Below are positions 1-64,000 of a DNA stretch of 64,000 bases, in pieces. Numbering within the stretch: the stretch's first letter is position 1; the number at the start of each line of letters is the position of its first letter. The DNA is from Lutibacter citreus. GTDB taxonomy: Bacteria > Bacteroidota > Bacteroidia > Flavobacteriales > Flavobacteriaceae. Below the pieces are notes generated by a model that worked only from the letters and a program-made list of their open reading frames with translations, was not told where the DNA came from and searched no databases. The stretch lies in the NCBI RefSeq assembly GCF_003260195.1, contig NZ_QEIH01000002.1:1-64000 (forward strand). The letters run 5' to 3'. The position numbers and the translations under genes were made by a program.

Positions 1-93
1 CAGTATATAAAATATTATAATAATGAAAGAATTAAACTAAATTTAAAAGGAATGAGTCCGATTCAATATCGAACTCATTATTATCAAAATTAA
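1..93 (+). CDS. IS3-family transposase OrfB, C-terminal fragment (cut by window edge)
   Basis: The first 30 codons of the window are open and end at a TAA. They encode a tail with NNERIKLNLKGMSP followed by QYRTHYYQN, which is the conserved end of the DDE integrase subunit (OrfB) of IS3-family elements, where the motif before the stop is typically KLNLKGMSPVQYR. The rest of the gene lies outside the window, so I cannot say whether the element is intact. A terminal-repeat-like sequence follows within 10 bases. Family assignment is from the tail motif and the repeat together. Confidence 0.8.
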   Translation, partial: QYIKYYNNERIKLNLKGMSPIQYRTHYYQN

Positions 94-127
94 TTATAAA
101 TTTGTCTAAACTTTGGGGTGCAGTCTA
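1..127 (+). mobile_element. Right end of an IS3-family insertion sequence
   Basis: The transposase tail (1-93) is followed by a probable right terminal repeat near 103-127, reading TGTCTAAACTTTGGGGTGCA and then GTCTA. Its reverse complement begins TAGACTGCACCCCAAAG, like the left ends of many Bacteroidota IS3 elements. The exact last base and the target duplication cannot be fixed without the other end. Confidence 0.75.
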
Positions 128-375
128 AAATTAGATTGGTCTTTTATGTTGTTTTGTGAAAAAGTTGCTGTACTTAAATACATAAAAAAAATACTCAGTA
201 CAACTGTTTTAATTTGAGGTTTGTGGGGCATCTTAAATTGCTTTAAACTTAAAACGCAGCTAATTACAAATTATTATTAGCCATTAAAAAAATTCAAAAC
301 ATTTAAAAGAAAAGCTATAAATATAAACCTGCTTATATATAGTTTAATTAATTATCTTTTTCAACAAGTTATTTT
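128..375. other. Intergenic stretch between the IS end and arsG-like gene; nothing recognised
   Basis: About 250 bases with no open frame of note on either strand. An imperfect inverted repeat (GTTG-ct-GTACT near 162 and AGTAC-AAC near 196) could form a small hairpin, but it has no clear role. The stretch lies downstream of the minus-strand arsenical operon, so it may simply be its 3' flank. Confidence 0.4.
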
Positions 376-1086
376 CTATTTAATAATTCCTGAAAAAATT
401 AATATATAATAAAGTCCCGTAAGTAAAAATACAATTCCTGTAATTGTTCGCATCCATTTTTCAATCTTAGTAATTTTCTTATAAAAATCACCTACACTAC
501 CGGCTGCAAAAGCCAATAAATAGGTAAATAAAATAACAGGGATCCCAGTTCCAAGAGCAAAAACAATTGGTAATAACAAACCATCTACGCTTGAAATTGT
601 CATTGGAATTAGCATTCCAAAATATAAGGCACCACTATACGGACAAAAGGCTAATGCAAATAATATTCCAATTAAAAATGAACCAAGCAATCCATTACTT
701 GAAAATTTCTCACCTAATTTATTGGTGAAATTTGTCTTGTTTAAAAAATTTAGTCTAATAATATTTAGCATTACTAAACCTATTAGAATTAATAACGGGC
801 CTAAATATTTTTCTCCGTTTTGCTGAAAAAACTTAGCTAAATGAAACTTACTCGCTCCAAAAAATAATATTAAACCAATTAAAGTATAACTAAAAGCTCT
901 TCCTAAAGAATAAATTATTCCACTTAAAAAAACTTTCTTTTTATTTGTTATATTTTTAGAAATATAAGCTGTAGCTGTAATATTTGTAGCTAACGGACAA
1001 GGGCTAATACTTGTCATTAAACCCAATACAAAAGCGGATAAAATTGGAATGTTATAATTTTCAAGTAAAGATTTTAACAACTCCAT
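376..1086 (-). CDS. arsG: ArsG-like aromatic arsenical efflux permease (DsbD/CcdA-type membrane protein)
   Basis: A 236-residue protein with about six hydrophobic segments and little soluble sequence. The first transmembrane segment carries SPCPLAT and a later one carries FCPYSGALYFG, the paired Cys-Pro motifs of the DsbD/CcdA/TauE-like fold. In arsEFG systems of other bacteria, such a permease exports trivalent aromatic arsenicals. The gene starts directly after the stop of the ArsF-like gene, and the operon contains an ArsR regulator and an ArsP-like permease, which supports that role over cytochrome c maturation. Substrate is inferred from context; a general thiol-electron carrier is the main alternative. 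Confidence 0.7.
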   Translation of the reverse strand: MELLKSLLENYNIPILSAFVLGLMTSISPCPLATNITATAYISKNITNKKKVFLSGIIYSLGRAFSYTLIGLILFFGASKFHLAKFFQQNGEKYLGPLLILIGLVMLNIIRLNFLNKTNFTNKLGEKFSSNGLLGSFLIGILFALAFCPYSGALYFGMLIPMTISSVDGLLLPIVFALGTGIPVILFTYLLAFAAGSVGDFYKKITKIEKWMRTITGIVFLLTGLYYILIFSGIIK

Positions 1087-1518
1087 TTATATTTTTGTTA
1101 ACTCAGCTTCTATTTTAGTTTTTAATTTATCTGAAAATACGTTTTCATCACTTGCTTCCATAAAAGCAAAATCTGTTAAATCAACAATTGTTTCTTTACC
1201 ATCTGCAATTACATTTAAAAACAATGAAGTTCCAGTTGCCTGAAATTTTTCAGCCAGTTGAAAATTCTCTTCTTCATCTACATTTACAGATTGAAACGTT
1301 ATTTTATCACTCTTTAATTCATTAGAAAAATAATGATTTAATGTGCTTTTTGTATTGCTTTCAATAGCGTTACACGTCATACACCTATGTGTTGAATGAA
1401 AATCAATCACTTCAATTCTATTTGAAAGTTTTACACTTTCAGCAGTTTCTTTTTTTACTGTTTCTTTACAAGAAAACAACAATCCTAAAACTAAAACTAA
1501 TACACTTAACTTTTTCAT
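1087..1518 (-). CDS. arsF: ArsF-like thioredoxin-fold lipoprotein
   Basis: A 143-residue lipoprotein precursor with a lipobox ending at Cys17 (LLFSC). It has a thioredoxin-like domain with a CMTC redox pair at residues 46-49 in the context HSTHRCMTC. Proteins of this form next to ArsG-like permeases are annotated as the ArsF subunit of nitrophenyl compound/nitroarsenical reduction systems. The first ATG of the frame gives a good signal peptide. No ArsE partner is seen here, so whether it acts in nitroarsenical reduction or as a thiol relay to the permease is open. It lies between the ArsP-like permease and ArsG-like genes on the same strand. Confidence 0.65.
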   Translation of the reverse strand: MKKLSVLVLVLGLLFSCKETVKKETAESVKLSNRIEVIDFHSTHRCMTCNAIESNTKSTLNHYFSNELKSDKITFQSVNVDEEENFQLAEKFQATGTSLFLNVIADGKETIVDLTDFAFMEASDENVFSDKLKTKIEAELTKI

Positions 1519-1529
1519 TTATTAAATAT

Positions 1530-2507
1530 TTAAAAAATTAGATTAAAAACAAATCCTGAAATTATTATACAAAAAGTTACCACCGAAAAGAAAATGGCAA
1601 TCAACTTTATGGTCATTACTTTTTTTAACAACATTGCTTCTGGTAACGATAATCCAACAACCCCCATCATAAATGCGATTGCTGTTCCTAAAGGAATTCC
1701 TTTTGATACCAAAACTTGTATAACTGGTAAAATTCCAGAAGCATTAGAATACATTGGCACTGCTAAAATGGTTGCTACTGGCACGGCAAACCAATTATCT
1801 TTACTTAAATAAGTTTCAAAAAAACCTTCTGGAATATATCCATGCATTAAACCTCCAATGGCAATACCTACAAGTACATAAGGTAAGATTCCTTTTAAAA
1901 TTGTTCTAGATTCTTGCCAAATAGAAGGTAATCTATCTTTTAATGAAGCTCCTTCTAACTCAAATATTTCAGTTTCTTTTTGTGAGTTTGCTAATACTTG
2001 CTGCACCCAAGGAGATAAATATTTTTCTAATTTTAATTTTTGAAGAATTATCCCCGAAATAGTTCCTAATAAAATACCACTTATTACATAAATAACTGTA
2101 GTTTTTAAACCAAACAAACCTATAAATAATCCAATTGCAACTTCGTTAACCAAAGGCGAAGTAACTAAAAAAGCAAAAGTTACTCCTAAAGGGATTCCTC
2201 CTTTTACAAAACCGATAAATAATGGTATAGAAGAACAAGAGCAAAATGGTGTTACCACTCCAAAAAGCGATGCCGTTAAATACTCAAAACCATACAATTT
2301 ATTTCGAGACAAATAGTTTCTTACTTTTTCAACAGGAAAATAACTATTTACAATTCCCATTAAGAAAATGATAACAAAAACGAGTAATAAAATTTTTATA
2401 GAATCATATATAAAGAAATTTAAAGCTTCCGTTAAATGTTTTCCCTCTTCTAATTTAAAAATATCAAATACAACCCAATCTGCTAATTGCTGAATCCAAT
2501 CGAACAT
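1530..2507 (-). CDS. ArsP-like permease (DUF318 family)
   Basis: A 325-residue polytopic membrane protein with the permease-family motif TPFCSCSSIPLF (Cys89 and Cys91) and a second half carrying VPMYSNASGILPV. These two regions are hallmarks of the DUF318 permeases, which include ArsP, an exporter of trivalent organoarsenicals such as methyl- and phenylarsenite. The gene is 11 bases from both neighbours in the arsenical operon. The family also contains permeases of unknown substrate, so the arsenical role rests on the ArsR, ArsF and ArsG neighbours. Confidence 0.75.
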   Translation of the reverse strand: MFDWIQQLADWVVFDIFKLEEGKHLTEALNFFIYDSIKILLLVFVIIFLMGIVNSYFPVEKVRNYLSRNKLYGFEYLTASLFGVVTPFCSCSSIPLFIGFVKGGIPLGVTFAFLVTSPLVNEVAIGLFIGLFGLKTTVIYVISGILLGTISGIILQKLKLEKYLSPWVQQVLANSQKETEIFELEGASLKDRLPSIWQESRTILKGILPYVLVGIAIGGLMHGYIPEGFFETYLSKDNWFAVPVATILAVPMYSNASGILPVIQVLVSKGIPLGTAIAFMMGVVGLSLPEAMLLKKVMTIKLIAIFFSVVTFCIIISGFVFNLIF

Positions 2508-2518
2508 AACTAATCTTT

Positions 2519-3130
2519 TTATTTTTTTCCTACAAAACGAATAACAACACCTTTCCCCTTATGATGAATACCTTCATTTAAATTTATTTCCTCTTCTGTT
2601 AAAACTTCTATTTCAAATTCTTTAAAATCACTTCTAATCTCATCAATATGATAAAGCATTTCTATATTTTTTGGACCAAAAACTTGATTATTTTCCGCAT
2701 TAAGCTTTAGTTGATCTTTACTAAAACCTTCTAAAATTAAAACGCCGTCTTTTTTTAAATACTTCGTGATTCTTTTATGATATTGTGCTTTAACTTTTAG
2801 AGGGAAATGTGCATAAATTAAGGCTATTACATCAAATGAATTTTCTTCAAAATGCAATTCAGAAAGTTCTCCTACCAAATAATTAATATTCACATTATTT
2901 ATTTTGGCTAATTTTTCGGCCTTCAACTTTCCTTGCAAGCTCATATCAAAACAAGTAACATTCAGTCCCATTTTTGCGGCAAAAACAGCATTTCTACCTT
3001 CTCCTTCTGCAGGTAATAAAATAGATCCTTTTAACTCATTTTTTCTTAATATATTTTCAAAAAATACATTAGGCTCAACACCATAAGCAAACTCTTCATT
3101 ACCATACCTTTCTTCCCAAAATTCTTTCAT
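2519..3130 (-). CDS. Class I SAM-dependent methyltransferase (TehB/thiol-methyltransferase-like)
   Basis: About 203 residues. The glycine motif is atypical (ILLPAEGEGRNAVFAA near residues 36-55), with a motif-II acid after VTCFDMS and an FDVIALIYAHF segment, as in TehB-like and thiopurine-type methyltransferases. Such enzymes detoxify metalloids or thiols by methylation. It lacks the conserved cysteines of arsenite methyltransferase ArsM (one Cys only), so I do not call it arsM. I start it at the ATG at 3130; a TTG six bases upstream is possible but less likely. The ACR3 remnant ends 2 bases before this ATG, which suggests the two genes were once tightly coupled. Confidence 0.75.
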   Translation of the reverse strand: MKEFWEERYGNEEFAYGVEPNVFFENILRKNELKGSILLPAEGEGRNAVFAAKMGLNVTCFDMSLQGKLKAEKLAKINNVNINYLVGELSELHFEENSFDVIALIYAHFPLKVKAQYHKRITKYLKKDGVLILEGFSKDQLKLNAENNQVFGPKNIEMLYHIDEIRSDFKEFEIEVLTEEEINLNEGIHHKGKGVVIRFVGKK

Positions 3131-3132
3131 TT

Positions 3133-3316
3133 TCAATCTAATTTGAATAGTCTTTCCGTTTTAATCTTTATAAAACTTTTACCTACATAATAAACCGGCA
3201 TCTCTACCAAAGGGTAATTTACACCTAATAAAATTTGTTGAGAATTAATTATATAAAACTGCAATTGCTAGCGCAATTTTTAATAGATCAAAAGGAATTT
3301 CTATAATTAAATTATA
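3133..3316 (-). pseudogene. Decayed C-terminal remnant of an ACR3-type arsenite permease
   Basis: Between the thioredoxin-like gene and the methyltransferase, two minus-strand reading frames join into a plausible permease tail. The first, read from 3316 down to 3245, gives IPFDLLKIALAIAVLY and then stops. The next, one base out of frame, gives INSQQILLGV then NYPLVEMPV and runs to a TGA at 3133. ACR3 arsenite exporters end with the pattern AIAxFGINSxxA...GPLVEVPV, so both the order and the spacing fit a single frameshifted tail. The N-terminal eight or so membrane segments are gone. Identification is by motif memory only and needs a search. Confidence 0.5.
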
Positions 3317-3333
3317 TTATTACACGTTACCTT

Positions 3334-3654
3334 TTAGCAACAACCTGTTCCGTTTTCATCAGTTGAACAACAAGAATCACTTGATTCTTCAATAGAGCAA
3401 CAAGCATTATTAGCGAAATTATCAACTAATAAAGCCTTCATTTCTTCTTTACTTGGCACCTTTCCTTTTATCATCACTTTGTTATCAATAACAATTGCAG
3501 GAGTACTCATAACATCATATGCCATGATATCCATAATTTCAGTTACTTTAACAATTTTAGCTTCAATGTTTAATTCATTTACAACTTCAGTCACCACTTT
3601 CTCTGCGCTTATACAACTTGGACAACCAGTCCCTAATATTTTTATTACTTTCAT
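3334..3654 (-). CDS. Thioredoxin-like small protein with Cys-pair tail
   Basis: 106 residues. The first 80 form a small thioredoxin/glutaredoxin-like domain of the TM0996/MTH895 type, with the redox pair CPSC at residues 11-14 and the cis-proline motif STPAIVID near 50. The last 25 residues form an acidic, serine-rich tail with three Cys-Cys pairs at 85-86, 95-96 and 105-106, spaced exactly ten apart. The gene sits second in the arsenical operon after arsR. A likely role is reduction or binding of arsenic species for the downstream exporters. The tail is suited to binding a thiophilic metalloid, but that is inference. Confidence 0.8.
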   Translation of the reverse strand: MKVIKILGTGCPSCISAEKVVTEVVNELNIEAKIVKVTEIMDIMAYDVMSTPAIVIDNKVMIKGKVPSKEEMKALLVDNFANNACCSIEESSDSCCSTDENGTGCC

Positions 3655-3715
3655 TCTAATATATTTTTAATTTTATTTATTTTATTATTCCTCCGTAGTT
3701 ATAAATAACAATAAT

Positions 3716-4048
3716 TTAATCACAAGACCTTTTATTCATATTTCTACTAAAAAATTCATTGAATAATGCCTTTGCTTTTATCCAATTCTCTTGATTAATA
3801 CAGTATTTAATTTTTGGAGGGTTTACAGTTCCTTGAATCAACCCAGCATCTTTTAATTCTTTTAAATGCTGTGAAATTGTAGATTGCGCCAAAGGCAACA
3901 CTTCCAACAAATCACCCGTATAACAACAACTTGCGTTATCTAAATGATTTAATATTTTAATACGAGTTGGATGCCCTAAAGCTTTAGCAAATTTGGCTAT
4001 TTCTTCGGTTTCAACTTGATAAACGATATTTTCTTTTGTTCTTTTCAT
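3716..4048 (-). CDS. arsR: ArsR-family metalloregulator
   Basis: A winged-helix ArsR/SmtB repressor. It has the dimer/DNA-binding pattern ALGHPTRIKILNHL, a recognition helix around QSTISQHLKELKDAGL, and a Cys pair (41-42) just before it, plus Cys83 and a near-C-terminal Cys, candidate As(III)/thiol ligands. I choose the ATG at 4048 (111 residues). An upstream in-frame ATG at 4087 would place the -7 promoter box and an operator-like palindrome inside the coding region. It is the first gene of the arsenical operon and divergent from the DUF1566 gene. Confidence 0.85.
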   Translation of the reverse strand: MKRTKENIVYQVETEEIAKFAKALGHPTRIKILNHLDNASCCYTGDLLEVLPLAQSTISQHLKELKDAGLIQGTVNPPKIKYCINQENWIKAKALFNEFFSRNMNKRSCD

Positions 4049-4053
4049 AAGTC

Positions 4054-4071
4054 TATCGCAAATGTACGATA
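4054..4071 (-). promoter_or_regulatory. arsR promoter -7 box framed by an operator palindrome
   Basis: On the minus strand, TACATTTG (plus-strand 4059-4066) matches the Bacteroidota -7 box TAnnTTTG. It is bracketed exactly by TATCG (4054-4058) and CGATA (4067-4071). A dimeric repressor bound to these arms would cover the -7 element, so autorepression by the ArsR protein is the simple reading. Confidence 0.6.
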
Positions 4072-4144
4072 AGTATTTAAATTTCAAAAATATTTTAAAC
4101 CTTTTTAAATTTATATGGTCTTAATTCAAACAAAATGCAAAAGA

Positions 4145-5323
4145 ATGAAAATGTTAAGTAGACTTCTATTAATTACATTGATCGGTTTTCAATGTTCTTA
4201 TGCTCAAGAGCAAAAACAAACGTACCCTATTGTTGACACAGGAGTTAGTGAATTTTACAGTGATAGCATTATTATTAATGAACCCAAACCAAATGAACAC
4301 TTTTATGGACAAGATGCTCATTATACCGGAAATCAACCATCATATACTAATAATGGCAATGGAACAATAACCGATAATATTACTGGTTTAATTTGGGAAC
4401 AATATATGGGTGAAAAATTAACTTTTGAAGAAGCTTTTAAAAAAGCTAAAAATTCAACTTTAGGTGGTTATACAGATTGGCGTGTACCAACTATTAAAGA
4501 GTTGTATTCATTAATACAATTTACTGGCCAAGTGAAAGGAGCACATTCAATAAAATTATTTATAGACACCAATTATTTTACTCAACCTTTGGGTGACACC
4601 ACAAAAGATGAAAGAGAAATTGACGCACAAACTTGGTCTTCTTCAGAATATGTTGGAAGAACAATGAGAAATGACGAAACTGTTTTTGGAGTAAATTTTA
4701 TTGATGGAAGAATAAAAGGGTATCCAAAATATAATCCACGTACCAAAGATGCAAATACAATGTATTTTAGAATGGTTAGAGGTAATATCGCTTACGGAAA
4801 TAACAACTTTATAGATAATGGAGATGGAACTATAAGTGATTTATCAACTGGTTTAATGTGGCAAAAAACAGATGATGGAACTTCAAGAAATTGGGAGGAA
4901 TCTTTAACCTATGCTGAAAACTTAACTCTTAGAGATAAATCTGACTGGAGGTTACCAAATGCAAAAGAATTACAGAGTATTGTAGATTATACTCGCTCAT
5001 TACAAACCACAAACTCTCCTGCAATAAATCCTGTTTTTGAAACTTCAGAAATAAAAGATGCCAATGGAAATACCAATTATCCTTTTTTCTGGACCTCAAC
5101 TACACATAAAGATGGAATAAATCCATATGGTAGCGCGGTTTATATTGCTTTTGGAGAAGGACAAGGTAAAATGAGAGACATACTAATGGATGTTCACGGT
5201 GCTGGTTGCCAACGTAGCGACCCAAAAAGCGGAGATTTAAATGAATATCCTCAATTTTTTGGACCTCAAGGCGATGTCCGATATGTGTATAATTATGTAA
5301 GATGTGTAAGAACTATAAATTAA
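4145..5323 (+). CDS. Exported DUF1566 (Lcl-type) protein, first of two tandem paralogs
   Basis: About 392 residues from the ATG at 4145, which begins a clean signal peptide ending near CSYAQ; an earlier ATG at 4115 is possible. The mature part holds two DUF1566 units, each opening with a GTI(T/S)D...TGL(I/M)W block and closing with a (V/L)PxxKEL block. The second unit ends in a C-terminal YNYVRCVR motif. DUF1566/Lcl domains occur in secreted and surface proteins, and the fold resembles sulfatase-modifying/C-type-lectin-like surfaces, but the function is unknown. It is very similar to the next gene. The pair is followed by a sulfatase. Confidence 0.75.
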   Translation: MKMLSRLLLITLIGFQCSYAQEQKQTYPIVDTGVSEFYSDSIIINEPKPNEHFYGQDAHYTGNQPSYTNNGNGTITDNITGLIWEQYMGEKLTFEEAFKKAKNSTLGGYTDWRVPTIKELYSLIQFTGQVKGAHSIKLFIDTNYFTQPLGDTTKDEREIDAQTWSSSEYVGRTMRNDETVFGVNFIDGRIKGYPKYNPRTKDANTMYFRMVRGNIAYGNNNFIDNGDGTISDLSTGLMWQKTDDGTSRNWEESLTYAENLTLRDKSDWRLPNAKELQSIVDYTRSLQTTNSPAINPVFETSEIKDANGNTNYPFFWTSTTHKDGINPYGSAVYIAFGEGQGKMRDILMDVHGAGCQRSDPKSGDLNEYPQFFGPQGDVRYVYNYVRCVRTIN

Positions 5324-5339
5324 AAAAAGACTAAATAAT

Positions 5340-6587
5340 ATGAAACTAAATCAATTAACCCTAATAGGATTGTTATCCATATTTCTTATTTCCTGCAGTA
5401 GTAATGATAATGATTTGGATGTAAATAACGAATCTAATGAAGAAGAAGCAGAAGTTATTGAAATATCAACTCCCGATAAACCTTACTCAATTGTTGATAC
5501 CGATGTTTCGGATTTTTACAGCGATGTAGCAATTATTTCAAAACCATCTTCAACAGATACTTTTTTTGGACAAGATGCTAACTATAACCGAAACCAACCT
5601 TCTTATACAAATAATAATGATGGAACAATTACAGATAATGTTACCGGTTTAATGTGGGAACAAGATATGGGCTCTAAAATAGCTTTTAGTGAAGCTTCGT
5701 CAAAAGCATCAAACTCAAATTTAGGAGGTTATAACGATTGGAGAGTTCCAACTCTAAAAGAATTATACTCATTAATATTATTTACTGGAAAAGTAAAAGG
5801 TGAAGTTGCCATAGACTTTTTTATAAATACCAATTACTTCAATCAACCTTTAGGTGACACATCAATTGGCGAACGTGAAATTGATGCTCAAACTTGGTCT
5901 TCCACAGAATATGTTAGTACTACAATGAATTCAGATGAAACTGTTTTTGGTGTAAATTTTGTTGATGGGCGTATTAAAGGATATCCAAAATACAAGCCTG
6001 GCACAGGTGCTGCAAATACAATGTATTTTAGAATGGTTAGAGGCAACTCTGAATACGGTAAAAATAATTTTATTGATAATGGTGACGGAACAGTTAGTGA
6101 TTTAGCAACTGGTTTAATGTGGCAAAAATCTGATAATGGAATTTCAAGAGACTGGGAGGAATCTTTAGCCTATGCAGAAAATCTTAACCTTGGAAACAAA
6201 ACTGACTGGCGTTTACCAAATGCTAAAGAATTACAAAGTATTGTAGATTATACCAGATCTCCAAAAACTACCAATTCACCAGCCATTGACCCTCTTTTTA
6301 ATTGTACCGAAATAGCCGATCCGGATGGAAACACAGGTAATTATCCGTTTTATTGGACTGGAACTAGCCATTTAGATGGCGCAAATCCATATTCAAGTGG
6401 CGTTTATATTGCTTTTGGTGAAGGACAAGGAAAAATGAATGGTGTTTTAATGGATGTACACGGTGCTGGCTGTCAACGTAGCGACCCAAAAAGTGGAAAC
6501 ATTAATGATTATCCTGAATTTTTTGGTCCTCAAGGAGATGTTCGATATGTATATAATTATGTTCGTTGCGTGAGAAACATTGAATAA
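5340..6587 (+). CDS. DUF1566 (Lcl-type) lipoprotein, second tandem paralog
   Basis: 415 residues with a lipobox at Cys19 (FLISC) and an acidic linker before the first DUF1566 unit. Its two units align with those of the upstream gene almost throughout, including the shared motifs GQGKM and DVHGAGCQRSDPKSG near the end. The pair therefore arose by tandem gene duplication. This copy is lipid-anchored, whereas the other carries a simple signal peptide, so one may be soluble or periplasmic and the other membrane-bound. Only 16 bases separate the genes, so they are probably co-transcribed. Function unknown. Confidence 0.75.
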   Translation: MKLNQLTLIGLLSIFLISCSSNDNDLDVNNESNEEEAEVIEISTPDKPYSIVDTDVSDFYSDVAIISKPSSTDTFFGQDANYNRNQPSYTNNNDGTITDNVTGLMWEQDMGSKIAFSEASSKASNSNLGGYNDWRVPTLKELYSLILFTGKVKGEVAIDFFINTNYFNQPLGDTSIGEREIDAQTWSSTEYVSTTMNSDETVFGVNFVDGRIKGYPKYKPGTGAANTMYFRMVRGNSEYGKNNFIDNGDGTVSDLATGLMWQKSDNGISRDWEESLAYAENLNLGNKTDWRLPNAKELQSIVDYTRSPKTTNSPAIDPLFNCTEIADPDGNTGNYPFYWTGTSHLDGANPYSSGVYIAFGEGQGKMNGVLMDVHGAGCQRSDPKSGNINDYPEFFGPQGDVRYVYNYVRCVRNIE

Positions 6588-6593
6588 TAAAAT

Positions 6594-6693
6594 TTATGTG
6601 AACTTGATTAGCCTCGGTAAATCTGCACTTTCAGGTTCACATACTAATTGATAATCAGCGAGATGAGATACTAAAACAAGATCAGAATAACGC
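6594..6693. repeat. Degenerate copy of a dispersed intergenic repeat
   Basis: Holds an imperfect hairpin (GTGAACTTGA at 6598 against TCAGGTTCAC near 6631) and a tail reading GAGATACTAAAACAAGATCA then GAATAACG. The tail resembles GAGATTCTGAAATAAATTCA then GAATGACG in the copy at 51016-51101. It lies between the DUF1566 pair and the sulfatase gene. Confidence 0.5.
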
Positions 6694-6708
6694 TTTTAAA
6701 CAGTAAAA

Positions 6709-8037
6709 ATGAAGAAAAATAGAATATTCATACTAATTCTAACAGCAATTACACTTTTATCTTGTTCTGAAAATAATGATGATTTTGTAGATTCAGAAAT
6801 TGAGAATGAAACAACTCCTGAAATTGAGATAGAAAATAAAAAACCAAATATATTATTGGTTATTGCAGACGATATGGGTTTAGATGCTTCTCCTGGTTAT
6901 TCCGTAGGAACAGAAAAACCGAATATGCCACAGCTTCAAAACTTAATAAATACAGGTATTACATACAACAATGTTTGGTCTAACCCTACGTGCTCTCCAA
7001 CAAGAGCAACTATTTTAACAGGGAAATACGGTGTTAACAATGGCGTTTTGGCTGTAAACAATGCTTTAAGCACTTCTGAAATATCCATTCAAAAATATCT
7101 AGAGACTAATTTAAATTCAGAATATAGTTCAGCAGTAATTGGTAAATGGCATTTATCAAACAATAAGAACCACCCTGAAAGTATGGGTATTGACTATTAC
7201 TCTGGCTCTTTATCTGGTACTTTAACTGATTATTGGAATTGGACACTTACCGAAAACGAAACTCAAACAACATCCACAACTTACAATACTACAGCATACA
7301 CAAACACTGCAATTGATTGGGTTGAAGAACAAACCAAACCTTGGTTTTTATGGCTTGCTTACAACGCGCCACATACACCATTTCATTTACCTCCAACAGA
7401 TTTACATTCGCAAGGAAGTTTACCAACCGATCAAGGAAGTATTGATGCAAATCCGCTACCTTATTATTTAGCAATGCTTGAAGCAATGGATACCGAATTT
7501 GGAAGACTTTTAAACAGTATGTCTTCAGAAGAAAAAGAAAATACAGTTATTATTTTTATTGGAGATAACGGCACTCCAAATCAAGTAGCGCAAGAATACA
7601 ACAGCAAACGAGTTAAAGGCTCTTTATACCAAGGAGGCATAAATGTACCTATGGTAATTGCAGGTAAAAATGTAACTAGAGTTAATGAAACAGAAAACGC
7701 ATTGATAAATACAACAGATTTATTTGCAACCATAGCAAACATTGCAGGTGTAAACGTTGATAAAATTAATGACAGTAATAGTTTTTATGAATCGTTCTCA
7801 AATTCAACTACTAAAGTAAGAGAATATGCTTATGCTGAAGATGAATTTAATGTAACTATTAGAAACAATACACATAAATACATGTTATTTGAAGATGGCT
7901 CAGAGTCTTTATTTAATCTAGCTGAAGAACCATTAGAAACTAAAGATTTATTAAAAGCAAACAACCTTCCTTTAAGTGAAAGTGATAGTAAAATAAAGGA
8001 TGAATTAGTTGAAAAACTAGCAGAGATTAATCCGTAA
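6709..8037 (+). CDS. S1-type sulfatase, lipoprotein
   Basis: 442 residues with a lipobox at Cys19 and an acidic linker. The domain opens with NILLVIADDMG (metal-binding Asp54/Asp55). The sulfatase signature CSPTRATILTGK begins at Cys95, the residue converted to formylglycine; GKWHLS follows near residue 145. The FIGDNG motif supplies the remaining metal ligands. It hydrolyses sulfate esters, probably on algal or other marine polysaccharides; the substrate cannot be read. Its 3' end overlaps the convergent lspA by 11 bases. A formylglycine-generating enzyme is not in the window. Confidence 0.9.
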   Translation: MKKNRIFILILTAITLLSCSENNDDFVDSEIENETTPEIEIENKKPNILLVIADDMGLDASPGYSVGTEKPNMPQLQNLINTGITYNNVWSNPTCSPTRATILTGKYGVNNGVLAVNNALSTSEISIQKYLETNLNSEYSSAVIGKWHLSNNKNHPESMGIDYYSGSLSGTLTDYWNWTLTENETQTTSTTYNTTAYTNTAIDWVEEQTKPWFLWLAYNAPHTPFHLPPTDLHSQGSLPTDQGSIDANPLPYYLAMLEAMDTEFGRLLNSMSSEEKENTVIIFIGDNGTPNQVAQEYNSKRVKGSLYQGGINVPMVIAGKNVTRVNETENALINTTDLFATIANIAGVNVDKINDSNSFYESFSNSTTKVREYAYAEDEFNVTIRNNTHKYMLFEDGSESLFNLAEEPLETKDLLKANNLPLSESDSKIKDELVEKLAEINP

Positions 8038-8641
8038 TCTCTGTTGTTTCTTCTTCCTTTGGAAATGCTTTTTTATTGAAAACTATTAAAATACCAACAG
8101 CTATAGAAATTGCGGCATCTGCTACATTAAATATCGCATTAAAGAAGGTGAAAGGTTTTCCACCCCATATAGGAATCCAACTTGGTAAATCACCACTCCA
8201 AATTGGAAAATAAAGCATATCAACTACTTTTCCATATAATAATTCTCCGTAAGGTTTATCAGCAAATAAGGTTGCTGTAGCATTATTAGGTGAATCAAAA
8301 ATAACTCCATAAAAAACTGAGTCTATTATATTACCCATTGCTCCTGCAAATATCAATGAAATAGCAATTACTAGTACAGTTGGAGCATTTTTCTTAACAG
8401 AACTATGCAACCAATATCCAATACCCGCAATGGCAAATAGCCTAAATACTGTTAAAAATAACTTTCCAGTTCTACCGCCTAATTCAGCTCCCCAAGCCAT
8501 TCCATTATTTTCAATAAAATGAATTCTAAACCAATCAAAAACAACTACATCTTCGCCGTATAAAAAATTAGTTTTAATATATATTTTACTAATTTGATCT
8601 ATTAGCAGGACAACAATTATTATTAATATTGATTTTTTCAA
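8027..8641 (-). CDS. lspA: Lipoprotein signal peptidase (signal peptidase II)
   Basis: 204 residues with four transmembrane segments. Family motifs are DQISK near the N-terminus, NNGMAWG, GNIIDSVFYG (first catalytic Asp) and FNVADAAIS (second catalytic Asp). It cleaves prolipoprotein signal peptides at the inner membrane, matching the many lipoproteins coded nearby. The protein is longer than typical 160-residue LspA because of an insertion before VVDMLYFP, as is usual in Bacteroidota. The gene follows the DksA-like and ileS genes on the minus strand, a standard flavobacterial order. Confidence 0.95.
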   Translation of the reverse strand: MKKSILIIIVVLLIDQISKIYIKTNFLYGEDVVVFDWFRIHFIENNGMAWGAELGGRTGKLFLTVFRLFAIAGIGYWLHSSVKKNAPTVLVIAISLIFAGAMGNIIDSVFYGVIFDSPNNATATLFADKPYGELLYGKVVDMLYFPIWSGDLPSWIPIWGGKPFTFFNAIFNVADAAISIAVGILIVFNKKAFPKEEETTEITD

Positions 8642-8677
8642 TTTTATTCAGATTTTTCTAGTATTCGTATAAAAAGT

Positions 8678-8701
8678 GAAGCTCCTTAAAAAAGAAGCTT
8701 C
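8678..8701 (-). terminator. Hairpin between the DksA-like gene and lspA
   Basis: GAAGCT (8678-8683) pairs with AGCTTC (8696-8701), with a short inner CTT/AAG extension across one mismatch. On the minus strand the stem is followed by a five-T run. It may be a weak terminator or attenuator ahead of lspA. Confidence 0.45.
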
Positions 8702-8720
8702 TTAATTTTAAAAATTACGT

Positions 8721-9098
8721 TTATTGTTGCATATTCTTAGCTTCAATACTTAAAGTAGCATGAGGTACTAATTTTAATCGTTCTTTTTGGATTAATTTAC
8801 CTGTTACACGGCAAATTCCATATGTTTTATTTTCAATTCTAATTAGTGCATTTTTCAAATCTCTAATAAACTTTTCTTGCCTAATTGCTAACTGTACATT
8901 TGCTTCTTTTGACATTGTTTCGGATCCTTCTTCAAACGCCTTAAATGTAGGTGAAGTATCATCAGTTCCGTTATTACTGTCATTTTTAAAAGAACTCTTC
9001 AATAAATTTAAATCTTCTACTGCGTGAATAATTTTTTCATTTATAATTTCTTTAAATTCCGCTAACTCAGTGTCAGAATATCTACTATTTTTATTCAT
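8721..9098 (-). CDS. TraR/DksA-family protein with degenerate zinc finger
   Basis: 125 residues with an N-terminal coiled-coil region and a C-terminal finger region YGICRVTGKLI...VPHATLSIEAK. DksA proteins bind the RNA-polymerase secondary channel. The classical four-Cys zinc site is reduced here to a single Cys (Cys96); Thr and other residues replace the rest. This is the common form in Bacteroidota, so it is probably functional without zinc. It sits 4 bases after ileS on the same strand. Confidence 0.85.
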   Translation of the reverse strand: MNKNSRYSDTELAEFKEIINEKIIHAVEDLNLLKSSFKNDSNNGTDDTSPTFKAFEEGSETMSKEANVQLAIRQEKFIRDLKNALIRIENKTYGICRVTGKLIQKERLKLVPHATLSIEAKNMQQ

Positions 9099-9102
9099 AA
9101 GC

Positions 9103-12100
9103 TTACATTTTTTTAATTAATATTTTCGTGCTTACATCGTCAAAAGCAATTTCCGTGCCTTTTTCTAATACGTCTTCAAATACCAATTCATTGGTTAATG
9201 TTTCTGTTTTTATATATTCTTCGTTCGCCTCAATTGAGCGTTCTAATATATCATTTTTTTGAATGATAAGTTTAATTCTATCATTTACTTCAAAACCAGA
9301 TTCTTTACGTAAATTTTGAACCCTGTTTATTAACTCTCTTGCATTCCCTTCATTTCGTAATTCATTGGTAATTTTAACATCTAAAGCTACTGTTAAACTG
9401 CCCTGATTTGCTACCAACCAACCTTCAATATCTTGTGAAGTAATTTCAACTTCATCTATAGATAAATTTACAACTTTTTCGTTTATTGTTAAAGAAATCT
9501 TTCCATCTTTTTCAATTTTTGAAATATCATCTTGATCTAATTTTTGAATAGCCTGCCCTACAAAACGCATATCTTTTCCAAACTTAGGCCCTAACACTTT
9601 AAAATTAGGTTTTATGGTTTTTACTAAAATACCTGAAGCATCGTCAATTAACTCAATTTCTTTTACATTAACTTCAGATTTTATTAGGTTTTCAACAGCT
9701 AAAATCTCTTCTCTATCAGCTTCATTTAAAATAGGAATCATTACACGTTGTAAAGGTTGACGTACTTTTATCATTTCCTTTTTACGCAATGATAATACCA
9801 TTGATGATATTTTTTGAGCCTGTTGCATTTTATGCTCTAATTTATGATCAATTAAACCATTATCACTTTTCGGAAATTCACCCAAATGTATAGATTCAAA
9901 GTTTTCTTTTTCTGAAACTGATATTAAATCTTTGTAAAGATTATCCATAAAAAATGGTGCTATTGGAGAACCTAATTTAGCAACAGTTAACAAACATGTG
10001 TAAAGTGTTTGATATGCTGAAATTTTATCTTGTCCGTATTCACCTTTCCAAAAACGTCTTCTACTTAAACGAACAAACCAGTTACTTAAGTTTTCACCTA
10101 CAAATTCTTGAATTGCACGTGCCGCTTTTGTTGGCTCATACTCTTCATAAAATTTCTCTACATTATTAATTAACGAGTTTAATTCAGACAATACCCAACG
10201 ATCAATTTCTGGTCTATCTTTAATTGCTATTTCATCTTCAGCATATGTAAAGCTATCTAAGTTTGCATACAATGAAAAGAACGAATATGTGTTGTATAAC
10301 GTTCCAAAGAATTTTCTACGAACTTCATCAATTCCCTCAACATCAAACTTTAAGTTATCCCAAGGGTTTGCATTTGAAATCATATACCAACGTGTAGCAT
10401 CCGCTCCGTATTTATCCATTGTTTCAAACGGATCAACAGCGTTTCCTAAACGTTTACTCATTTTTTTACCTTCTTTATCTAAAACCAATCCGTTAGATAC
10501 TACATTTTTATATGCAACAGAATCAAAAACCAAGGTTCCAATTGCATGTAATGTATAAAACCAACCACGAGTTTGATCTACTCCTTCAGCAATAAAATCT
10601 GCTGGAAAGAATTTTTTCTCATCTATTAATTCTTTATTTTCAAATGGATAATGCCATTGTGCATATGGCATAGAACCAGAATCGAACCAAACATCAATTA
10701 AATCGCTTTCACGTTTCATTGGTTGTCCTTTTGGTGAAACTAACACTACTTTATCAACTACATTTTTATGTAAGTCAATTTTATTATAGTTTTCTTCACT
10801 CATATTTCCAACTTCAAAATCAGCGAAAATATCAGCTTCCATAATACCTGCATTCACAGATTTTTGCATTTCAGCTTTTAATTCTTCAACAGAACCAATC
10901 AAAATTTCTTCAGTTCCGTCTTCTGTTCTCCATATTGGCAATGGAATACCCCAATAACGTGAACGTGATAAATTCCAGTCATTTGCATTTTTTAACCAGT
11001 TTCCAAAACGTCCTTCTCCAGTAGATTTTGGTTTCCAATTAATAGTTTCGTTCAAATCAAACATTCTTTCACGTTTGTCTGTTACTTTTACAAACCAAGA
11101 ATCTAATGGATAATATAAAATTGGTTTATCTGTTCTCCAACAATGTGGGTAACTGTGACGATATTTTTCTACGTGAAATGCTTTATTTTCTTCTTTTAAT
11201 TGTATTGAAATTTCAACATCTAATGAACGCTCTGGAGCTTCACCATCGTTGTAATATTCATTTTTAACATACTTACCTGCATATTCACCCATATGTTTAG
11301 TGAATCTTCCTTGTAAATCTACTAAAGGAACAGGATTTCCGTTATCATCTAACACTAACATTGGTGGTACTTCAGGAGTTGCTTGTTTGGCTACCAAAGC
11401 ATCATCTGCACCAAAAGTTGGAGCTGTATGCACAATTCCAGTTCCATCTTCTGTAGTAACAAAATCTCCTGCAATTACTCTAAAAGCATTTTCTGGATTT
11501 TCATATGGAAGCGTGTATGGTAATAATTGTTCATATTTAGATTCTAAAATATCAGCTCCTTTAAATTCTTGAACTACATAAAAAGGAATCTTTTTATCGT
11601 TTGCTTTATACTCAGCTAATTGAGCTTCATCTTCAACAGAAAAGAACTTTTTACCGAATTGCTTTCCAACTAAATTTTTAGCTAAAACAACACTAATGGG
11701 TTTAAAAGTGTATTGGTTAAATGATTTCACCAACACATATTCTATCTTTTTTCCAACGGTTAAAGCTGTGTTTGAAGGCAACGTCCAAGGTGTGGTTGTC
11801 CAAGCTAAAAAGTGAACATCTCCATCAACTTTTTGTAAAAATTCTGGCAATGTATTTTTCACAGCTTTAAACTGAGCTACTGCTGTTGTATCTGTAACAT
11901 CCTGATAAGTTCCTGGCTGATTTAATTCGTGAGAACTTAAACCTGTACCTGCTTTTGGTGAATATGGCTGAATTGTATATCCTTTATAAATTAAGTCTTT
12001 CTTATACATTTGAGAAAGCAACCACCAAACAGTTTCCATGTATTTTGGTTTGTAAGTTACATATGGATCTTCCATATCTACCCAATAACCAACACGTTTT

Positions 12101-12510
12101 GTAAGGTCGTTCCAAACATCTGTATAACGCATAACTGCTTTTCTACAAGCATCATTATACTCTTCAACAGATATTTTTTTACCAATATCTTCTTTAGTAA
12201 TTCCTAATTCTTTCTCAACACCTAATTCAACTGGTAATCCGTGAGTATCCCAACCCGCTTTACGCTTTACTTGAAAGCCTTGCAAGGTTTTATAACGACA
12301 AAAGATATCTTTAATCGCACGCGCCATAACATGGTGAATACCTGGTAAACCATTTGCAGAAGGAGGTCCTTCAAAAAACACATATGGCTTATTTTTATCT
12401 TTTGTTGCTATACTTTTTTCGAAAATATTTTCTGCTTCCCAAAACTTTAAAGTCTCATCTGCTACCTTTGTGAGGTTCAATCCTTTATATTCTCTGAATT
12501 TTTTGCTCAT
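9103..12510 (-). CDS. ileS: Isoleucyl-tRNA synthetase
   Basis: 1135 residues, the length of the longer (eukaryote-like, type 2) class. It charges tRNA-Ile in the cytoplasm. The class I nucleotide-binding motif appears as GPPSANGLPGIHH (residues 48-60), and KKMSKRLGNA lies near residue 683. The editing domain carries TTTPWTLPSN. The ATG at 12510 is preceded on the minus strand by a -7-like TAATTTCG about 22 bases away. It heads the ileS / DksA-like / lspA cluster. Confidence 0.97.
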   Translation of the reverse strand: MSKKFREYKGLNLTKVADETLKFWEAENIFEKSIATKDKNKPYVFFEGPPSANGLPGIHHVMARAIKDIFCRYKTLQGFQVKRKAGWDTHGLPVELGVEKELGITKEDIGKKISVEEYNDACRKAVMRYTDVWNDLTKRVGYWVDMEDPYVTYKPKYMETVWWLLSQMYKKDLIYKGYTIQPYSPKAGTGLSSHELNQPGTYQDVTDTTAVAQFKAVKNTLPEFLQKVDGDVHFLAWTTTPWTLPSNTALTVGKKIEYVLVKSFNQYTFKPISVVLAKNLVGKQFGKKFFSVEDEAQLAEYKANDKKIPFYVVQEFKGADILESKYEQLLPYTLPYENPENAFRVIAGDFVTTEDGTGIVHTAPTFGADDALVAKQATPEVPPMLVLDDNGNPVPLVDLQGRFTKHMGEYAGKYVKNEYYNDGEAPERSLDVEISIQLKEENKAFHVEKYRHSYPHCWRTDKPILYYPLDSWFVKVTDKRERMFDLNETINWKPKSTGEGRFGNWLKNANDWNLSRSRYWGIPLPIWRTEDGTEEILIGSVEELKAEMQKSVNAGIMEADIFADFEVGNMSEENYNKIDLHKNVVDKVVLVSPKGQPMKRESDLIDVWFDSGSMPYAQWHYPFENKELIDEKKFFPADFIAEGVDQTRGWFYTLHAIGTLVFDSVAYKNVVSNGLVLDKEGKKMSKRLGNAVDPFETMDKYGADATRWYMISNANPWDNLKFDVEGIDEVRRKFFGTLYNTYSFFSLYANLDSFTYAEDEIAIKDRPEIDRWVLSELNSLINNVEKFYEEYEPTKAARAIQEFVGENLSNWFVRLSRRRFWKGEYGQDKISAYQTLYTCLLTVAKLGSPIAPFFMDNLYKDLISVSEKENFESIHLGEFPKSDNGLIDHKLEHKMQQAQKISSMVLSLRKKEMIKVRQPLQRVMIPILNEADREEILAVENLIKSEVNVKEIELIDDASGILVKTIKPNFKVLGPKFGKDMRFVGQAIQKLDQDDISKIEKDGKISLTINEKVVNLSIDEVEITSQDIEGWLVANQGSLTVALDVKITNELRNEGNARELINRVQNLRKESGFEVNDRIKLIIQKNDILERSIEANEEYIKTETLTNELVFEDVLEKGTEIAFDDVSTKILIKKM

Positions 12511-12616
12511 TTTTTACCCTTAAATCAATTAGTTTGCGAAATTACGGATTTTCTTCAAAATATCATTGCTATCAATAGCAAAAAATATCAGTACTAAAAC
12601 ATTGAATTAATAAGTT

Positions 12617-12624
12617 TATATTTG
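12617..12624 (+). promoter_or_regulatory. -7 box upstream of the metallophosphoesterase gene
   Basis: TATATTTG matches the TAnnTTTG consensus and lies 20 bases before the ATG at 12645. Because it overlaps an in-frame GTG at 12624, it argues against that GTG as the start. Confidence 0.55.
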
Positions 12625-12644
12625 TGTTAATTTTTCTTGAAATT

Positions 12645-13535
12645 ATGATTCAACAAATTCTATCAAATTCTTATAAAAACGCAAAGAAAATCTCATTGGA
12701 TTGCGACTCTAAATTTGTACTTTTTAGCGATTGCCATAGAGGAGATAATAGCTACGCTGATGATTTTACTCATAACAGAAATATTTATTATCATGCATTA
12801 AGAAATTACTATGATAATGATTTCACCTACGTTGAATTAGGAGATGGTATTGAGCTTTGGGAAAACAGAGATTTTAATGAAATTTTTGAAGCTCATCAAA
12901 ATGTATTTTTATTACTACGTGAATTTCATTTAAAAGGAAAACTACATATGCTTTGGGGAAACCATGATATGGTTTTACGAAAAGAGAAAAGGGTAAATAA
13001 ATTACTTAGCACCTATTTTGATGCAATAACTTCAACAGATAAAGATTTATTAAAAGGTTTAAAATTTGATGAAGGGATTATTTTAGAAGTTGATGGTTTT
13101 GAAAAAAATATATTATTAATTCATGGTCATCAAGCTGATTTTTTTAACTATGTTTTATGGAAATGGAGTCGATTTTTAGTACGTTTTTTATGGAAACCAT
13201 TACAAATTTTGGGAATTAAAGACCCAACAAGTCCTGCAAAAAATTACAAGGAATTGATTAAAGTTGAACGGAGATTAAAGAAATGGATTGAAAATAATAA
13301 TAACCAAATGATTATTTCAGGTCATACCCATAGACCAAGATTTCCAGAACCTAATGAAACTCCCTATTTTAATGATGGTAGCTGTGTTCATCCAAGATCT
13401 ATAACGGGAATTGAAATAGTTGACATGCAAATTTACTTAATAAAATGGCACACTATTTCTAACAAAGATGGGACTCTACAAATAGTTAGAACTGTTTTAG
13501 AAGGACCACAAGATATTGCAAGTTATCTAAAATAA
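12645..13535 (+). CDS. Calcineurin-like metallophosphoesterase
   Basis: 296 residues from the ATG at 12645. The metal-binding motifs are in order: FSDCHRGD (Dx[H]), ELGDGIE (GD), WGNHD (GNHD), LIHGHQAD and SGHTHRP. These are the five blocks of the binuclear metallophosphoesterase family. The closest well-known relatives are LpxH-type UDP-2,3-diacylglucosamine hydrolases and serine/threonine phosphatases, but the long C-terminal part does not settle which. It is a stand-alone gene divergent from ileS. Confidence 0.8.
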   Translation: MIQQILSNSYKNAKKISLDCDSKFVLFSDCHRGDNSYADDFTHNRNIYYHALRNYYDNDFTYVELGDGIELWENRDFNEIFEAHQNVFLLLREFHLKGKLHMLWGNHDMVLRKEKRVNKLLSTYFDAITSTDKDLLKGLKFDEGIILEVDGFEKNILLIHGHQADFFNYVLWKWSRFLVRFLWKPLQILGIKDPTSPAKNYKELIKVERRLKKWIENNNNQMIISGHTHRPRFPEPNETPYFNDGSCVHPRSITGIEIVDMQIYLIKWHTISNKDGTLQIVRTVLEGPQDIASYLK

Positions 13536-13537
13536 AA

Positions 13538-13559
13538 AAGCGCCTTATAAAAGACGCTT
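13538..13559 (+). terminator. Terminator-like hairpin after the metallophosphoesterase
   Basis: AAGCG (13538-13542) pairs with CGCTT (13555-13559), with an inner CTT/AAG helix across one mismatch. The T-run after it is poor. The rest of the 266-base gap to the next gene holds nothing else I recognise. Confidence 0.4.
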
Positions 13560-13801
13560 CCTTAATTTTAGGGCTTTCAATTTTCCTCTCGAATTAAATA
13601 TCCGACCCTATAACTAATCACTAACCATCTACTATGACACCTTATTATTTAATAAGTCACATTTTATAATAAAAAAAAGCGCCTCTAAACGAAACACTTA
13701 ATTAATTTTAAGATCAATTAAAAAAAGAGGGATATAATTTTACCCTTAGAATTAATTTTATCACCATTATATAACACTTAAGCTATAAAAAAATCATAAA
13801 A

Positions 13802-14542
13802 TTAAACTCCTCTCTCTTTTTGAATTTGTTCATAAGCTTTTTGAACCTTTTTAAATTTTTCTTCAGCTCCCTTTACATGTTCTTCTCCTAAATGCTGTAA
13901 TTTATCTGGATGGTATTTTTTCACCATTTTTCTATATGCTTTTTTAACTTCATCATTAGACGCAGACTTTTCAATCTCTAAAATCTTATATGAACTCTCA
14001 ACACCATCATAAAACATAGCTTTAATAGATTCAAAATCTTGTTGACTTATATATAAATAACCAGCTATTAATTTAATTGAGTTAACTTCAGACTCAGTTA
14101 CAGCTCCGTCAGACTTTGCAATTCCAAACAAGAAATGAATTAATTGCAAACGTGAGGCATGCGTCATATTTTGTCTTATTTGCAAACAAACCTGACGTGT
14201 AGAAACATTATTATTTTTTATAAATCCATTAAATAATTTAAAAGCATGGCTTGCTCTTTCTTCACCATACATGCTTTTAAAATGATTTCGAACATAAGAC
14301 AATTCTCTTTGATCTATTTTACCATCGACTTTTATTACAGTAGCTGAAAGTAATAATAAACTAATTTCAAAATCTCCAGATTGAACATTTCTACTTGATG
14401 TTCTATATGTTTTAGCCTGCTCAACATCTTCCTTTGAGAACCCATCAATAAAACTCCCAACAACATAACCTAGCACACTTCCTATTGTTCCTCCAAAAGC
14501 AAAACCTAACCCGGCACCTAGCCATTTTACAAAATTTCCCAT
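13802..14542 (-). CDS. TerB/DnaJ-domain membrane-associated protein (DjlA-like)
   Basis: 246 residues. The N-terminus is a glycine-rich hydrophobic segment ([20 protein letters not shown]) that probably inserts in the membrane. Residues about 55-165 form a helical TerB-like domain, and residues about 180-246 a J-domain with the HPD motif (KYHPDKLQH). J-domains stimulate DnaK ATPase, so this is a DjlA-like co-chaperone candidate. On the minus strand a -7 box TATCTTTG (plus-strand 14559-14566) lies 17-24 bases upstream of the ATG. Confidence 0.85.
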
Positions 14543-14558
14543 AAATAATTTAAAAATT

Positions 14559-14566
14559 CAAAGATA
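14559..14566 (-). promoter_or_regulatory. -7 box upstream of the TerB/DnaJ gene
   Basis: TATCTTTG on the minus strand matches TAnnTTTG and is 17 bases upstream of the ATG. Confidence 0.5.
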
Positions 14567-14740
14567 CATTGTTTTATTAGTACGGTATACACTTCATAAA
14601 GTTACAAGTTGTTAAATAATTTATAAACTTTTAATTCAATTTAACCTTCAAAACTAAAAGTACATCATTAATATTCAGAAATATAGCCCAACTTTATGTT
14701 AATTTCATTTACCAATAAATTTAATAAGAAAAAAAATATG

Positions 14741-14748
14741 TAGGTTTG
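14741..14748 (+). promoter_or_regulatory. -7 box upstream of the bacilliredoxin gene
   Basis: TAGGTTTG matches TAnnTTTG and lies 37 bases upstream of the ATG at 14786. No clear -33 element was seen. Confidence 0.5.
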
Positions 14749-14785
14749 CATCTTAAAATACGTCTAATTAAAAAAAGTAAAAAAT

Positions 14786-15196
14786 ATGTATCCACCTGAA
14801 CTAGTAAAACCTATGTATGAAGAATTAGAACATGCAGGTTTTGTATCATTACATTCAGCTCAAGAAGTTGAAGAAGTATTACAAAAAGAAGGAACAACAT
14901 TAGTTGTAGTAAATTCTGTTTGTGGTTGTGCAGCAGGAACTTGTCGCCCTGGAGCAATTGCTTCATTACAGTTTGATAAGATTCCAAATAATTTAGTTAC
15001 CGTTTTTGCAGGAGTAGATGCTGAAGCTACAGGAAAAGCAAGAGAGTTTATGATCCCTTTTCCTCCTTCATCACCAGCAATTGCATTATTTAAAGATGGA
15101 ACTTTAGTGCATATGTTAGAAAGACATCACATTGAAGGAAGATCTGCTGAAGTAATTGCTTCAAATTTAGCAGGAGCTTTTGAAGAGTATTGTTAA
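14786..15196 (+). CDS. BrxA/BrxB-family bacilliredoxin
   Basis: 136 residues, the normal length of the YphP/YqiW family. The active site is the CGC motif in NSVCGCAAGTCRPG, and the conserved PFPPSSPAIALFKDG and ERHHIEGR blocks follow. In Firmicutes these proteins remove bacillithiol from proteins; in Bacteroidota the thiol partner may differ. It is monocistronic, ending at a strong hairpin shared with the convergent gene. Confidence 0.9.
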   Translation: MYPPELVKPMYEELEHAGFVSLHSAQEVEEVLQKEGTTLVVVNSVCGCAAGTCRPGAIASLQFDKIPNNLVTVFAGVDAEATGKAREFMIPFPPSSPAIALFKDGTLVHMLERHHIEGRSAEVIASNLAGAFEEYC

Positions 15197-15220
15197 AATA
15201 TTTTCCTAAAAAAAGTAAAA

Positions 15221-15250
15221 AAAAGGATGGTTAAGTTTAACCATCCTTTT
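15221..15250. terminator. Bidirectional intrinsic terminator
   Basis: Near-perfect 14-base arms (AAAAGGATGGTTAA and TTAACCATCCTTTT) separated by two bases. T-runs follow on both strands, so it can end transcription of the bacilliredoxin gene and of the convergent TIM-barrel gene. Confidence 0.9.
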
Positions 15251-15255
15251 TTTTA

Positions 15256-16185
15256 TTAAAAATTATCTGTTTCTCTATACGCTTTAATAACGGCTAGTTC
15301 ACCTTCTCTCCCCTCCATTGAATTTCCATGTTCCATCCCTAACACACCGTTAAATCCTTTGGAATGAATAAATTTAAAAATATTCTTATAATTTATTTCA
15401 CCTGTTGTAGGTTCTTTTCTTCCGGGATTATCTCCCATTTGAAAATAAGCCACTTCATCCCATGCCTTTTCAATATTAGGTATAATATTTCCTTCATGTA
15501 TTTGCTGATGGTAAACATCAAATAAAATTTTACACGAAGGACTATCTACTGCTTTACAAATTTGGTATGCCTGTGATATTTTATTTAAAAATGCTCCCGG
15601 ATGATTAAAGAAATTTAATGGCTCTAAAACCATAGTTAAATTATGTTTTTCTAAAATTCCCGAAGCTTGTTTTAAAGACTCAACCACATTGGCAGTCTGA
15701 TAACCCATATCCTGCCTCAAATCTACAAAACCAGGAACTACGGTCATCCATTTAGCATTTACTCTTTTAGCTACCTCAACAGATTCTTCAATTTCACTTA
15801 AAAATTGAGTTCTAAAACTTTCTTTACCTGAGGTTAAACTTGGCTCTTTCCAATAAATTTTATGAGCAACAAATACGCCCATAGTCATATTTCTTTTTAG
15901 CAAAGTTTGAGCCATTTTTTCTTGTAACTCAACTGACTTTTTTTTCATTCCATTATCTTCAAAAGCCTTAAAACCTTGATCAGCCATAAAATTTAATTGA
16001 CCAATTGAATCTTTCCCTCCAAGATTTTTAAACATCCCTAAATGAGGTGCATATTTTAACTTAAATGAATTCGTTTTTTCATCTTTTTTAGAGTCAGATA
16101 AATTCATGGCATTTAACCCAGTTACACCTATTCCTGCCATTGATGCTGCTACTGCAGTCTTTTTAATAAACGATCTTCTTTCCAT
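15256..16185 (-). CDS. Exported sugar isomerase/epimerase-like TIM-barrel protein (hydroxypyruvate-isomerase family)
   Basis: 309 residues with a Tat-type signal (RRSFIKK followed by a hydrophobic stretch to residue 27). The rest is an AP-endonuclease-2/xylose-isomerase-like TIM barrel with LEPLNFFNHPG, ILFDVYHQQ and GVLGMEHG, typical of the Hyi group. It is last in a five-gene minus-strand cluster with a Gfo/Idh/MocA protein, DUF1080 and a GMC dehydrogenase. In such clusters TIM-barrel proteins act on keto-sugars; the exact step is not readable. Confidence 0.8.
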   Translation of the reverse strand: MERRSFIKKTAVAASMAGIGVTGLNAMNLSDSKKDEKTNSFKLKYAPHLGMFKNLGGKDSIGQLNFMADQGFKAFEDNGMKKKSVELQEKMAQTLLKRNMTMGVFVAHKIYWKEPSLTSGKESFRTQFLSEIEESVEVAKRVNAKWMTVVPGFVDLRQDMGYQTANVVESLKQASGILEKHNLTMVLEPLNFFNHPGAFLNKISQAYQICKAVDSPSCKILFDVYHQQIHEGNIIPNIEKAWDEVAYFQMGDNPGRKEPTTGEINYKNIFKFIHSKGFNGVLGMEHGNSMEGREGELAVIKAYRETDNF

Positions 16186-16215
16186 AAATTTCTATTTATG
16201 ATTTTTAAAATTCAA

Positions 16216-17544
16216 CTAAATTAACTTTGTAACACCTGGTACTGGAATTGGATATGCCCCTTCTAAATCTGGGACAACTGGCGGTATCGTTTCCCAGGTT
16301 AAAGTATTTTCATCTGGAACTAATAAATGAGATGAATTCATAGCTGCATCCCAAGTTACTAATTCTCCGGTGTAGGTTGCCATTCTACCTATTATTGCTG
16401 CCATTGTACTTTTAGCACCATATTCAGCATTATTTATTGGTTTATCTTTTCTAATCGCATTAAATAATTGGTCATGCTCCTCTTGATATGGATTTTTATT
16501 TCCTTTTCCATCATGGGTATACAAGTCTTTCCCTGAGTAGGATTTTAATAAAGCTATATTTCTACCACTTGTGTTTGAAGTTCCTTCTGTACCTTGAAAA
16601 GTTTCAGAAACTCGTTTCATACAATCTCTTTGATGCCTACATTGACTTGAAATTACAGCTCCACCTGGATATTCAAATTCAACAAAATGATGATCAAAAA
16701 TTTGCCCATGATCTATGCCTTTTCTAACTTCTCGCCCTCCCATTCCTTGTGCTTGGGTAGGATATTCTCCAATAAACCAATTTGCTACATCAATATTATG
16801 AACATGTTGTTCTAAAATATGATCTCCACAAATCCAATTAAAATAATACCAGTTTCTCATTTGATATTCCATTTCGGTCCAATTCTCCTGTCTAGGTCTT
16901 ACCCAAACTCCGCCTCCATTCCAATACACCTGACCTGAAATAATTTTTCCAATATCTCCTTTTTGAATTCTCTTAAAAGCCTCTAGATAATTTTGTTGAT
17001 AACGTCTTTGTAAACCAACAACAACACTTAAATTATTTTCCTTTGCTAATTTTGCAGCTGCCAATACCTTTTTTATTCCGGCGACATCAGTTGCAACAGG
17101 TTTTTCCATAAACACATGCTTACCTTGTTGAATTGCATACTCAAAATGCTGAGGTCTAAATCCTGGAGGTGTAGCAAGAATAACAACATCTGCTTCATCA
17201 ATTGCCTTTTTATAAGATCCAAAACCTACAAATTTATTTGCTTCAGATACATTTATTTTATTAGAATCAAATGCATCTGATAAATTTTTATAAGCTTTAT
17301 CTAACCTATCTTTAAATAAATCAGCCATAGCCACCAATTCCACATTTTCATCTGCCTGCAACGCCTGACTTCCTGCTCCTGAACCTCTACCTCCACAACC
17401 AACAATTGCTAGTTTTAATTTTTTTTCACTTTTAAATAATGGTGCAGATGAAAGAATAGAGGGGGCTAATAATACGCCTCCAGTTAGCAATGTTGATTCT
17501 TTTACAAAATTACGTCTTGACAATTTCTTTGGAACTTGGCTCAT
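16216..17544 (-). CDS. Exported Gfo/Idh/MocA-family oxidoreductase
   Basis: 442 residues with a Tat signal (SRRNFVKES then GGVLLAPS). The Rossmann fold starts at LAIVGCGGRGSGAGS near residue 48, and the family EKPVATD motif (catalytic Lys) is near residue 145. NAD(P)-dependent members oxidise or reduce sugar hydroxyls; those in 3-keto-glycoside pathways carry tightly bound cofactor and act outside the cytoplasm. It lies 30 bases from the TIM-barrel gene and 9 bases from the DUF1080 gene. Confidence 0.85.
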   Translation of the reverse strand: MSQVPKKLSRRNFVKESTLLTGGVLLAPSILSSAPLFKSEKKLKLAIVGCGGRGSGAGSQALQADENVELVAMADLFKDRLDKAYKNLSDAFDSNKINVSEANKFVGFGSYKKAIDEADVVILATPPGFRPQHFEYAIQQGKHVFMEKPVATDVAGIKKVLAAAKLAKENNLSVVVGLQRRYQQNYLEAFKRIQKGDIGKIISGQVYWNGGGVWVRPRQENWTEMEYQMRNWYYFNWICGDHILEQHVHNIDVANWFIGEYPTQAQGMGGREVRKGIDHGQIFDHHFVEFEYPGGAVISSQCRHQRDCMKRVSETFQGTEGTSNTSGRNIALLKSYSGKDLYTHDGKGNKNPYQEEHDQLFNAIRKDKPINNAEYGAKSTMAAIIGRMATYTGELVTWDAAMNSSHLLVPDENTLTWETIPPVVPDLEGAYPIPVPGVTKLI

Positions 17545-17553
17545 TTGGTTTAT

Positions 17554-18351
17554 TTATTTAATTTCTAATAATTCTATGTTTTTAAATTCTACTGGATGAC
17601 TTTCACTTTGAAGTGATATATAGCCCTTTTTTAATGGTTGTCCTTCTTTCTTTTTCCATGCTTCAATATCAAAATCTACCTTACCACCTATTTGCGGTTT
17701 AAAATAAGTCATTACTGTTTCACCGTTTATTTTATGCGAAATAATTTCATCATTTTTTACTAAAATCTCTAATTGCACCCATTGATCTCCATGAAATGTT
17801 TTTGAACTTGAACTTATACAATGTTTTTTTTCTAAATCATCTTTTAAATAAATGTGAGTTCCCGGGGTACATACGTTTGCTGTAGGCCTTTCTCCTTCTC
17901 CTAAACCTCCTAATAATTGAACTTCAATTGAAACGGGAAATTTTTGATTTATGTTCATAGTTTCTGGGGCTTGGCAATGAATCATAACTCCGCTATTTCT
18001 AGCTGCCCAAGAAGCCATATCTTTTAATTGCTCTCCTGTAAATCTATACTCTAACCTCATTTTATAGTTAGAATATTCGTTCTTGTAAAAAATGTGGCCA
18101 AATGAATTATTAAAAACACCATCATACTGATCATAATTTACTTGAAGCACTCCGTCATTAACACGAAACGTATTTTTATAATTATCATTTAATTTATGTC
18201 CAGTAATTTTAACATTCCAGCCATCAAGATTTTTTCCATTAAAAAGTTGAATCCACTTTTCATTCTCAGAATCATTTTTATTCTGACTATTTATTTGAAA
18301 ACAACTAACTATCAAGCATAAAGCAATTACTCCTATTGTATTATATTTCAT
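17554..18351 (-). CDS. DUF1080 protein (3-keto-glycoside lyase/hydrolase-like)
   Basis: 265 residues with a signal peptide that has a possible lipobox (LIVSC). The DUF1080 laminin-G-like fold is shown by WIQLFNGKNLDGWNVKI at its start, RNSGVMIHCQ in the middle and GYISLQSESHPVEFKNIELLEI at the end. Characterised members of this family cleave or eliminate 3-keto-glycosides. Its position beside a GMC dehydrogenase that could make such substrates supports the same role here. Confidence 0.85.
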   Translation of the reverse strand: MKYNTIGVIALCLIVSCFQINSQNKNDSENEKWIQLFNGKNLDGWNVKITGHKLNDNYKNTFRVNDGVLQVNYDQYDGVFNNSFGHIFYKNEYSNYKMRLEYRFTGEQLKDMASWAARNSGVMIHCQAPETMNINQKFPVSIEVQLLGGLGEGERPTANVCTPGTHIYLKDDLEKKHCISSSSKTFHGDQWVQLEILVKNDEIISHKINGETVMTYFKPQIGGKVDFDIEAWKKKEGQPLKKGYISLQSESHPVEFKNIELLEIK

Positions 18352-18363
18352 CTTTATTCTATA

Positions 18364-18990
18364 TTATTTTAATGACCAAGCATTTCCAATCTCTTCCAAC
18401 GGAACACAACCTTTATAAACTCCAGGAACAGGATCATAACTTAAAACTTCTTCTCCAATTTTTTCTGACGTAACATACCCAAATACAGCATAATATCTTA
18501 TAGCAAATAAAAACTTATACATATAATAAAGCGGCTTATTTTCACTACTAACAGCTTTTTCTTTTATTCTTTGTCTTCTTAAAACCTGTTTGGTTTCTTT
18601 TTCTGAAAGTTTAAAATAGGTTTCAAATAATTCCTGAAATTCTATATTAGTTCCATTTAAAATATTTTTATCAAACTTTTCTTCAAACATAGATTGAAAT
18701 TCTTTTGCCCCCTTTTGAAAAAATTTTTTATTCGATTCCTTTTCAACATCATTGTACATTAAATCAATAAACTGAGGAACATTAACATCTAAACCTCCAG
18801 GAATTTCAGACATAGGTAAAATTATTGCTACCAAATTAGTAACCATATATTTTTGTTCTTCTGTAAAATAAAGTGGTTTCCAAGTTTCTAAATCTGCAGT
18901 ACAAGATGATAACATATTAAAAATTGTAGGTGCAGCAATAGCATACCCTAATCCCAATGTTAAATTTTTTAGTGCTAATCTTCTATTCAT
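18364..18990 (-). CDS. Gluconate 2-dehydrogenase subunit 3-family protein
   Basis: 208 residues with a Tat-like N-terminus (NRRLALKNLTLGLGYAI) and an early Cys in SSCTAD that could be a lipid anchor. The body matches the small-subunit pattern of gluconate 2-dehydrogenase/glucoside 3-dehydrogenase complexes (PGGLDVNVPQFIDLMYNDV). The small subunit helps export and mature the flavoprotein partner, here coded 11 bases upstream in transcription order. No cytochrome c subunit is seen nearby. Confidence 0.85.
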   Translation of the reverse strand: MNRRLALKNLTLGLGYAIAAPTIFNMLSSCTADLETWKPLYFTEEQKYMVTNLVAIILPMSEIPGGLDVNVPQFIDLMYNDVEKESNKKFFQKGAKEFQSMFEEKFDKNILNGTNIEFQELFETYFKLSEKETKQVLRRQRIKEKAVSSENKPLYYMYKFLFAIRYYAVFGYVTSEKIGEEVLSYDPVPGVYKGCVPLEEIGNAWSLK

Positions 18991-19001
18991 AGTACTTTTT
19001 C

Positions 19002-20708
19002 TTATTGGTTTTTATTGAATTCTTTAGCTGCATGATTTGCCGCTCTTGCCGAAAATGCCATATAAGTTAGTGATGGATTTTGACAAGCCGAAGACGTCAT
19101 AAATGATCCATCGGTTACATAAACATTTGGAACTGTATGAACCTGATTGTATTTATTTAAAATAGAAGTCTTAGGATCGTGCCCCATTCTTACCGATCCC
19201 ATTTCGTGAATTCCAATTCCCGGGTATGATTTATTATTAAACCCTTTTACATTTTTAAAGCCAGCAGATTTTAAAATTTCAATTCCTTGAAGCATCATAT
19301 CTTCCTTCATTTTCAACTCATTTTCTTTATACTCAACATCAAAATCTACTGTTGGTAAACCCCATTCGTCCAATTTATCATAATCTAATGTGATTTTATT
19401 TTCATGATAAGGTAAGCATTCACCAAAAGCACCTAAAACTATTGACCAAGGCCCTGGCTTTAACAATTCTTCTTTTAATTTTAGACCAAAACTCATTTCA
19501 GGAATTATCCTTTTCCAATCTGATCTTCTAGCACCTCCTTGATAACCATAACCACGTATAAATTCCTTTTGTTCTGATTTTTCATCTATATTTCTAAATC
19601 TTGGAATATAAATTCCGTTTGGTCTTCTGCCTTTATAATAAATATCATCAAAGCCTTCAACTGTCGCTCGAGCTCCAGCATGACTGGTATGATCCATAAT
19701 ATTATGCCCTAACTCTCCACTATCATTACCTAATCCATTTGGAAATCTTTTTGATTTAGACTGCATTAAAATACTTGCCGAAGCAATGGTAGAAGCACAG
19801 CTAAAAATGATAGCTGCTTTAAAAAATATTTTTTCTTTAGTTAAAGCGTCAATTATTTTAACTCCAGAAGCTTTCCCTAATTTTTCATCATAAACAATTT
19901 CATATGCAATTGAATTAGGACGTAAATGCATATTCCCTGTTTTTTCAGCTGCTGGCAACGTAGATGAATTACTACTAAAATACCCTCCAAAAGGACATCC
20001 TCTAACACATCTATTTCTATATTGACAATTTACTCTTCCTTCATGCACAGCATCACCTGTTTTATGAGCACATCTCCCAATAGTTAATTGCCGATCTGAA
20101 TAATTTTCAGAAATCTTTTTCTGTAATTCTTTTTCAACACAGTTTAATTCCATTGGCGGACCAAACTTTCCGTCGGGTAATTGAGGTAGACCTAAATTTT
20201 CACCAGATACTCCAATAAACTCTTCCACTTTATCATACCAAGGAGCAATATCTTTGTATCTAATTGGCCAATCAACTCCATGACCATCTTTTTTATTCGC
20301 CTCAAAATCTAAATCACTTAATCTATATGATTGCCTTCCCCACATTATAGATCTACCACCAACATGATAACCTCTAATCCAATCAAAACGTTTAGTTTCA
20401 CTGTAAGGATGTTTTAAATCATTTACAAACCAGTGCTTACTATCTGGGCCAGCTATATAAGATCTGTTTTGTTTAGGTTGTTGTTCTATATCTTTAGGGT
20501 CTTTTGCTCCTCTATACTTAAAACCCCAAGGATCTTTATTCATATTTGGATAATCTACAATATGCTCAACATCTCTTCCTCTTTCAAGAACTAAGGTTTT
20601 TAATCCATTTTCACAAAGCTCTTTTGCTGCCCATCCTCCTGAGATTCCAGTTCCAATTACTATGGCATCATATTTCAATGGGTGCTCTTGTATTTTTTTA
20701 TTCTGCAT
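19002..20708 (-). CDS. GMC-family FAD oxidoreductase (glycoside 3-dehydrogenase-like)
   Basis: 568 residues. FAD-binding GTGISGGWAAKEL at residues 19-31, with a Cys-rich segment NCQYRNRCVRGCPFGG near residue 230 that may hold an iron-sulfur-type or structural site. The C-terminal GIHEMGSVRMGHDP and NPSLTYMAFSARAANHA supply the catalytic His and Asn. It heads the minus-strand cluster. Paired with a subunit-3 protein and DUF1080, it probably oxidises the C3 hydroxyl of glucosides or related glycosides. It has no obvious signal peptide, so export would rely on the Tat-signal small subunit. Confidence 0.85.
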   Translation of the reverse strand: MQNKKIQEHPLKYDAIVIGTGISGGWAAKELCENGLKTLVLERGRDVEHIVDYPNMNKDPWGFKYRGAKDPKDIEQQPKQNRSYIAGPDSKHWFVNDLKHPYSETKRFDWIRGYHVGGRSIMWGRQSYRLSDLDFEANKKDGHGVDWPIRYKDIAPWYDKVEEFIGVSGENLGLPQLPDGKFGPPMELNCVEKELQKKISENYSDRQLTIGRCAHKTGDAVHEGRVNCQYRNRCVRGCPFGGYFSSNSSTLPAAEKTGNMHLRPNSIAYEIVYDEKLGKASGVKIIDALTKEKIFFKAAIIFSCASTIASASILMQSKSKRFPNGLGNDSGELGHNIMDHTSHAGARATVEGFDDIYYKGRRPNGIYIPRFRNIDEKSEQKEFIRGYGYQGGARRSDWKRIIPEMSFGLKLKEELLKPGPWSIVLGAFGECLPYHENKITLDYDKLDEWGLPTVDFDVEYKENELKMKEDMMLQGIEILKSAGFKNVKGFNNKSYPGIGIHEMGSVRMGHDPKTSILNKYNQVHTVPNVYVTDGSFMTSSACQNPSLTYMAFSARAANHAAKEFNKNQ

Positions 20709-20865
20709 TGAGTAAATAAATTATATATAAATTGATTTTTTAAATATAAAAAATTAGAATCTAATTCCCTAACTAATTTAAATTAACTAATTTGCGTACT
20801 CAATTAACATTTTAAACCTACATATAAGTATATAAACCTTTAATAATAGAACTTCAAATTTATAT

Positions 20866-21813
20866 ATGAATCGCAGAAATTTTCTATCAAAAACAGGTCA
20901 AGCAAGTGCAGCCTTAGCTATTTTAGGACTTTATGGTTGTAAAGCTTCAAACAAAACAAGCTCTTATTCAGAATCTAAAAAACAATTATTCTTTAAAATT
21001 TCATTAGCTCAATGGTCTTTACATAGGGCATTGAGCAAAAAGGAATTGGATAATTTAGATTTTGCTTCTAAATCCAGAAATTTTGGATGTGAAGGATTAG
21101 AATATGTAAATGGTTTTTTTAAAGATAAAGCGAAAGATTTTTCTTACTTAAAAGAAATGAATTCCAGAGCCAATTCTGAAGGACAAAAAAATGTTCTAAT
21201 TATGATTGATGGAGAAGGATCATTGGCTGATTCAAATACCAAAAACAGATTAGATTCTATTGAAAACCATTATAAATGGATTGAAGCTGCACATTTTTTA
21301 GGATGTCATGCAATTCGTGTTAATTTGGCTGGTGGGATTGATAAAAAAGATGCTGCCAAAGCAAGCATAGATTCACTAACTAAGCTTTCTGAATTTGCTA
21401 AAGGCTCAAACATTAATGTTTTGGTAGAAAATCACGGTGGTTTTTCTTCAAAAGGAACTTGGATGACAGAGGTTTTTAATAAAATTAAAAATGAAAATTG
21501 TGGTACTCTTCCTGATTTTGGAAATTTCTGTATAGAAAAAAATAAAAACAAAGAATGTATTGAAGATTATGATCGTTATAAAGGAATTAAAGAGTTACTA
21601 CCTTTTGCTAAAGCCGTTAGTGCTAAATCTTATAATTTCGACTCCAATGGAAACGAAACTCTTATTGATTATTACAAAGTAATGAAAATGGTTAAAGAAT
21701 CTAATTATAACGGATTTGTTGGTATTGAGTTTGAGGGAAACAATGTATCTGAAGAAAAAGGAATTGAATTAACCAGAGACTTATTAATAAAAGTAGGAAA
21801 CCAATTATCATAA
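20866..21813 (+). CDS. Exported TIM-barrel sugar isomerase/epimerase-like lipoprotein
   Basis: 315 residues with a Tat motif (NRRNFLSKTG) and a later lipobox-like GLYGC. The barrel shows VLVENHGGFS and GFVGIEFEG, typical of the xylose-isomerase-like superfamily. It is divergent from the GMC-led cluster and is followed by an MFS transporter, so the two sides probably form one regulon. Function as a keto-sugar isomerase or hydratase is inferred. Confidence 0.8.
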   Translation: MNRRNFLSKTGQASAALAILGLYGCKASNKTSSYSESKKQLFFKISLAQWSLHRALSKKELDNLDFASKSRNFGCEGLEYVNGFFKDKAKDFSYLKEMNSRANSEGQKNVLIMIDGEGSLADSNTKNRLDSIENHYKWIEAAHFLGCHAIRVNLAGGIDKKDAAKASIDSLTKLSEFAKGSNINVLVENHGGFSSKGTWMTEVFNKIKNENCGTLPDFGNFCIEKNKNKECIEDYDRYKGIKELLPFAKAVSAKSYNFDSNGNETLIDYYKVMKMVKESNYNGFVGIEFEGNNVSEEKGIELTRDLLIKVGNQLS

Positions 21814-21834
21814 AATAAATTAACCAAATATATT

Positions 21835-23007
21835 ATGAAGAACATTAATAAAAATAGACTTTTTTTAGCAAGCTGTCTTGCTCTAATAACCACAGCTATG
21901 ACCTTTGCTATTAGAGCAAGACTTGAAACTGTTTTTGGTCCTGAAGGTATTGGATTAACGCTTGAACAAATTGGATATGCTTTTACTCCTGCATTTTTCG
22001 GATTTACTTTAGCTATGATTTTTGGTGGTCCTTTGGTTGATTTTTTAGGAATTAAAAAAATTACTTGGATAGCTTTTATTACACATGCAATTGGAATTGT
22101 TTGGACTTTAATGGCAGACTCAATGTCTTCTTTATTTATCGCAACTCTTTTTGTAGGAATAGGAAATGGAATGGTAGAAGCAGCCTTAAACCCAATGATA
22201 GCATCAATGTATAGCGATCAAAAAACCAAAATGTTAAACCGTTTTCATGTTTGGTTTCCTGGTGGAATTGTAATAGGATCAATATTAGGTTGGGTAGTAA
22301 TGGATGTTATGGGCTTAAGTTGGCAACTAATGGTTGCTACTTTATTTATTCCATTAATTGCATATGGATTCCTTTTTTATGGACAAAAAATTCCAGTTAC
22401 AGAACGCGTTCAAATGGGAATAAGTAATAAAAAAATGTTCTCTAGTATTACAAATCCGTTATTTTTATTTATGGTTTTTTGTATGCTTTTAACAGCAGCC
22501 TCAGAACTAGGAACTACACAACGAATAGAGTCTCTTTTAAAAACATCTGTTGATGTACCTTTATTAGTTTTAGCATTTATTAACGGAATAATGGCTTTAG
22601 GAAGAATGTTTGCTGGCCCCGTTGTTCATAAATTAAAACCAGCTGGTATGTTATTATTCTCAGCCATTTTCACTTTTGCAGGATTGTGGTTATTAACTAT
22701 TACGACTGGAGAAATGACATTTGCCGCCGCCGCAGTATTTGCAATAGGAGTTACCTTTTTCTGGCCTACAATGCTTGGTTTTGTAGCAGAATATTTACCC
22801 GAAACTGGTGCCTTAGGATTATCTATTATGGGTGGAGCAGGTATGTTTTCAGTATCTATTGTACTACCAATTATGGGTAATTTAATGGATAATTCTAGCC
22901 CACATGAAGCCTTAAGAACAATGTCTATCTTACCCGGAATACTAATAATTGCTTTTGTAATTTTAAATGTTATTATGAAAAATAAAAAATTAACACAAAC
23001 AGCATAA
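21835..23007 (+). CDS. MFS transporter, sugar-type
   Basis: 390 residues with about twelve hydrophobic segments and the MFS loop motif GGPLVDFLGIKK after the second. A motif-rich middle (GNGMVEAALNPMIAS) resembles sugar and nucleoside permeases. It lies 21 bases after the TIM-barrel gene, so it probably imports the sugar product made by the divergent oxidative cluster. Substrate is not readable. Confidence 0.8.
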   Translation: MKNINKNRLFLASCLALITTAMTFAIRARLETVFGPEGIGLTLEQIGYAFTPAFFGFTLAMIFGGPLVDFLGIKKITWIAFITHAIGIVWTLMADSMSSLFIATLFVGIGNGMVEAALNPMIASMYSDQKTKMLNRFHVWFPGGIVIGSILGWVVMDVMGLSWQLMVATLFIPLIAYGFLFYGQKIPVTERVQMGISNKKMFSSITNPLFLFMVFCMLLTAASELGTTQRIESLLKTSVDVPLLVLAFINGIMALGRMFAGPVVHKLKPAGMLLFSAIFTFAGLWLLTITTGEMTFAAAAVFAIGVTFFWPTMLGFVAEYLPETGALGLSIMGGAGMFSVSIVLPIMGNLMDNSSPHEALRTMSILPGILIIAFVILNVIMKNKKLTQTA

Positions 23008-23033
23008 AATAATATTAATAAAAAATTAGAAAG

Positions 23034-23059
23034 AAATCCACTTAGTTATAGGTGGATTT
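23034..23059 (+). terminator. Intrinsic terminator after the MFS gene
   Basis: AAATCCACTTA (23034-23044) pairs with TAGGTGGATTT (23049-23059) around GTTA, with one wobble pair. A T-rich run follows. The next gene starts 14 bases later, so it may be read from a separate promoter or by read-through. Confidence 0.8.
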
Positions 23060-23073
23060 TTTATTTTTAACCT

Positions 23074-23727
23074 ATGAACAAAACAACAATAATTTCTAAC
23101 ACAAAAACTTTTGTACAACATACATTACAAAACGCAGAAGGTGGCCATGATTGGTTTCATATTTTACGAGTTTGGAACAATGCAAAATTGATTTCAAAAT
23201 CTGAAAATGTAGATGTTTTTATTGTTGAATTAGGTGCATTATTGCACGATATAGCCGACTCAAAATTTCATGAAGGTGATGAAACCGTTGGACCAAAAGT
23301 AGCTAGAGATTTTTTATTGAATGAAGGCGTTTCAGAAGAAATTATAATTAACATTGAAAATATCATTAGAAACATTTCTTTTAAAGGTGGAAATTTTAAT
23401 CAGGAATTTTCTTCTCCAGAATTGGAAGTTTTACAAGATGCAGACAGATTAGATGCCATTGGTGCAATTGGAATAGCGCGCTGTTTTAATTATGGAGGAT
23501 TTAAAAATAGACCTTTATACAACCCTGAAATCTCACCAAATTTAAATATGACTAAAGATGAGTACAAAAAATCAGAAGCTCCAACAATTAATCATTTTTA
23601 TGAAAAATTATTGTTACTAAAGGATAAAATGAACACACAAACAGGCAAAAAAATTGCTGAAGAACGTCACCAATATATGGAAACATTTCTTCAGCAGTTT
23701 TATAATGAATGGGATGGTTTAAAATAA
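23074..23727 (+). CDS. HD-domain phosphohydrolase
   Basis: 217 residues. The HD-superfamily metal sites are present: HDWFHILRVWNNA near residue 24, LLHDIADSKFH near residue 65, and a later Asp in LQDADRLDAIGAIG. This pattern resembles YedJ-type cytosolic HD hydrolases, often active on nucleotides, but no substrate is known. It is a single gene, opposite to the YceI gene. Confidence 0.85.
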   Translation: MNKTTIISNTKTFVQHTLQNAEGGHDWFHILRVWNNAKLISKSENVDVFIVELGALLHDIADSKFHEGDETVGPKVARDFLLNEGVSEEIIINIENIIRNISFKGGNFNQEFSSPELEVLQDADRLDAIGAIGIARCFNYGGFKNRPLYNPEISPNLNMTKDEYKKSEAPTINHFYEKLLLLKDKMNTQTGKKIAEERHQYMETFLQQFYNEWDGLK

Positions 23728-23746
23728 GCCCCTCACATTTTTTTAA

Positions 23747-24325
23747 TTAAAATTCTAAATCAACAATTAAATCGAATTCATCATAAATTGCTTTATCTTT
23801 TAAATTATCAAAAAAACTTGTTGATCCATATTTAACATTAAATTTAGATCTATCAATTTTAAGGCTTGCATTTGCCTTATTTCCATAAATAGAAAAATTG
23901 AAATTAACTTTATTTGTAATACCTTTAATAGTTAAATCTCCTATTATTTTATATGAATTTTTCCCTAATAATTTAACATTTTTGAATACTAATGTTGCTG
24001 TAGGATTTTTTTCAACCCCAAAAAAATCATCAGACTTTAAATGCCCTTCTAATTTTCCTTTATATTCACCTTCTAGGTCTGTATTAGTTATAGAGTTCAT
24101 ATTAATAGTAAACTCCCCTCCAACCAATTTGTCTTCGCTAAAGATTAATGAACCATCTTTTAAAGCAATTGTTCCTTCGTGAGATCCGGCAACCTTATAC
24201 CCTTTCCAAACTATCTTACTATTTTCTACTTTAATTTCCTTTTTCTCTTTAATAATTCCGGTAAAAGAAAATGTAATAAATGCTACTACAGTTATAACTG
24301 CTAAATTTTTAATTGAATTTTTCAT
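23747..24325 (-). CDS. YceI-family periplasmic protein
   Basis: 192 residues with a signal peptide (hydrophobic to about residue 24). The YceI lipocalin-like fold shows GYKVAGSHEGTI, FTINMNSITNTD, LKSDDFFGVEKNPTATLVF and GDLTIKGITNKV. YceI proteins bind isoprenoid or amphiphilic ligands in the periplasm. A Crp/Fnr-type regulator lies 95 bases upstream on the same strand. Single gene; specific role unknown. Confidence 0.9.
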   Translation of the reverse strand: MKNSIKNLAVITVVAFITFSFTGIIKEKKEIKVENSKIVWKGYKVAGSHEGTIALKDGSLIFSEDKLVGGEFTINMNSITNTDLEGEYKGKLEGHLKSDDFFGVEKNPTATLVFKNVKLLGKNSYKIIGDLTIKGITNKVNFNFSIYGNKANASLKIDRSKFNVKYGSTSFFDNLKDKAIYDEFDLIVDLEF

Positions 24326-24420
24326 GTTTTCTTATTTTTAAATTATGACACAAAGTTGCAAAACATTGTTTGACAGAAAAATAAGGTAGATTATGAAATG
24401 ATGTTAATCTAGTTTAACAT

Positions 24421-25005
24421 TTATTGCTCTAAAATTAATTGACTTTTAATTTTACTCAGAAATTCTTTTGTAATTCCAAGGTAGGATGCAACCATATATT
24501 GAGGCACTCGCTTCTCTATAGTTGGATACAATTCTTTAAATTGAATATATTGTTCTTTAGCTGTAAGGCTAAAATTTCTGATAATTCGTTTCTGAGAGGA
24601 AACAAGCGCCCGTTCAACAATTTTCCGAAAAAAACGTTCCAACTTCGGAATTTTAAGAAGTAATTCTTCATTTGTATCATATGAAAACTGAATAAGCTCA
24701 GTGTTTTCAATACATTGTACATTAAAATCGGCTGGAGATTGAGATATATAACTTCCCATATCTGATGTCCACCATTCTTCTATAGCAAATAAAACAATAT
24801 GTTCTTGTCCACTTTCATCCAAATAGAATGTTTTTGTACAACCAGAAAGTATGAATCCCGTAATTTTACAAATATCTCCCTGCTGAACTATATATTGGTT
24901 TTTTAAATACTTCCTATAAGATACTTTTGAAATCAGTAACGATTCTTCCTCTTTAGTTAAATTAACATACCTTTTTATATAATCTAATAAAGGTTTTGAA
25001 TTCAT
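24421..25005 (-). CDS. Crp/Fnr-family transcriptional regulator
   Basis: 194 residues. A cNMP-binding-like beta-barrel comes first (YIVQQGDICKITGFILSGC), followed by a short C-terminal helix-turn-helix region (RVPQYMVASYLGITKEFLSKI). The phosphate-binding cassette of true cAMP receptors is not conserved, so the ligand is uncertain. The spacing to the crotonase gene is 23 bases on the same strand and to the YceI gene 95 bases, so it may control either. Confidence 0.85.
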   Translation of the reverse strand: MNSKPLLDYIKRYVNLTKEEESLLISKVSYRKYLKNQYIVQQGDICKITGFILSGCTKTFYLDESGQEHIVLFAIEEWWTSDMGSYISQSPADFNVQCIENTELIQFSYDTNEELLLKIPKLERFFRKIVERALVSSQKRIIRNFSLTAKEQYIQFKELYPTIEKRVPQYMVASYLGITKEFLSKIKSQLILEQ

Positions 25006-25028
25006 TCTATCAATATTTTTTATAAATA

Positions 25029-25805
25029 TTATTCAAAATTTGGTTTGCGTTTTTCTAAAAATGCCGAAGTCCCTTCTTTAAAATCTTCTGTTCCAAAACT
25101 AACACCAAATTGTTCTATTTCTACAGAAAAACCATTAACACAATTTGTATAATTTGCATTTACAGCCTTTATTGCAGCTTCAATTGCAACTGATGAATTA
25201 TTAATTATTTTATTTGCTAATTTTTCACACAGAGGAATTAATTCTTTTTGCTCAACAACATAATTAACCAATCCCCAATCTTTAGCTTCTTCAGCAGAAA
25301 TCATAGCTGCAGTCATAATCATTTCCATTGCCTTTCCTTTACCAACTAACTGCGGTAAACGCTGAGTACCACCATAACCAGGAATAACACCTAAACTAAC
25401 TTCTGGCAATCCCATTTTAGCATTAAAACTTGCTACCCTAAAATGTGCCGCCATAGCTAATTCTAACCCTCCACCTAAGGCAAATCCATTTACAGCTGCA
25501 ATAACAGGAGTTCCTAAATTTTGAACAAAATCAAATAAATTCTCATGTCCCTTTCTTGATAATTCGGTACCTTCTTCTACATTAAAATCTGCAAATTCTG
25601 AAATATCTGCACCAGCTACAAAAGCCTTTTCTCCACTCCCGGTTACAATTATAACCTTAACAGAATTATCTTCATTTAAAGTTTTAAAAACTAGGTGTAA
25701 CTCTTCAATTGTTGCTTTATTAAGTGCATTTAATTTAGTTGGTCTATTAATTGTAATAGTAGCTAAATTATCTTTTTGTTCAACTAAAACATTCTCTAAA
25801 TTCAT
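25029..25805 (-). CDS. Enoyl-CoA hydratase/isomerase (crotonase family)
   Basis: 258 residues. The oxyanion-hole regions are VAGADISEF and AAVNGFALGGGLELAMA, and the catalytic loop is GLPEVSLGVIPGYGGTQRL with its Glu. These are typical of short-chain enoyl-CoA hydratase (hydrates trans-2-enoyl-CoA in fatty-acid or butyrate metabolism). It is 4 bases from the histidine kinase gene. Assignment to a specific pathway is not possible from the sequence. Confidence 0.9.
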   Translation of the reverse strand: MNLENVLVEQKDNLATITINRPTKLNALNKATIEELHLVFKTLNEDNSVKVIIVTGSGEKAFVAGADISEFADFNVEEGTELSRKGHENLFDFVQNLGTPVIAAVNGFALGGGLELAMAAHFRVASFNAKMGLPEVSLGVIPGYGGTQRLPQLVGKGKAMEMIMTAAMISAEEAKDWGLVNYVVEQKELIPLCEKLANKIINNSSVAIEAAIKAVNANYTNCVNGFSVEIEQFGVSFGTEDFKEGTSAFLEKRKPNFE

Positions 25806-25809
25806 AATT

Positions 25810-27270
25810 TTATTTTTTAGGTAATACTATCTTAAAAACTGTTCCTATATTGTATTGAGTGGTAAATGAGATATTTCCATTATAAGCTTCAACTATATTT
25901 TTAACCATAGGCAAACCAAGCCCCATACCACTAGATTTAGTAGTGAATTTTGGTTCAAATATTTTATCTTTATCTTCTTCTGAAATTCCTTTACCGTTAT
26001 CTGCAACAATAATAATCACCTCTTCTCCAATGGATTCTACAGAAACCTCAATTTTTTTAGATTCAACTTCAGTTAAAGCTTGTGAAGCATTCTTTACCAA
26101 GTTTGTAACAACTCTAATTAATTGATTTTTATCTAACTCAGCAATAATTACACTTTGTTTTGGGAAAAATGAAATATAATCTTCAGCAAAAATATCCAAC
26201 GCTAATTTCACTACTTCCACTACATTTAACTCTTCTCTTTTTTGAGTTGGCATTTTAGCGAAGTTTGAAAACGCCGAAGCTATTGAACTCATTGTATCTA
26301 TTTGCTGAATTAAAGTTTTACTAAATTCTTTAATTTTATCATAAATCTCTGGGTCATTTGCATCAAATTTTCGCTCAAAACTTTGTACTGTTAACCTCAT
26401 TGGAGTTAATGGATTTTTAATTTCATGAGCAACCTGCTTTGCCATTTCTCTCCAAGCTTGTTCGCGCTCTCCTTTAGCCAACTTAACAGCACTAATTTCA
26501 AGTTCATCAACCATTTTATTGTATGCACTCACCAAAGTGAAAATTTCTGTACTAGCATTCTCCAAAAATATTTTCTCATTAGAAGCATTCAACCTAGTGC
26601 TATTCATTTTATCCGTAATTGCTTTTATATTTCTAGTAATATAACTTGAAATAAAATACGCTAGCGCAATGGCTATTAGAAACATTAGTAGATAAACATA
26701 AGTCATTCTAACCAAAAACTCTTCTAAATCTCTGTCTTGAGCTGTATTATCTTGCACATATTGTAGATTTAAAACTCCTATTGGTTTAAATTTATTATCT
26801 GTAATATATGAATAAGATGATTGTAAACTTTGTCCATTTACCACCCTTGTATTTACAAAACGGTGTTGAGCATTATTCAATACACCTTTAAGAATTGAAT
26901 CGCTTAATTTAGTTTGAGCATCCCTTTTAACAAAACCAGAATGTGATGTTTTAGCAATATTTCCTGATAAATCATATACATTTATCTCTAGCTTTTCAAT
27001 ATCTGAAATTTCGTAAATTTTTTCTCTAAAAATATACTTTAAGTTCTTTTCTTCAACCGGAAAAGTATTACCATTACCACTGTTTATCCAATAATTAATA
27101 GCTGCTTTAACGGACTCCTCTTTACGCTCCAATCTCTCCTGATTGTATTCATCAGTTTGCTCCTTATATTGAAAAATTGTAACTGTAGCTATTAAAACAG
27201 ACGCTAATAAAATTAGCAATATCATTGCTAAAAATATTCTATTTCTTAATGAAATTTGTTTAATATTCAT
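25810..27270 (-). CDS. NtrY-like sensor histidine kinase
   Basis: 486 residues. Membrane segments at about 12-34 and 190-210 bracket an extracytoplasmic sensor of about 155 residues, followed by a HAMP-like linker, a dimerisation helix with the phosphoacceptor in VAHEIKNPLTPMR (His282), and an HATPase domain ending with DNGKGISEEDK and SGMGLGLPMVKNI. No response regulator is adjacent, so it is orphaned here; the neighbour is a crotonase. The signal is unknown. Confidence 0.9.
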   Translation of the reverse strand: MNIKQISLRNRIFLAMILLILLASVLIATVTIFQYKEQTDEYNQERLERKEESVKAAINYWINSGNGNTFPVEEKNLKYIFREKIYEISDIEKLEINVYDLSGNIAKTSHSGFVKRDAQTKLSDSILKGVLNNAQHRFVNTRVVNGQSLQSSYSYITDNKFKPIGVLNLQYVQDNTAQDRDLEEFLVRMTYVYLLMFLIAIALAYFISSYITRNIKAITDKMNSTRLNASNEKIFLENASTEIFTLVSAYNKMVDELEISAVKLAKGEREQAWREMAKQVAHEIKNPLTPMRLTVQSFERKFDANDPEIYDKIKEFSKTLIQQIDTMSSIASAFSNFAKMPTQKREELNVVEVVKLALDIFAEDYISFFPKQSVIIAELDKNQLIRVVTNLVKNASQALTEVESKKIEVSVESIGEEVIIIVADNGKGISEEDKDKIFEPKFTTKSSGMGLGLPMVKNIVEAYNGNISFTTQYNIGTVFKIVLPKK

Positions 27271-27356
27271 TTCTAATTTTTAGCGGTTTTTATTATTTTT
27301 GAAGTAAATATAACCATTTAATTATTTTTCAATTACTCAACAATCATTCCAAATTG

Positions 27357-27614
27357 TTATTTATATTTCAATTTAAAAATGATTATAAGCACTGTTAAAA
27401 TTATAGTTACAATGTTAGCTAAAATCATTGCTAAACTATTTAAATGAATCCCATAAATTAACCACAAAATTACACCAGACAACATAACCAAATACATGGT
27501 AAGCGATATATTTCCTGCAGATTTGGTTTTCCAAGTTTTATACGCCTGAGGAACATACGCTGATGTTGTTAATGCAGCAGCTATTAACCCAATAATTTCA
27601 TTTGAATCTATCAT
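27357..27614 (-). CDS. SemiSWEET-type sugar transporter
   Basis: 85 residues with three transmembrane segments and the PQ-loop motif AYVPQAYKTWKTKSAG. Bacterial SemiSWEETs are single three-helix bundles that dimerise to transport mono- or disaccharides across the membrane. The length and motif match the family closely. A terminator-like hairpin lies on its upstream side, at 27652-27685, belonging to the neighbouring ald transcript. Confidence 0.9.
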   Translation of the reverse strand: MIDSNEIIGLIAAALTTSAYVPQAYKTWKTKSAGNISLTMYLVMLSGVILWLIYGIHLNSLAMILANIVTIILTVLIIIFKLKYK

Positions 27615-27651
27615 TATATATTAAATAGGATTTAGCTAAACTAACCAAAAT

Positions 27652-27685
27652 AAAAAAGCTTTCATATTTCTATGAAAGCTTTTTT
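27652..27685 (-). terminator. Intrinsic terminator after ald
   Basis: Arms AAAAAAGCTTTCAT and ATGAAAGCTTTTTT around a 6-base loop. On the minus strand it follows the ald stop by about 30 bases and ends in a T-run. Confidence 0.85.
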
Positions 27686-27714
27686 ATTCTAATTTAGTTT
27701 TTAAAACAAATAAC

Positions 27715-28788
27715 TTATTTCAATATATCTTCGCAAACTATTTCTCCTTTAACAATGTTTAATCCTTTATTTAAATGTGGATTAGAATCACAAGCATCTA
27801 CCCAACCTTTATTTGCTAATTGCAATACATACGGTAACGTAACATTTGTTAATGCAATTGTTGATGTATATGGTACAGCGCCTGGCATATTAGCCACACA
27901 GTAATGTACTACATCATCAATTATATAAATAGGATCTTCGTGTGTTGTTGGTTTTGTAGTTTCAATACATCCTCCTTGATCAACAGCTACATCAACTATT
28001 ACAGTTCCTGGTTGCATATCTTTTAACATATCACGTGTAATTAATTTTGGTGCTTTTGCCCCCGGAATTAACACACCTCCAATAATTAAATCGGCATCCT
28101 TAATATGTCTTCTAATATTATATTCGCTTGAAAACTCTGTAATTACATTGTTTGGCATTACATCATTAATGTAACGTAATCTATCCATGTTAATATCTAA
28201 AATATTAACAATTGCACCTAATCCAGCTGCCATTTTTGCTGCTTGCACACCTACAACTCCACCTCCTAAAATTAATACTTTTCCGGGCCTAACACCTGGT
28301 ACACCACCTAGTAAAACACCTTTACCTTTAATTGGTTTTTCTAAATATTTAGCACCTTGTTGAACGGCCATTCTACCAGCTACTTCAGACATAGGTGTTA
28401 ATAATGGCAAAGTACCTTTATTATCATCAACAGTTTCATAAGCAATACAAACGGCTTTGCTTGCTACCATTGCATCTGTTAAAGTTTGGTTTGAAGCAAA
28501 ATGAAAATATGTGAAAATAATTTGACCTTCTCTTGCCAAACTATACTCTTCTTCAATTGGTTCTTTCACCTTTACAATCATATCTGCAATTGCATATACC
28601 TCTTCAATTGAAGGAAGTATGTTAGCACCTGCATTTATATAATCAGCATCACCAAAACCACTATCAAATCCTGCTCCTTTTTGAACATAAACTGTATGGT
28701 TATTTTTAGTTAATTCAAACACTCCTCCCGGAGTAATTGCCACTCTACTTTCGTTATTTTTTATTTCCTTTGGAAGACCTACAATCAT
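27715..28788 (-). CDS. ald: Alanine dehydrogenase
   Basis: 357 residues, close to the family's usual 370. N-terminal GLPKEIKNNESRVAITPGG, Rossmann GGGVVGVQAAKMAAGLGA near residue 176, and the C-terminal region with MPGAVPYTSTIALTN. It interconverts alanine with pyruvate and ammonia using NAD. It is monocistronic between two terminators. Confidence 0.95.
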   Translation of the reverse strand: MIVGLPKEIKNNESRVAITPGGVFELTKNNHTVYVQKGAGFDSGFGDADYINAGANILPSIEEVYAIADMIVKVKEPIEEEYSLAREGQIIFTYFHFASNQTLTDAMVASKAVCIAYETVDDNKGTLPLLTPMSEVAGRMAVQQGAKYLEKPIKGKGVLLGGVPGVRPGKVLILGGGVVGVQAAKMAAGLGAIVNILDINMDRLRYINDVMPNNVITEFSSEYNIRRHIKDADLIIGGVLIPGAKAPKLITRDMLKDMQPGTVIVDVAVDQGGCIETTKPTTHEDPIYIIDDVVHYCVANMPGAVPYTSTIALTNVTLPYVLQLANKGWVDACDSNPHLNKGLNIVKGEIVCEDILK

Positions 28789-28822
28789 TTTTTGAGATTT
28801 TTAATTTTTCCGCAATATAAAT

Positions 28823-28866
28823 GAAAAAAAAAGTTCTTTTTAACAAAATCATTGTCAAAAAGAACT
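28823..28866 (-). terminator. Strong intrinsic terminator after leuS
   Basis: AGTTCTTTTT (28832-28841) pairs with AAAAAGAACT (28857-28866), with a short inner helix, and on the minus strand is followed by nine T residues down to 28823. It separates leuS from ald. Confidence 0.85.
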
Positions 28867-28928
28867 CTTTTAAGATAAAATTAACATTAATACTACGATA
28901 TTAATAATAACCAATATAATATTACCAT

Positions 28929-31745
28929 TTAACCTACAATATTAATAATTTTACCCGGTACAATAATTACTTTTTTAGGTGTTCTTCCCTGTAATTGAGC
29001 TGCTGTTTTTTCGTGAGCCATTACAATATCTTCAATTTCTTGCTTACTTAAGTCTAACGGTAATAGAATTTTAAAACGCATTTTACCATTAAATGAAACT
29101 GGATATTCTTTTTCACTTTCAACCAAATGTTCTGGTTCAAATATTGGAAAATCTGCACAAGACACTGAAGTAGTGTTCCCTAACTTATTCCATAACTCTT
29201 CAGCAATATGCGGTGCATACGGCTCAATAATTACAGCTAAAGGCTCTAAAATTGTACGTTTATTACATTTTAACGCTGTTAATTCATTTACAGCAATCAT
29301 AAATGTTGAAACCGAAGTATTGAAAGAGAAATTAGCAATATCATCTTCAACCTTTTTTATTGTTTTATGAAGCGTTTTTAACTCATCTTTTGTTGGTGCT
29401 TCATCAGTAACAGAAAACTCTCCGTTTACAATGTATAATTTCCAAAGCTTTTTTAAGAAACTGTAAACACCCGAAATACCTGAAGTTTTCCAAGGTTTAG
29501 ATTGCTCTAAAGGCCCTAAAAACATTTCGAACAAACGTAAACTATCTGCTCCGTATTCTTCACAAATTTGATCTGGATTTACAACATTGTATTTAGATTT
29601 CGACATTTTTTCAACCTCTCTACCAACTTTAAAAGTCCCATCTTCCTCAGTAATAAATTCAGCATCGTTATATTCTGCTCTCCAATTTTTGAAGGCATCT
29701 ATATCCAACTCATCAGAACCGTTTACAAATGAGACATCTGCATGAATTGGTTGAACTTTTAAATCTCCAATTAATCCTTTTGAAACAAATTTATTTTCAC
29801 CTTCTATTCTATAAACAAAAGCCGAAGTTCCGGTAATCATTCCTTGGTTAATTAACTTTTTTGCATATTCATCAACAGGTACAATTCCTTTATCGAACAT
29901 AAATTTTTGCCAAAATCTAGAATATAATAAATGTCCTGTTGCATGCTCACTTCCACCAATATATAAATCTACATCTTGCCAATAATTTACAGCTTCTTCA
30001 GAAAATATATCCTCATTATTTTGAGGATCCATATACCTGTTAAAATACTGAGAACTTCCTGCCCAACCTGGCATGGTATTTAATTCTAAAGGAAAAATAG
30101 TTTCATTGTTAATTTCATCATTTGAAACTACTTCATTTTTAACAACGTCCCAAGCCCAAACAGTTGCATTTCCTAAAGGTGGTTTTCCATCTTCAGTAGG
30201 TAAATACTTTTCAACTTCTGGCAAAACAATTGGCAAATATTCTTTGTCAATCATTTGTGGCAATCCATTTTTATAATATACTGGAAAAGGTTCCCCCCAA
30301 TAACGTTGACGACTAAATACAGCATCACGCAAACGGTAGTTTATTTTTCCATAACCAATTCCACGTTTTTCAATTTCGTAGATAATGGTTTTCATTGCTT
30401 TCTTGTAAGTTAAGCCATTTAAAAAATCTGAATTTGCAATTTTCACACCTTCTTTTACTGAACATGCTTCTTCAGAAATATCAATTCCTTCAAAAATATT
30501 TGGAATATCTAATCCAAAATGATTAGCAAAAGCATAATCGCGCTCATCACCACAAGGTACAGCCATTACAGCTCCCGTTCCATAGCTTGCCAATACATAA
30601 TCTCCAATCCAAATTTGAACTTTTTCACCTGTAAAAGGATGTAAAGCATAAGCACCTGTAAACACACCAGAAATGGTTTTTACATCAGCCATACGTTCTA
30701 ATTCACTTCGTTTTGAAGTTGCTTTTACGTATGTTTCAACAGCTTCTTTTTGTTCAGCAGTTGTAATTTTAGAAACTAGCTCGTGTTCTGGTGCCAACGT
30801 CATAAAACTTACTCCGTAAACCGTATCAGGACGTGTAGTAAACACATCAATTTTAGCATCAAAACCATCAACATTAAAAGAAACCATTGCTCCTTCTGAA
30901 CGACCAATCCAGTAAGTTTGAGAATCTTTTAAAGGTTGTGGCCAGTCAATTTTACCCAATCCGTCTAATAAACGTTGTGCGTATGCAGTAATTCTCATAC
31001 TCCATTGCATCATTTTTTTACGAACTACAGCATGACCTCCACGTTCTGAAACTCCATTTACAATTTCATCGTTTGCCAACACTGTTCCTAAACCAGGACA
31101 CCAGTTAACTTCAGTTTCAGACAAAAATGTTAAACGGTATTTTAATAATATATTTTGTTTTTCTTCTTCTGAATAGTTTTTCCAATCTTCTGCAGAAAAC
31201 ACTTCAATTTCATCATCACAGGCAGCTTTTACAGTTTCATTTCCTTCAGCTTCAAAAATTGAAACTAATGTAGAAACATCTTCTGCTTTATCGCTTGTTT
31301 TATTGTACCAAGAATTGAACAATTGAATAAAAATCCATTGTGTCCATTTATAATAATTAGGATCTGAAGTTCTTACTTCACGAGACCAATCAAACGAAAA
31401 ACCAATTTTATCTAATTGTTTTCTGTATGTTTTTACATTGGCCGCAGTTGTTACTGCTGGGTGTTGCCCTGTTTGAATAGCATATTGCTCTGCAGGTAAT
31501 CCAAAAGAATCATATCCTTGTGGATGCATTACATTAAAACCTTTATGACGTTTGTAGCGTGCATAAATATCTGAAGCTATATAACCAAGAGGATGCCCAA
31601 CATGTAGTCCTGCTCCTGATGGATACGGAAACATATCTAATACAAAAAACTTTGGTTTATCTGATTTATTTTCGGCTTTAAATGTTTGGTTTTCTGCCCA
31701 ATACTGTTGCCATTTAGCTTCTATCTCTCTAAAATTATATTCCAT
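28929..31745 (-). CDS. leuS: Leucyl-tRNA synthetase
   Basis: 938 residues from the ATG at 31745; an in-frame TTG at 31757 lies within an upstream palindrome and is less likely. Class I motifs are HVGHPLGY near residue 48 and EKMSKSKYN near residue 713. The editing domain carries TTRPDTVYGV. It charges tRNA-Leu. The extra insert before the anticodon region is usual for Bacteroidota. A -7 box and a perfect palindrome lie immediately upstream. Confidence 0.97.
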   Translation of the reverse strand: MEYNFREIEAKWQQYWAENQTFKAENKSDKPKFFVLDMFPYPSGAGLHVGHPLGYIASDIYARYKRHKGFNVMHPQGYDSFGLPAEQYAIQTGQHPAVTTAANVKTYRKQLDKIGFSFDWSREVRTSDPNYYKWTQWIFIQLFNSWYNKTSDKAEDVSTLVSIFEAEGNETVKAACDDEIEVFSAEDWKNYSEEEKQNILLKYRLTFLSETEVNWCPGLGTVLANDEIVNGVSERGGHAVVRKKMMQWSMRITAYAQRLLDGLGKIDWPQPLKDSQTYWIGRSEGAMVSFNVDGFDAKIDVFTTRPDTVYGVSFMTLAPEHELVSKITTAEQKEAVETYVKATSKRSELERMADVKTISGVFTGAYALHPFTGEKVQIWIGDYVLASYGTGAVMAVPCGDERDYAFANHFGLDIPNIFEGIDISEEACSVKEGVKIANSDFLNGLTYKKAMKTIIYEIEKRGIGYGKINYRLRDAVFSRQRYWGEPFPVYYKNGLPQMIDKEYLPIVLPEVEKYLPTEDGKPPLGNATVWAWDVVKNEVVSNDEINNETIFPLELNTMPGWAGSSQYFNRYMDPQNNEDIFSEEAVNYWQDVDLYIGGSEHATGHLLYSRFWQKFMFDKGIVPVDEYAKKLINQGMITGTSAFVYRIEGENKFVSKGLIGDLKVQPIHADVSFVNGSDELDIDAFKNWRAEYNDAEFITEEDGTFKVGREVEKMSKSKYNVVNPDQICEEYGADSLRLFEMFLGPLEQSKPWKTSGISGVYSFLKKLWKLYIVNGEFSVTDEAPTKDELKTLHKTIKKVEDDIANFSFNTSVSTFMIAVNELTALKCNKRTILEPLAVIIEPYAPHIAEELWNKLGNTTSVSCADFPIFEPEHLVESEKEYPVSFNGKMRFKILLPLDLSKQEIEDIVMAHEKTAAQLQGRTPKKVIIVPGKIINIVG

Positions 31746-31748
31746 GGT

Positions 31749-31778
31749 CGCTTTCAAATTTTTGAAAGCGCAAAGTTA
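31749..31778 (-). promoter_or_regulatory. leuS promoter with a 22-base palindrome at the transcript start
   Basis: On the minus strand a -7 box TAACTTTG (plus-strand 31771-31778) is followed at once by a perfect inverted repeat, CGCTTTCAAA and TTTGAAAGCG with a two-base centre (31749-31770), ending 4 bases before the ATG. The predicted transcript start falls inside the repeat. It could be an operator or a leader structure. Confidence 0.55.
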
Positions 31779-31866
31779 CGGTTAATCTACAAAAGAATAA
31801 AGTCTTATTTAAAAGGATAAAACAAAACTATATTATTTGTATTTTTAACCTATCAAATTGTAAAAA

Positions 31867-32643
31867 GTGAAAAAGGAAAATATTGGATTGGTACTTTCAG
31901 GAGGTGGAGTAAAAGCAATAGCTCATATAGGATTAATTGAAGTTTTATTAAAAAACAACATTGTGCCAAACATAATTTCAGGAACAAGTGCAGGTGCTAT
32001 GATTGGTGCTTTGTACGCAGCAAACCATAGTCCACTAGAAATGATTTCTTTTTTTGAAAAAACACCTTTAATTAAAGTGTCTTATTTTGCTAGAAATAAA
32101 CCTGGATTTTTAGATAGTGAAAAATATGCAAAACATTTTAGTCATTATTTTTCTGAAAATTCATTTGAATCATTAAAATATCCACTTTCAATTGCTGCAA
32201 CCAATATTTTAAAAGCTCAAGTAGCATACTTTAATCAAGGACCGCTAATTAAAGCTATTATCGCCTCTTCCGCATTACCACCTCTTTTCTCTCCTGTAGA
32301 TATTAATGGACAACTTTATTGTGATGGAGGTATTTTAGATAATTTCCCTTTAGATCCAATTAAAAAATATTGCAACAAAATAATTGGCAGTTTTGTAAAC
32401 CCTGTAACCGAAATTAACAGATCAGAAATTAACTCTTCAACCGATTTGGTTTATAGAGCATATCACATTGGAATGGACGTAACAGATATTAAAAAATTTA
32501 AATATTGTAACTATGTTTTTTCCCCTCCAAAAATAGATACTATTGGAGCAATAGATACAAAATCGATTAGAAAAGCTTACCAAATTGGATACGATTTTGC
32601 TACTGAAGAGATTGAGACAATTATAAAATATTTAAAATATTAG
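31867..32643 (+). CDS. Patatin-like phospholipase
   Basis: 258 residues starting at a GTG. Glycine-rich oxyanion loop SGGGVKAIAHIG (residues 11-22), nucleophile Ser41 in GTSAG, and catalytic Asp153 in CDGG. Patatins are serine lipid acyl hydrolases with a Ser-Asp dyad. No signal peptide, so it probably acts on the inner leaflet or in the cytoplasm. Single gene divergent from leuS. Confidence 0.9.
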   Translation: MKKENIGLVLSGGGVKAIAHIGLIEVLLKNNIVPNIISGTSAGAMIGALYAANHSPLEMISFFEKTPLIKVSYFARNKPGFLDSEKYAKHFSHYFSENSFESLKYPLSIAATNILKAQVAYFNQGPLIKAIIASSALPPLFSPVDINGQLYCDGGILDNFPLDPIKKYCNKIIGSFVNPVTEINRSEINSSTDLVYRAYHIGMDVTDIKKFKYCNYVFSPPKIDTIGAIDTKSIRKAYQIGYDFATEEIETIIKYLKY

Positions 32644-32650
32644 TTATAAA

Positions 32651-32679
32651 AAAGGCCCATAATTTAAATTTATGAGCCT
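32651..32679 (-). terminator. Terminator after the DUF2911 gene
   Basis: A stem of about ten pairs with one mismatch (AGGCCCATAA against TTATGAGCCT), followed on the minus strand by a T-run. Confidence 0.65.
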
Positions 32680-32701
32680 CCAATTCTACAAAAAAAATAA
32701 T

Positions 32702-33244
32702 TTATTTTTTAATAGGAACTGTTACAAGTGTATTTCCAAAACCTAAATACATATTAACGTTGTTCTCTTTTCCATCAAATGCAATTGAAAAAGCTTCAAT
32801 AGATTCTTCAGATTTTGAAACTGCTCCTTTTACTCTTACCACATCTTCACTTTCATTATAAAAATATGAACCCCAAACATTTTTAGCTGTACTTAAGATT
32901 ACTGTCCACTCATTAGCCGATGGAATTGTAAATAATGTATATGATCCAGCTTTTACAGCTTTACCTCCAAAAGTAACATCTTTATAAAATGTAATTTCAA
33001 CAGCTTCATTTGCTCCTGTTCTCCATACTTTGTCAGCTGGCGCTAACTCTTCAACAGTTCTTCCTTTTAATTGAGGTCTGCTATAAATAACTTTCACTAA
33101 TTTATCTGAATTTTTATAACTCGTTGGGTATGCAGCAGCATCCATAGGACTTTTATCTAATTTGGCAAATTTCTGAGCAGACATCTCATTTGTAAATAAG
33201 AATACAATTGCTATAAGAGCAATAAACAATACATTTTTCTTCAT
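32702..33244 (-). CDS. DUF2911 exported protein
   Basis: 180 residues with a signal peptide (cleavage near MSAQK). The DUF2911 domain is shown by IYSRPQLKGRTVEELAP, WRTGANEAVEITFYKDV and AGSYTLFTIPSANEWTVIL. The family is common in Bacteroidota as a periplasmic protein of unknown function. Single gene with its own terminator. Confidence 0.85.
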   Translation of the reverse strand: MKKNVLFIALIAIVFLFTNEMSAQKFAKLDKSPMDAAAYPTSYKNSDKLVKVIYSRPQLKGRTVEELAPADKVWRTGANEAVEITFYKDVTFGGKAVKAGSYTLFTIPSANEWTVILSTAKNVWGSYFYNESEDVVRVKGAVSKSEESIEAFSIAFDGKENNVNMYLGFGNTLVTVPIKK

Positions 33245-33399
33245 TTTAATAGTTTTAGTTTATACAATAATTTTACTATTTGTCTTACTAATATATAATT
33301 TCATACAAAAAATTTCATTTATTTTTTATTGATGTCTTTATCTGAAAGAATATTTACTTTTCTACATTATTGATTACTTTCGCGGTTAAATTAACTTTT

Positions 33400-34317
33400 T
33401 TGAATAAAAACACCTACAAAGCACATTTAGCTTTATTAAGCGCCAATGTTATTTATGGAATGAACCATATAATAGCAAAAGATATAATGCCCGAAAAACT
33501 TGGTGCAACTGCTTTTATTTTTATTCGAATTTTAGGTGCAAGTATTTTATTTTGGATCATTAAAAACTTCATTAAAGAAAAAATTGACAAGGAAGACTAT
33601 TTTAGGTTGGTTGTTTGTGGTGTTTTAGGAATTGCGATTAACCAATTATTATATTTTCACGGACTAAGCAGAACTTCACCTATTGATGCTTCAATTATTT
33701 ACACATCTGTCCCCGTTTTAGTCTTAATTTTCAGCTACTTTTTATTGAAAGAAAAGATAACTAGAACTAAAATTTTAGGAATATTTATTGGCGGAACCGG
33801 AGCATTACTACTTATTTTATATGGAAACAAAAACCAAGGAACCAGCACTCTTTTAGGGAATGGTTTAATATTTTCAAATGCTATTTTTTATGCATTTTAT
33901 TTAGTGTACGCAAAACCATTAATGAAAAAATACCATCCAATAACTGTTATTAGTTGGGTGTTTTTAATCGGCTTTGTTTTTATGATCCCTGTAGGAATTA
34001 GCGACGTAATATCAACCAATTTTAGTGCGTTTACATTAAACACCTATTTGGTAATTGCTTTTGTATTATTTGGAACTACATTCTTAACTTATTTATTTAA
34101 TATTTATGCACTTTCAAAAGTTCCTCCTTCGGTTAATGGAAGTTATATTTACCTGCAACCTGTTATAAGTTTTGCAATGGTTACTATTTACGCATTGGTT
34201 TTTGGAAACAAAGAGTACGCACAAGATATTAGTTTTGTTAAAATTTTAAGCTCAGTTTTAGTAATTGCTGGCGTTTATTTAATAAGCTTGAAAAGCAAAG
34301 AATTAAAAACTACTTAA
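33400..34317 (+). CDS. EamA-family (DMT) membrane transporter
   Basis: About 305 residues with ten hydrophobic segments in two EamA repeats (ANVIYGMNHIIAK and later LIFSNAIFYAFYLVYAKP). No ATG starts the frame. I take the TTG at 33400 (NKNTYKAHLALL) because a -7-like TACTTTCG lies at 33375-33382, and the earlier TTG at 33370 would fall before it. Family members export metabolites; substrate unknown. The 3' end overlaps the convergent panE-like gene by 8 bases. Confidence 0.8.
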   Translation: MNKNTYKAHLALLSANVIYGMNHIIAKDIMPEKLGATAFIFIRILGASILFWIIKNFIKEKIDKEDYFRLVVCGVLGIAINQLLYFHGLSRTSPIDASIIYTSVPVLVLIFSYFLLKEKITRTKILGIFIGGTGALLLILYGNKNQGTSTLLGNGLIFSNAIFYAFYLVYAKPLMKKYHPITVISWVFLIGFVFMIPVGISDVISTNFSAFTLNTYLVIAFVLFGTTFLTYLFNIYALSKVPPSVNGSYIYLQPVISFAMVTIYALVFGNKEYAQDISFVKILSSVLVIAGVYLISLKSKELKTT

Positions 34318-35239
34318 TACCTCTTGCCTTATTTTCTTGCGGAAGTAAAGCATAATAAATTAAATAATTAATTGGAGTTGGAATGCCAAACTCTTCACCT
34401 AACCTAACAACTGTTCCGTTCTGAGCTTCTAATTCTGAAGGTTTTCCATCCATAATATCACGTTGTAACGAAGCCGTTGTCTCAAAAGGTAAGGACTCTA
34501 AAGTTTTAAATTGTTTTATAACAATATCCTCCTTTAAATAAACTCCTTTTGCTTTTGCAATTGCAAATATTTCTTCAGCTGTTTGGAGCATCATATTTTT
34601 AATATATGGCGAAGCTAACATTTCTCCAAGTGTAGCTCTTGTTAAAGCGCCCAAAGCACTAAAAGTTGTTATAAACAAGTATTTTGTCCATATTTCAGGA
34701 TAAATATCATCTGCTAATTTTATGGAAATATCAGCAGAATTAAATGTCTGTTCTAACAACAATGCTCTTTTTGTTTTTTCTTTATTTAACTCTCCAAAAA
34801 CAATTGCGGGTTCAAAAGCAACATGATTAATAACACCATATTCTTCAACAAAACTCACTATTTTACATAAACCACCTAAAATGTGTTTTTTATCAATAAC
34901 TGAAGCTAAAACTTCGTGATTATTACAGCCATTTAATAATGAAATAACCATAGTGTTTTCATTTAAAACAGGCTTTATAATTTTAGCAACTTCTTCAACT
35001 TGCCAAGTTTTAACACATATTAATATTAAATCTATATTTTCAACTTCAGTAATATTTGCAGTTGCATTTGCAGGCTTAACTAAATAATCTCCATTTACAC
35101 TTTTAAGTTGCAGTCCATTTTTTTGAATTGCCTCTAAATGCTTTCCTCTAGCTATAAAAGTTACATTATTTCCTGCTTGAGCCAAACGCGCTCCAAAATA
35201 TCCACCAACTCCACCTGTACCGTAAACTACTATATTCAT
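34310..35239 (-). CDS. panE: Ketopantoate reductase-like protein (2-dehydropantoate 2-reductase)
   Basis: 309 residues. Rossmann motif IVVYGTGGVGGYFGARLA at the start, IDLILICVKTWQ, and the catalytic-domain motif IWTKYLFITTFSALGALTR. PanE reduces ketopantoate to pantoate with NADPH in CoA synthesis. The family contains paralogs of other function, so the exact substrate is inferred. Confidence 0.8.
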   Translation of the reverse strand: MNIVVYGTGGVGGYFGARLAQAGNNVTFIARGKHLEAIQKNGLQLKSVNGDYLVKPANATANITEVENIDLILICVKTWQVEEVAKIIKPVLNENTMVISLLNGCNNHEVLASVIDKKHILGGLCKIVSFVEEYGVINHVAFEPAIVFGELNKEKTKRALLLEQTFNSADISIKLADDIYPEIWTKYLFITTFSALGALTRATLGEMLASPYIKNMMLQTAEEIFAIAKAKGVYLKEDIVIKQFKTLESLPFETTASLQRDIMDGKPSELEAQNGTVVRLGEEFGIPTPINYLIYYALLPQENKARGIK

Positions 35240-35274
35240 ATATTCAAAAATTAAATATCAAAAATAAGGATTTA

Positions 35275-35376
35275 CTATAAAAATTTCAGTTTTATTCCAA
35301 CAAAAAATGTTCTTGGCATTAACGGACCGTAGATATAATTACTATCATGGTTTTTACAAGATAAATAATTACCCTG
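35275..35376 (-). pseudogene. C-terminal remnant of a TonB-dependent receptor
   Basis: In the gap after panE, a minus-strand frame of 33 codons ends at TAG (35275-35277) and reads NYIYGPLMPRTFFVGIKLKF. That is the standard last beta-strand of a TonB-dependent outer-membrane receptor, where the chain normally ends in xGxKxxF. An in-frame stop (35377-35379) lies at the other end and no receptor body precedes it. So most of the gene was deleted. Location beside the DtxR regulator suggests a lost iron or metal receptor. Confidence 0.7.
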
Positions 35377-35444
35377 CTATTATCATGTATCACCACTTAA
35401 AATATTTTCTCAATTTATTATTTTTTTATAAATCTATATATTTT

Positions 35445-35460
35445 TTTAGACTTATCTAAA
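35445..35460 (+). promoter_or_regulatory. Palindrome upstream of the DtxR gene, candidate metal-regulator operator
   Basis: TTTAGA-CTTA-TCTAAA is a palindrome with a 4-base centre, about 26 bases upstream of the -7 box at 35486. Half-sites TTAGA/TCTAA resemble those of DtxR/MntR-type repressors. A similar site with a 5-base centre lies ahead of feoA. Confidence 0.5.
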
Positions 35461-35485
35461 TTTAATTTTATACCGTTAAAAATTG

Positions 35486-35493
35486 TATATTTG
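35486..35493 (+). promoter_or_regulatory. -7 box upstream of the DtxR gene
   Basis: TATATTTG, a full TAnnTTTG match, 7 bases before the ATG at 35500. An earlier TTG at 35491 overlaps it and is therefore unlikely as a start. Confidence 0.6.
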
Positions 35494-35499
35494 CACTCA

Positions 35500-36168
35500 A
35501 TGAAATTAAAGTTATCACAAACAGAAGAAAATTATATTAAAGCAATCTACAGTATTGAGATACATACAGGTAAAAGTGTGAGTACTAACAAGATTGCTGA
35601 AAATTTAAAAACAAAGGCATCTTCCGTTACGGATATGATTAAAAAACTTTCTGATAAAAAATTAGTTGATTACGAAAAATATAAAGGTGTCACAACCACA
35701 TCTGAAGGAAAAAAACGAGCAATAAAAGTTGTTAGAAAACACCGATTATGGGAGGTCTTTTTAGTTGACAAACTAAATTTTAATTGGGATGAAGTACATG
35801 AAATTGCGGAACAATTAGAGCATATAGAATCTGATGAATTAATTACAAGATTAGACACTTTTTTAAACTTCCCAACAAAAGATCCTCATGGAGACCCAAT
35901 ACCAGATTCACAAGGCAACATAAGAATCAAAAATTCTATTTTATTAAATAGCGCAATACATAATACTTTATATAAAATTGCGAGTGTAAAAGATAATTCA
36001 AAAGCATTATTAAATTTTTTAGACAAGCATTCATTAAATATAGATTCGGAATTAACGGTGTTGGATAAATTAGATTTTGACGATTCAATGACCGTTAAAT
36101 TAAGTAATGGAAATAATTTAACATTATCAAAAAAAATATGTACCAACGTATTTGTAACTATAAAATAA
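35500..36168 (+). CDS. DtxR/MntR-family metal-dependent transcriptional regulator
   Basis: 222 residues. Winged-helix DNA-binding region at 1-75 (SSVTDMIKKLSDKKLV is the recognition area), then the dimerisation/metal region with HRLWEVFL, VHEIAEQLEH and the ligand-rich DPHGDPIP, and a short SH3-like C-terminal domain. It senses Fe(II) or Mn(II) and represses uptake genes. It is followed 4 bases later by a membrane-anchored relative and then by the feoB genes, so iron is the likely signal. Confidence 0.9.
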   Translation: MKLKLSQTEENYIKAIYSIEIHTGKSVSTNKIAENLKTKASSVTDMIKKLSDKKLVDYEKYKGVTTTSEGKKRAIKVVRKHRLWEVFLVDKLNFNWDEVHEIAEQLEHIESDELITRLDTFLNFPTKDPHGDPIPDSQGNIRIKNSILLNSAIHNTLYKIASVKDNSKALLNFLDKHSLNIDSELTVLDKLDFDDSMTVKLSNGNNLTLSKKICTNVFVTIK

Positions 36169-36172
36169 TATC

Positions 36173-37213
36173 ATGACAAACCCAGTAACATCTTTAGTTA
36201 TATTTGGAATTGTAGTGTTTCTCCTTTTCCTAATATTTTATCCGAAAAATGGAATTTATTGGAGAGTAAAAAGAAGTCTTGAAGACGATACTAAAACGCT
36301 AATTGAAGACATTCTTAAAAAATTATATCATGCTGAAGATAATGGTAACAACCTAAACAGCAACGACATAATAAACTCTTTAAATAGCAATCCTAAAAAA
36401 GTATTGGAAACTATTGCCGAAATGAAAAACAAAGAACTAATAAGTTTTGAAAACGGTGATATAAGATTAAACGAATTAGGAATGGACTATGCGCTTAGAA
36501 TAATAAGAGTTCATAGATTGTGGGAGAAATACCTTTCAGAAAAAACTGGTTTCGACAAAAAAGATTGGCACGAAATAGCTGAAAAAATGGAACATCAAAT
36601 AGATTCCAATCAAGCAAAAGAATTAGCTATTGATTTAGGAAATCCAAGATTTGACCCACATGGTGATCCAATCCCTACAGAAACAGGTGAAATTGAACCA
36701 ATAAATGGTAAACCGCTTCCTGCATTTTCTGAAGGAACTATTGGACGAATTATACATATTGAGGATGAACCTGAAATTATTTACAAACAAATTTTAGCTG
36801 AAGATTTACACATTGGTTCGCATGTTCATATAATTGAAAACAACAAAAAAAGAATCATTTTTCATTCTGAAGGTGAAGAATTTATTTTGGCGCCAATTGT
36901 TGCAAACAACCTTACTATTTCTGAACTACAAAAGGAAGACATTTCAGAAGAAGCTATTTTTAGACTTTCAAATTTAAAAGAAAATGAACAAGCTAAAATA
37001 ATAGGAATATCACGCGAATGTAGAGGAGAAACAAGAAGAAGACTGCTTGACCTAGGTTTTGTTATTAACACAAAAATTGAAGTTGATTTAATAAGCCCAA
37101 TGAGAAATCCTAGAGCATATTTAGTTAGAGACACTTCAATTGCAATACGAAACGAACAAGCCAAATTCATACTAATTGAAAAAATAAAAAATCATGCAAA
37201 AAGTAACATCTAG
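36173..37213 (+). CDS. Membrane-anchored DtxR-FeoA fusion protein
   Basis: 346 residues. One transmembrane helix at about 7-23, then a DtxR-like winged helix ([18 protein letters not shown]), the metal-binding region ([27 protein letters not shown]), and a C-terminal FeoA domain ([28 protein letters not shown]). Positive residues after the helix put the rest in the cytoplasm. FeoA is the small SH3-like partner of FeoB; here it is joined to a metal sensor at the membrane. The 3' end overlaps the feoB G-domain gene by 20 bases, so translation is coupled. Confidence 0.85.
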
Positions 37214-37964
37214 TGCTTGTGAAGGCTGTGACTTAAATAAAGCTTCAAACTTAAAAAAACTTGGAATAAACATAGATAACAACAACTATGTAGTTGCACT
37301 TGCAGGAAATCCAAACACTGGAAAAAGTACTGTTTTTAATGCATTAACGGGGTTAAAACAACATACTGGAAATTGGCCAGGAAAAACAGTAACTCGTGCA
37401 GAAGGTGGGTATAGCTACAATGATAAAAAATACAAATTAGTTGATCTTCCAGGAACATATTCGCTACTTTCTACCTCACAAGATGAAGAAGTTGCTAGGA
37501 ACTTTATACTCTTTGGAAAACCAGATGTAACTATTATTGTAGTTGATGCTAGCAGATTAGAACGTAACCTAAATTTAGTTTTGCAGATATTAGAAATAAC
37601 TGATAAAGCTGTATTGTGTTTAAATTTAATGGATGAAGCAAAACGCTTGCAAATTGATATTGATGACAGAACTTTAGCCCGAGATCTTGGAATCCCTGTT
37701 GTACCAACAAGTGCAAGATCTAAAGAAGGAATACCGGAGTTATTACAAACTGTACATCAAGTTGCAACTGGAGAAATTAAATGCAAACCTCATCGTATAA
37801 AAAATATTCCAAAAAACATAAACAACGCAATTGAAAAATTGCGTTTAGAAATAGAAACAGAGTATCCAAATGTACCAAACAGTAGATGGATAGCACTACG
37901 TTTATTAGATGGAGATGAACGGATTATTGAAGCTGTAAAAACAGGTGAATTTATTACTGAATAA
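37194..37964 (+). CDS. feoB: FeoB GTPase domain as a separate protein
   Basis: 256 residues covering only the G domain and guanine-nucleotide dissociation-inhibitor region of FeoB. G1 is [10 protein letters not shown] (residues 37-46), switch region [13 protein letters not shown]3 DLPGTYSL, G4 NLMDEA and G5 TSARSKEGI. Two Cys near the N-terminus (Cys9, Cys12) are extra. The transmembrane half is the next gene, 25 bases on. The stop is not an obvious simple frameshift, because both a stop and a frame change would have to be reversed to rejoin the halves. Confidence 0.85.
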
Positions 37965-37989
37965 TTAATTTTTTTGATTAGAAAAGACA

Positions 37990-39402
37990 ATGAAGACAAA
38001 CAAAATATTAAATACTAGTAATGACTTAAGATGGCAGATTGGTGAAGGGTTTCATGATAAATTAACTGAAGGGATTTATTCTGATGCGGCAACAATTGCT
38101 CAAAATTCGGTACAAAAAAAGGGCGATGAAAAACGCTTTAGATTTGATCGAAGCTTAGACAAAATTGTAACTAGCAAAATATGGGGATTTCCGATAATGA
38201 TACTTATTCTTTCTGTTGTTTTATGGCTTACCATAATTGGAGCAAATTACCCTTCAGGCTTATTAGCTGATTTATTAATAGGAACCGTTTATCCTTGGTT
38301 AAAAAGTATAGGAGAATCCTTAGGATTTTCATGGTGGTTAAGTGGTTTTTTGTTTGATGGTGTATATCTAGCTCTGGCATGGGTAATTGCCGTAATGCTA
38401 CCCCCAATGGCCATATTTTTTCCGCTTTTTACTTTGCTTGAAGATTTTGGATATTTACCTCGTGTAGCTTTTAATTTAGATCATTTATTAAAAAAATCTG
38501 GAGCACATGGAAAACAAGCCTTAACTATGAGTATGGGTTTTGGTTGTAATGCAGCAGGGGTAATTGCCACAAGAATAATTGATAGCCCAAGAGAACGTTT
38601 AATTGCAATTATAACAAATAATTTTTCTTTATGTAATGGTCGTTGGCCAACACAAATTTTAATTGCATCTATATTTATTGGAGCATTAGTTCCTGAAAAT
38701 TTTGCAGGTGCAGTTTCAACACTTGCAGTTATAAGTATTGCCTTATTGGGTATCTTTTTCACGTTTATGGTTTCTTTATTTTTATCAAAAACAATGTTAA
38801 AAGGAGAAGTATCTTCTTTTACTTTAGAATTACCTCCATATAGACCGCCAAGATTTTGGAAAACTATTTACACATCTTTAATAGATCGTACATTAATTGT
38901 TTTATGGAGAGCTTGTGTTTTTGCAGCTCCAGCAGGTGCGGTTATTTGGTTAATTTCAAATATTGCTATTGGAGATTCTAACATTGCCAACTGGTTAATT
39001 GTACATTTAGATGGTTTTGGACTTCTTTTAGGATTAAATGGTGTAATCTTATTAGCATATATTGTTGCCATTCCTGCAAATGAAATTGTTATACCTACTA
39101 TTCTTATGCTAACCGTAATGACAGCTTCAATTACCGGAGTAGGAAGTGGAGATGGTGTAATGTTTGAATTGGAATCTGTTTCAGCAACTGGAGACATCTT
39201 AAAAGCTGGAGGTTGGACCTTACTTACAGCCATTAATTTAATGTTGTTTAGTTTACTGCACAATCCATGCAGCACAACTATTTATACTATTTATAAAGAA
39301 ACAAAAAGTATTAAGTGGACTACCGTTGCTAGCATATTACCAATAATATTAGGGTTTATAGTTTGTTTTATTGTAGCCCAAGTATGGAGAATAATGGTAT
39401 AA
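37990..39402 (+). CDS. feoB: FeoB transmembrane (iron-permease) domain as a separate protein
   Basis: 470 residues. It starts with the linker that normally follows the G domain ([22 protein letters not shown]), then membrane helices with the gating motifs [13 protein letters not shown] and [11 protein letters not shown], and ends with [16 protein letters not shown]. These are the two Gate regions with conserved Cys. It should form the Fe(II) channel, driven by the separately made GTPase. A terminator-like hairpin follows. Confidence 0.85.
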
Positions 39403-39460
39403 TACTACATTTTATAAAAATTGAAAACTGATTTAAGATAAAACTATTAATCTTATACTC

Positions 39461-39497
39461 AAGCTGATATTAAATTATTTTAGTATCAGCTTTTTTA
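39461..39497 (+). terminator. Terminator after the split feoB genes
   Basis: AAGCTGATA (39461-39469) pairs with TATCAGCTT (39484-39492), followed by a T-run. It lies between the two convergent Feo operons. Confidence 0.75.
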
Positions 39498-39501
39498 TTG
39501 A

Positions 39502-39624
39502 TTAATTTTTGCAACTCCCACAACCCGGACCACAATTATCATCTTTTGTAGATTTAAAGAAATACTTTTTAACTAAAAAACCAATTGCTAATCCCAGCGC
39601 TATGTATACTAAAATATCTTGCAT
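39502..39624 (-). CDS. FeoB-associated Cys-rich membrane protein (40 residues)
   Basis: A 40-residue reading frame starting at ATG 39624 and overlapping the stop of the upstream feoB by one base (TAATG), so translation is coupled. It has one hydrophobic segment (ILVYIALGLAIGFLV) and a C-terminal tail DDNCGPGCGSCKN with three Cys. This matches the small FeoB-associated Cys-rich proteins found beside feoB in many bacteria, thought to help Fe(II) transport. Confidence 0.85.
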   Translation of the reverse strand: MQDILVYIALGLAIGFLVKKYFFKSTKDDNCGPGCGSCKN

Positions 39625-41735
39625 TAACTAAAAATATTAAAAACTATTACAGCCGAAACATAAGCTAAAATCCCCATTCCAAATAACTGAAGCATTGGCC
39701 ATTTCCAACTATTAGTTTCTCGCTTAACAATTGCCAAGGTACCAACACATTGCATTGCAAAGGCATAGAATATTAATAAAGACATTCCCGTTGGAAAATT
39801 AAACCGTTTTTCACCCGTATCCGGATTTATCTCAGCTGCCATTCGCTCTTTTATAGTACCTGTATTTTCACCATCGCTATCAACATTATAAATTGTTGCT
39901 AAGGCACCAACAAAAACTTCACGAGCAGCAAAAGAACTAATTAAAGCAATACCAATTTTCCAATCATAACCCATTGGTTTAATAACAGGTTCAATTGTTT
40001 TCCCCATATAACCAATATAAGAGTTCTCTAATTTATATGAAGCAATTTTCTTTTGAAGCTCTTGAGGATGAAGCTCTGAATTTTCAACCTTATTAGTAAC
40101 AATTTCTTCGGCATTTTTAAATGATGAAGATCCGTTTGATGCTAAAAACCAAAGTACAATTGAAAGCGCTAAAATAATTTTACCTGCTCCAAAAATAAAG
40201 GCTTTTGTTTTTTCAACAACTTCGTATAAAATATTTTTAATTGAAGGTAATTTATAATTTGGCATTTCAATTACAAATAAACTTTTACTCTTAATTTTTA
40301 AAACATTATGCAATAAAATTGAAGATGAAATAGCTGCTGTAAAGCCTAACAAATACATGGCCATCATTGTTAAACCTTGCAAATTTAAAAATCCAAAAAT
40401 TCTTTTATCAGGAATAATTAATGCAATTAAAATTGCATATACAGGTAAACGCGCGGAACAAGTTGTAAATGGAACTACTAAAATTGTTATTAAACGCTCT
40501 TTCCAACTTCCAATATTTCTTGAAGCCATAATTGCTGGAATTGCACAGGCAGTACCCGAAATTAACGGTATAACACTTTTACCACTCATTCCAAATTTTC
40601 GCATTATTTTATCCATTAAAAAAACTACACGGCTCATATAACCTGTTTCTTCAAGAATGGAAATAAATGTAAATAAAATAGCTATTTGCGGAATAAAAAT
40701 TATTACACCTCCAATACCAGGAATAACTCCTTCAGCAATTAAATTTGTAAAAGTTCCTGGAGGCATTACTGATTTTGTCCAAGAACTCAAATTTGCAAAA
40801 GCAGTATCAATTAAATCCATTGGGTACGTTGCCCAATTAAAAATACCTTGAAAAATAAACAACAAAATGAGTGCAAAAATCACATATCCAAAAATCTTAT
40901 GGGTAAGCACTCTATCTAAAACACCTCTTAAATCTGTTGCCTTAGATTTATCTACATTAAAAGTATCTTTTAAAACATCATTAATTATTTGATATCTAAA
41001 AATTGTTTCTTTATGTTGATAACGCTTAATGCATTCTAAATTTTCTCTAAATTTTAAAACTAATTTTTTCTCATCTTCAGTTATAAAATCAAATTCCTTT
41101 TTTTGGGTAATAAGCAACCAAGACTTATATAAAGGAAACTCTGGAAACGCTTCCTTTAACTTAGAAAAATATTCTTTATCTATTTTAATTGAAATATCTC
41201 CAACTGGTGTTATATCAATATTTTTATAATCTAAAATAGCTTCTTTTAAATCTCCAATCCCAATTTTTTTTCGGGCACTAGCAAGAACTATTTTAGTATT
41301 AAGTTGTTTCTCTAATTTTTGTACATTTATATGAATACCTTTTCTATTCATTTGGTCAATCATATTGATTACCAAAATTGTAGGTATTTTTAAATCTTTT
41401 AATTGTGTAAAAAGGAGTAAGTTTCTTTTAATGTTTTCAATATCTACAACCACAACAATTACATCCGGAAATGCATCACCTTCTTCATTTAACAAGGTAT
41501 CTAAAACCAAAGTTTCATCTAGTGATGTTGGATTAATGCTATATGTTCCTGGTAAATCGGTAATTTCCGCCTTAACAGATTCATTTAATTTACAAAATCC
41601 TTGTTTTTTTTCTACAGTAATACCTGGGTAGTTTCCAACCTTTTGTTTTAAACCTGTAAGTTGATTGAATAATGAAGTTTTTCCTGTATTGGGGTTTCCT
41701 ATTAAAGCAACTTTTACGACATTGTCATTAGTCAT
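39624..41735 (-). CDS. feoB: Ferrous iron transporter FeoB, full length
   Basis: 703 residues. G1 GNPNTGKTS (residues 13-21), switch NYPGITVEKKQG, G3 DLPGTYSI, G4 NMIDQM and G5 SARKKIGI, then the transmembrane part with Gate motifs SGTACAIPAIMASR and FTTCSARLPVY and the C-terminal FAMQCVGTLAIVKRE. It imports Fe(II) with GTP hydrolysis. Sequence differs from the split FeoB in the gates, so it is a distinct system, not a recent duplicate. It follows feoA by 10 bases. Confidence 0.95.
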   Translation of the reverse strand: MTNDNVVKVALIGNPNTGKTSLFNQLTGLKQKVGNYPGITVEKKQGFCKLNESVKAEITDLPGTYSINPTSLDETLVLDTLLNEEGDAFPDVIVVVVDIENIKRNLLLFTQLKDLKIPTILVINMIDQMNRKGIHINVQKLEKQLNTKIVLASARKKIGIGDLKEAILDYKNIDITPVGDISIKIDKEYFSKLKEAFPEFPLYKSWLLITQKKEFDFITEDEKKLVLKFRENLECIKRYQHKETIFRYQIINDVLKDTFNVDKSKATDLRGVLDRVLTHKIFGYVIFALILLFIFQGIFNWATYPMDLIDTAFANLSSWTKSVMPPGTFTNLIAEGVIPGIGGVIIFIPQIAILFTFISILEETGYMSRVVFLMDKIMRKFGMSGKSVIPLISGTACAIPAIMASRNIGSWKERLITILVVPFTTCSARLPVYAILIALIIPDKRIFGFLNLQGLTMMAMYLLGFTAAISSSILLHNVLKIKSKSLFVIEMPNYKLPSIKNILYEVVEKTKAFIFGAGKIILALSIVLWFLASNGSSSFKNAEEIVTNKVENSELHPQELQKKIASYKLENSYIGYMGKTIEPVIKPMGYDWKIGIALISSFAAREVFVGALATIYNVDSDGENTGTIKERMAAEINPDTGEKRFNFPTGMSLLIFYAFAMQCVGTLAIVKRETNSWKWPMLQLFGMGILAYVSAVIVFNIFS

Positions 41736-41745
41736 TACTTTAAAA

Positions 41746-41970
41746 TTACTTAACTATAGTTATTTTTTCTGCAGTTTCTTTCCTTATTGCTAAATGACTT
41801 CCATTAACTTTAATATATAATGGGTCAAGCATTGGTGCTTTTTGGATTAATTGTACTTCCATTCCTGGCAAACAACCCATTTCCAGCAATTTTAAAGGAA
41901 TTTTGTCTAAACAAAGTTTTTCAATAAAAGCTGATTCTCCAATTTGTAAGTTTGCAATAGTTTTAAACAT
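41746..41970 (-). CDS. feoA: FeoA, ferrous iron transport accessory protein
   Basis: 74 residues, the usual SH3-like FeoA length. It contains ANLQIGESAFIEKL, MGCLPGMEVQLIQ and NGSHLAIRKETAEKI. FeoA binds FeoB at the cytoplasmic face and supports Fe(II) uptake. It is the first gene of the minus-strand feoA-feoB-Cys-rich operon and has a clear -7 box and an operator-like palindrome ahead of it. Confidence 0.9.
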   Translation of the reverse strand: MFKTIANLQIGESAFIEKLCLDKIPLKLLEMGCLPGMEVQLIQKAPMLDPLYIKVNGSHLAIRKETAEKITIVK

Positions 41971-41999
41971 TATTAAGACTGATTATAAATAATTTTAAG

Positions 42000-42027
42000 C
42001 AAATATACTAAATTAGAATGATTCTAA
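42000..42027 (-). promoter_or_regulatory. feoA promoter -7 box and Fur/DtxR-like palindrome
   Basis: TATATTTG on the minus strand (plus-strand 42000-42007) lies 30 bases ahead of feoA. Just upstream, TTAGAAT-G-ATTCTAA (42013-42027) is a perfect 7-1-7 palindrome. The 7-1-7 form is that of a Fur box, and the TTAGA/TCTAA ends match the DtxR-gene site at 35445. Confidence 0.6.
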
Positions 42028-42044
42028 ACAATGACATTTATCAT

Positions 42045-42722
42045 TTAATCTTTAGAATTATGCTGTAATATTTTAATATCATTTATTAAACGCTTAATAT
42101 CCTCATTATCAGTACCATCATAAAAACCTCTAATTTGCCTTTTTTTATCAACCAATACAAAATTTTCAGTATGAATAAAATCTTGCAATCCGCCATCACC
42201 CTCATCTAACACGGCAAAATAACTCTTTCTTGCCAATTCATAAATATGAGATTTGGGCCCCGTTGTTATATTCCATTTACCATCTATAACACCTTTTTTT
42301 ATAGCATATTCTTTTAAAACAGAGACACTATCCATTACTGGTGTTACAGAATGTGATAAAAACATAACATCATCATCATTTTTAAAAACTTCTTGTAACT
42401 TCCCTATATTAGTAGTCATAATTGGACAAATAGTCATACAACGTGTAAAGAAAAAATCGGCAACATAAATTTTACCTTCATAATCCTTTTGAGTGATAAT
42501 CTCACCATTCTGATTTATCAATTTAAAATCTGAAACTTTATGATTTCTTCTTATATGAACCATACTTTCATCAACCAGTTTAGGATTAACATCAGCTGGA
42601 TTGTAAACTGGTAATTGTTTATCCGGAGTTAATAGTGAATAGATTGCATAAATCATTATCACAGAAAAAACGCCCATTATTAAAAGAGTAGGAATCGATT
42701 TTTTAAAAAATTTTAAATCCAT
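42045..42722 (-). CDS. SCO1/SenC-family copper chaperone
   Basis: 225 residues from the ATG at 42722, with an N-terminal membrane anchor. The copper-binding motif CMTICP and a distal His (FIHTENF) match the SCO family, which delivers copper to cytochrome c oxidase CuA. It is divergent from rseP. No oxidase genes are near, so its partner is elsewhere. Confidence 0.9.
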   Translation of the reverse strand: MDLKFFKKSIPTLLIMGVFSVIMIYAIYSLLTPDKQLPVYNPADVNPKLVDESMVHIRRNHKVSDFKLINQNGEIITQKDYEGKIYVADFFFTRCMTICPIMTTNIGKLQEVFKNDDDVMFLSHSVTPVMDSVSVLKEYAIKKGVIDGKWNITTGPKSHIYELARKSYFAVLDEGDGGLQDFIHTENFVLVDKKRQIRGFYDGTDNEDIKRLINDIKILQHNSKD

Positions 42723-42774
42723 TTTTATTTCAATTTTAAAAAACAAATTTAATACAAATAGAAATCATAGATGG

Positions 42775-42788
42775 TTTAGAACTCTAAA
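42775..42788. promoter_or_regulatory. 14-base palindrome between the SCO gene and rseP
   Basis: TTTAGA-AC-TCTAAA, a palindrome with the same TTTAGA/TCTAAA halves as the site before the DtxR gene but a 2-base centre. It is about 60 bases upstream of the rseP -7 box at 42848 and lies between divergent genes. Role unknown; the different spacing means it may be unrelated. Confidence 0.35.
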
Positions 42789-42847
42789 TCTTTGTTAAAA
42801 CGCTTAATAACTTATTTAATTGCTTTTTTAAACTGTTTTTAAAACCG

Positions 42848-42855
42848 TACATTTG
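42848..42855 (+). promoter_or_regulatory. -7 box upstream of rseP
   Basis: TACATTTG, matching TAnnTTTG, 29 bases before the rseP ATG at 42885. Confidence 0.55.
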
Positions 42856-42884
42856 TGCGATTTTAGATTTTTGAAAATACATTT

Positions 42885-44204
42885 ATGGAAATATTAATAA
42901 AGGCTTCTCAATTTATATTAAGCTTATCATTTTTAATTGTTTTACACGAATTAGGACATTTTATTCCTGCAAAATTGTTTAAAACAAGAGTTGAAAAATT
43001 CTATTTATTTTTTGATTATAAGTTTTCTTTACTTAAAAAGAAAATTGGAGATACTGAGTATGGTATTGGTTGGATTCCGTTAGGTGGATATGTAAAAATA
43101 TCTGGTATGATTGATGAAAGTATGGACACAGAGCAATTGAAACAACCTGCTCAACCATGGGAATTTAGATCTAAACCAGCTTGGCAACGTTTAATAATTA
43201 TGTTAGGTGGAGTTACCGTGAACTTTATTCTTGGTATTGTTATTTATATAATGATAACTTTCGCTTGGGGAATTGATTTTGTGAAGCCAGAATCAGTAAA
43301 AAATGGATTTGCAGTTGACGAAATATTTCAATCTTACGGATTTAAAGATGGTGATAAAATAACAAAATTTAACGGTGAAACACCACTAGATGTTACTGAG
43401 GTAAATAAGCATTTATTTATGAGAGGCTTAACTTCTTTAGATGTTATTCATGAAGATGGAAGTACCGAAACAATTGCCATTCCTGAAGATATTGGAAGCA
43501 TTATGTGGGAAAATGGAGTATTAGAACCTTTTAGAGTTAGAACACTTCCAGTAATTGATACCGTTATAGTTGATTCACCTGCGGAAAAATTTGGAATTTT
43601 AAAAAATGACAAAATAATTGCAGTTAATAATACACCAGTAAAATATTGGCAAGATTTTTCAAAAATAGCATCAAATTCAAAAGAAGATAAACTAACGCTT
43701 ACAGTTGAAAGAAATGGCTCTGAAAAGACTATTTCAATAACTCCTAATGAAAATAAAACTATTGGTGTTTCTAACTACCAACAAAGAGGAGTTACTATAG
43801 ATCATAAAGATTTTACTTTCTTAGAAAGTATTCCGAAAGGAAATTCAAAGGCTATTTGGATATTGAAAGATTATATTACTCAATTTAAATATGTTTTCAC
43901 TAAAAAAGGAGCTACAAGTATTGGTGGTTTTATAGCAATTGGAAATATTTTCCCTGCTACTTGGAGCTGGCAAGCATTTTGGGGAATTACAGCGTTCTTA
44001 TCCATTATGCTAGGATTTATGAATTTACTTCCTATTCCTGCATTGGATGGTGGTCATGTTGTATTTACTTTGTATGAAATAATTACTGGTAGAAAACCAA
44101 ACGATAAATTTTTAGAATATGCCCAAATCACTGGATTTATTCTTTTAATTGCGTTACTACTTTTAGCTAATGGAAATGATATTGTAAAATTATTTACAAA
44201 CTAA
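42885..44204 (+). CDS. rseP: Site-2 zinc metalloprotease RseP
   Basis: 439 residues. Zinc-binding HELGHF at residues 21-26, two PDZ-like segments in the middle (SYGFKDGDKITKFNG and KFGILKNDKIIAVNN), and the third-ligand motif LPIPALDGGH in the last third. It cleaves membrane-embedded anti-sigma factors in the envelope stress response. Single gene. Confidence 0.95.
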   Translation: MEILIKASQFILSLSFLIVLHELGHFIPAKLFKTRVEKFYLFFDYKFSLLKKKIGDTEYGIGWIPLGGYVKISGMIDESMDTEQLKQPAQPWEFRSKPAWQRLIIMLGGVTVNFILGIVIYIMITFAWGIDFVKPESVKNGFAVDEIFQSYGFKDGDKITKFNGETPLDVTEVNKHLFMRGLTSLDVIHEDGSTETIAIPEDIGSIMWENGVLEPFRVRTLPVIDTVIVDSPAEKFGILKNDKIIAVNNTPVKYWQDFSKIASNSKEDKLTLTVERNGSEKTISITPNENKTIGVSNYQQRGVTIDHKDFTFLESIPKGNSKAIWILKDYITQFKYVFTKKGATSIGGFIAIGNIFPATWSWQAFWGITAFLSIMLGFMNLLPIPALDGGHVVFTLYEIITGRKPNDKFLEYAQITGFILLIALLLLANGNDIVKLFTN

Positions 44205-44230
44205 TTCAACAATATCATTTTCGTAATTTA

Positions 44231-45910
44231 CTAAAACTCAGAAGTATCTCTTAATTCCTCCCATTTAGATTTTTCCCAATCTGCTGGTAATGGGAATGAT
44301 TTTGAGTCTCTAAAATATTTATTAGATAATTCCTTAATAATTTCTGGGTTACTATCAGCTATATTATTTAATTCTCCTGGATCATTTTTAATGTTATATA
44401 ATTCTATAATAGCTTCACGACCATCCATAAAATCAAGGTAAACACCTTTTTCTAAAATACCTGTATAACGTAATAAATAATCATCCTGAATTACAACCCA
44501 AGCCGGAGGAGCAAACTTAGCCTCAGTGTTATGAGTTTTAGCTGATTTATTAATAAGATATCCCCATTTATAAGCTTGCACACCAGACCAAATTAAATAG
44601 TCATGAATTTTTCCTTTAGATTCATTCTTAAAAATAGTTTTTAAACTTTTTCCGTCTATATTATTAGGGATTTCTCCTCCTGCAATATCTATAACTGTTG
44701 GTAAAATATCCATTGTAGAAATTAACTGACTTGAAACTTCTGCCTTTTTAATTTCTTTTGGCCAATGAACAAAAAACGGAACTCTAAATCCACCTTGATA
44801 AAAATTACCTTTGTGACCTTTAAAAGGTGTGTTTGCAGGCAACGGTGAACCTGTTTTGTTTCCATCATATGATCCTCCAGCCATTGCTCCGTTGTCTGAA
44901 GTAAAAACAATAATTGTGTTTTCATATTCTTTTTTAGATTTTAAAAACGACACTATTCTTTTCACATTTTCATCAACTCCGTTTATATGAGCGTAAAAAT
45001 TATTTAGATGTTTAGATTTTGAATTGAATTTCTTGTAATATTTATCTGGTGCTTGCGGCTCAATAGAATCATGTACAGCATGGTAATGCAATTGAATATA
45101 AAATGGTTTCTCTTTACTAAAAGATTTATCCATAAAAGCGATAGTCTTATCAGTAAAAACATCTGTATTATAACCTTTTTGCTGACCGTTATATTTATAG
45201 TCTTCCCAAACTTTTTTTGAATTATAATAATCACTAGACCAATGGTTGTATCCAAAATAATAATCAAAACCATTTTTTAAAGGATGCTGTTCATTACTTA
45301 CAGAACCATTAAAACCTAAGTTATTTAGTTGTTTATACAGTTTAGGATGTGTTGTTCTTAAATAGTACATATTTACACTATCATCAAGCCCATTCTCCTT
45401 AAGCAAATCACTAATCATAGTGAAATTTTTTCTACCTATGTGCCATTTCCCTATATGAGCCGTTGTATAATCTAACTTCTTAATAGTTTCAGCTAAATGA
45501 GTTCCCGGAACCAAACCATCCTTTTCACAGTCTTCATTTGTATATACTCCAAATCTATTCTGGTTTGTTCCTGTAGCAATACCTAATCTAGAAGGTCCAC
45601 ATACATTACTGGTTGTATAAGCCTTGTTAAAAATTATTCCCGTTTTTGCTAATTGAGTAAGTGTTGGAATTGCTTTTTTTGAAAATTCAAGAGATTTCTC
45701 CAAAGAATATCCTTGTAAACTATCTACCAAATGCACAAAATAAGGATTAAAATCTTTGGTGGTAATTGTATCATTATTCACTCCAAATTGCCCATAGCCC
45801 AAATCGTCCATCATTATAAACAGCACATTAGGATTTTTTATTTTTTCAGGTTTACAACTTACATTTATCACTAATAAAAGAATAAATAACTTTAATAATA
45901 TTTTGTTCAT
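44231..45910 (-). CDS. S1-type sulfatase, lipoprotein
   Basis: 559 residues, lipobox at Cys19 (NVSCK). NVLFIMMDDLGYG near residue 28 supplies metal ligands; formylglycine Cys104 lies in SNVCGPSRLGIATG. HIGKWHIG and TSDNGAMAGG follow. It differs from the sulfatase at 6.7 kb in length and active-site context (CGPSR against CSPTR), so the two probably act on different sulfated sugars. A -7 box TATATTTG (minus, plus-strand 45929-45936) lies 19 bases upstream. Confidence 0.93.
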   Translation of the reverse strand: MNKILLKLFILLLVINVSCKPEKIKNPNVLFIMMDDLGYGQFGVNNDTITTKDFNPYFVHLVDSLQGYSLEKSLEFSKKAIPTLTQLAKTGIIFNKAYTTSNVCGPSRLGIATGTNQNRFGVYTNEDCEKDGLVPGTHLAETIKKLDYTTAHIGKWHIGRKNFTMISDLLKENGLDDSVNMYYLRTTHPKLYKQLNNLGFNGSVSNEQHPLKNGFDYYFGYNHWSSDYYNSKKVWEDYKYNGQQKGYNTDVFTDKTIAFMDKSFSKEKPFYIQLHYHAVHDSIEPQAPDKYYKKFNSKSKHLNNFYAHINGVDENVKRIVSFLKSKKEYENTIIVFTSDNGAMAGGSYDGNKTGSPLPANTPFKGHKGNFYQGGFRVPFFVHWPKEIKKAEVSSQLISTMDILPTVIDIAGGEIPNNIDGKSLKTIFKNESKGKIHDYLIWSGVQAYKWGYLINKSAKTHNTEAKFAPPAWVVIQDDYLLRYTGILEKGVYLDFMDGREAIIELYNIKNDPGELNNIADSNPEIIKELSNKYFRDSKSFPLPADWEKSKWEELRDTSEF

Positions 45911-45928
45911 TTCTTAAATTTTATGAAT

Positions 45929-45936
45929 CAAATATA
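45929..45936 (-). promoter_or_regulatory. -7 box upstream of the second sulfatase
   Basis: TATATTTG on the minus strand, 19 bases before the ATG at 45910. Confidence 0.55.
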
Positions 45937-45953
45937 CCTAAAAATCGAATTAG

Positions 45954-46802
45954 TTATTTCTCTACAACCGTTTCTTTTTCATTTCTAGACCACTCACTCC
46001 AAGATCCAATATATAAATTTGGAATATCTAATCCTGCAATTTCAAAAGCCAATAAGGTATGGCAGGCCGTTACACCCGAACCACAGTGTACAATTATTTT
46101 TGAAGACTCTCGATTTTTAATAATTTTTAAATAATTTTTCTTTAGTTCTTTTGCCTCCAGAAATAATCCTTCCTTATTTAAATTAGTTGAAAAAGGGATA
46201 TTTATTGCTCCAGGAATATGCCCCGAAACTAAATCAATTGGTTCAAATTCTCCTTTATATCTCCCTTCTTCTCGAACATCAATTATTAAAGAATTGTGAT
46301 TTTTAAGATTCTTTTCAACTTCATCAGTAGAAACCAATGAAAGTAACCAATTTGAAAGCTTATATTTTCCTTTTACCTTTGGAAACTCTTCAATAGAATT
46401 TATAGGGAAACCAGTATTTTTAGCCATCTGAAATCCCCCATCTAAAACTTGAACTTTTTTATGACCAACAGATTTTAACATCCACCAAAAGCGTGCAGCT
46501 GCGTTAGCTCCATTTTTATCATCATACAACACCACATGAGAATCTTTTGAAATACCTAAATTCCCCAATGTTATTGAAAATTCTTCCAAACTTGGTAATG
46601 GATGTCTCCCTCCTTTAGCTAAATCAATATTAATGGTTGCTAAATCTATATTAACATCAACAAAAATGGCCTTATTTAAATGATTTTTTAAATAATTATT
46701 CTTTGCAAAGGGACCATTGCTAACATCAAAAATTAAAACATTAGGATCTTTATAAATTAATAATAATCCTTCAACACTAATAATTGGAGTCATTTTTTCC
46801 AT
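45954..46802 (-). CDS. Sulfurtransferase (3-mercaptopyruvate/thiosulfate type)
   Basis: 282 residues with two rhodanese domains. The inactive first half has VNIDLATINID; the active site in the second is Cys240 in HCGSGVTACHTL, the CGSGVTA loop typical of 3-mercaptopyruvate sulfurtransferase. It moves sulfur to thiols or cyanide. Proximity to the hyp genes is interesting because hydrogenase cofactor synthesis uses cyanide, but a link is inference only. Confidence 0.85.
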   Translation of the reverse strand: MEKMTPIISVEGLLLIYKDPNVLIFDVSNGPFAKNNYLKNHLNKAIFVDVNIDLATINIDLAKGGRHPLPSLEEFSITLGNLGISKDSHVVLYDDKNGANAAARFWWMLKSVGHKKVQVLDGGFQMAKNTGFPINSIEEFPKVKGKYKLSNWLLSLVSTDEVEKNLKNHNSLIIDVREEGRYKGEFEPIDLVSGHIPGAINIPFSTNLNKEGLFLEAKELKKNYLKIIKNRESSKIIVHCGSGVTACHTLLAFEIAGLDIPNLYIGSWSEWSRNEKETVVEK

Positions 46803-46842
46803 AAGTTAAGCTGTTCTAATTTAAAATAATAAAATATGAGCT

Positions 46843-47100
46843 CTAAGAATCTTCATCTTCTAATTCGTGGAGTTGGTTTAACTGTTTTAATAGCTCAAAT
46901 GTTTTTGCAGCCTCTTCTTCATCTATAATTGAAATTGCTGCGCCTACATGTACCAACACATAATCTCCGATAGTAGCTTCAGGAACAAGAGCTAAACTAA
47001 TTTCTTTAATAATTCCATCAAATGAAACTTTCCCCATTCTAAAAACCTCATCTATTTCATTGGTAATTTCAACTAATTTTCCTGGAATTGATAAACACAT
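46843..47100 (-). CDS. hypC: HypC/HupF hydrogenase maturation chaperone
   Basis: 85 residues beginning MCLSIPGKLVEI; the N-terminal Cys2 is the HypC hallmark and His51 (in LVHVGAAI) is the second conserved residue. HypC with HypD holds iron during Fe(CN)2CO synthesis. It is last in a minus-strand hypA-hypB-hypC group. Confidence 0.95.
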   Translation of the reverse strand: MCLSIPGKLVEITNEIDEVFRMGKVSFDGIIKEISLALVPEATIGDYVLVHVGAAISIIDEEEAAKTFELLKQLNQLHELEDEDS

Positions 47101-47211
47101 AAATTTAAATATTAGATTTATTATTTGCTAACTTAAAGGAACCAGAGTGCTAATAATCAACTAGATTTAATTTATCTTCAACTCTGCTCATCCAGCTAAA
47201 TATTGAAGTTT

Positions 47212-48003
47212 TTACATTTCCTCCTTTAACCATTTATACCACTCATTCATTCCATCTCCATTTGTTGCGGAAACTTCAAAAAATAATAAATTAGGATTTA
47301 CTTGTAACGCATAATCCTTTAATTTTTCAACATCAATATTTACATAAGGTAATAAATCCATCTTATTAATAATACAAATGTCAGCAGTGTAAAACATATC
47401 TGGGTACTTAATTGGCTTATCTTCACCTTCAGTTGTACTTATTATCACAACACGCTTTTTTTCACCTAAATCAAACATTGAAGGACACACTAAATTCCCA
47501 ACATTTTCAATCATTAAAACTGAATCGTTTTTCATTTCAAGCTTCTTCACAGCATTATAAACCATATCACTTTCTAGATGACAACCTTTTCCTGTATTTA
47601 TTTGTACAACTGGAACGTTTAAAGCATCAATCCTATTTGCATCATTTAATGTTTGCTGATCACCTTCAATTACATAGAAAGATATTTCATTTTTTAAGTC
47701 TGCTAGTGTTTTTTCTAAAATTGAAGTCTTTCCACTTCCTGGAGAGCTTACTAAATTTAAGGTGAAAATATTTTTAGCTTCAAAATATCCACGATTTCTA
47801 GCTGCTAAAATATCATTGTTTTGCAGTACATCTTTCTCCACTTCAATTACACGTTGCTTATGGTTGTGTGAATGACCATGAGAATGATCATGATTGTGCA
47901 CGTGATTATGATCATGTTCATGATGATGATCGTGATTATGTTCTCCTGGTTTTAAAATAATTGGACCGTTTCCGTCGGTTCCACATCCGCAAGTTCCACA
48001 CAT
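47212..48003 (-). CDS. hypB: HypB, GTPase for nickel insertion
   Basis: 263 residues. N-terminal CGTCGCG metal site (residues 2-8), then a His-rich nickel-storage stretch with 15 His between residues 22 and 48, and the GTPase with P-loop SSPGSGKTS (86-94), VIEGDQQT and NKMDLLPY. It delivers nickel to hydrogenase with HypA. It lies 11 bases from hypA. Confidence 0.96.
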   Translation of the reverse strand: MCGTCGCGTDGNGPIILKPGEHNHDHHHEHDHNHVHNHDHSHGHSHNHKQRVIEVEKDVLQNNDILAARNRGYFEAKNIFTLNLVSSPGSGKTSILEKTLADLKNEISFYVIEGDQQTLNDANRIDALNVPVVQINTGKGCHLESDMVYNAVKKLEMKNDSVLMIENVGNLVCPSMFDLGEKKRVVIISTTEGEDKPIKYPDMFYTADICIINKMDLLPYVNIDVEKLKDYALQVNPNLLFFEVSATNGDGMNEWYKWLKEEM

Positions 48004-48014
48004 AATAATTGATT

Positions 48015-48356
48015 TTAAATTACTTCTAAGCGCTTTATTTTCATCCCTTTACCTTGTGTGATGTTTTTAAAATTACTATTACATTTTATACAAACATCAT
48101 ATATATTTTCCAATTCAAATTCAGTATTACAATTTTCACATATTGCCATACCTTTTATTTTAACAATTTCTAACACTGCTTTTTCAAGTACACTATCTTT
48201 TACCGCTGAAGACCAAACAAATTTTAAAGCATCTATTTCTATACCTGACAGTGCTCCTATTTCCAACTCAATTTTAGTAACATCACTGGCATTTACTTTT
48301 AAAGTTTCATCTTCAGCAATTTTAACAATACTTGTTGCAATTGATAGTTCATGCAT
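48015..48356 (-). CDS. hypA: HypA, nickel metallochaperone
   Basis: 113 residues. Nickel site His2-Glu3 in MHELSIA; zinc site from Cys73, Cys76, Cys89 and Cys92 (CENC and CIKC). HypA carries nickel from HypB to the hydrogenase large subunit. It is the first gene of the minus-strand hyp group, divergent from hypF. Confidence 0.96.
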   Translation of the reverse strand: MHELSIATSIVKIAEDETLKVNASDVTKIELEIGALSGIEIDALKFVWSSAVKDSVLEKAVLEIVKIKGMAICENCNTEFELENIYDVCIKCNSNFKNITQGKGMKIKRLEVI

Positions 48357-48741
48357 ATCTGATAAATATATATCTTCATAAAGTTACAAATTAAAAAAAC
48401 CTGACACCTTATTTTTAACATTTTTATAAAGGTGTTACTTTAACATAGTTTAAGATAAAAAGACCTTATCTTTAATGGTTATAAATTAAATAGTTACCTT
48501 GTTAGTGTTAAATAATTTTGTAAATTTATACGTTCTTTTTTCTAAAAGAATATAAAAAATTATCAGCCCAAAGATGAAAGTAAATTCATTTAACCTCTGT
48601 CATAAGTTAAATGAATTTGCTTTTCAATTTATACTCAAATCAAGACACTATAACCTTTCATAAATTTAAGAAATTAAATTATCTTTTACATTGATTTAAA
48701 AAAAGCGTAAATTTATATTGAATTTATAAGCTTTTAATTAA
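48357..48741. other. Divergent intergenic region between hypA and hypF
   Basis: A 385-base gap with no protein gene I recognise. It holds a small inverted repeat (AAGATAA at 48452 and TTATCTT at 48466), a TAATTTTG -7-like box at 48513-48520 on the plus strand, and a long hairpin at 48577-48623 (listed separately). It must contain the promoters of both hyp transcripts. Confidence 0.6.
48577..48623 (+). ncRNA. Long hairpin in the hypA-hypF gap; possible small RNA or terminator
   Basis: AAATTCATTTAAC (48582-48594) pairs perfectly with GTTAAATGAATTT (48606-48618) around CTCTGTCATAA. Flanking bases add up to five more pairs with one wobble, and CTTTTC follows. A terminator-like stem in a divergent region, 57 bases after a -7-like box, suggests a short transcript of about 100 bases, but it could equally be a leader element. 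Confidence 0.35.
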
Positions 48742-50994
48742 ATGTTTAAAACCTATAAAATTTCTATTTCTGGTCAGGTTCAAGGTGTAGGTTTTCGTCC
48801 TTATGTTTATAAATTAGCTATTGAATTTTTATTAACTGGAACCGTTTCTAATAATGAGGAAGGTGTTATTATTTTTGTTTCTGGTAGTAAAAGTAATATT
48901 GAGAATTTATATCAGAAATTAATCAATTCTCCACCTCCAGTCTCCAAAATCCAAGAAAGTTTTATTGAAGAAATTGAAACAATAAATTTTGAAGACTTCA
49001 AGATAATTCCTTCTAAAAAAGATAGACAATTAAACTTACCATTAACTCCCGATTTTGCAATTTGTAATGATTGTCAAGAAGAAATAAAAAAGACTAAAAA
49101 CCGAAGAGTAGATTATGCATTTACAACTTGTGTAAACTGTGGCCCACGTTGGGCAGTAACTCAAACTTTTCCTTTTGAAAGATCCAATACAAGTATAGAT
49201 TATTTTTCAATGTGCGAAGCCTGTCTGGAAGAATATAAAAACCCCACAAAAAGACGATTTCATTCACAAACAAATACCTGTTCAACTTGTGGAATTCAAT
49301 TGAAGCTCGTTAATAATTTAGGTGCAGAGATTCAAGTCAAAAATTCAGAATTATTTAAAAAAATAGCCAATTTACTTTCTGAAGGAAAAATAATAGCCAT
49401 AAAAAACACGAGTGGATATCTATTGTGCTGCAATGCTGAAGATAAAGATACTGTTAACAAGCTTAGAGATAAAAAACATCGGCCAAACAAACCATTTGCT
49501 GTTTTATATCCTTCCTTGGAATTCCTTAAAAATGAAGTTGATTTAAATGAGAAACAAATGAATTCTTTAAAATCTGCTGAAAGACCAATTAACATTGTTT
49601 CGTTAAAAAGCTATAGAGGAAGTATAGCCTTAAATGAAGTTGCTCCAAACTTAAATCAGTTAGGTGTACTGTTGCCGTACACCGGAATTTTACAATTGTT
49701 GGCAAATGAATTAGAGTTTCCAATTGTTGCTACAAGTGGAAATATTCACGGTTCTCCAATTATTAGCGAAAGTGATGAAGCCATTGAAAAACTTAAAAAT
49801 GTAGCCGATTATTTTTTACAACACAATTTAAAAATAGAGCATCCACAAGATGATTCTGTGCTGAAATTCAGCAATAAATTTCAACAAGAAGTATTGTTTA
49901 GGAGATCACGTGGATATGCTCCTAATTATTTAAACGCTAAAATTAATTCTGGAGAGAAAATATTGGCAATGGGAGCGCATTTAAAAAGCACTATTGCATT
50001 TTATCCGAATGAAAATTTATATGTAAGTCAGTATTTAGGAAACCTAGATAGTTATGATGTTTACAACAGGTTTACAGAAACTACAGAAAATTTCACACAG
50101 TTGTTTGAACAAGAGCCAAAAGTTATTTTGGTAGATAAACATCCATTATATCAGAGCACTCAATTTGGAAAAGAAGTTTCAGAGAAATACAATTCAAAAT
50201 TAGTTGAGATACAACATCATAAAGCGCATTTTTCAGCAATCTTAGGTGAACATAATTTATGGGGCGAAAAAGTATTGGGAGTTGTTTTTGATGGAACTGG
50301 ATTTGGAAATGATTCTAACATTTGGGGAGGAGAGTTTTTTAGTTATGAAAACAATTCAATAGAACGAATTGCACAAGTTGAGAATTTTGATTGGTTGTTG
50401 GGAGATAAAATGTCTACCGAGCCAAGAGTTTCATTACTTGCGTTAGCTTCAGAAGAAATGAAGGCTGTTTTAGTACAAAAATTTTCACCTTCAGAAATGA
50501 AAAATTATAACTATTTAAAATCGCAAAACAAACTTAAAACCTCTTCGGTTGGTAGATTGTTTGACGCTGTAGCTTCACTTTTAAATATCACTGATTTCAA
50601 CAGCTACGAAGGTGAAGCAGCTATTTTATTAGAAAATTCAATTTCAGATTATAATTTAAGCAATTGCAAATTGTATTGTAAATTGAGTTCAAAAGGATTT
50701 TCAGCAAAAGAAATTATTCAAAATATTTATAATGATTTAAAATTGGAAGTTGCAAAAGAGCAAATAATTGTCAATTTTTTATATACGTTGGCAACTTCAA
50801 TAATAAGTTTTGCTAACCTTAAAGAAATTAAAAACATTGCATTTAGCGGTGGTGTTTTTCAAAATACAACCTTGGTGGATATGTTGTTAGAATTAGCGCC
50901 TAAAGAATTAAAATTGTACTTTCATAAAGAATTATCACCCAACGATGAAAACATTTCATTTGGTCAAATAATGTATTATTTAAATGTTAAATGA
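48742..50994 (+). CDS. hypF: HypF carbamoyltransferase
   Basis: 750 residues with the four HypF regions: acylphosphatase-like (SGQVQGVGFRPYVYKLA at 10-26), two zinc-finger segments (CNDC, CVNCGPRW, CEAC, CSTCG), a YrdC-like segment (HRPNKPFAVLYPS), and a Kae1-like C-terminal part (IQHHKAHFSAIL, VVFDGTGFG, FSGGVFQN). It makes the carbamoyl group passed to HypE for the hydrogenase CN ligands. Confidence 0.97.
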   Translation: MFKTYKISISGQVQGVGFRPYVYKLAIEFLLTGTVSNNEEGVIIFVSGSKSNIENLYQKLINSPPPVSKIQESFIEEIETINFEDFKIIPSKKDRQLNLPLTPDFAICNDCQEEIKKTKNRRVDYAFTTCVNCGPRWAVTQTFPFERSNTSIDYFSMCEACLEEYKNPTKRRFHSQTNTCSTCGIQLKLVNNLGAEIQVKNSELFKKIANLLSEGKIIAIKNTSGYLLCCNAEDKDTVNKLRDKKHRPNKPFAVLYPSLEFLKNEVDLNEKQMNSLKSAERPINIVSLKSYRGSIALNEVAPNLNQLGVLLPYTGILQLLANELEFPIVATSGNIHGSPIISESDEAIEKLKNVADYFLQHNLKIEHPQDDSVLKFSNKFQQEVLFRRSRGYAPNYLNAKINSGEKILAMGAHLKSTIAFYPNENLYVSQYLGNLDSYDVYNRFTETTENFTQLFEQEPKVILVDKHPLYQSTQFGKEVSEKYNSKLVEIQHHKAHFSAILGEHNLWGEKVLGVVFDGTGFGNDSNIWGGEFFSYENNSIERIAQVENFDWLLGDKMSTEPRVSLLALASEEMKAVLVQKFSPSEMKNYNYLKSQNKLKTSSVGRLFDAVASLLNITDFNSYEGEAAILLENSISDYNLSNCKLYCKLSSKGFSAKEIIQNIYNDLKLEVAKEQIIVNFLYTLATSIISFANLKEIKNIAFSGGVFQNTTLVDMLLELAPKELKLYFHKELSPNDENISFGQIMYYLNVK

Positions 50995-51015
50995 TAGAAG
51001 AAATTAAAATATAGA

Positions 51016-51101
51016 GTTCCCGTCAACCTGAACTTATTTCAGGTTCTCATCATCATTTATGTGTTGTTTGATGAGATTCTGAAATAAATTCAGAATGACG
51101 A
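51016..51101. repeat. Dispersed intergenic repeat (hairpin type)
   Basis: Between hypF and hypD. It contains CAACCTGAACTTATTTCAGG, a hairpin with CCTGAA/TTCAGG arms, and a second block GATTCTGAAATAAATTCAG followed by AATGACG. Degenerate copies or relatives occur at 6594-6693 and 57320-57470. Such REP-like elements are common in Flavobacteriaceae. Confidence 0.65.
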
Positions 51102-51116
51102 TTATAATTAAAAAGA

Positions 51117-52205
51117 ATGAAGTATTTAAGTGAATATAGAAATTTGGAAGCTACCAAAACCTTGTTAAATGAGCTCCATAAAATCACTACAAAACCGTGG
51201 AATATTATGGAAATTTGTGGTGGGCAAACTCACGGTTTGGTGAAAAATGGAATTTTAGAATTATTACCAGAAAATGTGCGAATGATTCACGGTCCAGGTT
51301 GTCCGGTTTGTGTAACCCCGTTGAACTTGATTGATAAAGCCATTGAGTTATTAGAGCAAGGAGTAATTGTATGTTCGTTTGGCGATATGATTCGCGTGCC
51401 AGGAAGCAAAAAGAGCTTGTTAGAAGCTAAGGCTTTGGGAGGAGACTTACGTATTTTATATTCACCTATTGAAGCTGTTTCAATTGCAAAAAATAACCCA
51501 GATAAAGAAGTAGTGTTTTTTGCTGTTGGTTTTGAAACTACTGCACCAGCAAATGCGCTTTCAGTTTTACATGCCGAAAAAGAAGGAGTTGAAAATTATT
51601 CGATTTTAGTTTCTCACGTGTTGGTTCCCCCAGCTATGGAAGCCATTTTAGATGATGAATTATGTACTATTGATGGTTTTTTAGCAGCAGGACATGTGTG
51701 TGCTATTATGGGAATTCAAGAGTATTATCCGTTGGTTGAGAAATATAAAATTCCAATGGTGGTTACAGGTTTTGAACCGTTAGATTTGGTACAGGGAATT
51801 TATATGACCGTAAAACAACTGGAAGCGGGAAAATACAAGTTAGAAAATCAGTATGCGAGAGCAGTTAAGGAAGAGGGAAATACTTCAGCAATAAACGTTA
51901 TTAAAACCATTTTTGAAGTTGGATCACGTGAATGGCGTGGAATTGGTGAAATTCCAAATAGTGGTTATGTACTTAAAGAAGCTTATAAAAAGTACGATGC
52001 TGAAACAAAATTTGGGATTGAAAATATAAAAGTTCCTGAAAATTCAAAATGTATAGCAGGTGAAATTTTAAGAGGAATTAAAAAACCACACGATTGCAGT
52101 GAGTTTGGTAAAACTTGCAAACCATCTAATCCGTTAGGTGCTCCAATGGTTTCTTCAGAAGGAGCTTGCGCTGCATATTATCATTTTTCAAATAATACAA
52201 TCTAA
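51117..52205 (+). CDS. hypD: HypD, Fe-S hydrogenase maturation protein
   Basis: 362 residues. CGGQTHG (Cys34), HGPGCPVCVTP (Cys62 and Cys65), and C-terminal Cys residues in HDCSEFGKTCKPSN that hold the [4Fe-4S] cluster. HypD with HypC assembles the Fe(CN)2CO unit. It precedes hypE by 3 bases. Confidence 0.97.
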   Translation: MKYLSEYRNLEATKTLLNELHKITTKPWNIMEICGGQTHGLVKNGILELLPENVRMIHGPGCPVCVTPLNLIDKAIELLEQGVIVCSFGDMIRVPGSKKSLLEAKALGGDLRILYSPIEAVSIAKNNPDKEVVFFAVGFETTAPANALSVLHAEKEGVENYSILVSHVLVPPAMEAILDDELCTIDGFLAAGHVCAIMGIQEYYPLVEKYKIPMVVTGFEPLDLVQGIYMTVKQLEAGKYKLENQYARAVKEEGNTSAINVIKTIFEVGSREWRGIGEIPNSGYVLKEAYKKYDAETKFGIENIKVPENSKCIAGEILRGIKKPHDCSEFGKTCKPSNPLGAPMVSSEGACAAYYHFSNNTI

Positions 52206-52208
52206 GGT

Positions 52209-53234
52209 ATGAATATAGAAAATTTAGGTTTTGAAACTATTAATTTAGGTCACGGAAGTGGAGGAGAATTAACGCGTAATTTGTTAGATAAAATCATATT
52301 TAAAACATTTAGCAATCCATATTTAGATCAAAAACACGATGGTTCTATTGTGCAAATTGACGGTAAAATGGCTATTTCAACAGATAGTTTTGTAATTACA
52401 CCTATCTTTTTTAAAGGTGGGGATATTGGAGCGTTAGCAGTTCACGGAACTGTGAATGATGTTGCTATGTGCGGTGCTATTCCTAAATATTTATCGTTGG
52501 CTTTTATTATTGAAGAAGGAATGAAGGTGTCGGAATTTGTGCAGGTTGTGGAGTCAGTAAAAAAAGCAGCTGATAAAAGTGGAGTTTTAATTATTACTGG
52601 AGATACAAAAGTTGTTGAAAGAGGAAAAGGAGACAAGATTTTTATAAATACTACAGGTTTTGGAGCAATGCATCCAAAGGCGAATATTTCAGTTCAAAAT
52701 ATAAATGAAGGAGATGTTATTTTAGTGAACGGATTTATAGCTCAACACGGAATGGCAATTATGAGTGAGCGTGAAGGTTTAGAATTTGAATCTACTATTG
52801 AAAGCGACTCAACTAACTTAAATTATTTGGTAAACGATTTGTTAGATGAGTTTGGTGATAAAATAAAGTTATTTAGAGATCCAACTCGTGGTGGTTTAGG
52901 AACTGTTTTACACGAATTAGCAAACGATGTTTCGGTGGGAGTAGATTTAAAAGAAATTGATATTCCGTTAGAAAAACAAGTTGCTGCAGCTTGTGAAATG
53001 TTAGGTTTAGATCCAATGTATGTTGCTAACGAAGGTGTGTTTTTAACAGTGGTTGACGCTAGTATAAAATATGAAGTTTTAGTGTTAATGCAAAACCATT
53101 CCAAAGGGAAAAATGCTGCAATTATTGGTGAAATTACAGATGAACATCCAAACAAAGTTGTAATGCAGAGTCTAATTGGAGGGAAACGAATTGTGAGTCC
53201 GTTGGTTGGAGAGCAACTACCTAGGATTTGTTAA
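52209..53234 (+). CDS. hypE: HypE, carbamoyl dehydratase
   Basis: 341 residues of the AIR-synthase-like fold (LGHGSGGELT, ALAVHGTVNDVAMCG, FRDPTRGGLGTVL) and ends in PRIC, the C-terminal Cys that carries the thiocarbamate made by HypF. It completes the hypFDE set. Confidence 0.97.
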   Translation: MNIENLGFETINLGHGSGGELTRNLLDKIIFKTFSNPYLDQKHDGSIVQIDGKMAISTDSFVITPIFFKGGDIGALAVHGTVNDVAMCGAIPKYLSLAFIIEEGMKVSEFVQVVESVKKAADKSGVLIITGDTKVVERGKGDKIFINTTGFGAMHPKANISVQNINEGDVILVNGFIAQHGMAIMSEREGLEFESTIESDSTNLNYLVNDLLDEFGDKIKLFRDPTRGGLGTVLHELANDVSVGVDLKEIDIPLEKQVAAACEMLGLDPMYVANEGVFLTVVDASIKYEVLVLMQNHSKGKNAAIIGEITDEHPNKVVMQSLIGGKRIVSPLVGEQLPRIC

Positions 53235-53244
53235 GAGGATATTT

Positions 53245-54831
53245 TTAAAGTTTAGATAGGTGATTACTTAAACTTTCATCACGTCTAAGGTCAAGTTTTT
53301 TACGAATTCTAGACCTAGCAACATGTACACTATTAAGTGATATTCCTAAAAGATGAGACATTTCTTTACTATCAAAATTCAGTTTTATTAATGCGCAGTG
53401 TTTTAAATCTGTAGTTGTTAATTCAGGATTTAATTTATGGAGTTTCTTATAAAATGTTGTATTCGTTTGAGAAAATCTTAAATGAAAATCATTCCATATC
53501 TTTTTATTACTGTGTTTATATTTGCGATTTAATACTTTAAAATTTTCCGGATCATTTATTTTTAAAGACTCCAACAGCTCTTTTACTAAATGTTCTTTTT
53601 CAATAAGCTGCAATGCATTTGTAGTTAACTCTTTATTTTTAACCTCTAAAATAGCTTCATTTTTTTCATTTTCTTGGTTTTGTTCTTGAGACATTCTTTT
53701 CATTCTAAAAATAAGTCTGAACGTAACAAACCCAATTACCACCAACAATATTAATATTCCAACTAATAATTTTAATCTAAACTTAGCCTTATCGTTTGAT
53801 TCTATAAGTTTTTCTTGAGCTATAATTTGCTCTTCTTTTTTTACTAAATCTTCCTTATATTTATTTTTAATCTCAAATAAAACTTGATTTTGTTTACTTT
53901 GAGTGTTATATAAATTATCTGATATTCTTTTAGATTCTTGAAGTCTTAAAAATGCTCCCTTACTATTGTTTTTCTTTAAATAAGCATTTGCTAATTTTTC
54001 AAGAATAATGGGTTTCAATTTTAAATTAGATTGAAAAGAATCTATGGAATTGATAGATTTCTCATAATAGTAAATAGCACTATCACCTTGATCTAAAGCC
54101 GATTTCAATTCAGCCAAAAAATAATAAGTGGAAGATTGAAAACCTAACTTTTGTTTTTCGAAAAAAGGCACTAAATTGGTGAAATATTCCTTTGCTTTTG
54201 GATAATTTCCTTGTTTGGTATAAATAAAACCATAGTGAGCATCCACAAAATGTAAGCGTTTTTGGGAAGTATTTATTATATAGCAAGAATCAAGATATGG
54301 CAATGCTTTTTTATAAGATTTCATTTCAATATATCTAACCGCCACATCTAGATAACTAGATATTAAAGAATCATTACTTTTTAATGTAGTTTTAATATTA
54401 TGAACAGAAAGGTTATGTGCCATTATTGTATGTTGAAGCGCGATACTATCCTTACCATAGATTCCATATAAAATTCCAAGAATACTATGAATTTCTATAG
54501 ATGGTTTTTTATTTAAAATTTGGTTAGAAATAGGAAGAACATCAAATAAAAGATCAAAAGCAATTGTAAACTGACCTCGTCTCATTTCTATATCTGATAA
54601 GTTGATTGTACATCTCAAATAATTTACTGTATCACCTTTTTTAATAAAATATTCAGCTCCCTCTTTAAAATACTTATATGCATCTTGGGTATTCAATTGA
54701 ATCATTTTAAAGCGATTCTTTAAATAGTTCTCTTTGGAATAAATGCTATCCTCTTTTGATTGCGCTATTATTCCCGGTAAAAAGAACCGGAACAAAAAAA
54801 TTAATAATAAATATTTTTTAGCTGAATTCAT
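53245..54831 (-). CDS. TPR sensor with transmembrane helix and LuxR-like HTH
   Basis: 528 residues with a signal peptide, about seven TPR-like helix pairs (residues 45-330), one transmembrane helix near 355-373 (FRLKLLVGILILLVVIGFVTF), a coiled coil to about 425, and a C-terminal helix-turn-helix (LTTTDLKHCALIKLNFDSKE then MSHLLGISLNSVHVARSRI). This is a Bacteroidota membrane-anchored transcription factor. It lies beside a GH29 gene, perhaps its target, but the link is inferred. Confidence 0.85.
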   Translation of the reverse strand: MNSAKKYLLLIFLFRFFLPGIIAQSKEDSIYSKENYLKNRFKMIQLNTQDAYKYFKEGAEYFIKKGDTVNYLRCTINLSDIEMRRGQFTIAFDLLFDVLPISNQILNKKPSIEIHSILGILYGIYGKDSIALQHTIMAHNLSVHNIKTTLKSNDSLISSYLDVAVRYIEMKSYKKALPYLDSCYIINTSQKRLHFVDAHYGFIYTKQGNYPKAKEYFTNLVPFFEKQKLGFQSSTYYFLAELKSALDQGDSAIYYYEKSINSIDSFQSNLKLKPIILEKLANAYLKKNNSKGAFLRLQESKRISDNLYNTQSKQNQVLFEIKNKYKEDLVKKEEQIIAQEKLIESNDKAKFRLKLLVGILILLVVIGFVTFRLIFRMKRMSQEQNQENEKNEAILEVKNKELTTNALQLIEKEHLVKELLESLKINDPENFKVLNRKYKHSNKKIWNDFHLRFSQTNTTFYKKLHKLNPELTTTDLKHCALIKLNFDSKEMSHLLGISLNSVHVARSRIRKKLDLRRDESLSNHLSKL

Positions 54832-54955
54832 TAATTTTTCAAGAATGATTTATTTATTATTCAAATATCCGAAAAATATAGTTTGTATTTTAGGTCATAC
54901 AGCTAAAGTTAAGTTTAAATATAGTTCGTTTTTAAGGTTTAAGCTTGATAGATGG

Positions 54956-54963
54956 TACTTTTG
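54956..54963 (+). promoter_or_regulatory. -7 box upstream of the GH29 gene
   Basis: TACTTTTG, matching TAnnTTTG, 49 bases before the ATG at 55013. Confidence 0.45.
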
Positions 54964-55012
54964 AAGTATTGAAAAACAGTGATTTAAATTAATCTATAGA
55001 AAAGTTAACAGT

Positions 55013-57271
55013 ATGATGAAAAAACTGCATTTATTGAGCTTATTTTTGGTAATTATAGTGGGATGTTCTAATCCTCAACCAAAATTTGAACCAACTGTTG
55101 AATCACTTCAGCAGTATGAAACACCTGAATGGTTTAGCGAAGCTAAATTTGGAATATGGGTGTGTTGGAACGCCTATACAGTTCCTGCAGTAGGTGATTG
55201 GTATGCGAGGAATATGTACATTGAAGGACATCCACATTACAAATATCATCTTGAAAATTATGGACATCCATCAGAATTTGGCTACAAAGATATTATTCAA
55301 AAATGGGATGGAGAGGAATTTAACGCTGAGGAATTAGTTGATTTATTTGTAGATATTGGAGCCAAATATATTGTAGGAATGGCAAATCATCATGATAATT
55401 TTGATTTATGGAATTCAAAACACCATTCTTGGAATTCGGTAAACTATGGACCTAAGCGAGATATCATGGGCGAGTTTCAAAAAGCTGTTAGAAAGTATGA
55501 AAGTCAAGGAATAAGATGGGGAGTTACCAGTCATGTTGAACGTGCATCTTGTTGGTTTCAAACAAATAAAGGAGCCGATAAAAGTGGAAAGTACGCAGGT
55601 ATTCCATATGACGGGAATGAAAAAAAATATGAAGAATTATACCTCCCACCTGATCCAAATGGTGATGTAAAACCAACGCAACCTTCTAAAGCTCCAGAAT
55701 ATTGGAAAGAAAATTGGTTAGCACGTTGCAAAGATTTATTTGATAATTATGATCCTGATTTTTTCTACGTTGATGGTGGAGTACCTTTTCCCGGAGATGA
55801 CAAAGGTGAAACAGGATTGGAAATGATTTCATATTTATACAATCAAAGTATGAATCGTAATGAAGGTATTAATGAATCTGTAATGTGCATAAAAGATTGG
55901 TATAAAAAAGCTCCAAAAGGAGAGTGGGGTTACTATTGGGATGGTATTGCTACATTGAACTTGGAACGTGCTCGACTTCCTCAAATACGAAAAAAACCTT
56001 GGCAAACTGACACCTCTATTGGAGATTGGACTTACGTAAAAGATGGAAAGTACCGTTCAGCAAAAGAGATAATTCATGAGCTTATTGATATTGTTTCAAA
56101 AAATGGTAACATGTTACTGAATGTAAGTCCTATGTCTAATGGGAAATTAGATGAAAAGGCATTTAATCTTTTAAAGGAAATTGGAACTTGGATGAAAGTT
56201 AATGGTGAATCTATATATGGCACAAAACCTTGGCTTACGAGTGGTGCAGGTAATCAAAGAATTGTTAAAAAAGACAATAATTTATTGTATTTGAGTTTAA
56301 TGGAAATACCAAAAAACAATAAAGTTACTATCCCATATATTGCTTCTCAGAAAGGAAAATCGTTAGGTATAACTTCAATTACGGTTTTAGGTCAAGAAAA
56401 CAAAAAAATAAATTGGATTTCAGATGAAAACGGCTTGATTCTAAATTTACCCGCCGACATTAAAGATATGCCTGCAATTGTACTTAAAATTCAGGCTGAT
56501 GGAATTCAAAATTACGATGAAGCAGCGATTATAAAATTGTCCGACCGTACTGAAGAATTGACTAAGTGGTGGGAAAATCAATCTACCATAAAAACAGCAG
56601 CAGGCTTTAAAAAAATCACTTGCGATTTCAAAAACAGAATATGGGCAATTAAGAATGATAATTCTTTAATTGAATTAAAAGACGGTAACGAAATTCCATT
56701 GGGAATTAAAGCTCAAGACGTTGGAGCAAGTTCCAGCGGCATTGTTTATACTTCATTGGACAGAAGTGTATATCTACATACATTTCGCCCTTTGGAATGG
56801 GTAGATTTACCTGATGATAATAATGTGAAAAATTTTACAAGTGAAGATGGGAAAAAGTGGATTCAATTACCAGGTATTAAAGCGACTCGATGTGACATCA
56901 CTCAAACAGGAACCGTTTGGGTTATCGATAAAAATGAAAAGGTGAATTATTATAATGACCTAGTTTGGAAGATGCTAGATAAAAAAGCTGAAGATATTGC
57001 TTGCGGAGGCGGTTGGGTTGGAAGCACAGCGGTAATAAGTAATGGACAGTTAGAAAGTTTCGAAGGAACGCATTGGGAAAATAAAGGAGGGGAAAATTTA
57101 ATAGCTTTAGATATTTCTATTAATAAGGAGGTTATTGTAACACTTAACAAAAAAGGAGATGTTATACTCTATGATGAAATGGGATCTGTGAAAATTGATG
57201 AAAATGAAGCCTACAAGGATATAAGTTGTGGCCTAAGTAATAATATTGAATCCATTTCTCTAAATAAATGA
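55013..57271 (+). CDS. GH29 alpha-L-fucosidase lipoprotein with propeller-like C-terminal domain
   Basis: 752 residues, lipobox at Cys18 (IVGCS). GH29 hallmarks are WFSEAKFGIWVCWNAYTVP near residue 40, GMANHHDNFDLWNS, and the nucleophile Asp in DPDFFYVDGGVPF. A beta-sandwich follows to about 510. The last 220 residues carry repeated Trp-rich strands (ITCDFKNRIWAI, DITQTGTVWVIDKN, SINKEVIVTLNKKGDVILYD), resembling a tectonin-type propeller, probably for sugar or surface binding. It may remove fucose from sulfated algal glycans. Confidence 0.85.
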   Translation: MMKKLHLLSLFLVIIVGCSNPQPKFEPTVESLQQYETPEWFSEAKFGIWVCWNAYTVPAVGDWYARNMYIEGHPHYKYHLENYGHPSEFGYKDIIQKWDGEEFNAEELVDLFVDIGAKYIVGMANHHDNFDLWNSKHHSWNSVNYGPKRDIMGEFQKAVRKYESQGIRWGVTSHVERASCWFQTNKGADKSGKYAGIPYDGNEKKYEELYLPPDPNGDVKPTQPSKAPEYWKENWLARCKDLFDNYDPDFFYVDGGVPFPGDDKGETGLEMISYLYNQSMNRNEGINESVMCIKDWYKKAPKGEWGYYWDGIATLNLERARLPQIRKKPWQTDTSIGDWTYVKDGKYRSAKEIIHELIDIVSKNGNMLLNVSPMSNGKLDEKAFNLLKEIGTWMKVNGESIYGTKPWLTSGAGNQRIVKKDNNLLYLSLMEIPKNNKVTIPYIASQKGKSLGITSITVLGQENKKINWISDENGLILNLPADIKDMPAIVLKIQADGIQNYDEAAIIKLSDRTEELTKWWENQSTIKTAAGFKKITCDFKNRIWAIKNDNSLIELKDGNEIPLGIKAQDVGASSSGIVYTSLDRSVYLHTFRPLEWVDLPDDNNVKNFTSEDGKKWIQLPGIKATRCDITQTGTVWVIDKNEKVNYYNDLVWKMLDKKAEDIACGGGWVGSTAVISNGQLESFEGTHWENKGGENLIALDISINKEVIVTLNKKGDVILYDEMGSVKIDENEAYKDISCGLSNNIESISLNK

Positions 57272-57319
57272 GCGCTTTGATTAATTAAAAAAAGTTTTTC
57301 AAATTTGTTACTCTAAAAG

Positions 57320-57485
57320 TTGGTAAAGAATCTCTCATAAGTAAAAAGAGATTCTTCATTTCAGTTTGCTGCATTAAGAATGACAGTTTGTATCGTCATA
57401 CCGGTGAAAATAGGTATCTATTTCGTGTCAATTGGTTTTATGCTATGGATTCCTGCCTTCACAGGAATGACAAGTTCGGTGCAAT
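57320..57485. repeat. Dispersed intergenic repeats with hairpins
   Basis: AAGAATCTCT (57326-57335) pairs with AGAGATTCTT (57347-57356). A second unit ATTCCTG-ccttca-CAGGAAT then GACA lies near 57448-57472, and AAGAATGACA near 57376. These are the common flavobacterial short repeats and relate to 51016-51101. They lie between convergent genes. Confidence 0.55.
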
Positions 57486-57505
57486 CACTGATAGGTTCGA
57501 AATTG

Positions 57506-58207
57506 TTAATTAGAAAGTGCCCAGTAAATACCAATAACCAAAGCAAATAAGCCACCTGCTAAACGAATTCCTTTGAAAAAAGTATCGTTATGATCTTTTT
57601 TAGAGAAATCGGAAATGCTACCAATTACCATTGCAAAAGAAATCATTGCAATTATAGTTCCTATGGCAAAACCTATAATATATTTTATGGAATCAATTTT
57701 TGAAGTAAATCCAATTACAGGAAGGAATAATAAAAAGTGAGCAATTCCGGCTAAACCGTGAATAAACCCAACTGAAGTTGAGGCGATAATTCCTTGTTTT
57801 AATTTTGGATGCTTATGGTTGTGTTTTCCTTCTGAATTGTGAAGGTGTGAGTGCTTGTGAATTGCAGGGTTTTCTTCCGTATGAATATGAACGTGTTTAT
57901 GATTTTGCTTTTCTTTAAAAATTTTAAAAAGAATCCAAACTCCTAAACTAATTAATACAATTCCTACAAATTGTTCACTATGTTTTGATATTTTTTCAAT
58001 AGGAATTAAATTTTTAAAAAACAAAAATAAAACACCAATAGAAAGCATTCCTAATAAATGACCAACACCCCAGAATAAACCAACTTTCCAAGCTTTCTTT
58101 TTACTTTCAATTGCAAATGGAGTAACAGCAGCCAAATGATCTGGACCAGATATTACATGTAATATTGCGGCAATAATACCTGCGAATAACGGGAAAATTG
58201 TTTCCAT
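57506..58207 (-). CDS. UreH/NicO-like nickel or cobalt transporter candidate
   Basis: 233 residues with about six hydrophobic segments. The first motif HVISGPDHLAAVTP resembles the HxxxxxDH of UreH-type nickel transporters, and a His-rich loop (residues about 103-133, with HKHVHIH, HKHSHLH and HNHKH) would bind metal. SVGFIHGLAGIAHFLL is a second conserved block. Since the same window codes all six hyp genes, nickel import for a [NiFe] hydrogenase is the best guess. HupE/TauE-like export remains possible. Confidence 0.75.
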   Translation of the reverse strand: METIFPLFAGIIAAILHVISGPDHLAAVTPFAIESKKKAWKVGLFWGVGHLLGMLSIGVLFLFFKNLIPIEKISKHSEQFVGIVLISLGVWILFKIFKEKQNHKHVHIHTEENPAIHKHSHLHNSEGKHNHKHPKLKQGIIASTSVGFIHGLAGIAHFLLFLPVIGFTSKIDSIKYIIGFAIGTIIAMISFAMVIGSISDFSKKDHNDTFFKGIRLAGGLFALVIGIYWALSN

Positions 58208-58373
58208 TTTAATTTATAGAATTAGTAATTCAATTTACATAAAAATGGTTTCTAAATAAAGAAATAACTAGTTGTTTAGAAACATTAGTCACTTTTCTTT
58301 GTCGAAAATAAACTATTTTAAACTTGATTTATATCAAAATATAAACAATTAACAAATTTAAAATCAATTTATT

Positions 58374-59786
58374 ATGAAAAGATTATTATTGTCATTAGTT
58401 ACAATTTTAGCTCTTGTTTCATGTCAAACAGGAACACTAGATGAAATTATTACAACTGAAGAATCTCTAGATCTCGAAGGTGATTATTCGTTTCTTCAAA
58501 GTAAAAATTCTTCCACCAAAAACTCATTTATGGTAATTTCTAAATCTGAAACTTTATCGTATAAGCTGGAAGTATCTATTAAAAAGTATGGAGATATTGT
58601 ACGTACTATTCCAGAAATTGGAATAGCAATAGTAAGATCTTCAGATCCTAAATTTGAACGAAATGTTTTAAGTATTAATGGTGTGAAATCTGTGGTTCCT
58701 GATTTAACTGTAAATTGGTTGGAGCCAATTAACATTAAACCTATGGCAAACCCAATTAGTATAGGTGATGATGATACTTCTTTTAATCTTCAATGGGGAT
58801 TAGATGCCATTGATGCCCCTGAAGCTTGGAATGCCGGCTATCAAGGAAGCAATACAAAAGTGTTTGTTTTAGATAGTGGTATAGATGCCGAACACCCAGA
58901 TTTAGCTTCAAATTTAAATACTGAGCTTTCTGCATCATTTGTTCCAGATGAGGATTGGAATATTCAACCTGGGTTGTACTTTAATCATGGGACTCATGTT
59001 GCAGGTATTATTGCAGCAGTTGATAATGACCGAGGAATAATTGGTGTTGCGCCAATGACAGAGATAGTTGCTGTTAAAGTTTTATCAGAATATACAGGAA
59101 GTGGAGCCTTTAGTGGAATAAATGAAGGAATAGTTTATGCGGCAAATAATGGTGCTGATGTAATAAATATGAGTTTAGGTGCAACATTGAATAAAAATGG
59201 TAAATTCTATGACGAAGATGGAAATTATGAAGGTAAAATTCCATCAAAATTTATTCAAGAAATAGTTCAAGCACAACAAAGAGCAATTAATTATGCTTAT
59301 AAAAAAGGGGTTACAATAATTACCTCTGCAGGAAATTCTAGTATGAATGCTGATGGAAATGGCTCAACAGTTGTATTGCCAGCCGATTTAAATAATGTTA
59401 TTACTGTATCTGCAACTGCTCCCTTTGCATGGGCGTATGATACTACAACAGATTTAGATGAATTTGCTTCTTATTCAAACTATGGAACTTCATTAGTTGA
59501 TATTGCTGCCCCAGGAGGTGATTTTGATTCTCCATATGATTACTGGTGGTATGATATGGTTTATAGTACAGTTAGTGAAGGTTATACATGGACAGCTGGA
59601 ACAAGTATGGCTTCTCCGCATGTAGCAGGTGTAGCTGCATTAATTATTGGGAAAAATGGAGGAGAAATGTCTCCTCATAATGTAGCGAAACAGCTATATA
59701 ATACTGCTGATAAAATTGATACTAATGGTGCGAGTGATTTTTATGGTAAAGGCCGTGTAAATGCATATAGAGCAGTTACTGAATAA
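58374..59786 (+). CDS. S8 subtilisin-family serine peptidase, lipoprotein
   Basis: 470 residues, lipobox at Cys17 (LALVSC), an inhibitor-like N-terminal propeptide (about 20-120), and the catalytic triad in FVLDSGIDAEHPDL (Asp167), NHGTHVAG (His205) and GTSMASPH (Ser411). It is an extracytoplasmic protease. Single gene followed by a terminator. Confidence 0.93.
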   Translation: MKRLLLSLVTILALVSCQTGTLDEIITTEESLDLEGDYSFLQSKNSSTKNSFMVISKSETLSYKLEVSIKKYGDIVRTIPEIGIAIVRSSDPKFERNVLSINGVKSVVPDLTVNWLEPINIKPMANPISIGDDDTSFNLQWGLDAIDAPEAWNAGYQGSNTKVFVLDSGIDAEHPDLASNLNTELSASFVPDEDWNIQPGLYFNHGTHVAGIIAAVDNDRGIIGVAPMTEIVAVKVLSEYTGSGAFSGINEGIVYAANNGADVINMSLGATLNKNGKFYDEDGNYEGKIPSKFIQEIVQAQQRAINYAYKKGVTIITSAGNSSMNADGNGSTVVLPADLNNVITVSATAPFAWAYDTTTDLDEFASYSNYGTSLVDIAAPGGDFDSPYDYWWYDMVYSTVSEGYTWTAGTSMASPHVAGVAALIIGKNGGEMSPHNVAKQLYNTADKIDTNGASDFYGKGRVNAYRAVTE

Positions 59787-59797
59787 AATTTAAAACT

Positions 59798-59827
59798 AAA
59801 GCCAGAGTTATTAAAATCTCTGGCTTT
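59798..59827. terminator. Intrinsic terminator between the subtilase and DUF4861 genes
   Basis: AAAGCCAGAG pairs with CTCTGGCTTT around a ten-base loop. It ends the subtilase transcript and may serve the convergent DUF4861 gene. Confidence 0.8.
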
Positions 59828-59891
59828 ATATTTTTAAAAACTTAGAACCTCTTTTAGAGGTAATTAAATGAACTTGTCTAGTTATAAAATT

Positions 59892-61067
59892 TTATTCTAA
59901 AATTTCAACAATAAGAGGACTTTTCAATCTCATTGAAAATTCATTTAAATAACTTTCCCACTCTTGCGGGTTTCTAAATTGAGCACTCTTTACCCAACCA
60001 AACCCAGCATAATAAATAACTTTATTGTTAACAACATTTAAATTAGCATACGCATTACTTAAATCTTTCTTATCTGTATCATATTTTTCAAAATCAACAA
60101 AATATTCTTTAGAAGCCAAAATTGCTGTTCCTAATTCTGAATCGACATGTGGTTGCCAATAGCTAACCCATCCATTTTCATTATTTCCTGAAACCACACC
60201 ATCTTTTTCATGCAAAGTTAACCCTGCAGAAACAGATGCTGTTCCTGTTAATGAAATTTCAAATTTTGAAAAATTACTTCCCTTATCTAATGATATAATT
60301 CTAGATTCTTGTATCGTATTTCCATCAACATCCCAATCATTATAATTTAAATAAAAGCTAGTTCTAATAGGGCCAGTTGTAATGGTTTTCCAATCGGTAT
60401 AATTTTTTGAAAAATAATAAGAACTATCCTTTTTTATGGCAATACCTCCTACTCCTCTACTTACACCAACATGGAAATTATCCAATCCTTCACCAGTATC
60501 TTCGTGATAACTTCCTGTTTTATCAGTGGTTTTTTTATACCATTTATTAATTATTGGATAATCTACACGCTTTAACCACGCATCCACACCACTTGAAAGT
60601 GTACCTCCAGGAATATTATCTTCTATCATTTTTTGAGCAGTTGGACCATACACTCTAAATGCAACTTTATCATTTTCCCAAGCGTAATCATCCGTTCTTT
60701 CAGGAACAAATCTCGAATAACAAATTTCTTCAGAGATTGGTCTTTCTTCATTTGAAACAGTAATTATTTCAAACTTCTCTTTTGAATTGGCTGCTATTTT
60801 TGGTTGAAATAACAATTGATCCATCACTCCATCACCATCAATATCTACCAATTGTGATATTTGAATTTTATTAGAACTATTATTTCGAATTCCTATTGTT
60901 GTTAAATCTTCAACCTCTAAAAATTCTTTAGTTAATTCAATAGTTTCAAAAGATCTATCAATATTTAATGTGTTTTCAACCACAATAAACTTTGATTTGC
61001 TTTGTTTTGAACAACAAACAAACAATAAAACACTTAGTATTATAAATGTGAATTTAATAAATTTCAT
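59892..61067 (-). CDS. DUF4861 lipoprotein (uronate-glycan locus)
   Basis: 391 residues from the ATG at 61067, with a lipobox CCSKQ near residue 20. DUF4861 proteins are found in loci for pectin, alginate and similar uronic-acid glycans and are thought to bind or cleave them, but no reaction is proven here. The sequence has WKTITTGPIRTSFYLNY and GTASVSAGLTLHEKDG. It lies 22 bases after kduI. Confidence 0.8.
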   Translation of the reverse strand: MKFIKFTFIILSVLLFVCCSKQSKSKFIVVENTLNIDRSFETIELTKEFLEVEDLTTIGIRNNSSNKIQISQLVDIDGDGVMDQLLFQPKIAANSKEKFEIITVSNEERPISEEICYSRFVPERTDDYAWENDKVAFRVYGPTAQKMIEDNIPGGTLSSGVDAWLKRVDYPIINKWYKKTTDKTGSYHEDTGEGLDNFHVGVSRGVGGIAIKKDSSYYFSKNYTDWKTITTGPIRTSFYLNYNDWDVDGNTIQESRIISLDKGSNFSKFEISLTGTASVSAGLTLHEKDGVVSGNNENGWVSYWQPHVDSELGTAILASKEYFVDFEKYDTDKKDLSNAYANLNVVNNKVIYYAGFGWVKSAQFRNPQEWESYLNEFSMRLKSPLIVEILE

Positions 61068-61089
61068 TACCAAAAATTAAAAGTTTAAA

Positions 61090-61932
61090 CTATCTCATTT
61101 CATTAATTGCACACATATCCATATCGCTATAATCTAGGTTTTCACCTGCCATACCCCAAATAAATGTGTAATTACTAGTTCCTGAACCTGAGTGAATTGA
61201 CCAAGGTGGAGAAATAACAGCTTCATTATTTGCCATCCAAATATGACGTGTTTCATTTGGTTGCCCCATAAAATGACATACTGCCTGATCTTCTGGCACT
61301 TCAATATAAAAATATACTTCCATTCTTCTATCATGAACGTGTGCTGGCATTGTATTCCATACACTACCACTTTTTAAAGTAGTCATACCCATTTGTAATT
61401 GACAAACATCAACAACGCTGTTTACAATATATTTTCTTAATGTACGTGCATTTGCAGTTTCAGGAGAACCTAATTCAACAACCTCAACATCATTAATCCC
61501 AATTTTTTTAATAGGAAATGCTTTGTGAGCAGGTGTAGAGTTTAAATAATATTGTGCAGGATTAGAAGATGATTTACTTGAAAAAACAACACTTTTATTC
61601 CCTTGTCCAACATATAATGCTTCCTTATGGTCCAATGCATATTCAACACCATCAACAGTTACAATTCCAGAACCTCCAATGTTAATAATCCCTAATTCTC
61701 TTCTATCAAGAAAATTTTCAGACTTCAAAGTATCTAAAGTTTCTAAAACAAGACTTCCTTTTGTAGGAACAGCACTACCAACCATAAATCTGTCATAATG
61801 AGAATACACCCATTTCACTTGGTCAGCAACCATTAAATCCTTTACCAAAAACTCATCCCTTAAGGCTTGAGTATCATATTTTTTTACTGCTTCAGGCCCA
61901 GAAGCATATCTAACTTCATAATTTGTATTCAT
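61090..61932 (-). CDS. kduI: 5-dehydro-4-deoxy-D-glucuronate isomerase
   Basis: 280 residues from the ATG at 61932 (family length 276-281); an upstream ATG at 61983 would lie in the operator. Zinc-binding residues appear as PAHVHDRRMEVYFYIEVPE and SIHSG. KduI converts 5-keto-4-deoxyuronate, the product of unsaturated uronate hydrolysis, toward the Entner-Doudoroff pathway. It pairs with the GH88 enzyme downstream of the LacI gene. Confidence 0.96.
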   Translation of the reverse strand: MNTNYEVRYASGPEAVKKYDTQALRDEFLVKDLMVADQVKWVYSHYDRFMVGSAVPTKGSLVLETLDTLKSENFLDRRELGIINIGGSGIVTVDGVEYALDHKEALYVGQGNKSVVFSSKSSSNPAQYYLNSTPAHKAFPIKKIGINDVEVVELGSPETANARTLRKYIVNSVVDVCQLQMGMTTLKSGSVWNTMPAHVHDRRMEVYFYIEVPEDQAVCHFMGQPNETRHIWMANNEAVISPPWSIHSGSGTSNYTFIWGMAGENLDYSDMDMCAINEMR

Positions 61933-61968
61933 AATTAACTTTTTAATTTCTTCGTAAAAGTACAAATT

Positions 61969-62002
61969 ATTTTTAAAATACAATCGATTGTATTTTAAAA
62001 AT
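61969..62002. promoter_or_regulatory. 34-base perfect palindrome, LacI-type operator
   Basis: The centre TACAATCGATTGTA extends on both sides to a perfect 34-base palindrome between kduI (minus) and the LacI gene (plus). The CG centre and length are typical of LacI-family operators. It ends 7 bases before the -7 box of the LacI gene and lies 36 bases ahead of kduI, so it can control both transcripts. Confidence 0.75.
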
Positions 62003-62009
62003 TAAATAC

Positions 62010-62017
62010 TATATTTG
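62010..62017 (+). promoter_or_regulatory. -7 box of the LacI-family gene
   Basis: TATATTTG, a TAnnTTTG match, 26 bases before the ATG at 62044. The palindrome ends just upstream, so the operator overlaps this promoter's upstream part. Confidence 0.6.
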
Positions 62018-62043
62018 AAAAACTAATTTCCATCTCATTAAAA

Positions 62044-63057
62044 ATGAATAAAGGTAAAATTACCATTCATGATATTTCTAAAAACTTAGGAATTGATAGT
62101 TCTACAGTTTCTAGGGCTTTAAATGACAGTCCTCGTGTTTCAAAAAAAACAAAGGAAAAAATTCTAAAAAAAGCTGAAGAATTAGGTTATCAAAGAAATA
62201 GTTTAGCTTCAAAACTTAGAACCAATCGCACAAATACTATTGGAGTAATTGTACCTAGAATATCTCGTCATTTTTTCGCTTCGGTAATTTCCGGAATTGA
62301 AGAAACCGCCTTTGATGCTGGTTACGAAGTAATCATTTGTCAGTCTTTGGATAGCTATGAAAGAGAAAAAAAATTAGTTGACACTTTGTTGTCTAACAGA
62401 GTTGACGGCATTTTAATTTCCATTTCAATGGGAACTACAAATTACGATCATTTTGAAAATTATAAAAACAACGGATTTCCAATTATATTTTTTGATCGCC
62501 CTTGTGAAGTTTCAAAAAACACCAATATTATTATTGACGATTTAAAAGCCAGTCTTGAAGCAACAGAACATTTAATTTTAAATGGTTGTAAAAATATCGC
62601 ACACTTTTCTGGACCGCAAACTATTGAATTATACAGAAGAAGATACAAAGGTTATATAGCAGCTTTAGAAAAATATAATTTTCCAATTCGTGAAGAATTT
62701 ATATTTGAATCTAACTTAATGAAACAAGATGGAATTCAGTGCGCCAAAGAAATTTTAAAACTACCAGAAATTGATGGTGTTTTTTCGGCAAATGATGTAA
62801 CAGCAATTAGCGCCATGCAATATTTAAAAACACAAGGCAAAAAATTGCCTGAAGACATAGCCTTTGTTGGTTTTAGTAATGAACCAATTTCTGCAGTTAT
62901 TGAGCCTTCTTTAACAACAATTAATCAACCAGATTTTGAAATGGGAAAAGTAGCTTCTACCCTACTTTTTAATCAAATTAATAATAAAACTGTTCTAAAT
63001 CAAACCACAATATTAGAACCAGAATTAATAATCCGAAAATCATCTATTAAAAACTAA
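62044..63057 (+). CDS. LacI-family transcriptional regulator
   Basis: 337 residues. DNA-binding helix-turn-helix ITIHDISKNLGIDSSTVSRA at 6-25, hinge helix SLASKLRTNRT, then a periplasmic-binding-like sensor with IGVIVPRISRHFF and VFSANDVTAISAMQYLK. It most probably represses kduI-DUF4861 and its own operon with GH88 until a uronate-derived inducer binds. The adjoining palindrome supports this. Confidence 0.93.
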   Translation: MNKGKITIHDISKNLGIDSSTVSRALNDSPRVSKKTKEKILKKAEELGYQRNSLASKLRTNRTNTIGVIVPRISRHFFASVISGIEETAFDAGYEVIICQSLDSYEREKKLVDTLLSNRVDGILISISMGTTNYDHFENYKNNGFPIIFFDRPCEVSKNTNIIIDDLKASLEATEHLILNGCKNIAHFSGPQTIELYRRRYKGYIAALEKYNFPIREEFIFESNLMKQDGIQCAKEILKLPEIDGVFSANDVTAISAMQYLKTQGKKLPEDIAFVGFSNEPISAVIEPSLTTINQPDFEMGKVASTLLFNQINNKTVLNQTTILEPELIIRKSSIKN

Positions 63058-63059
63058 TT

Positions 63060-64000
63060 ATGAAATTACTCAAGTTAACCTCATTATTTTTATTCTCAAT
63101 ACTAATAACTTCCTGCTCAAAAAAAGAAAGTGAAATAGATAAATCCGCTCAACAATTTGCACTATTAGTAAACGATGCTGAAATAGCAAATAAAATTCCA
63201 AGAACTTTAACTGCAGAAGGTGAAATGCATTGGACAAACCCAAAATTCGATTGGACTGAAGGTTTTTTCCCTGGTAGTTGTTGGTATTTATTTGAAGCTA
63301 CAAAAGACCAAAAATGGCAAAAAGCTGCTGAAAAATTTCAAGCTCAATTTGAATCTCATAAACTTAGAACCAACAATCACGATTTAGGTTTTGTTTTTAA
63401 TTGTTCCTACGGAAATGGATATAGATTAACTAAAAACGAAAGTTTTAAACAAGTTATGATTACTTCAGCTGAATCTCTAAGTACACGCTTTAATCCAAAT
63501 GTTGGTTGTATTAAAAGTTGGGACGTAACCGGCGGATGGCAAGCAACAAGAGGTTGGAAATACCCTGTAATTATAGATAATATGATGAATTTAGAATTAC
63601 TTTTTGAAGTCTCTAAATTAACTGGAAATGACAAGTACAAAAACATTGCAATTACTCACGCAAACACTACTTTAAAGAACCATTTTAGAGAAGATAATAG
63701 TTCAGTTCACGTTGTTGATTACGATCCAGAAACTGGTGAAGTAAGAAACAAACACACAGCACAAGGTTTTGCACACACAAGTGCTTGGGCTCGCGGACAA
63801 GCCTGGGGATTATATGGTTACACAGTTTGCTACAGATATACAAAAGATGAAAAATACCTCAAGCAGGCTGAAAAAATCGCAAAGTTTATTACTGAATATA
63901 AAGGAACACCTGAAGATGGAATTCCTTATTGGGATTACAGCGCTCCAAACATACCAAATGAACCAAGAGATGTTTCGGCGGCTGCTGTAACAGTTTCGGC
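63060..64000 (+). CDS. GH88 unsaturated glucuronyl hydrolase, lipoprotein (3' end outside window)
   Basis: 313 complete codons seen before the window ends. Lipobox at about Cys19 (LITSC). GH88 features are FDWTEGFFPGSCWYLFEA, NNHDLGFVFN (first catalytic Asp region) and VIIDNMMNLELL (second), with GFAHTSAWARGQAWGLYG further on. It removes unsaturated uronic acid from lyase-made oligosaccharides (ulvan, pectin, heparinoid or similar), feeding KduI. The ATG at 63060 lies 2 bases after the LacI stop. Confidence 0.93.
   Translation, partial: MKLLKLTSLFLFSILITSCSKKESEIDKSAQQFALLVNDAEIANKIPRTLTAEGEMHWTNPKFDWTEGFFPGSCWYLFEATKDQKWQKAAEKFQAQFESHKLRTNNHDLGFVFNCSYGNGYRLTKNESFKQVMITSAESLSTRFNPNVGCIKSWDVTGGWQATRGWKYPVIIDNMMNLELLFEVSKLTGNDKYKNIAITHANTTLKNHFREDNSSVHVVDYDPETGEVRNKHTAQGFAHTSAWARGQAWGLYGYTVCYRYTKDEKYLKQAEKIAKFITEYKGTPEDGIPYWDYSAPNIPNEPRDVSAAAVTVS

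Follow-up and report, generated by a model that had tools for sequence, protein, structure and literature searches.

The window, the whole 64,000-nucleotide stretch of Lutibacter citreus contig NZ_QEIH01000002.1 analyzed here, carries a gene for a membrane-tethered DtxR-FeoA protein (ANCH) followed by separate genes for the GTPase and channel parts of FeoB. The features of the locus and of its neighboring Feo operon are as follows.

35445..35460, no strand: candidate operator palindrome TTTAGACTTATCTAAA, preceding the soluble DtxR gene
35500..36168, + strand: soluble DtxR/MntR-family repressor gene, 222 aa from ATG, with HTH, metal/dimerization, and SH3/FeoA-like domains
36173..37213, + strand: tethered DtxR-FeoA gene (ANCH), 346 aa, from Pfam, AlphaFold2, and structure match
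36182..36235, + strand: N-terminal membrane helix of ANCH, residues 4-21, from the AlphaFold2 model
36284..36682, + strand: winged-helix and metal-binding/dimerization domains of ANCH, residues 38-170
36740..36925, + strand: first SH3/FeoA-like domain of ANCH, residues 190-251, with an H-x-E-D-E-P motif
36959..37186, + strand: true FeoA domain of ANCH, residues 263-338, with an RRR motif at 288-290
37194..37964, + strand: FeoB GTPase gene, 256 aa, with N-terminal CxxC, G domain, and first part of the cytosolic helical (GDI) domain
37990..39402, + strand: FeoB channel gene, 470 aa, with the rest of the helical domain, Gate, and FeoB_C
39502..39624, - strand: Cys-rich single-helix peptide, 40 aa, of the neighboring canonical Feo operon, from sequence
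39624..41735, - strand: second, canonical full-length FeoB, 703 aa, TIGR00437 505.7 bits
41746..41970, - strand: canonical stand-alone FeoA, 74 aa, of the neighboring operon, Pfam FeoA 60.7 bits

Recomputed ORF coordinates reproduced the 20-bp overlap between ANCH and the GTPase gene and the position of the channel gene as the next gene, 25 bp further on in a different frame. All of the parts named in the initial annotation were present, but that description began one gene late and missed the soluble DtxR gene and the palindrome upstream. The canonical feoA-feoB pair (39624-41970) lies on the other strand, convergent to the tethered-sensor operon, and its feoA, the stand-alone copy of the window, is located 2.3 kb past the channel gene. 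Rfam gave zero matches in the window at the gathering threshold.

ANCH scored 78.6 bits with the Pfam model Fe_dep_repr_C and 69.9 bits with FeoA, and its AlphaFold2 model (mean pLDDT, 92.3; pTM, 0.81) showed a single N-terminal helix at residues 4-21, bearing out the one-helix anchor and the FeoA domain that had been proposed. When the model was superposed on known structures, the best match was that of residues 43-252 to the Mn-bound repressor 5zr6_B (Z, 21.9; rmsd, 1.7 over 206), and residues 263-338 matched the Bacteroides fragilis FeoA domain 7r7b_A (Z, 13.6; rmsd, 1.5 over 74). The RRR motif of this domain was invariant in 30 sequences, and it is as a domain of ANCH that FeoA is present in this Feo system. 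Pfam score, fold, and ligands together identify a DtxR-family metal/dimerization domain with His/Glu ligands, the metal-site residues being D46, H114, E118, H133, E137, E140, and H141.

Orthologous loci came from two overlapping sets (contigs of matching length suggest that L048 is L013, that L073 is the locus of L200, and that L109 is that of L201): loci of the window's phylum, and named loci found by patterns that included DPHGDPIP and HxEDEP, for which the best 80 matches were listed and 79 remained after removal of L118, an ordinary DtxR. Pooling of both sets, near relatives included, gave 112 tethered sequences, a class assigned from a hydrophobic stretch ahead of the core; 13 DtxR ORFs that could not be classed clearly, six of them truncated or anchor-less orthologs, were excluded from the residue and charge counts and from the DtxR-core tree. 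The metal-ligand motifs quoted in the initial annotation were found intact, and H114, E118, H133, E140, and H141 were retained in all 112 sequences, although conservation inside DPHGDPIP and HxEDEP is partly due to selection, because the search patterns contained those motifs. D46 was retained in 108 of the 112 sequences, and position 137 was Glu in 91 and Asp in 11.

The Glu at position 137 of ANCH is the residue found there in Mn-type sensors. With the Mn-bound repressor as best fold match, and with a tether like that of ABC-3 metal permeases, it speaks for a manganese or mixed Mn/Fe importer (Meo-like) in which the tethered module senses Mn2+. Glu/Asp/His metal sites are also able to bind Fe2+, however, and the adjoining canonical FeoAB does not tell which of the two systems takes up iron, so that we regard a manganese role as somewhat unlikely. 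Such a role would change the metal and not the control mechanism, and it can be reconciled with the off-switch proposed below. Some Feo loci do carry Mn, one in Porphyromonas gingivalis among them, according to two reports (PMC8749426, PMC4805248).

In the DtxR/MntR repressors (5zr6, DR2539/8pvt, ScaR, and IdeR), the winged-helix, metal/dimerization, and SH3 domains and the ligand positions are as in ANCH; those proteins are soluble and DNA binding, whereas ANCH is membrane anchored, has an acidic winged helix, and carries an extra C-terminal FeoA domain. The DtxR module and twin FeoA domains of PgMntR from P. gingivalis recall the two FeoA-like domains of ANCH; unlike ANCH, PgMntR has no membrane anchor mentioned in the available text of its report (PMC4805248), which assayed it for regulation through DNA binding and detected no interaction with the feoB1 promoter. 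In an unrooted DtxR-core tree (134 columns), tethered, permease-fused, and soluble DtxRs formed three separate clades, and the tethered modules were a single clade with support of 99/97 (32 sequences).

The winged helix of the tethered modules differs from that of the soluble repressors. The N-terminal HTH Pfam model gave 12.6 bits in ANCH against a cut-off of 26, although the winged-helix fold was present in the AlphaFold2 model; mean net charge of the winged helix was -3.25 in the tethered sequences (n = 112) versus +2.03 in soluble DtxRs (n = 87); and the Y-x-x-Y-x-G wing was missing from the tethered-module consensus. As judged from sequence, the tethered winged helix probably no longer binds DNA and now serves protein contacts or dimer geometry. 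Tethering by itself does not entail this loss, because in the permease-fused DtxR modules the winged helix is still basic (+2.43; 23 sequences).

Transcription of the operon has its own regulator, since a soluble DtxR gene (Pfam HTH, 63.5 bits; Fe_dep_repr_C, 112.6 bits) and an upstream palindrome precede ANCH. In 26 of 30 phylum loci, window included, the soluble gene lay upstream, and a palindrome-like site matching 10 or more of the 12 specified bases was found in 11 of 11 same-genus loci and in all 7 Flavobacteriaceae-type named loci examined. Among 58 upstream regions, TTTAG-n6-CTAAA occurred in 25 and TTAAG-n4-CTTAA in 18 others, with 0 of the 58 containing the reversed control of the latter. 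With the window's family and the 7 Flavobacteriaceae-type loci set aside, 37 upstream regions were left, and in 32 of them the window motif failed to reach significance against shuffles at 0.05; it was marginal in L133 (one of the 11 genus loci) and L010. Derivation of a regulon from the palindrome was abandoned: the pattern is common genome-wide (96 occurrences versus 18 for the reversed control), and a perfect match at 29496-29511 falls inside a 942-aa ORF (28929-31757).

The complete winged helix in the model, the existence of an upstream palindrome, and the basic charge of the permease-fused modules would allow the tethered DtxR to be a membrane-bound transcription factor that binds the operon palindrome and reports import through contact with FeoB. 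Its acidic charge, lost wing, and subthreshold HTH score, together with the soluble paralog already in the operon, make this role quite improbable.

The membrane helix of ANCH is followed by P24-x-x-G27 and then by a basic stretch, and by the positive-inside rule the remainder of the protein should be cytoplasmic. A P-x-x-G exactly 21 residues before winged-helix helix 1 was found in 99 of 112 tethered and 21 of 23 permease-fused sequences and in none of 86 soluble DtxRs; a looser pattern with a single helix-1 site gave 87/112, 20/23, and 0/79, respectively. The exact spacing is the stronger point, because a PxxG near the helix end was also present in 10 of 104 unrelated ORFs whose N-terminus forms a hydrophobic helix. 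In this predicted segment, ANCH is similar to the final helix of DtxR-bearing metal ABC permeases, and S-P-x-x-G followed the last helix in 6 of 11 distinct unfused ABC-3 permeases from the same loci. ABC-3 metal permeases with a C-terminal DtxR have the module on the final membrane helix with the same PxxG spacing as ANCH, but they belong to another transporter family, join permease and sensor in one chain, keep a basic winged helix, and had no true FeoA domain that we could see, whereas ANCH has one. The tether is not universal, because by a crude measure 4 of 77 untruncated named orthologs (L099, L107, L112, and L116; best 80 matches listed) lacked a hydrophobic anchor; that of L115 was borderline by crude hydrophobicity.

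GTPase and channel, which form one polypeptide in an ordinary FeoB, are encoded by separate genes in the tethered-sensor operon. The GTPase half (FeoB_N, 207.7 bits; FeoB_Cyto, 31.6 bits; AlphaFold2 mean pLDDT, 80.8) contains the G1, G3, and G4 motifs, with NLxD invariant across 24 sequences; the channel half scored 85.2 bits with Gate and 52.2 bits with FeoB_C, and a crude hydropathy count gave 8 hydrophobic segments in its closest named relatives. Because the two genes jointly cover positions 1-178 and 227-594 of the 594 in TIGR00437, neither reaching the cut-off alone, we treat the two-gene FeoB as a variant of the Feo system.

The initial annotation had called for a survey of how often sensor fusion and split occur together, and had left open that resequencing might join the two feoB halves. 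All 30 loci of the window's phylum, window included, had a split FeoB; of the 79 named loci (best 80 matches listed), 52 were split, 22 were fused, and 5 were not classifiable. The 22 fused relatives are joined at the split point through a variable linker of 1-99 residues. Sequencing error was ruled out by this recurrence in the phylum and in 52 of 74 classifiable named loci, at the linker site of fused FeoBs, and the split is genuine. In one named locus, L106, the GTPase was present and the channel was not found, though the contig continues.

The suggestion that the split could let the GTPase be regulated apart from the channel was weakened. The sensor accompanies an unsplit FeoB in 22 of the 74 classifiable loci, and in four loci with a split FeoB an ordinary FeoA takes the place of the tethered sensor, so that split and sensor fusion are separable and a functional tie between them was rejected as a rule. 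Of 75 loci that had both parts, 71 went into a quick tree (the window's row and three others, with short or broken matches, were left out), which required 11 changes between split and fused states, at least 4 of them forced by well-supported branches; its root is unsure because the outgroup branch is very long. The FeoB break recurs at a flexible linker of the cytosolic helical domain and is probably neutral to metal control.

Association of the tethered sensor with FeoB is strict. The FeoB GTPase gene was next to ANCH in 78 of the 79 named loci (best 80 matches listed), the 79th ending at a contig edge, and over 108 measured loci the distance between the two genes ranged from -49 to 147 nt. 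Among 395 genomes sampled from the phylum, 41 had the full tethered protein, and all 41 also encoded this channel type. The 79 loci span at least 11 named phyla, a lower bound since only the best 80 matches were listed; they are mostly metagenome bins, with 8 named isolates (7 Bacteroidota and 1 Planctomycetota), and contig misassignment is possible for the phyla beyond these two, where all are bins. No genuine stand-alone FeoA was found in the flanks of 109 loci (1.5 to 3.5 kb per side, less at contig edges), two weak matches being judged antisense noise, and in all four readable loci that lack the tethered protein, a stand-alone FeoA adjoined the split FeoB. This pattern suggests that the tethered protein stands in for FeoA. 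The earlier claim that an iron-sensing domain sits physically beside the transporter was upheld as far as a metal-sensing module is concerned: module and FeoA share one membrane-tethered chain, encoded next to its own FeoB across these phyla, and the ligands are kept. Since the sensor has all of these properties, direct tuning of FeoB by metal is the most economical reading.

We propose, with a probability of roughly one in two, that the locus encodes a ferrous-type metal importer with two-layer feedback, in which a soluble repressor would act on transcription and the tethered DtxR-FeoA would be a metal-driven off-switch. The soluble DtxR-family protein behind the recurrent palindrome would supply the transcriptional layer. 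The channel would pass Fe2+ and possibly Mn2+ while the FeoA domain of ANCH, bound to the GTPase in its GTP form, keeps the importer on; as cytosolic metal rises, the DtxR module would bind it, its dimer or SH3 arrangement would shift, and FeoA would be pulled off the GTPase, shutting import quickly without transcription. In the B. fragilis FeoAB fusion, FeoA is likewise covalently tied to the Feo machinery; it contacts the GTPase and slows GTP hydrolysis ~50-fold, and an "unknown downstream signal" is suggested to dislodge it once iron is sufficient (PMC8980893). There FeoA is fused to the GTPase, with no metal sensor, whereas in ANCH it is fused to the sensor. The direction proposed, with metal as the off signal, is drawn by analogy with this one fusion. 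The ligands may instead be conserved because they stabilize the fold or the dimer; four loci with a split FeoB have ordinary FeoA, so that the sensor can in principle be dispensed with; and the stand-alone FeoA of the window's canonical operon could serve both Feo systems.

Two other roles were weighed against the off-switch. With its metal site at the membrane and its gene next to that of the channel, the module might be an acceptor at the pore exit, a buffer or chaperone taking Fe2+ from the channel, but DtxR-family metal sites work allosterically and the FeoA fusion is better explained by GTPase control, which makes an acceptor very unlikely. FeoC is a winged-helix accessory of FeoB (FeoABC) and in this respect like ANCH, though to our knowledge it is small and has neither a DtxR dimerization domain nor a FeoA domain. 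ANCH might accordingly be a scaffold whose tether brings FeoA to the membrane and whose FeoC-like winged helix shields FeoB from proteolysis, with no regulatory metal role; this is unlikely, as it leaves the five invariant ligands unexplained. Salmonella FeoC does protect FeoB from FtsH, and FeoC occurs primarily in Gammaproteobacteria, according to PMC10710835 and PMC8749426, respectively; both points favor the scaffold.

A search of the literature that included few subscription journals found no published membrane-tethered DtxR-FeoA protein, no such split FeoB, and no DtxR-carrying ABC permease brake. More tentatively, a portable membrane-tethered DtxR module may act as a direct brake on metal import in the unrelated ABC-3 permeases and Feo systems, supplying in Feo the missing cue for FeoA to leave the GTPase at metal sufficiency; it might have originated when the last permease helix and the sensor were cut out and joined to FeoA. 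The like tether on both transporters would suggest a wider rule, by which metal repressor modules are recruited as transporter brakes. A FeoA built into a membrane metal sensor makes the way in which Feo turns off at iron sufficiency directly testable. Many bacteria appear to carry FeoA on a membrane-anchored metal sensor, through which intracellular metal could directly switch the importer off, and genes next to feoB that are annotated as DtxR-type transcription regulators may not control transcription.

The GTPase half also carries an N-terminal Cys pair, which was considered as a private mark of split FeoB. It was present in 94 of 95 split or unclassified loci and in 14 of 17 fused loci with the P-loop pattern (5 of 117 loci, in which that pattern was not found, were dropped), and the idea was rejected. 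The His adjoining the pair was not general, occurring in 53 of the 95 and 7 of the 17.

In the 5.1-Mb genome, the gene for ANCH, a membrane-tethered DtxR-FeoA protein whose locus has its closest named relatives mostly in Flavobacteriaceae, was found among the following features.

from 35445: palindrome, upstream of the soluble DtxR gene
35500-36168: soluble DtxR/MntR-like gene
36173-37213 (+): ANCH, tethered DtxR-FeoA, 346 aa
37194-37964: FeoB GTPase gene, with a 20-bp overlap with the ANCH gene
37990-39402: FeoB channel gene
41970-39502 (-): canonical feoA-feoB pair and a 40-aa Cys-rich membrane peptide, convergent with the split system

The observation of the initial annotation was correct and applies more widely than the first reading could reveal. 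The canonical feoA-feoB pair converges on the split system, and two Feo systems therefore lie side by side in this genome. The RRR motif of the ANCH FeoA domain was absent from the FeoA of the canonical operon.

An AlphaFold2 model of ANCH, built from a 64-sequence alignment, was confident (mean pLDDT, 92.3; pTM, 0.81) and contained a membrane helix (residues 4-21), a long helix (28-56) leading into the winged helix, and then a metal/dimerization domain followed by two FeoA-type domains, the first SH3/FeoA-like (190-251) and the other a true FeoA (263-338). When the model was superposed on known structures, residues 43-252 matched 5zr6_B, a repressor with bound Mn (206 residues; Z, 21.9; rmsd, 1.7), whereas Bacteroides fragilis FeoA 7r7b_A was matched by residues 263-338 (74 residues; Z, 13.6; rmsd, 1.5); the sequence matches were in agreement. 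Because basic residues follow the membrane helix, and a basic flank marks the cytoplasmic side under the positive-inside rule, the sensor and FeoA are predicted to be cytoplasmic.

Orthologues numbered 79 among the best 80 loci from a scan of 84,980 genomes, only 8 from named isolates and the others from metagenome bins, and these orthologues represented Bacteroidota, Ignavibacteriota, Chlorobiota, Balneolota, Calditrichota, Chloroflexota, Verrucomicrobiota, Planctomycetota, Acidobacteriota, Gemmatimonadota, and Myxococcota, with two unplaced. By a crude hydropathy measure, the anchor was found in 30/30 loci from the window's phylum and in 72 of these 79 orthologues; among the other seven, two were truncated, one was borderline, and four (L099, L107, L112, and L116) seemed anchorless.

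Positions in 112 tethered modules were matched to DtxR by alignment. Residues corresponding to DtxR H79, E83, H98, E105, and H106, which we take to be metal ligands, were kept in every one of the 112. Asp occupied the DtxR M10/MntR D8 position in 108 modules, and at the C102/E99 position 91 modules had Glu and 11 had Asp. The net charge of the winged helix averaged -3.25 in these modules and +2.03 in the 87 soluble DtxRs that those loci encode, and the tethered modules lacked the Y-x-x-Y-x-G wing seen in the soluble consensus. The tethered module thus looks like a retained sensor with an altered DNA reader.

The soluble DtxR gene adjoining ANCH retains the wing (YEKYKG in the window) and is preceded by the palindrome TTTAGA-n4-TCTAAA, which recurred with no more than two changes in 11/11 same-genus loci and in all 7 Flavobacteriaceae-type named loci examined. 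Among 58 upstream regions, TTTAG-n6-CTAAA was present in 25 and TTAAG-n4-CTTAA in another 18. The longer form of the latter, TTTAAG-n4-CTTAAA, was observed upstream of the soluble gene in L014, L017, L022, L025, L027, L034, L049, L058, L070, and L074; this second palindrome suggests that the operator drifted together with its repressor. The simplest reading would be a division of labor in which metal sensing by the soluble protein serves transcription and metal sensing by the tethered protein serves the transporter.

The split of FeoB reported in the initial annotation was real. The order ANCH-GTPase-channel, with GTPase and channel in separate frames, was kept in all 30 phylum loci, the window included. 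Among the 79 orthologues in the best 80 loci, a FeoB GTPase gene came after ANCH in 78, the 79th stopping at a contig edge, and FeoB was split in 52, fused in 22, and unclassified in 5. The junction in fused relatives, with very divergent linkers of 1 to 99 residues, coincided with the window's split point, which lies inside the cytosolic helical (GDI) domain and leaves its first part on the GTPase gene (FeoB_Cyto 3-46 of 90). A quick tree suggests that the split/fused state changed repeatedly.

Several further features of the FeoB genes were observed. The linker was hypervariable across the fused relatives and was built of short tandem repeats in L065 and L095, and in 3/30 phylum loci from two families (L016, L023, and L029; f35 twice, f17 once) an ORF of 110 to 128 aa, presumably GxxExxY-like, was inserted between the halves. 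In L106, ANCH and the GTPase gene were present and the channel gene was not found, the contig continuing beyond. A conserved C-x-x-C ahead of the G domain (37218-37229 in the window, at the GTPase N terminus) occurred in 94/95 split-or-unclassified and 14/17 fused loci read and may give the GTPase a second metal-binding or redox site.

In a sample of 395 genomes of the phylum, 46 had the channel type of the split system, and these included all 41 genomes with full-length ANCH; within the window's genus the distribution was patchy (12/38 genomes). Of the five genomes with the channel and without ANCH, one reflected a contig edge and four had split FeoB with ordinary FeoA, a short stand-alone protein encoded next to the GTPase gene at the usual place of ANCH. 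The split and the sensor are thus separable, and the split, which the initial annotation suggested could let the GTPase be controlled apart from the channel, is probably incidental. No genuine stand-alone FeoA was found in the examined flanks of 109 ANCH loci; that of the window lies farther out, within the canonical operon. Since stand-alone FeoA was missing from these flanks and present in the four loci with split FeoB and no ANCH, ANCH appears to substitute for FeoA and to bring a sensor with it.

Passages of PMC8980893 describe nucleotide-dependent GTPase binding by B. fragilis FeoA, which slows GTP hydrolysis ~50-fold and is thought to hold import on, and leave open what removes FeoA once iron suffices; DtxR-linked FeoA-like proteins were taken out by hand in that work. 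ANCH, in which FeoA would be carried by a membrane-anchored and putatively metal-responsive dimer, is by analogy a candidate for what dislodges it. FeoA would be suspended from the anchored dimer, metal binding would rearrange the dimer, and FeoA would be pulled back, shutting import by transinhibition, a principle described for other transporters (PMC10710835). The sequences show the domains, their conservation, the gene linkage, the palindrome, and the split; from these we infer the FeoA-GTPase contact, the metal response, its direction, and the substrate. Tuning of FeoB by iron at the membrane, as initially proposed, is plausible, with Mn2+ as the metal instead a serious alternative; ANCH turns the open question of Feo shutoff into an experiment. 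The main texts of PMC10710835 and PMC8749426 do not use the word DtxR, and "split" in PMC10353542 denotes feoA separated from feoB in Helicobacter; PMC4805248 concerns PgMntR of Porphyromonas gingivalis, a DtxR module with twin FeoA domains.

Searches with ANCH also matched proteins of 420 to 520 aa that consist of a metal ABC-3 permease with a C-terminal DtxR module on its last membrane helix (L119-L124 and L159-L179); with one fusion as the query, such proteins were found in 21/296 phylum genomes (E up to 1e-60). In 21/23 permease fusions, P-x-x-G followed the last helix exactly 21 residues ahead of the acidic beginning of winged-helix helix 1. Because the identical spacing occurred in 99/112 ANCH proteins (0/86 soluble DtxRs) and 6 of the 11 distinct ABC-3 permeases that these loci encode without a fusion ended in S-P-x-x-G, the motif suggests that the ANCH anchor may be a leftover permease helix. 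The DtxR-core tree, being unrooted, does not prove descent from a permease and formed three separate clades: tethered (99/97), permease fused (96/82), and soluble (100/98). The permease-fused modules kept the metal ligands, had a basic winged helix, and look like another, putative direct metal brake.
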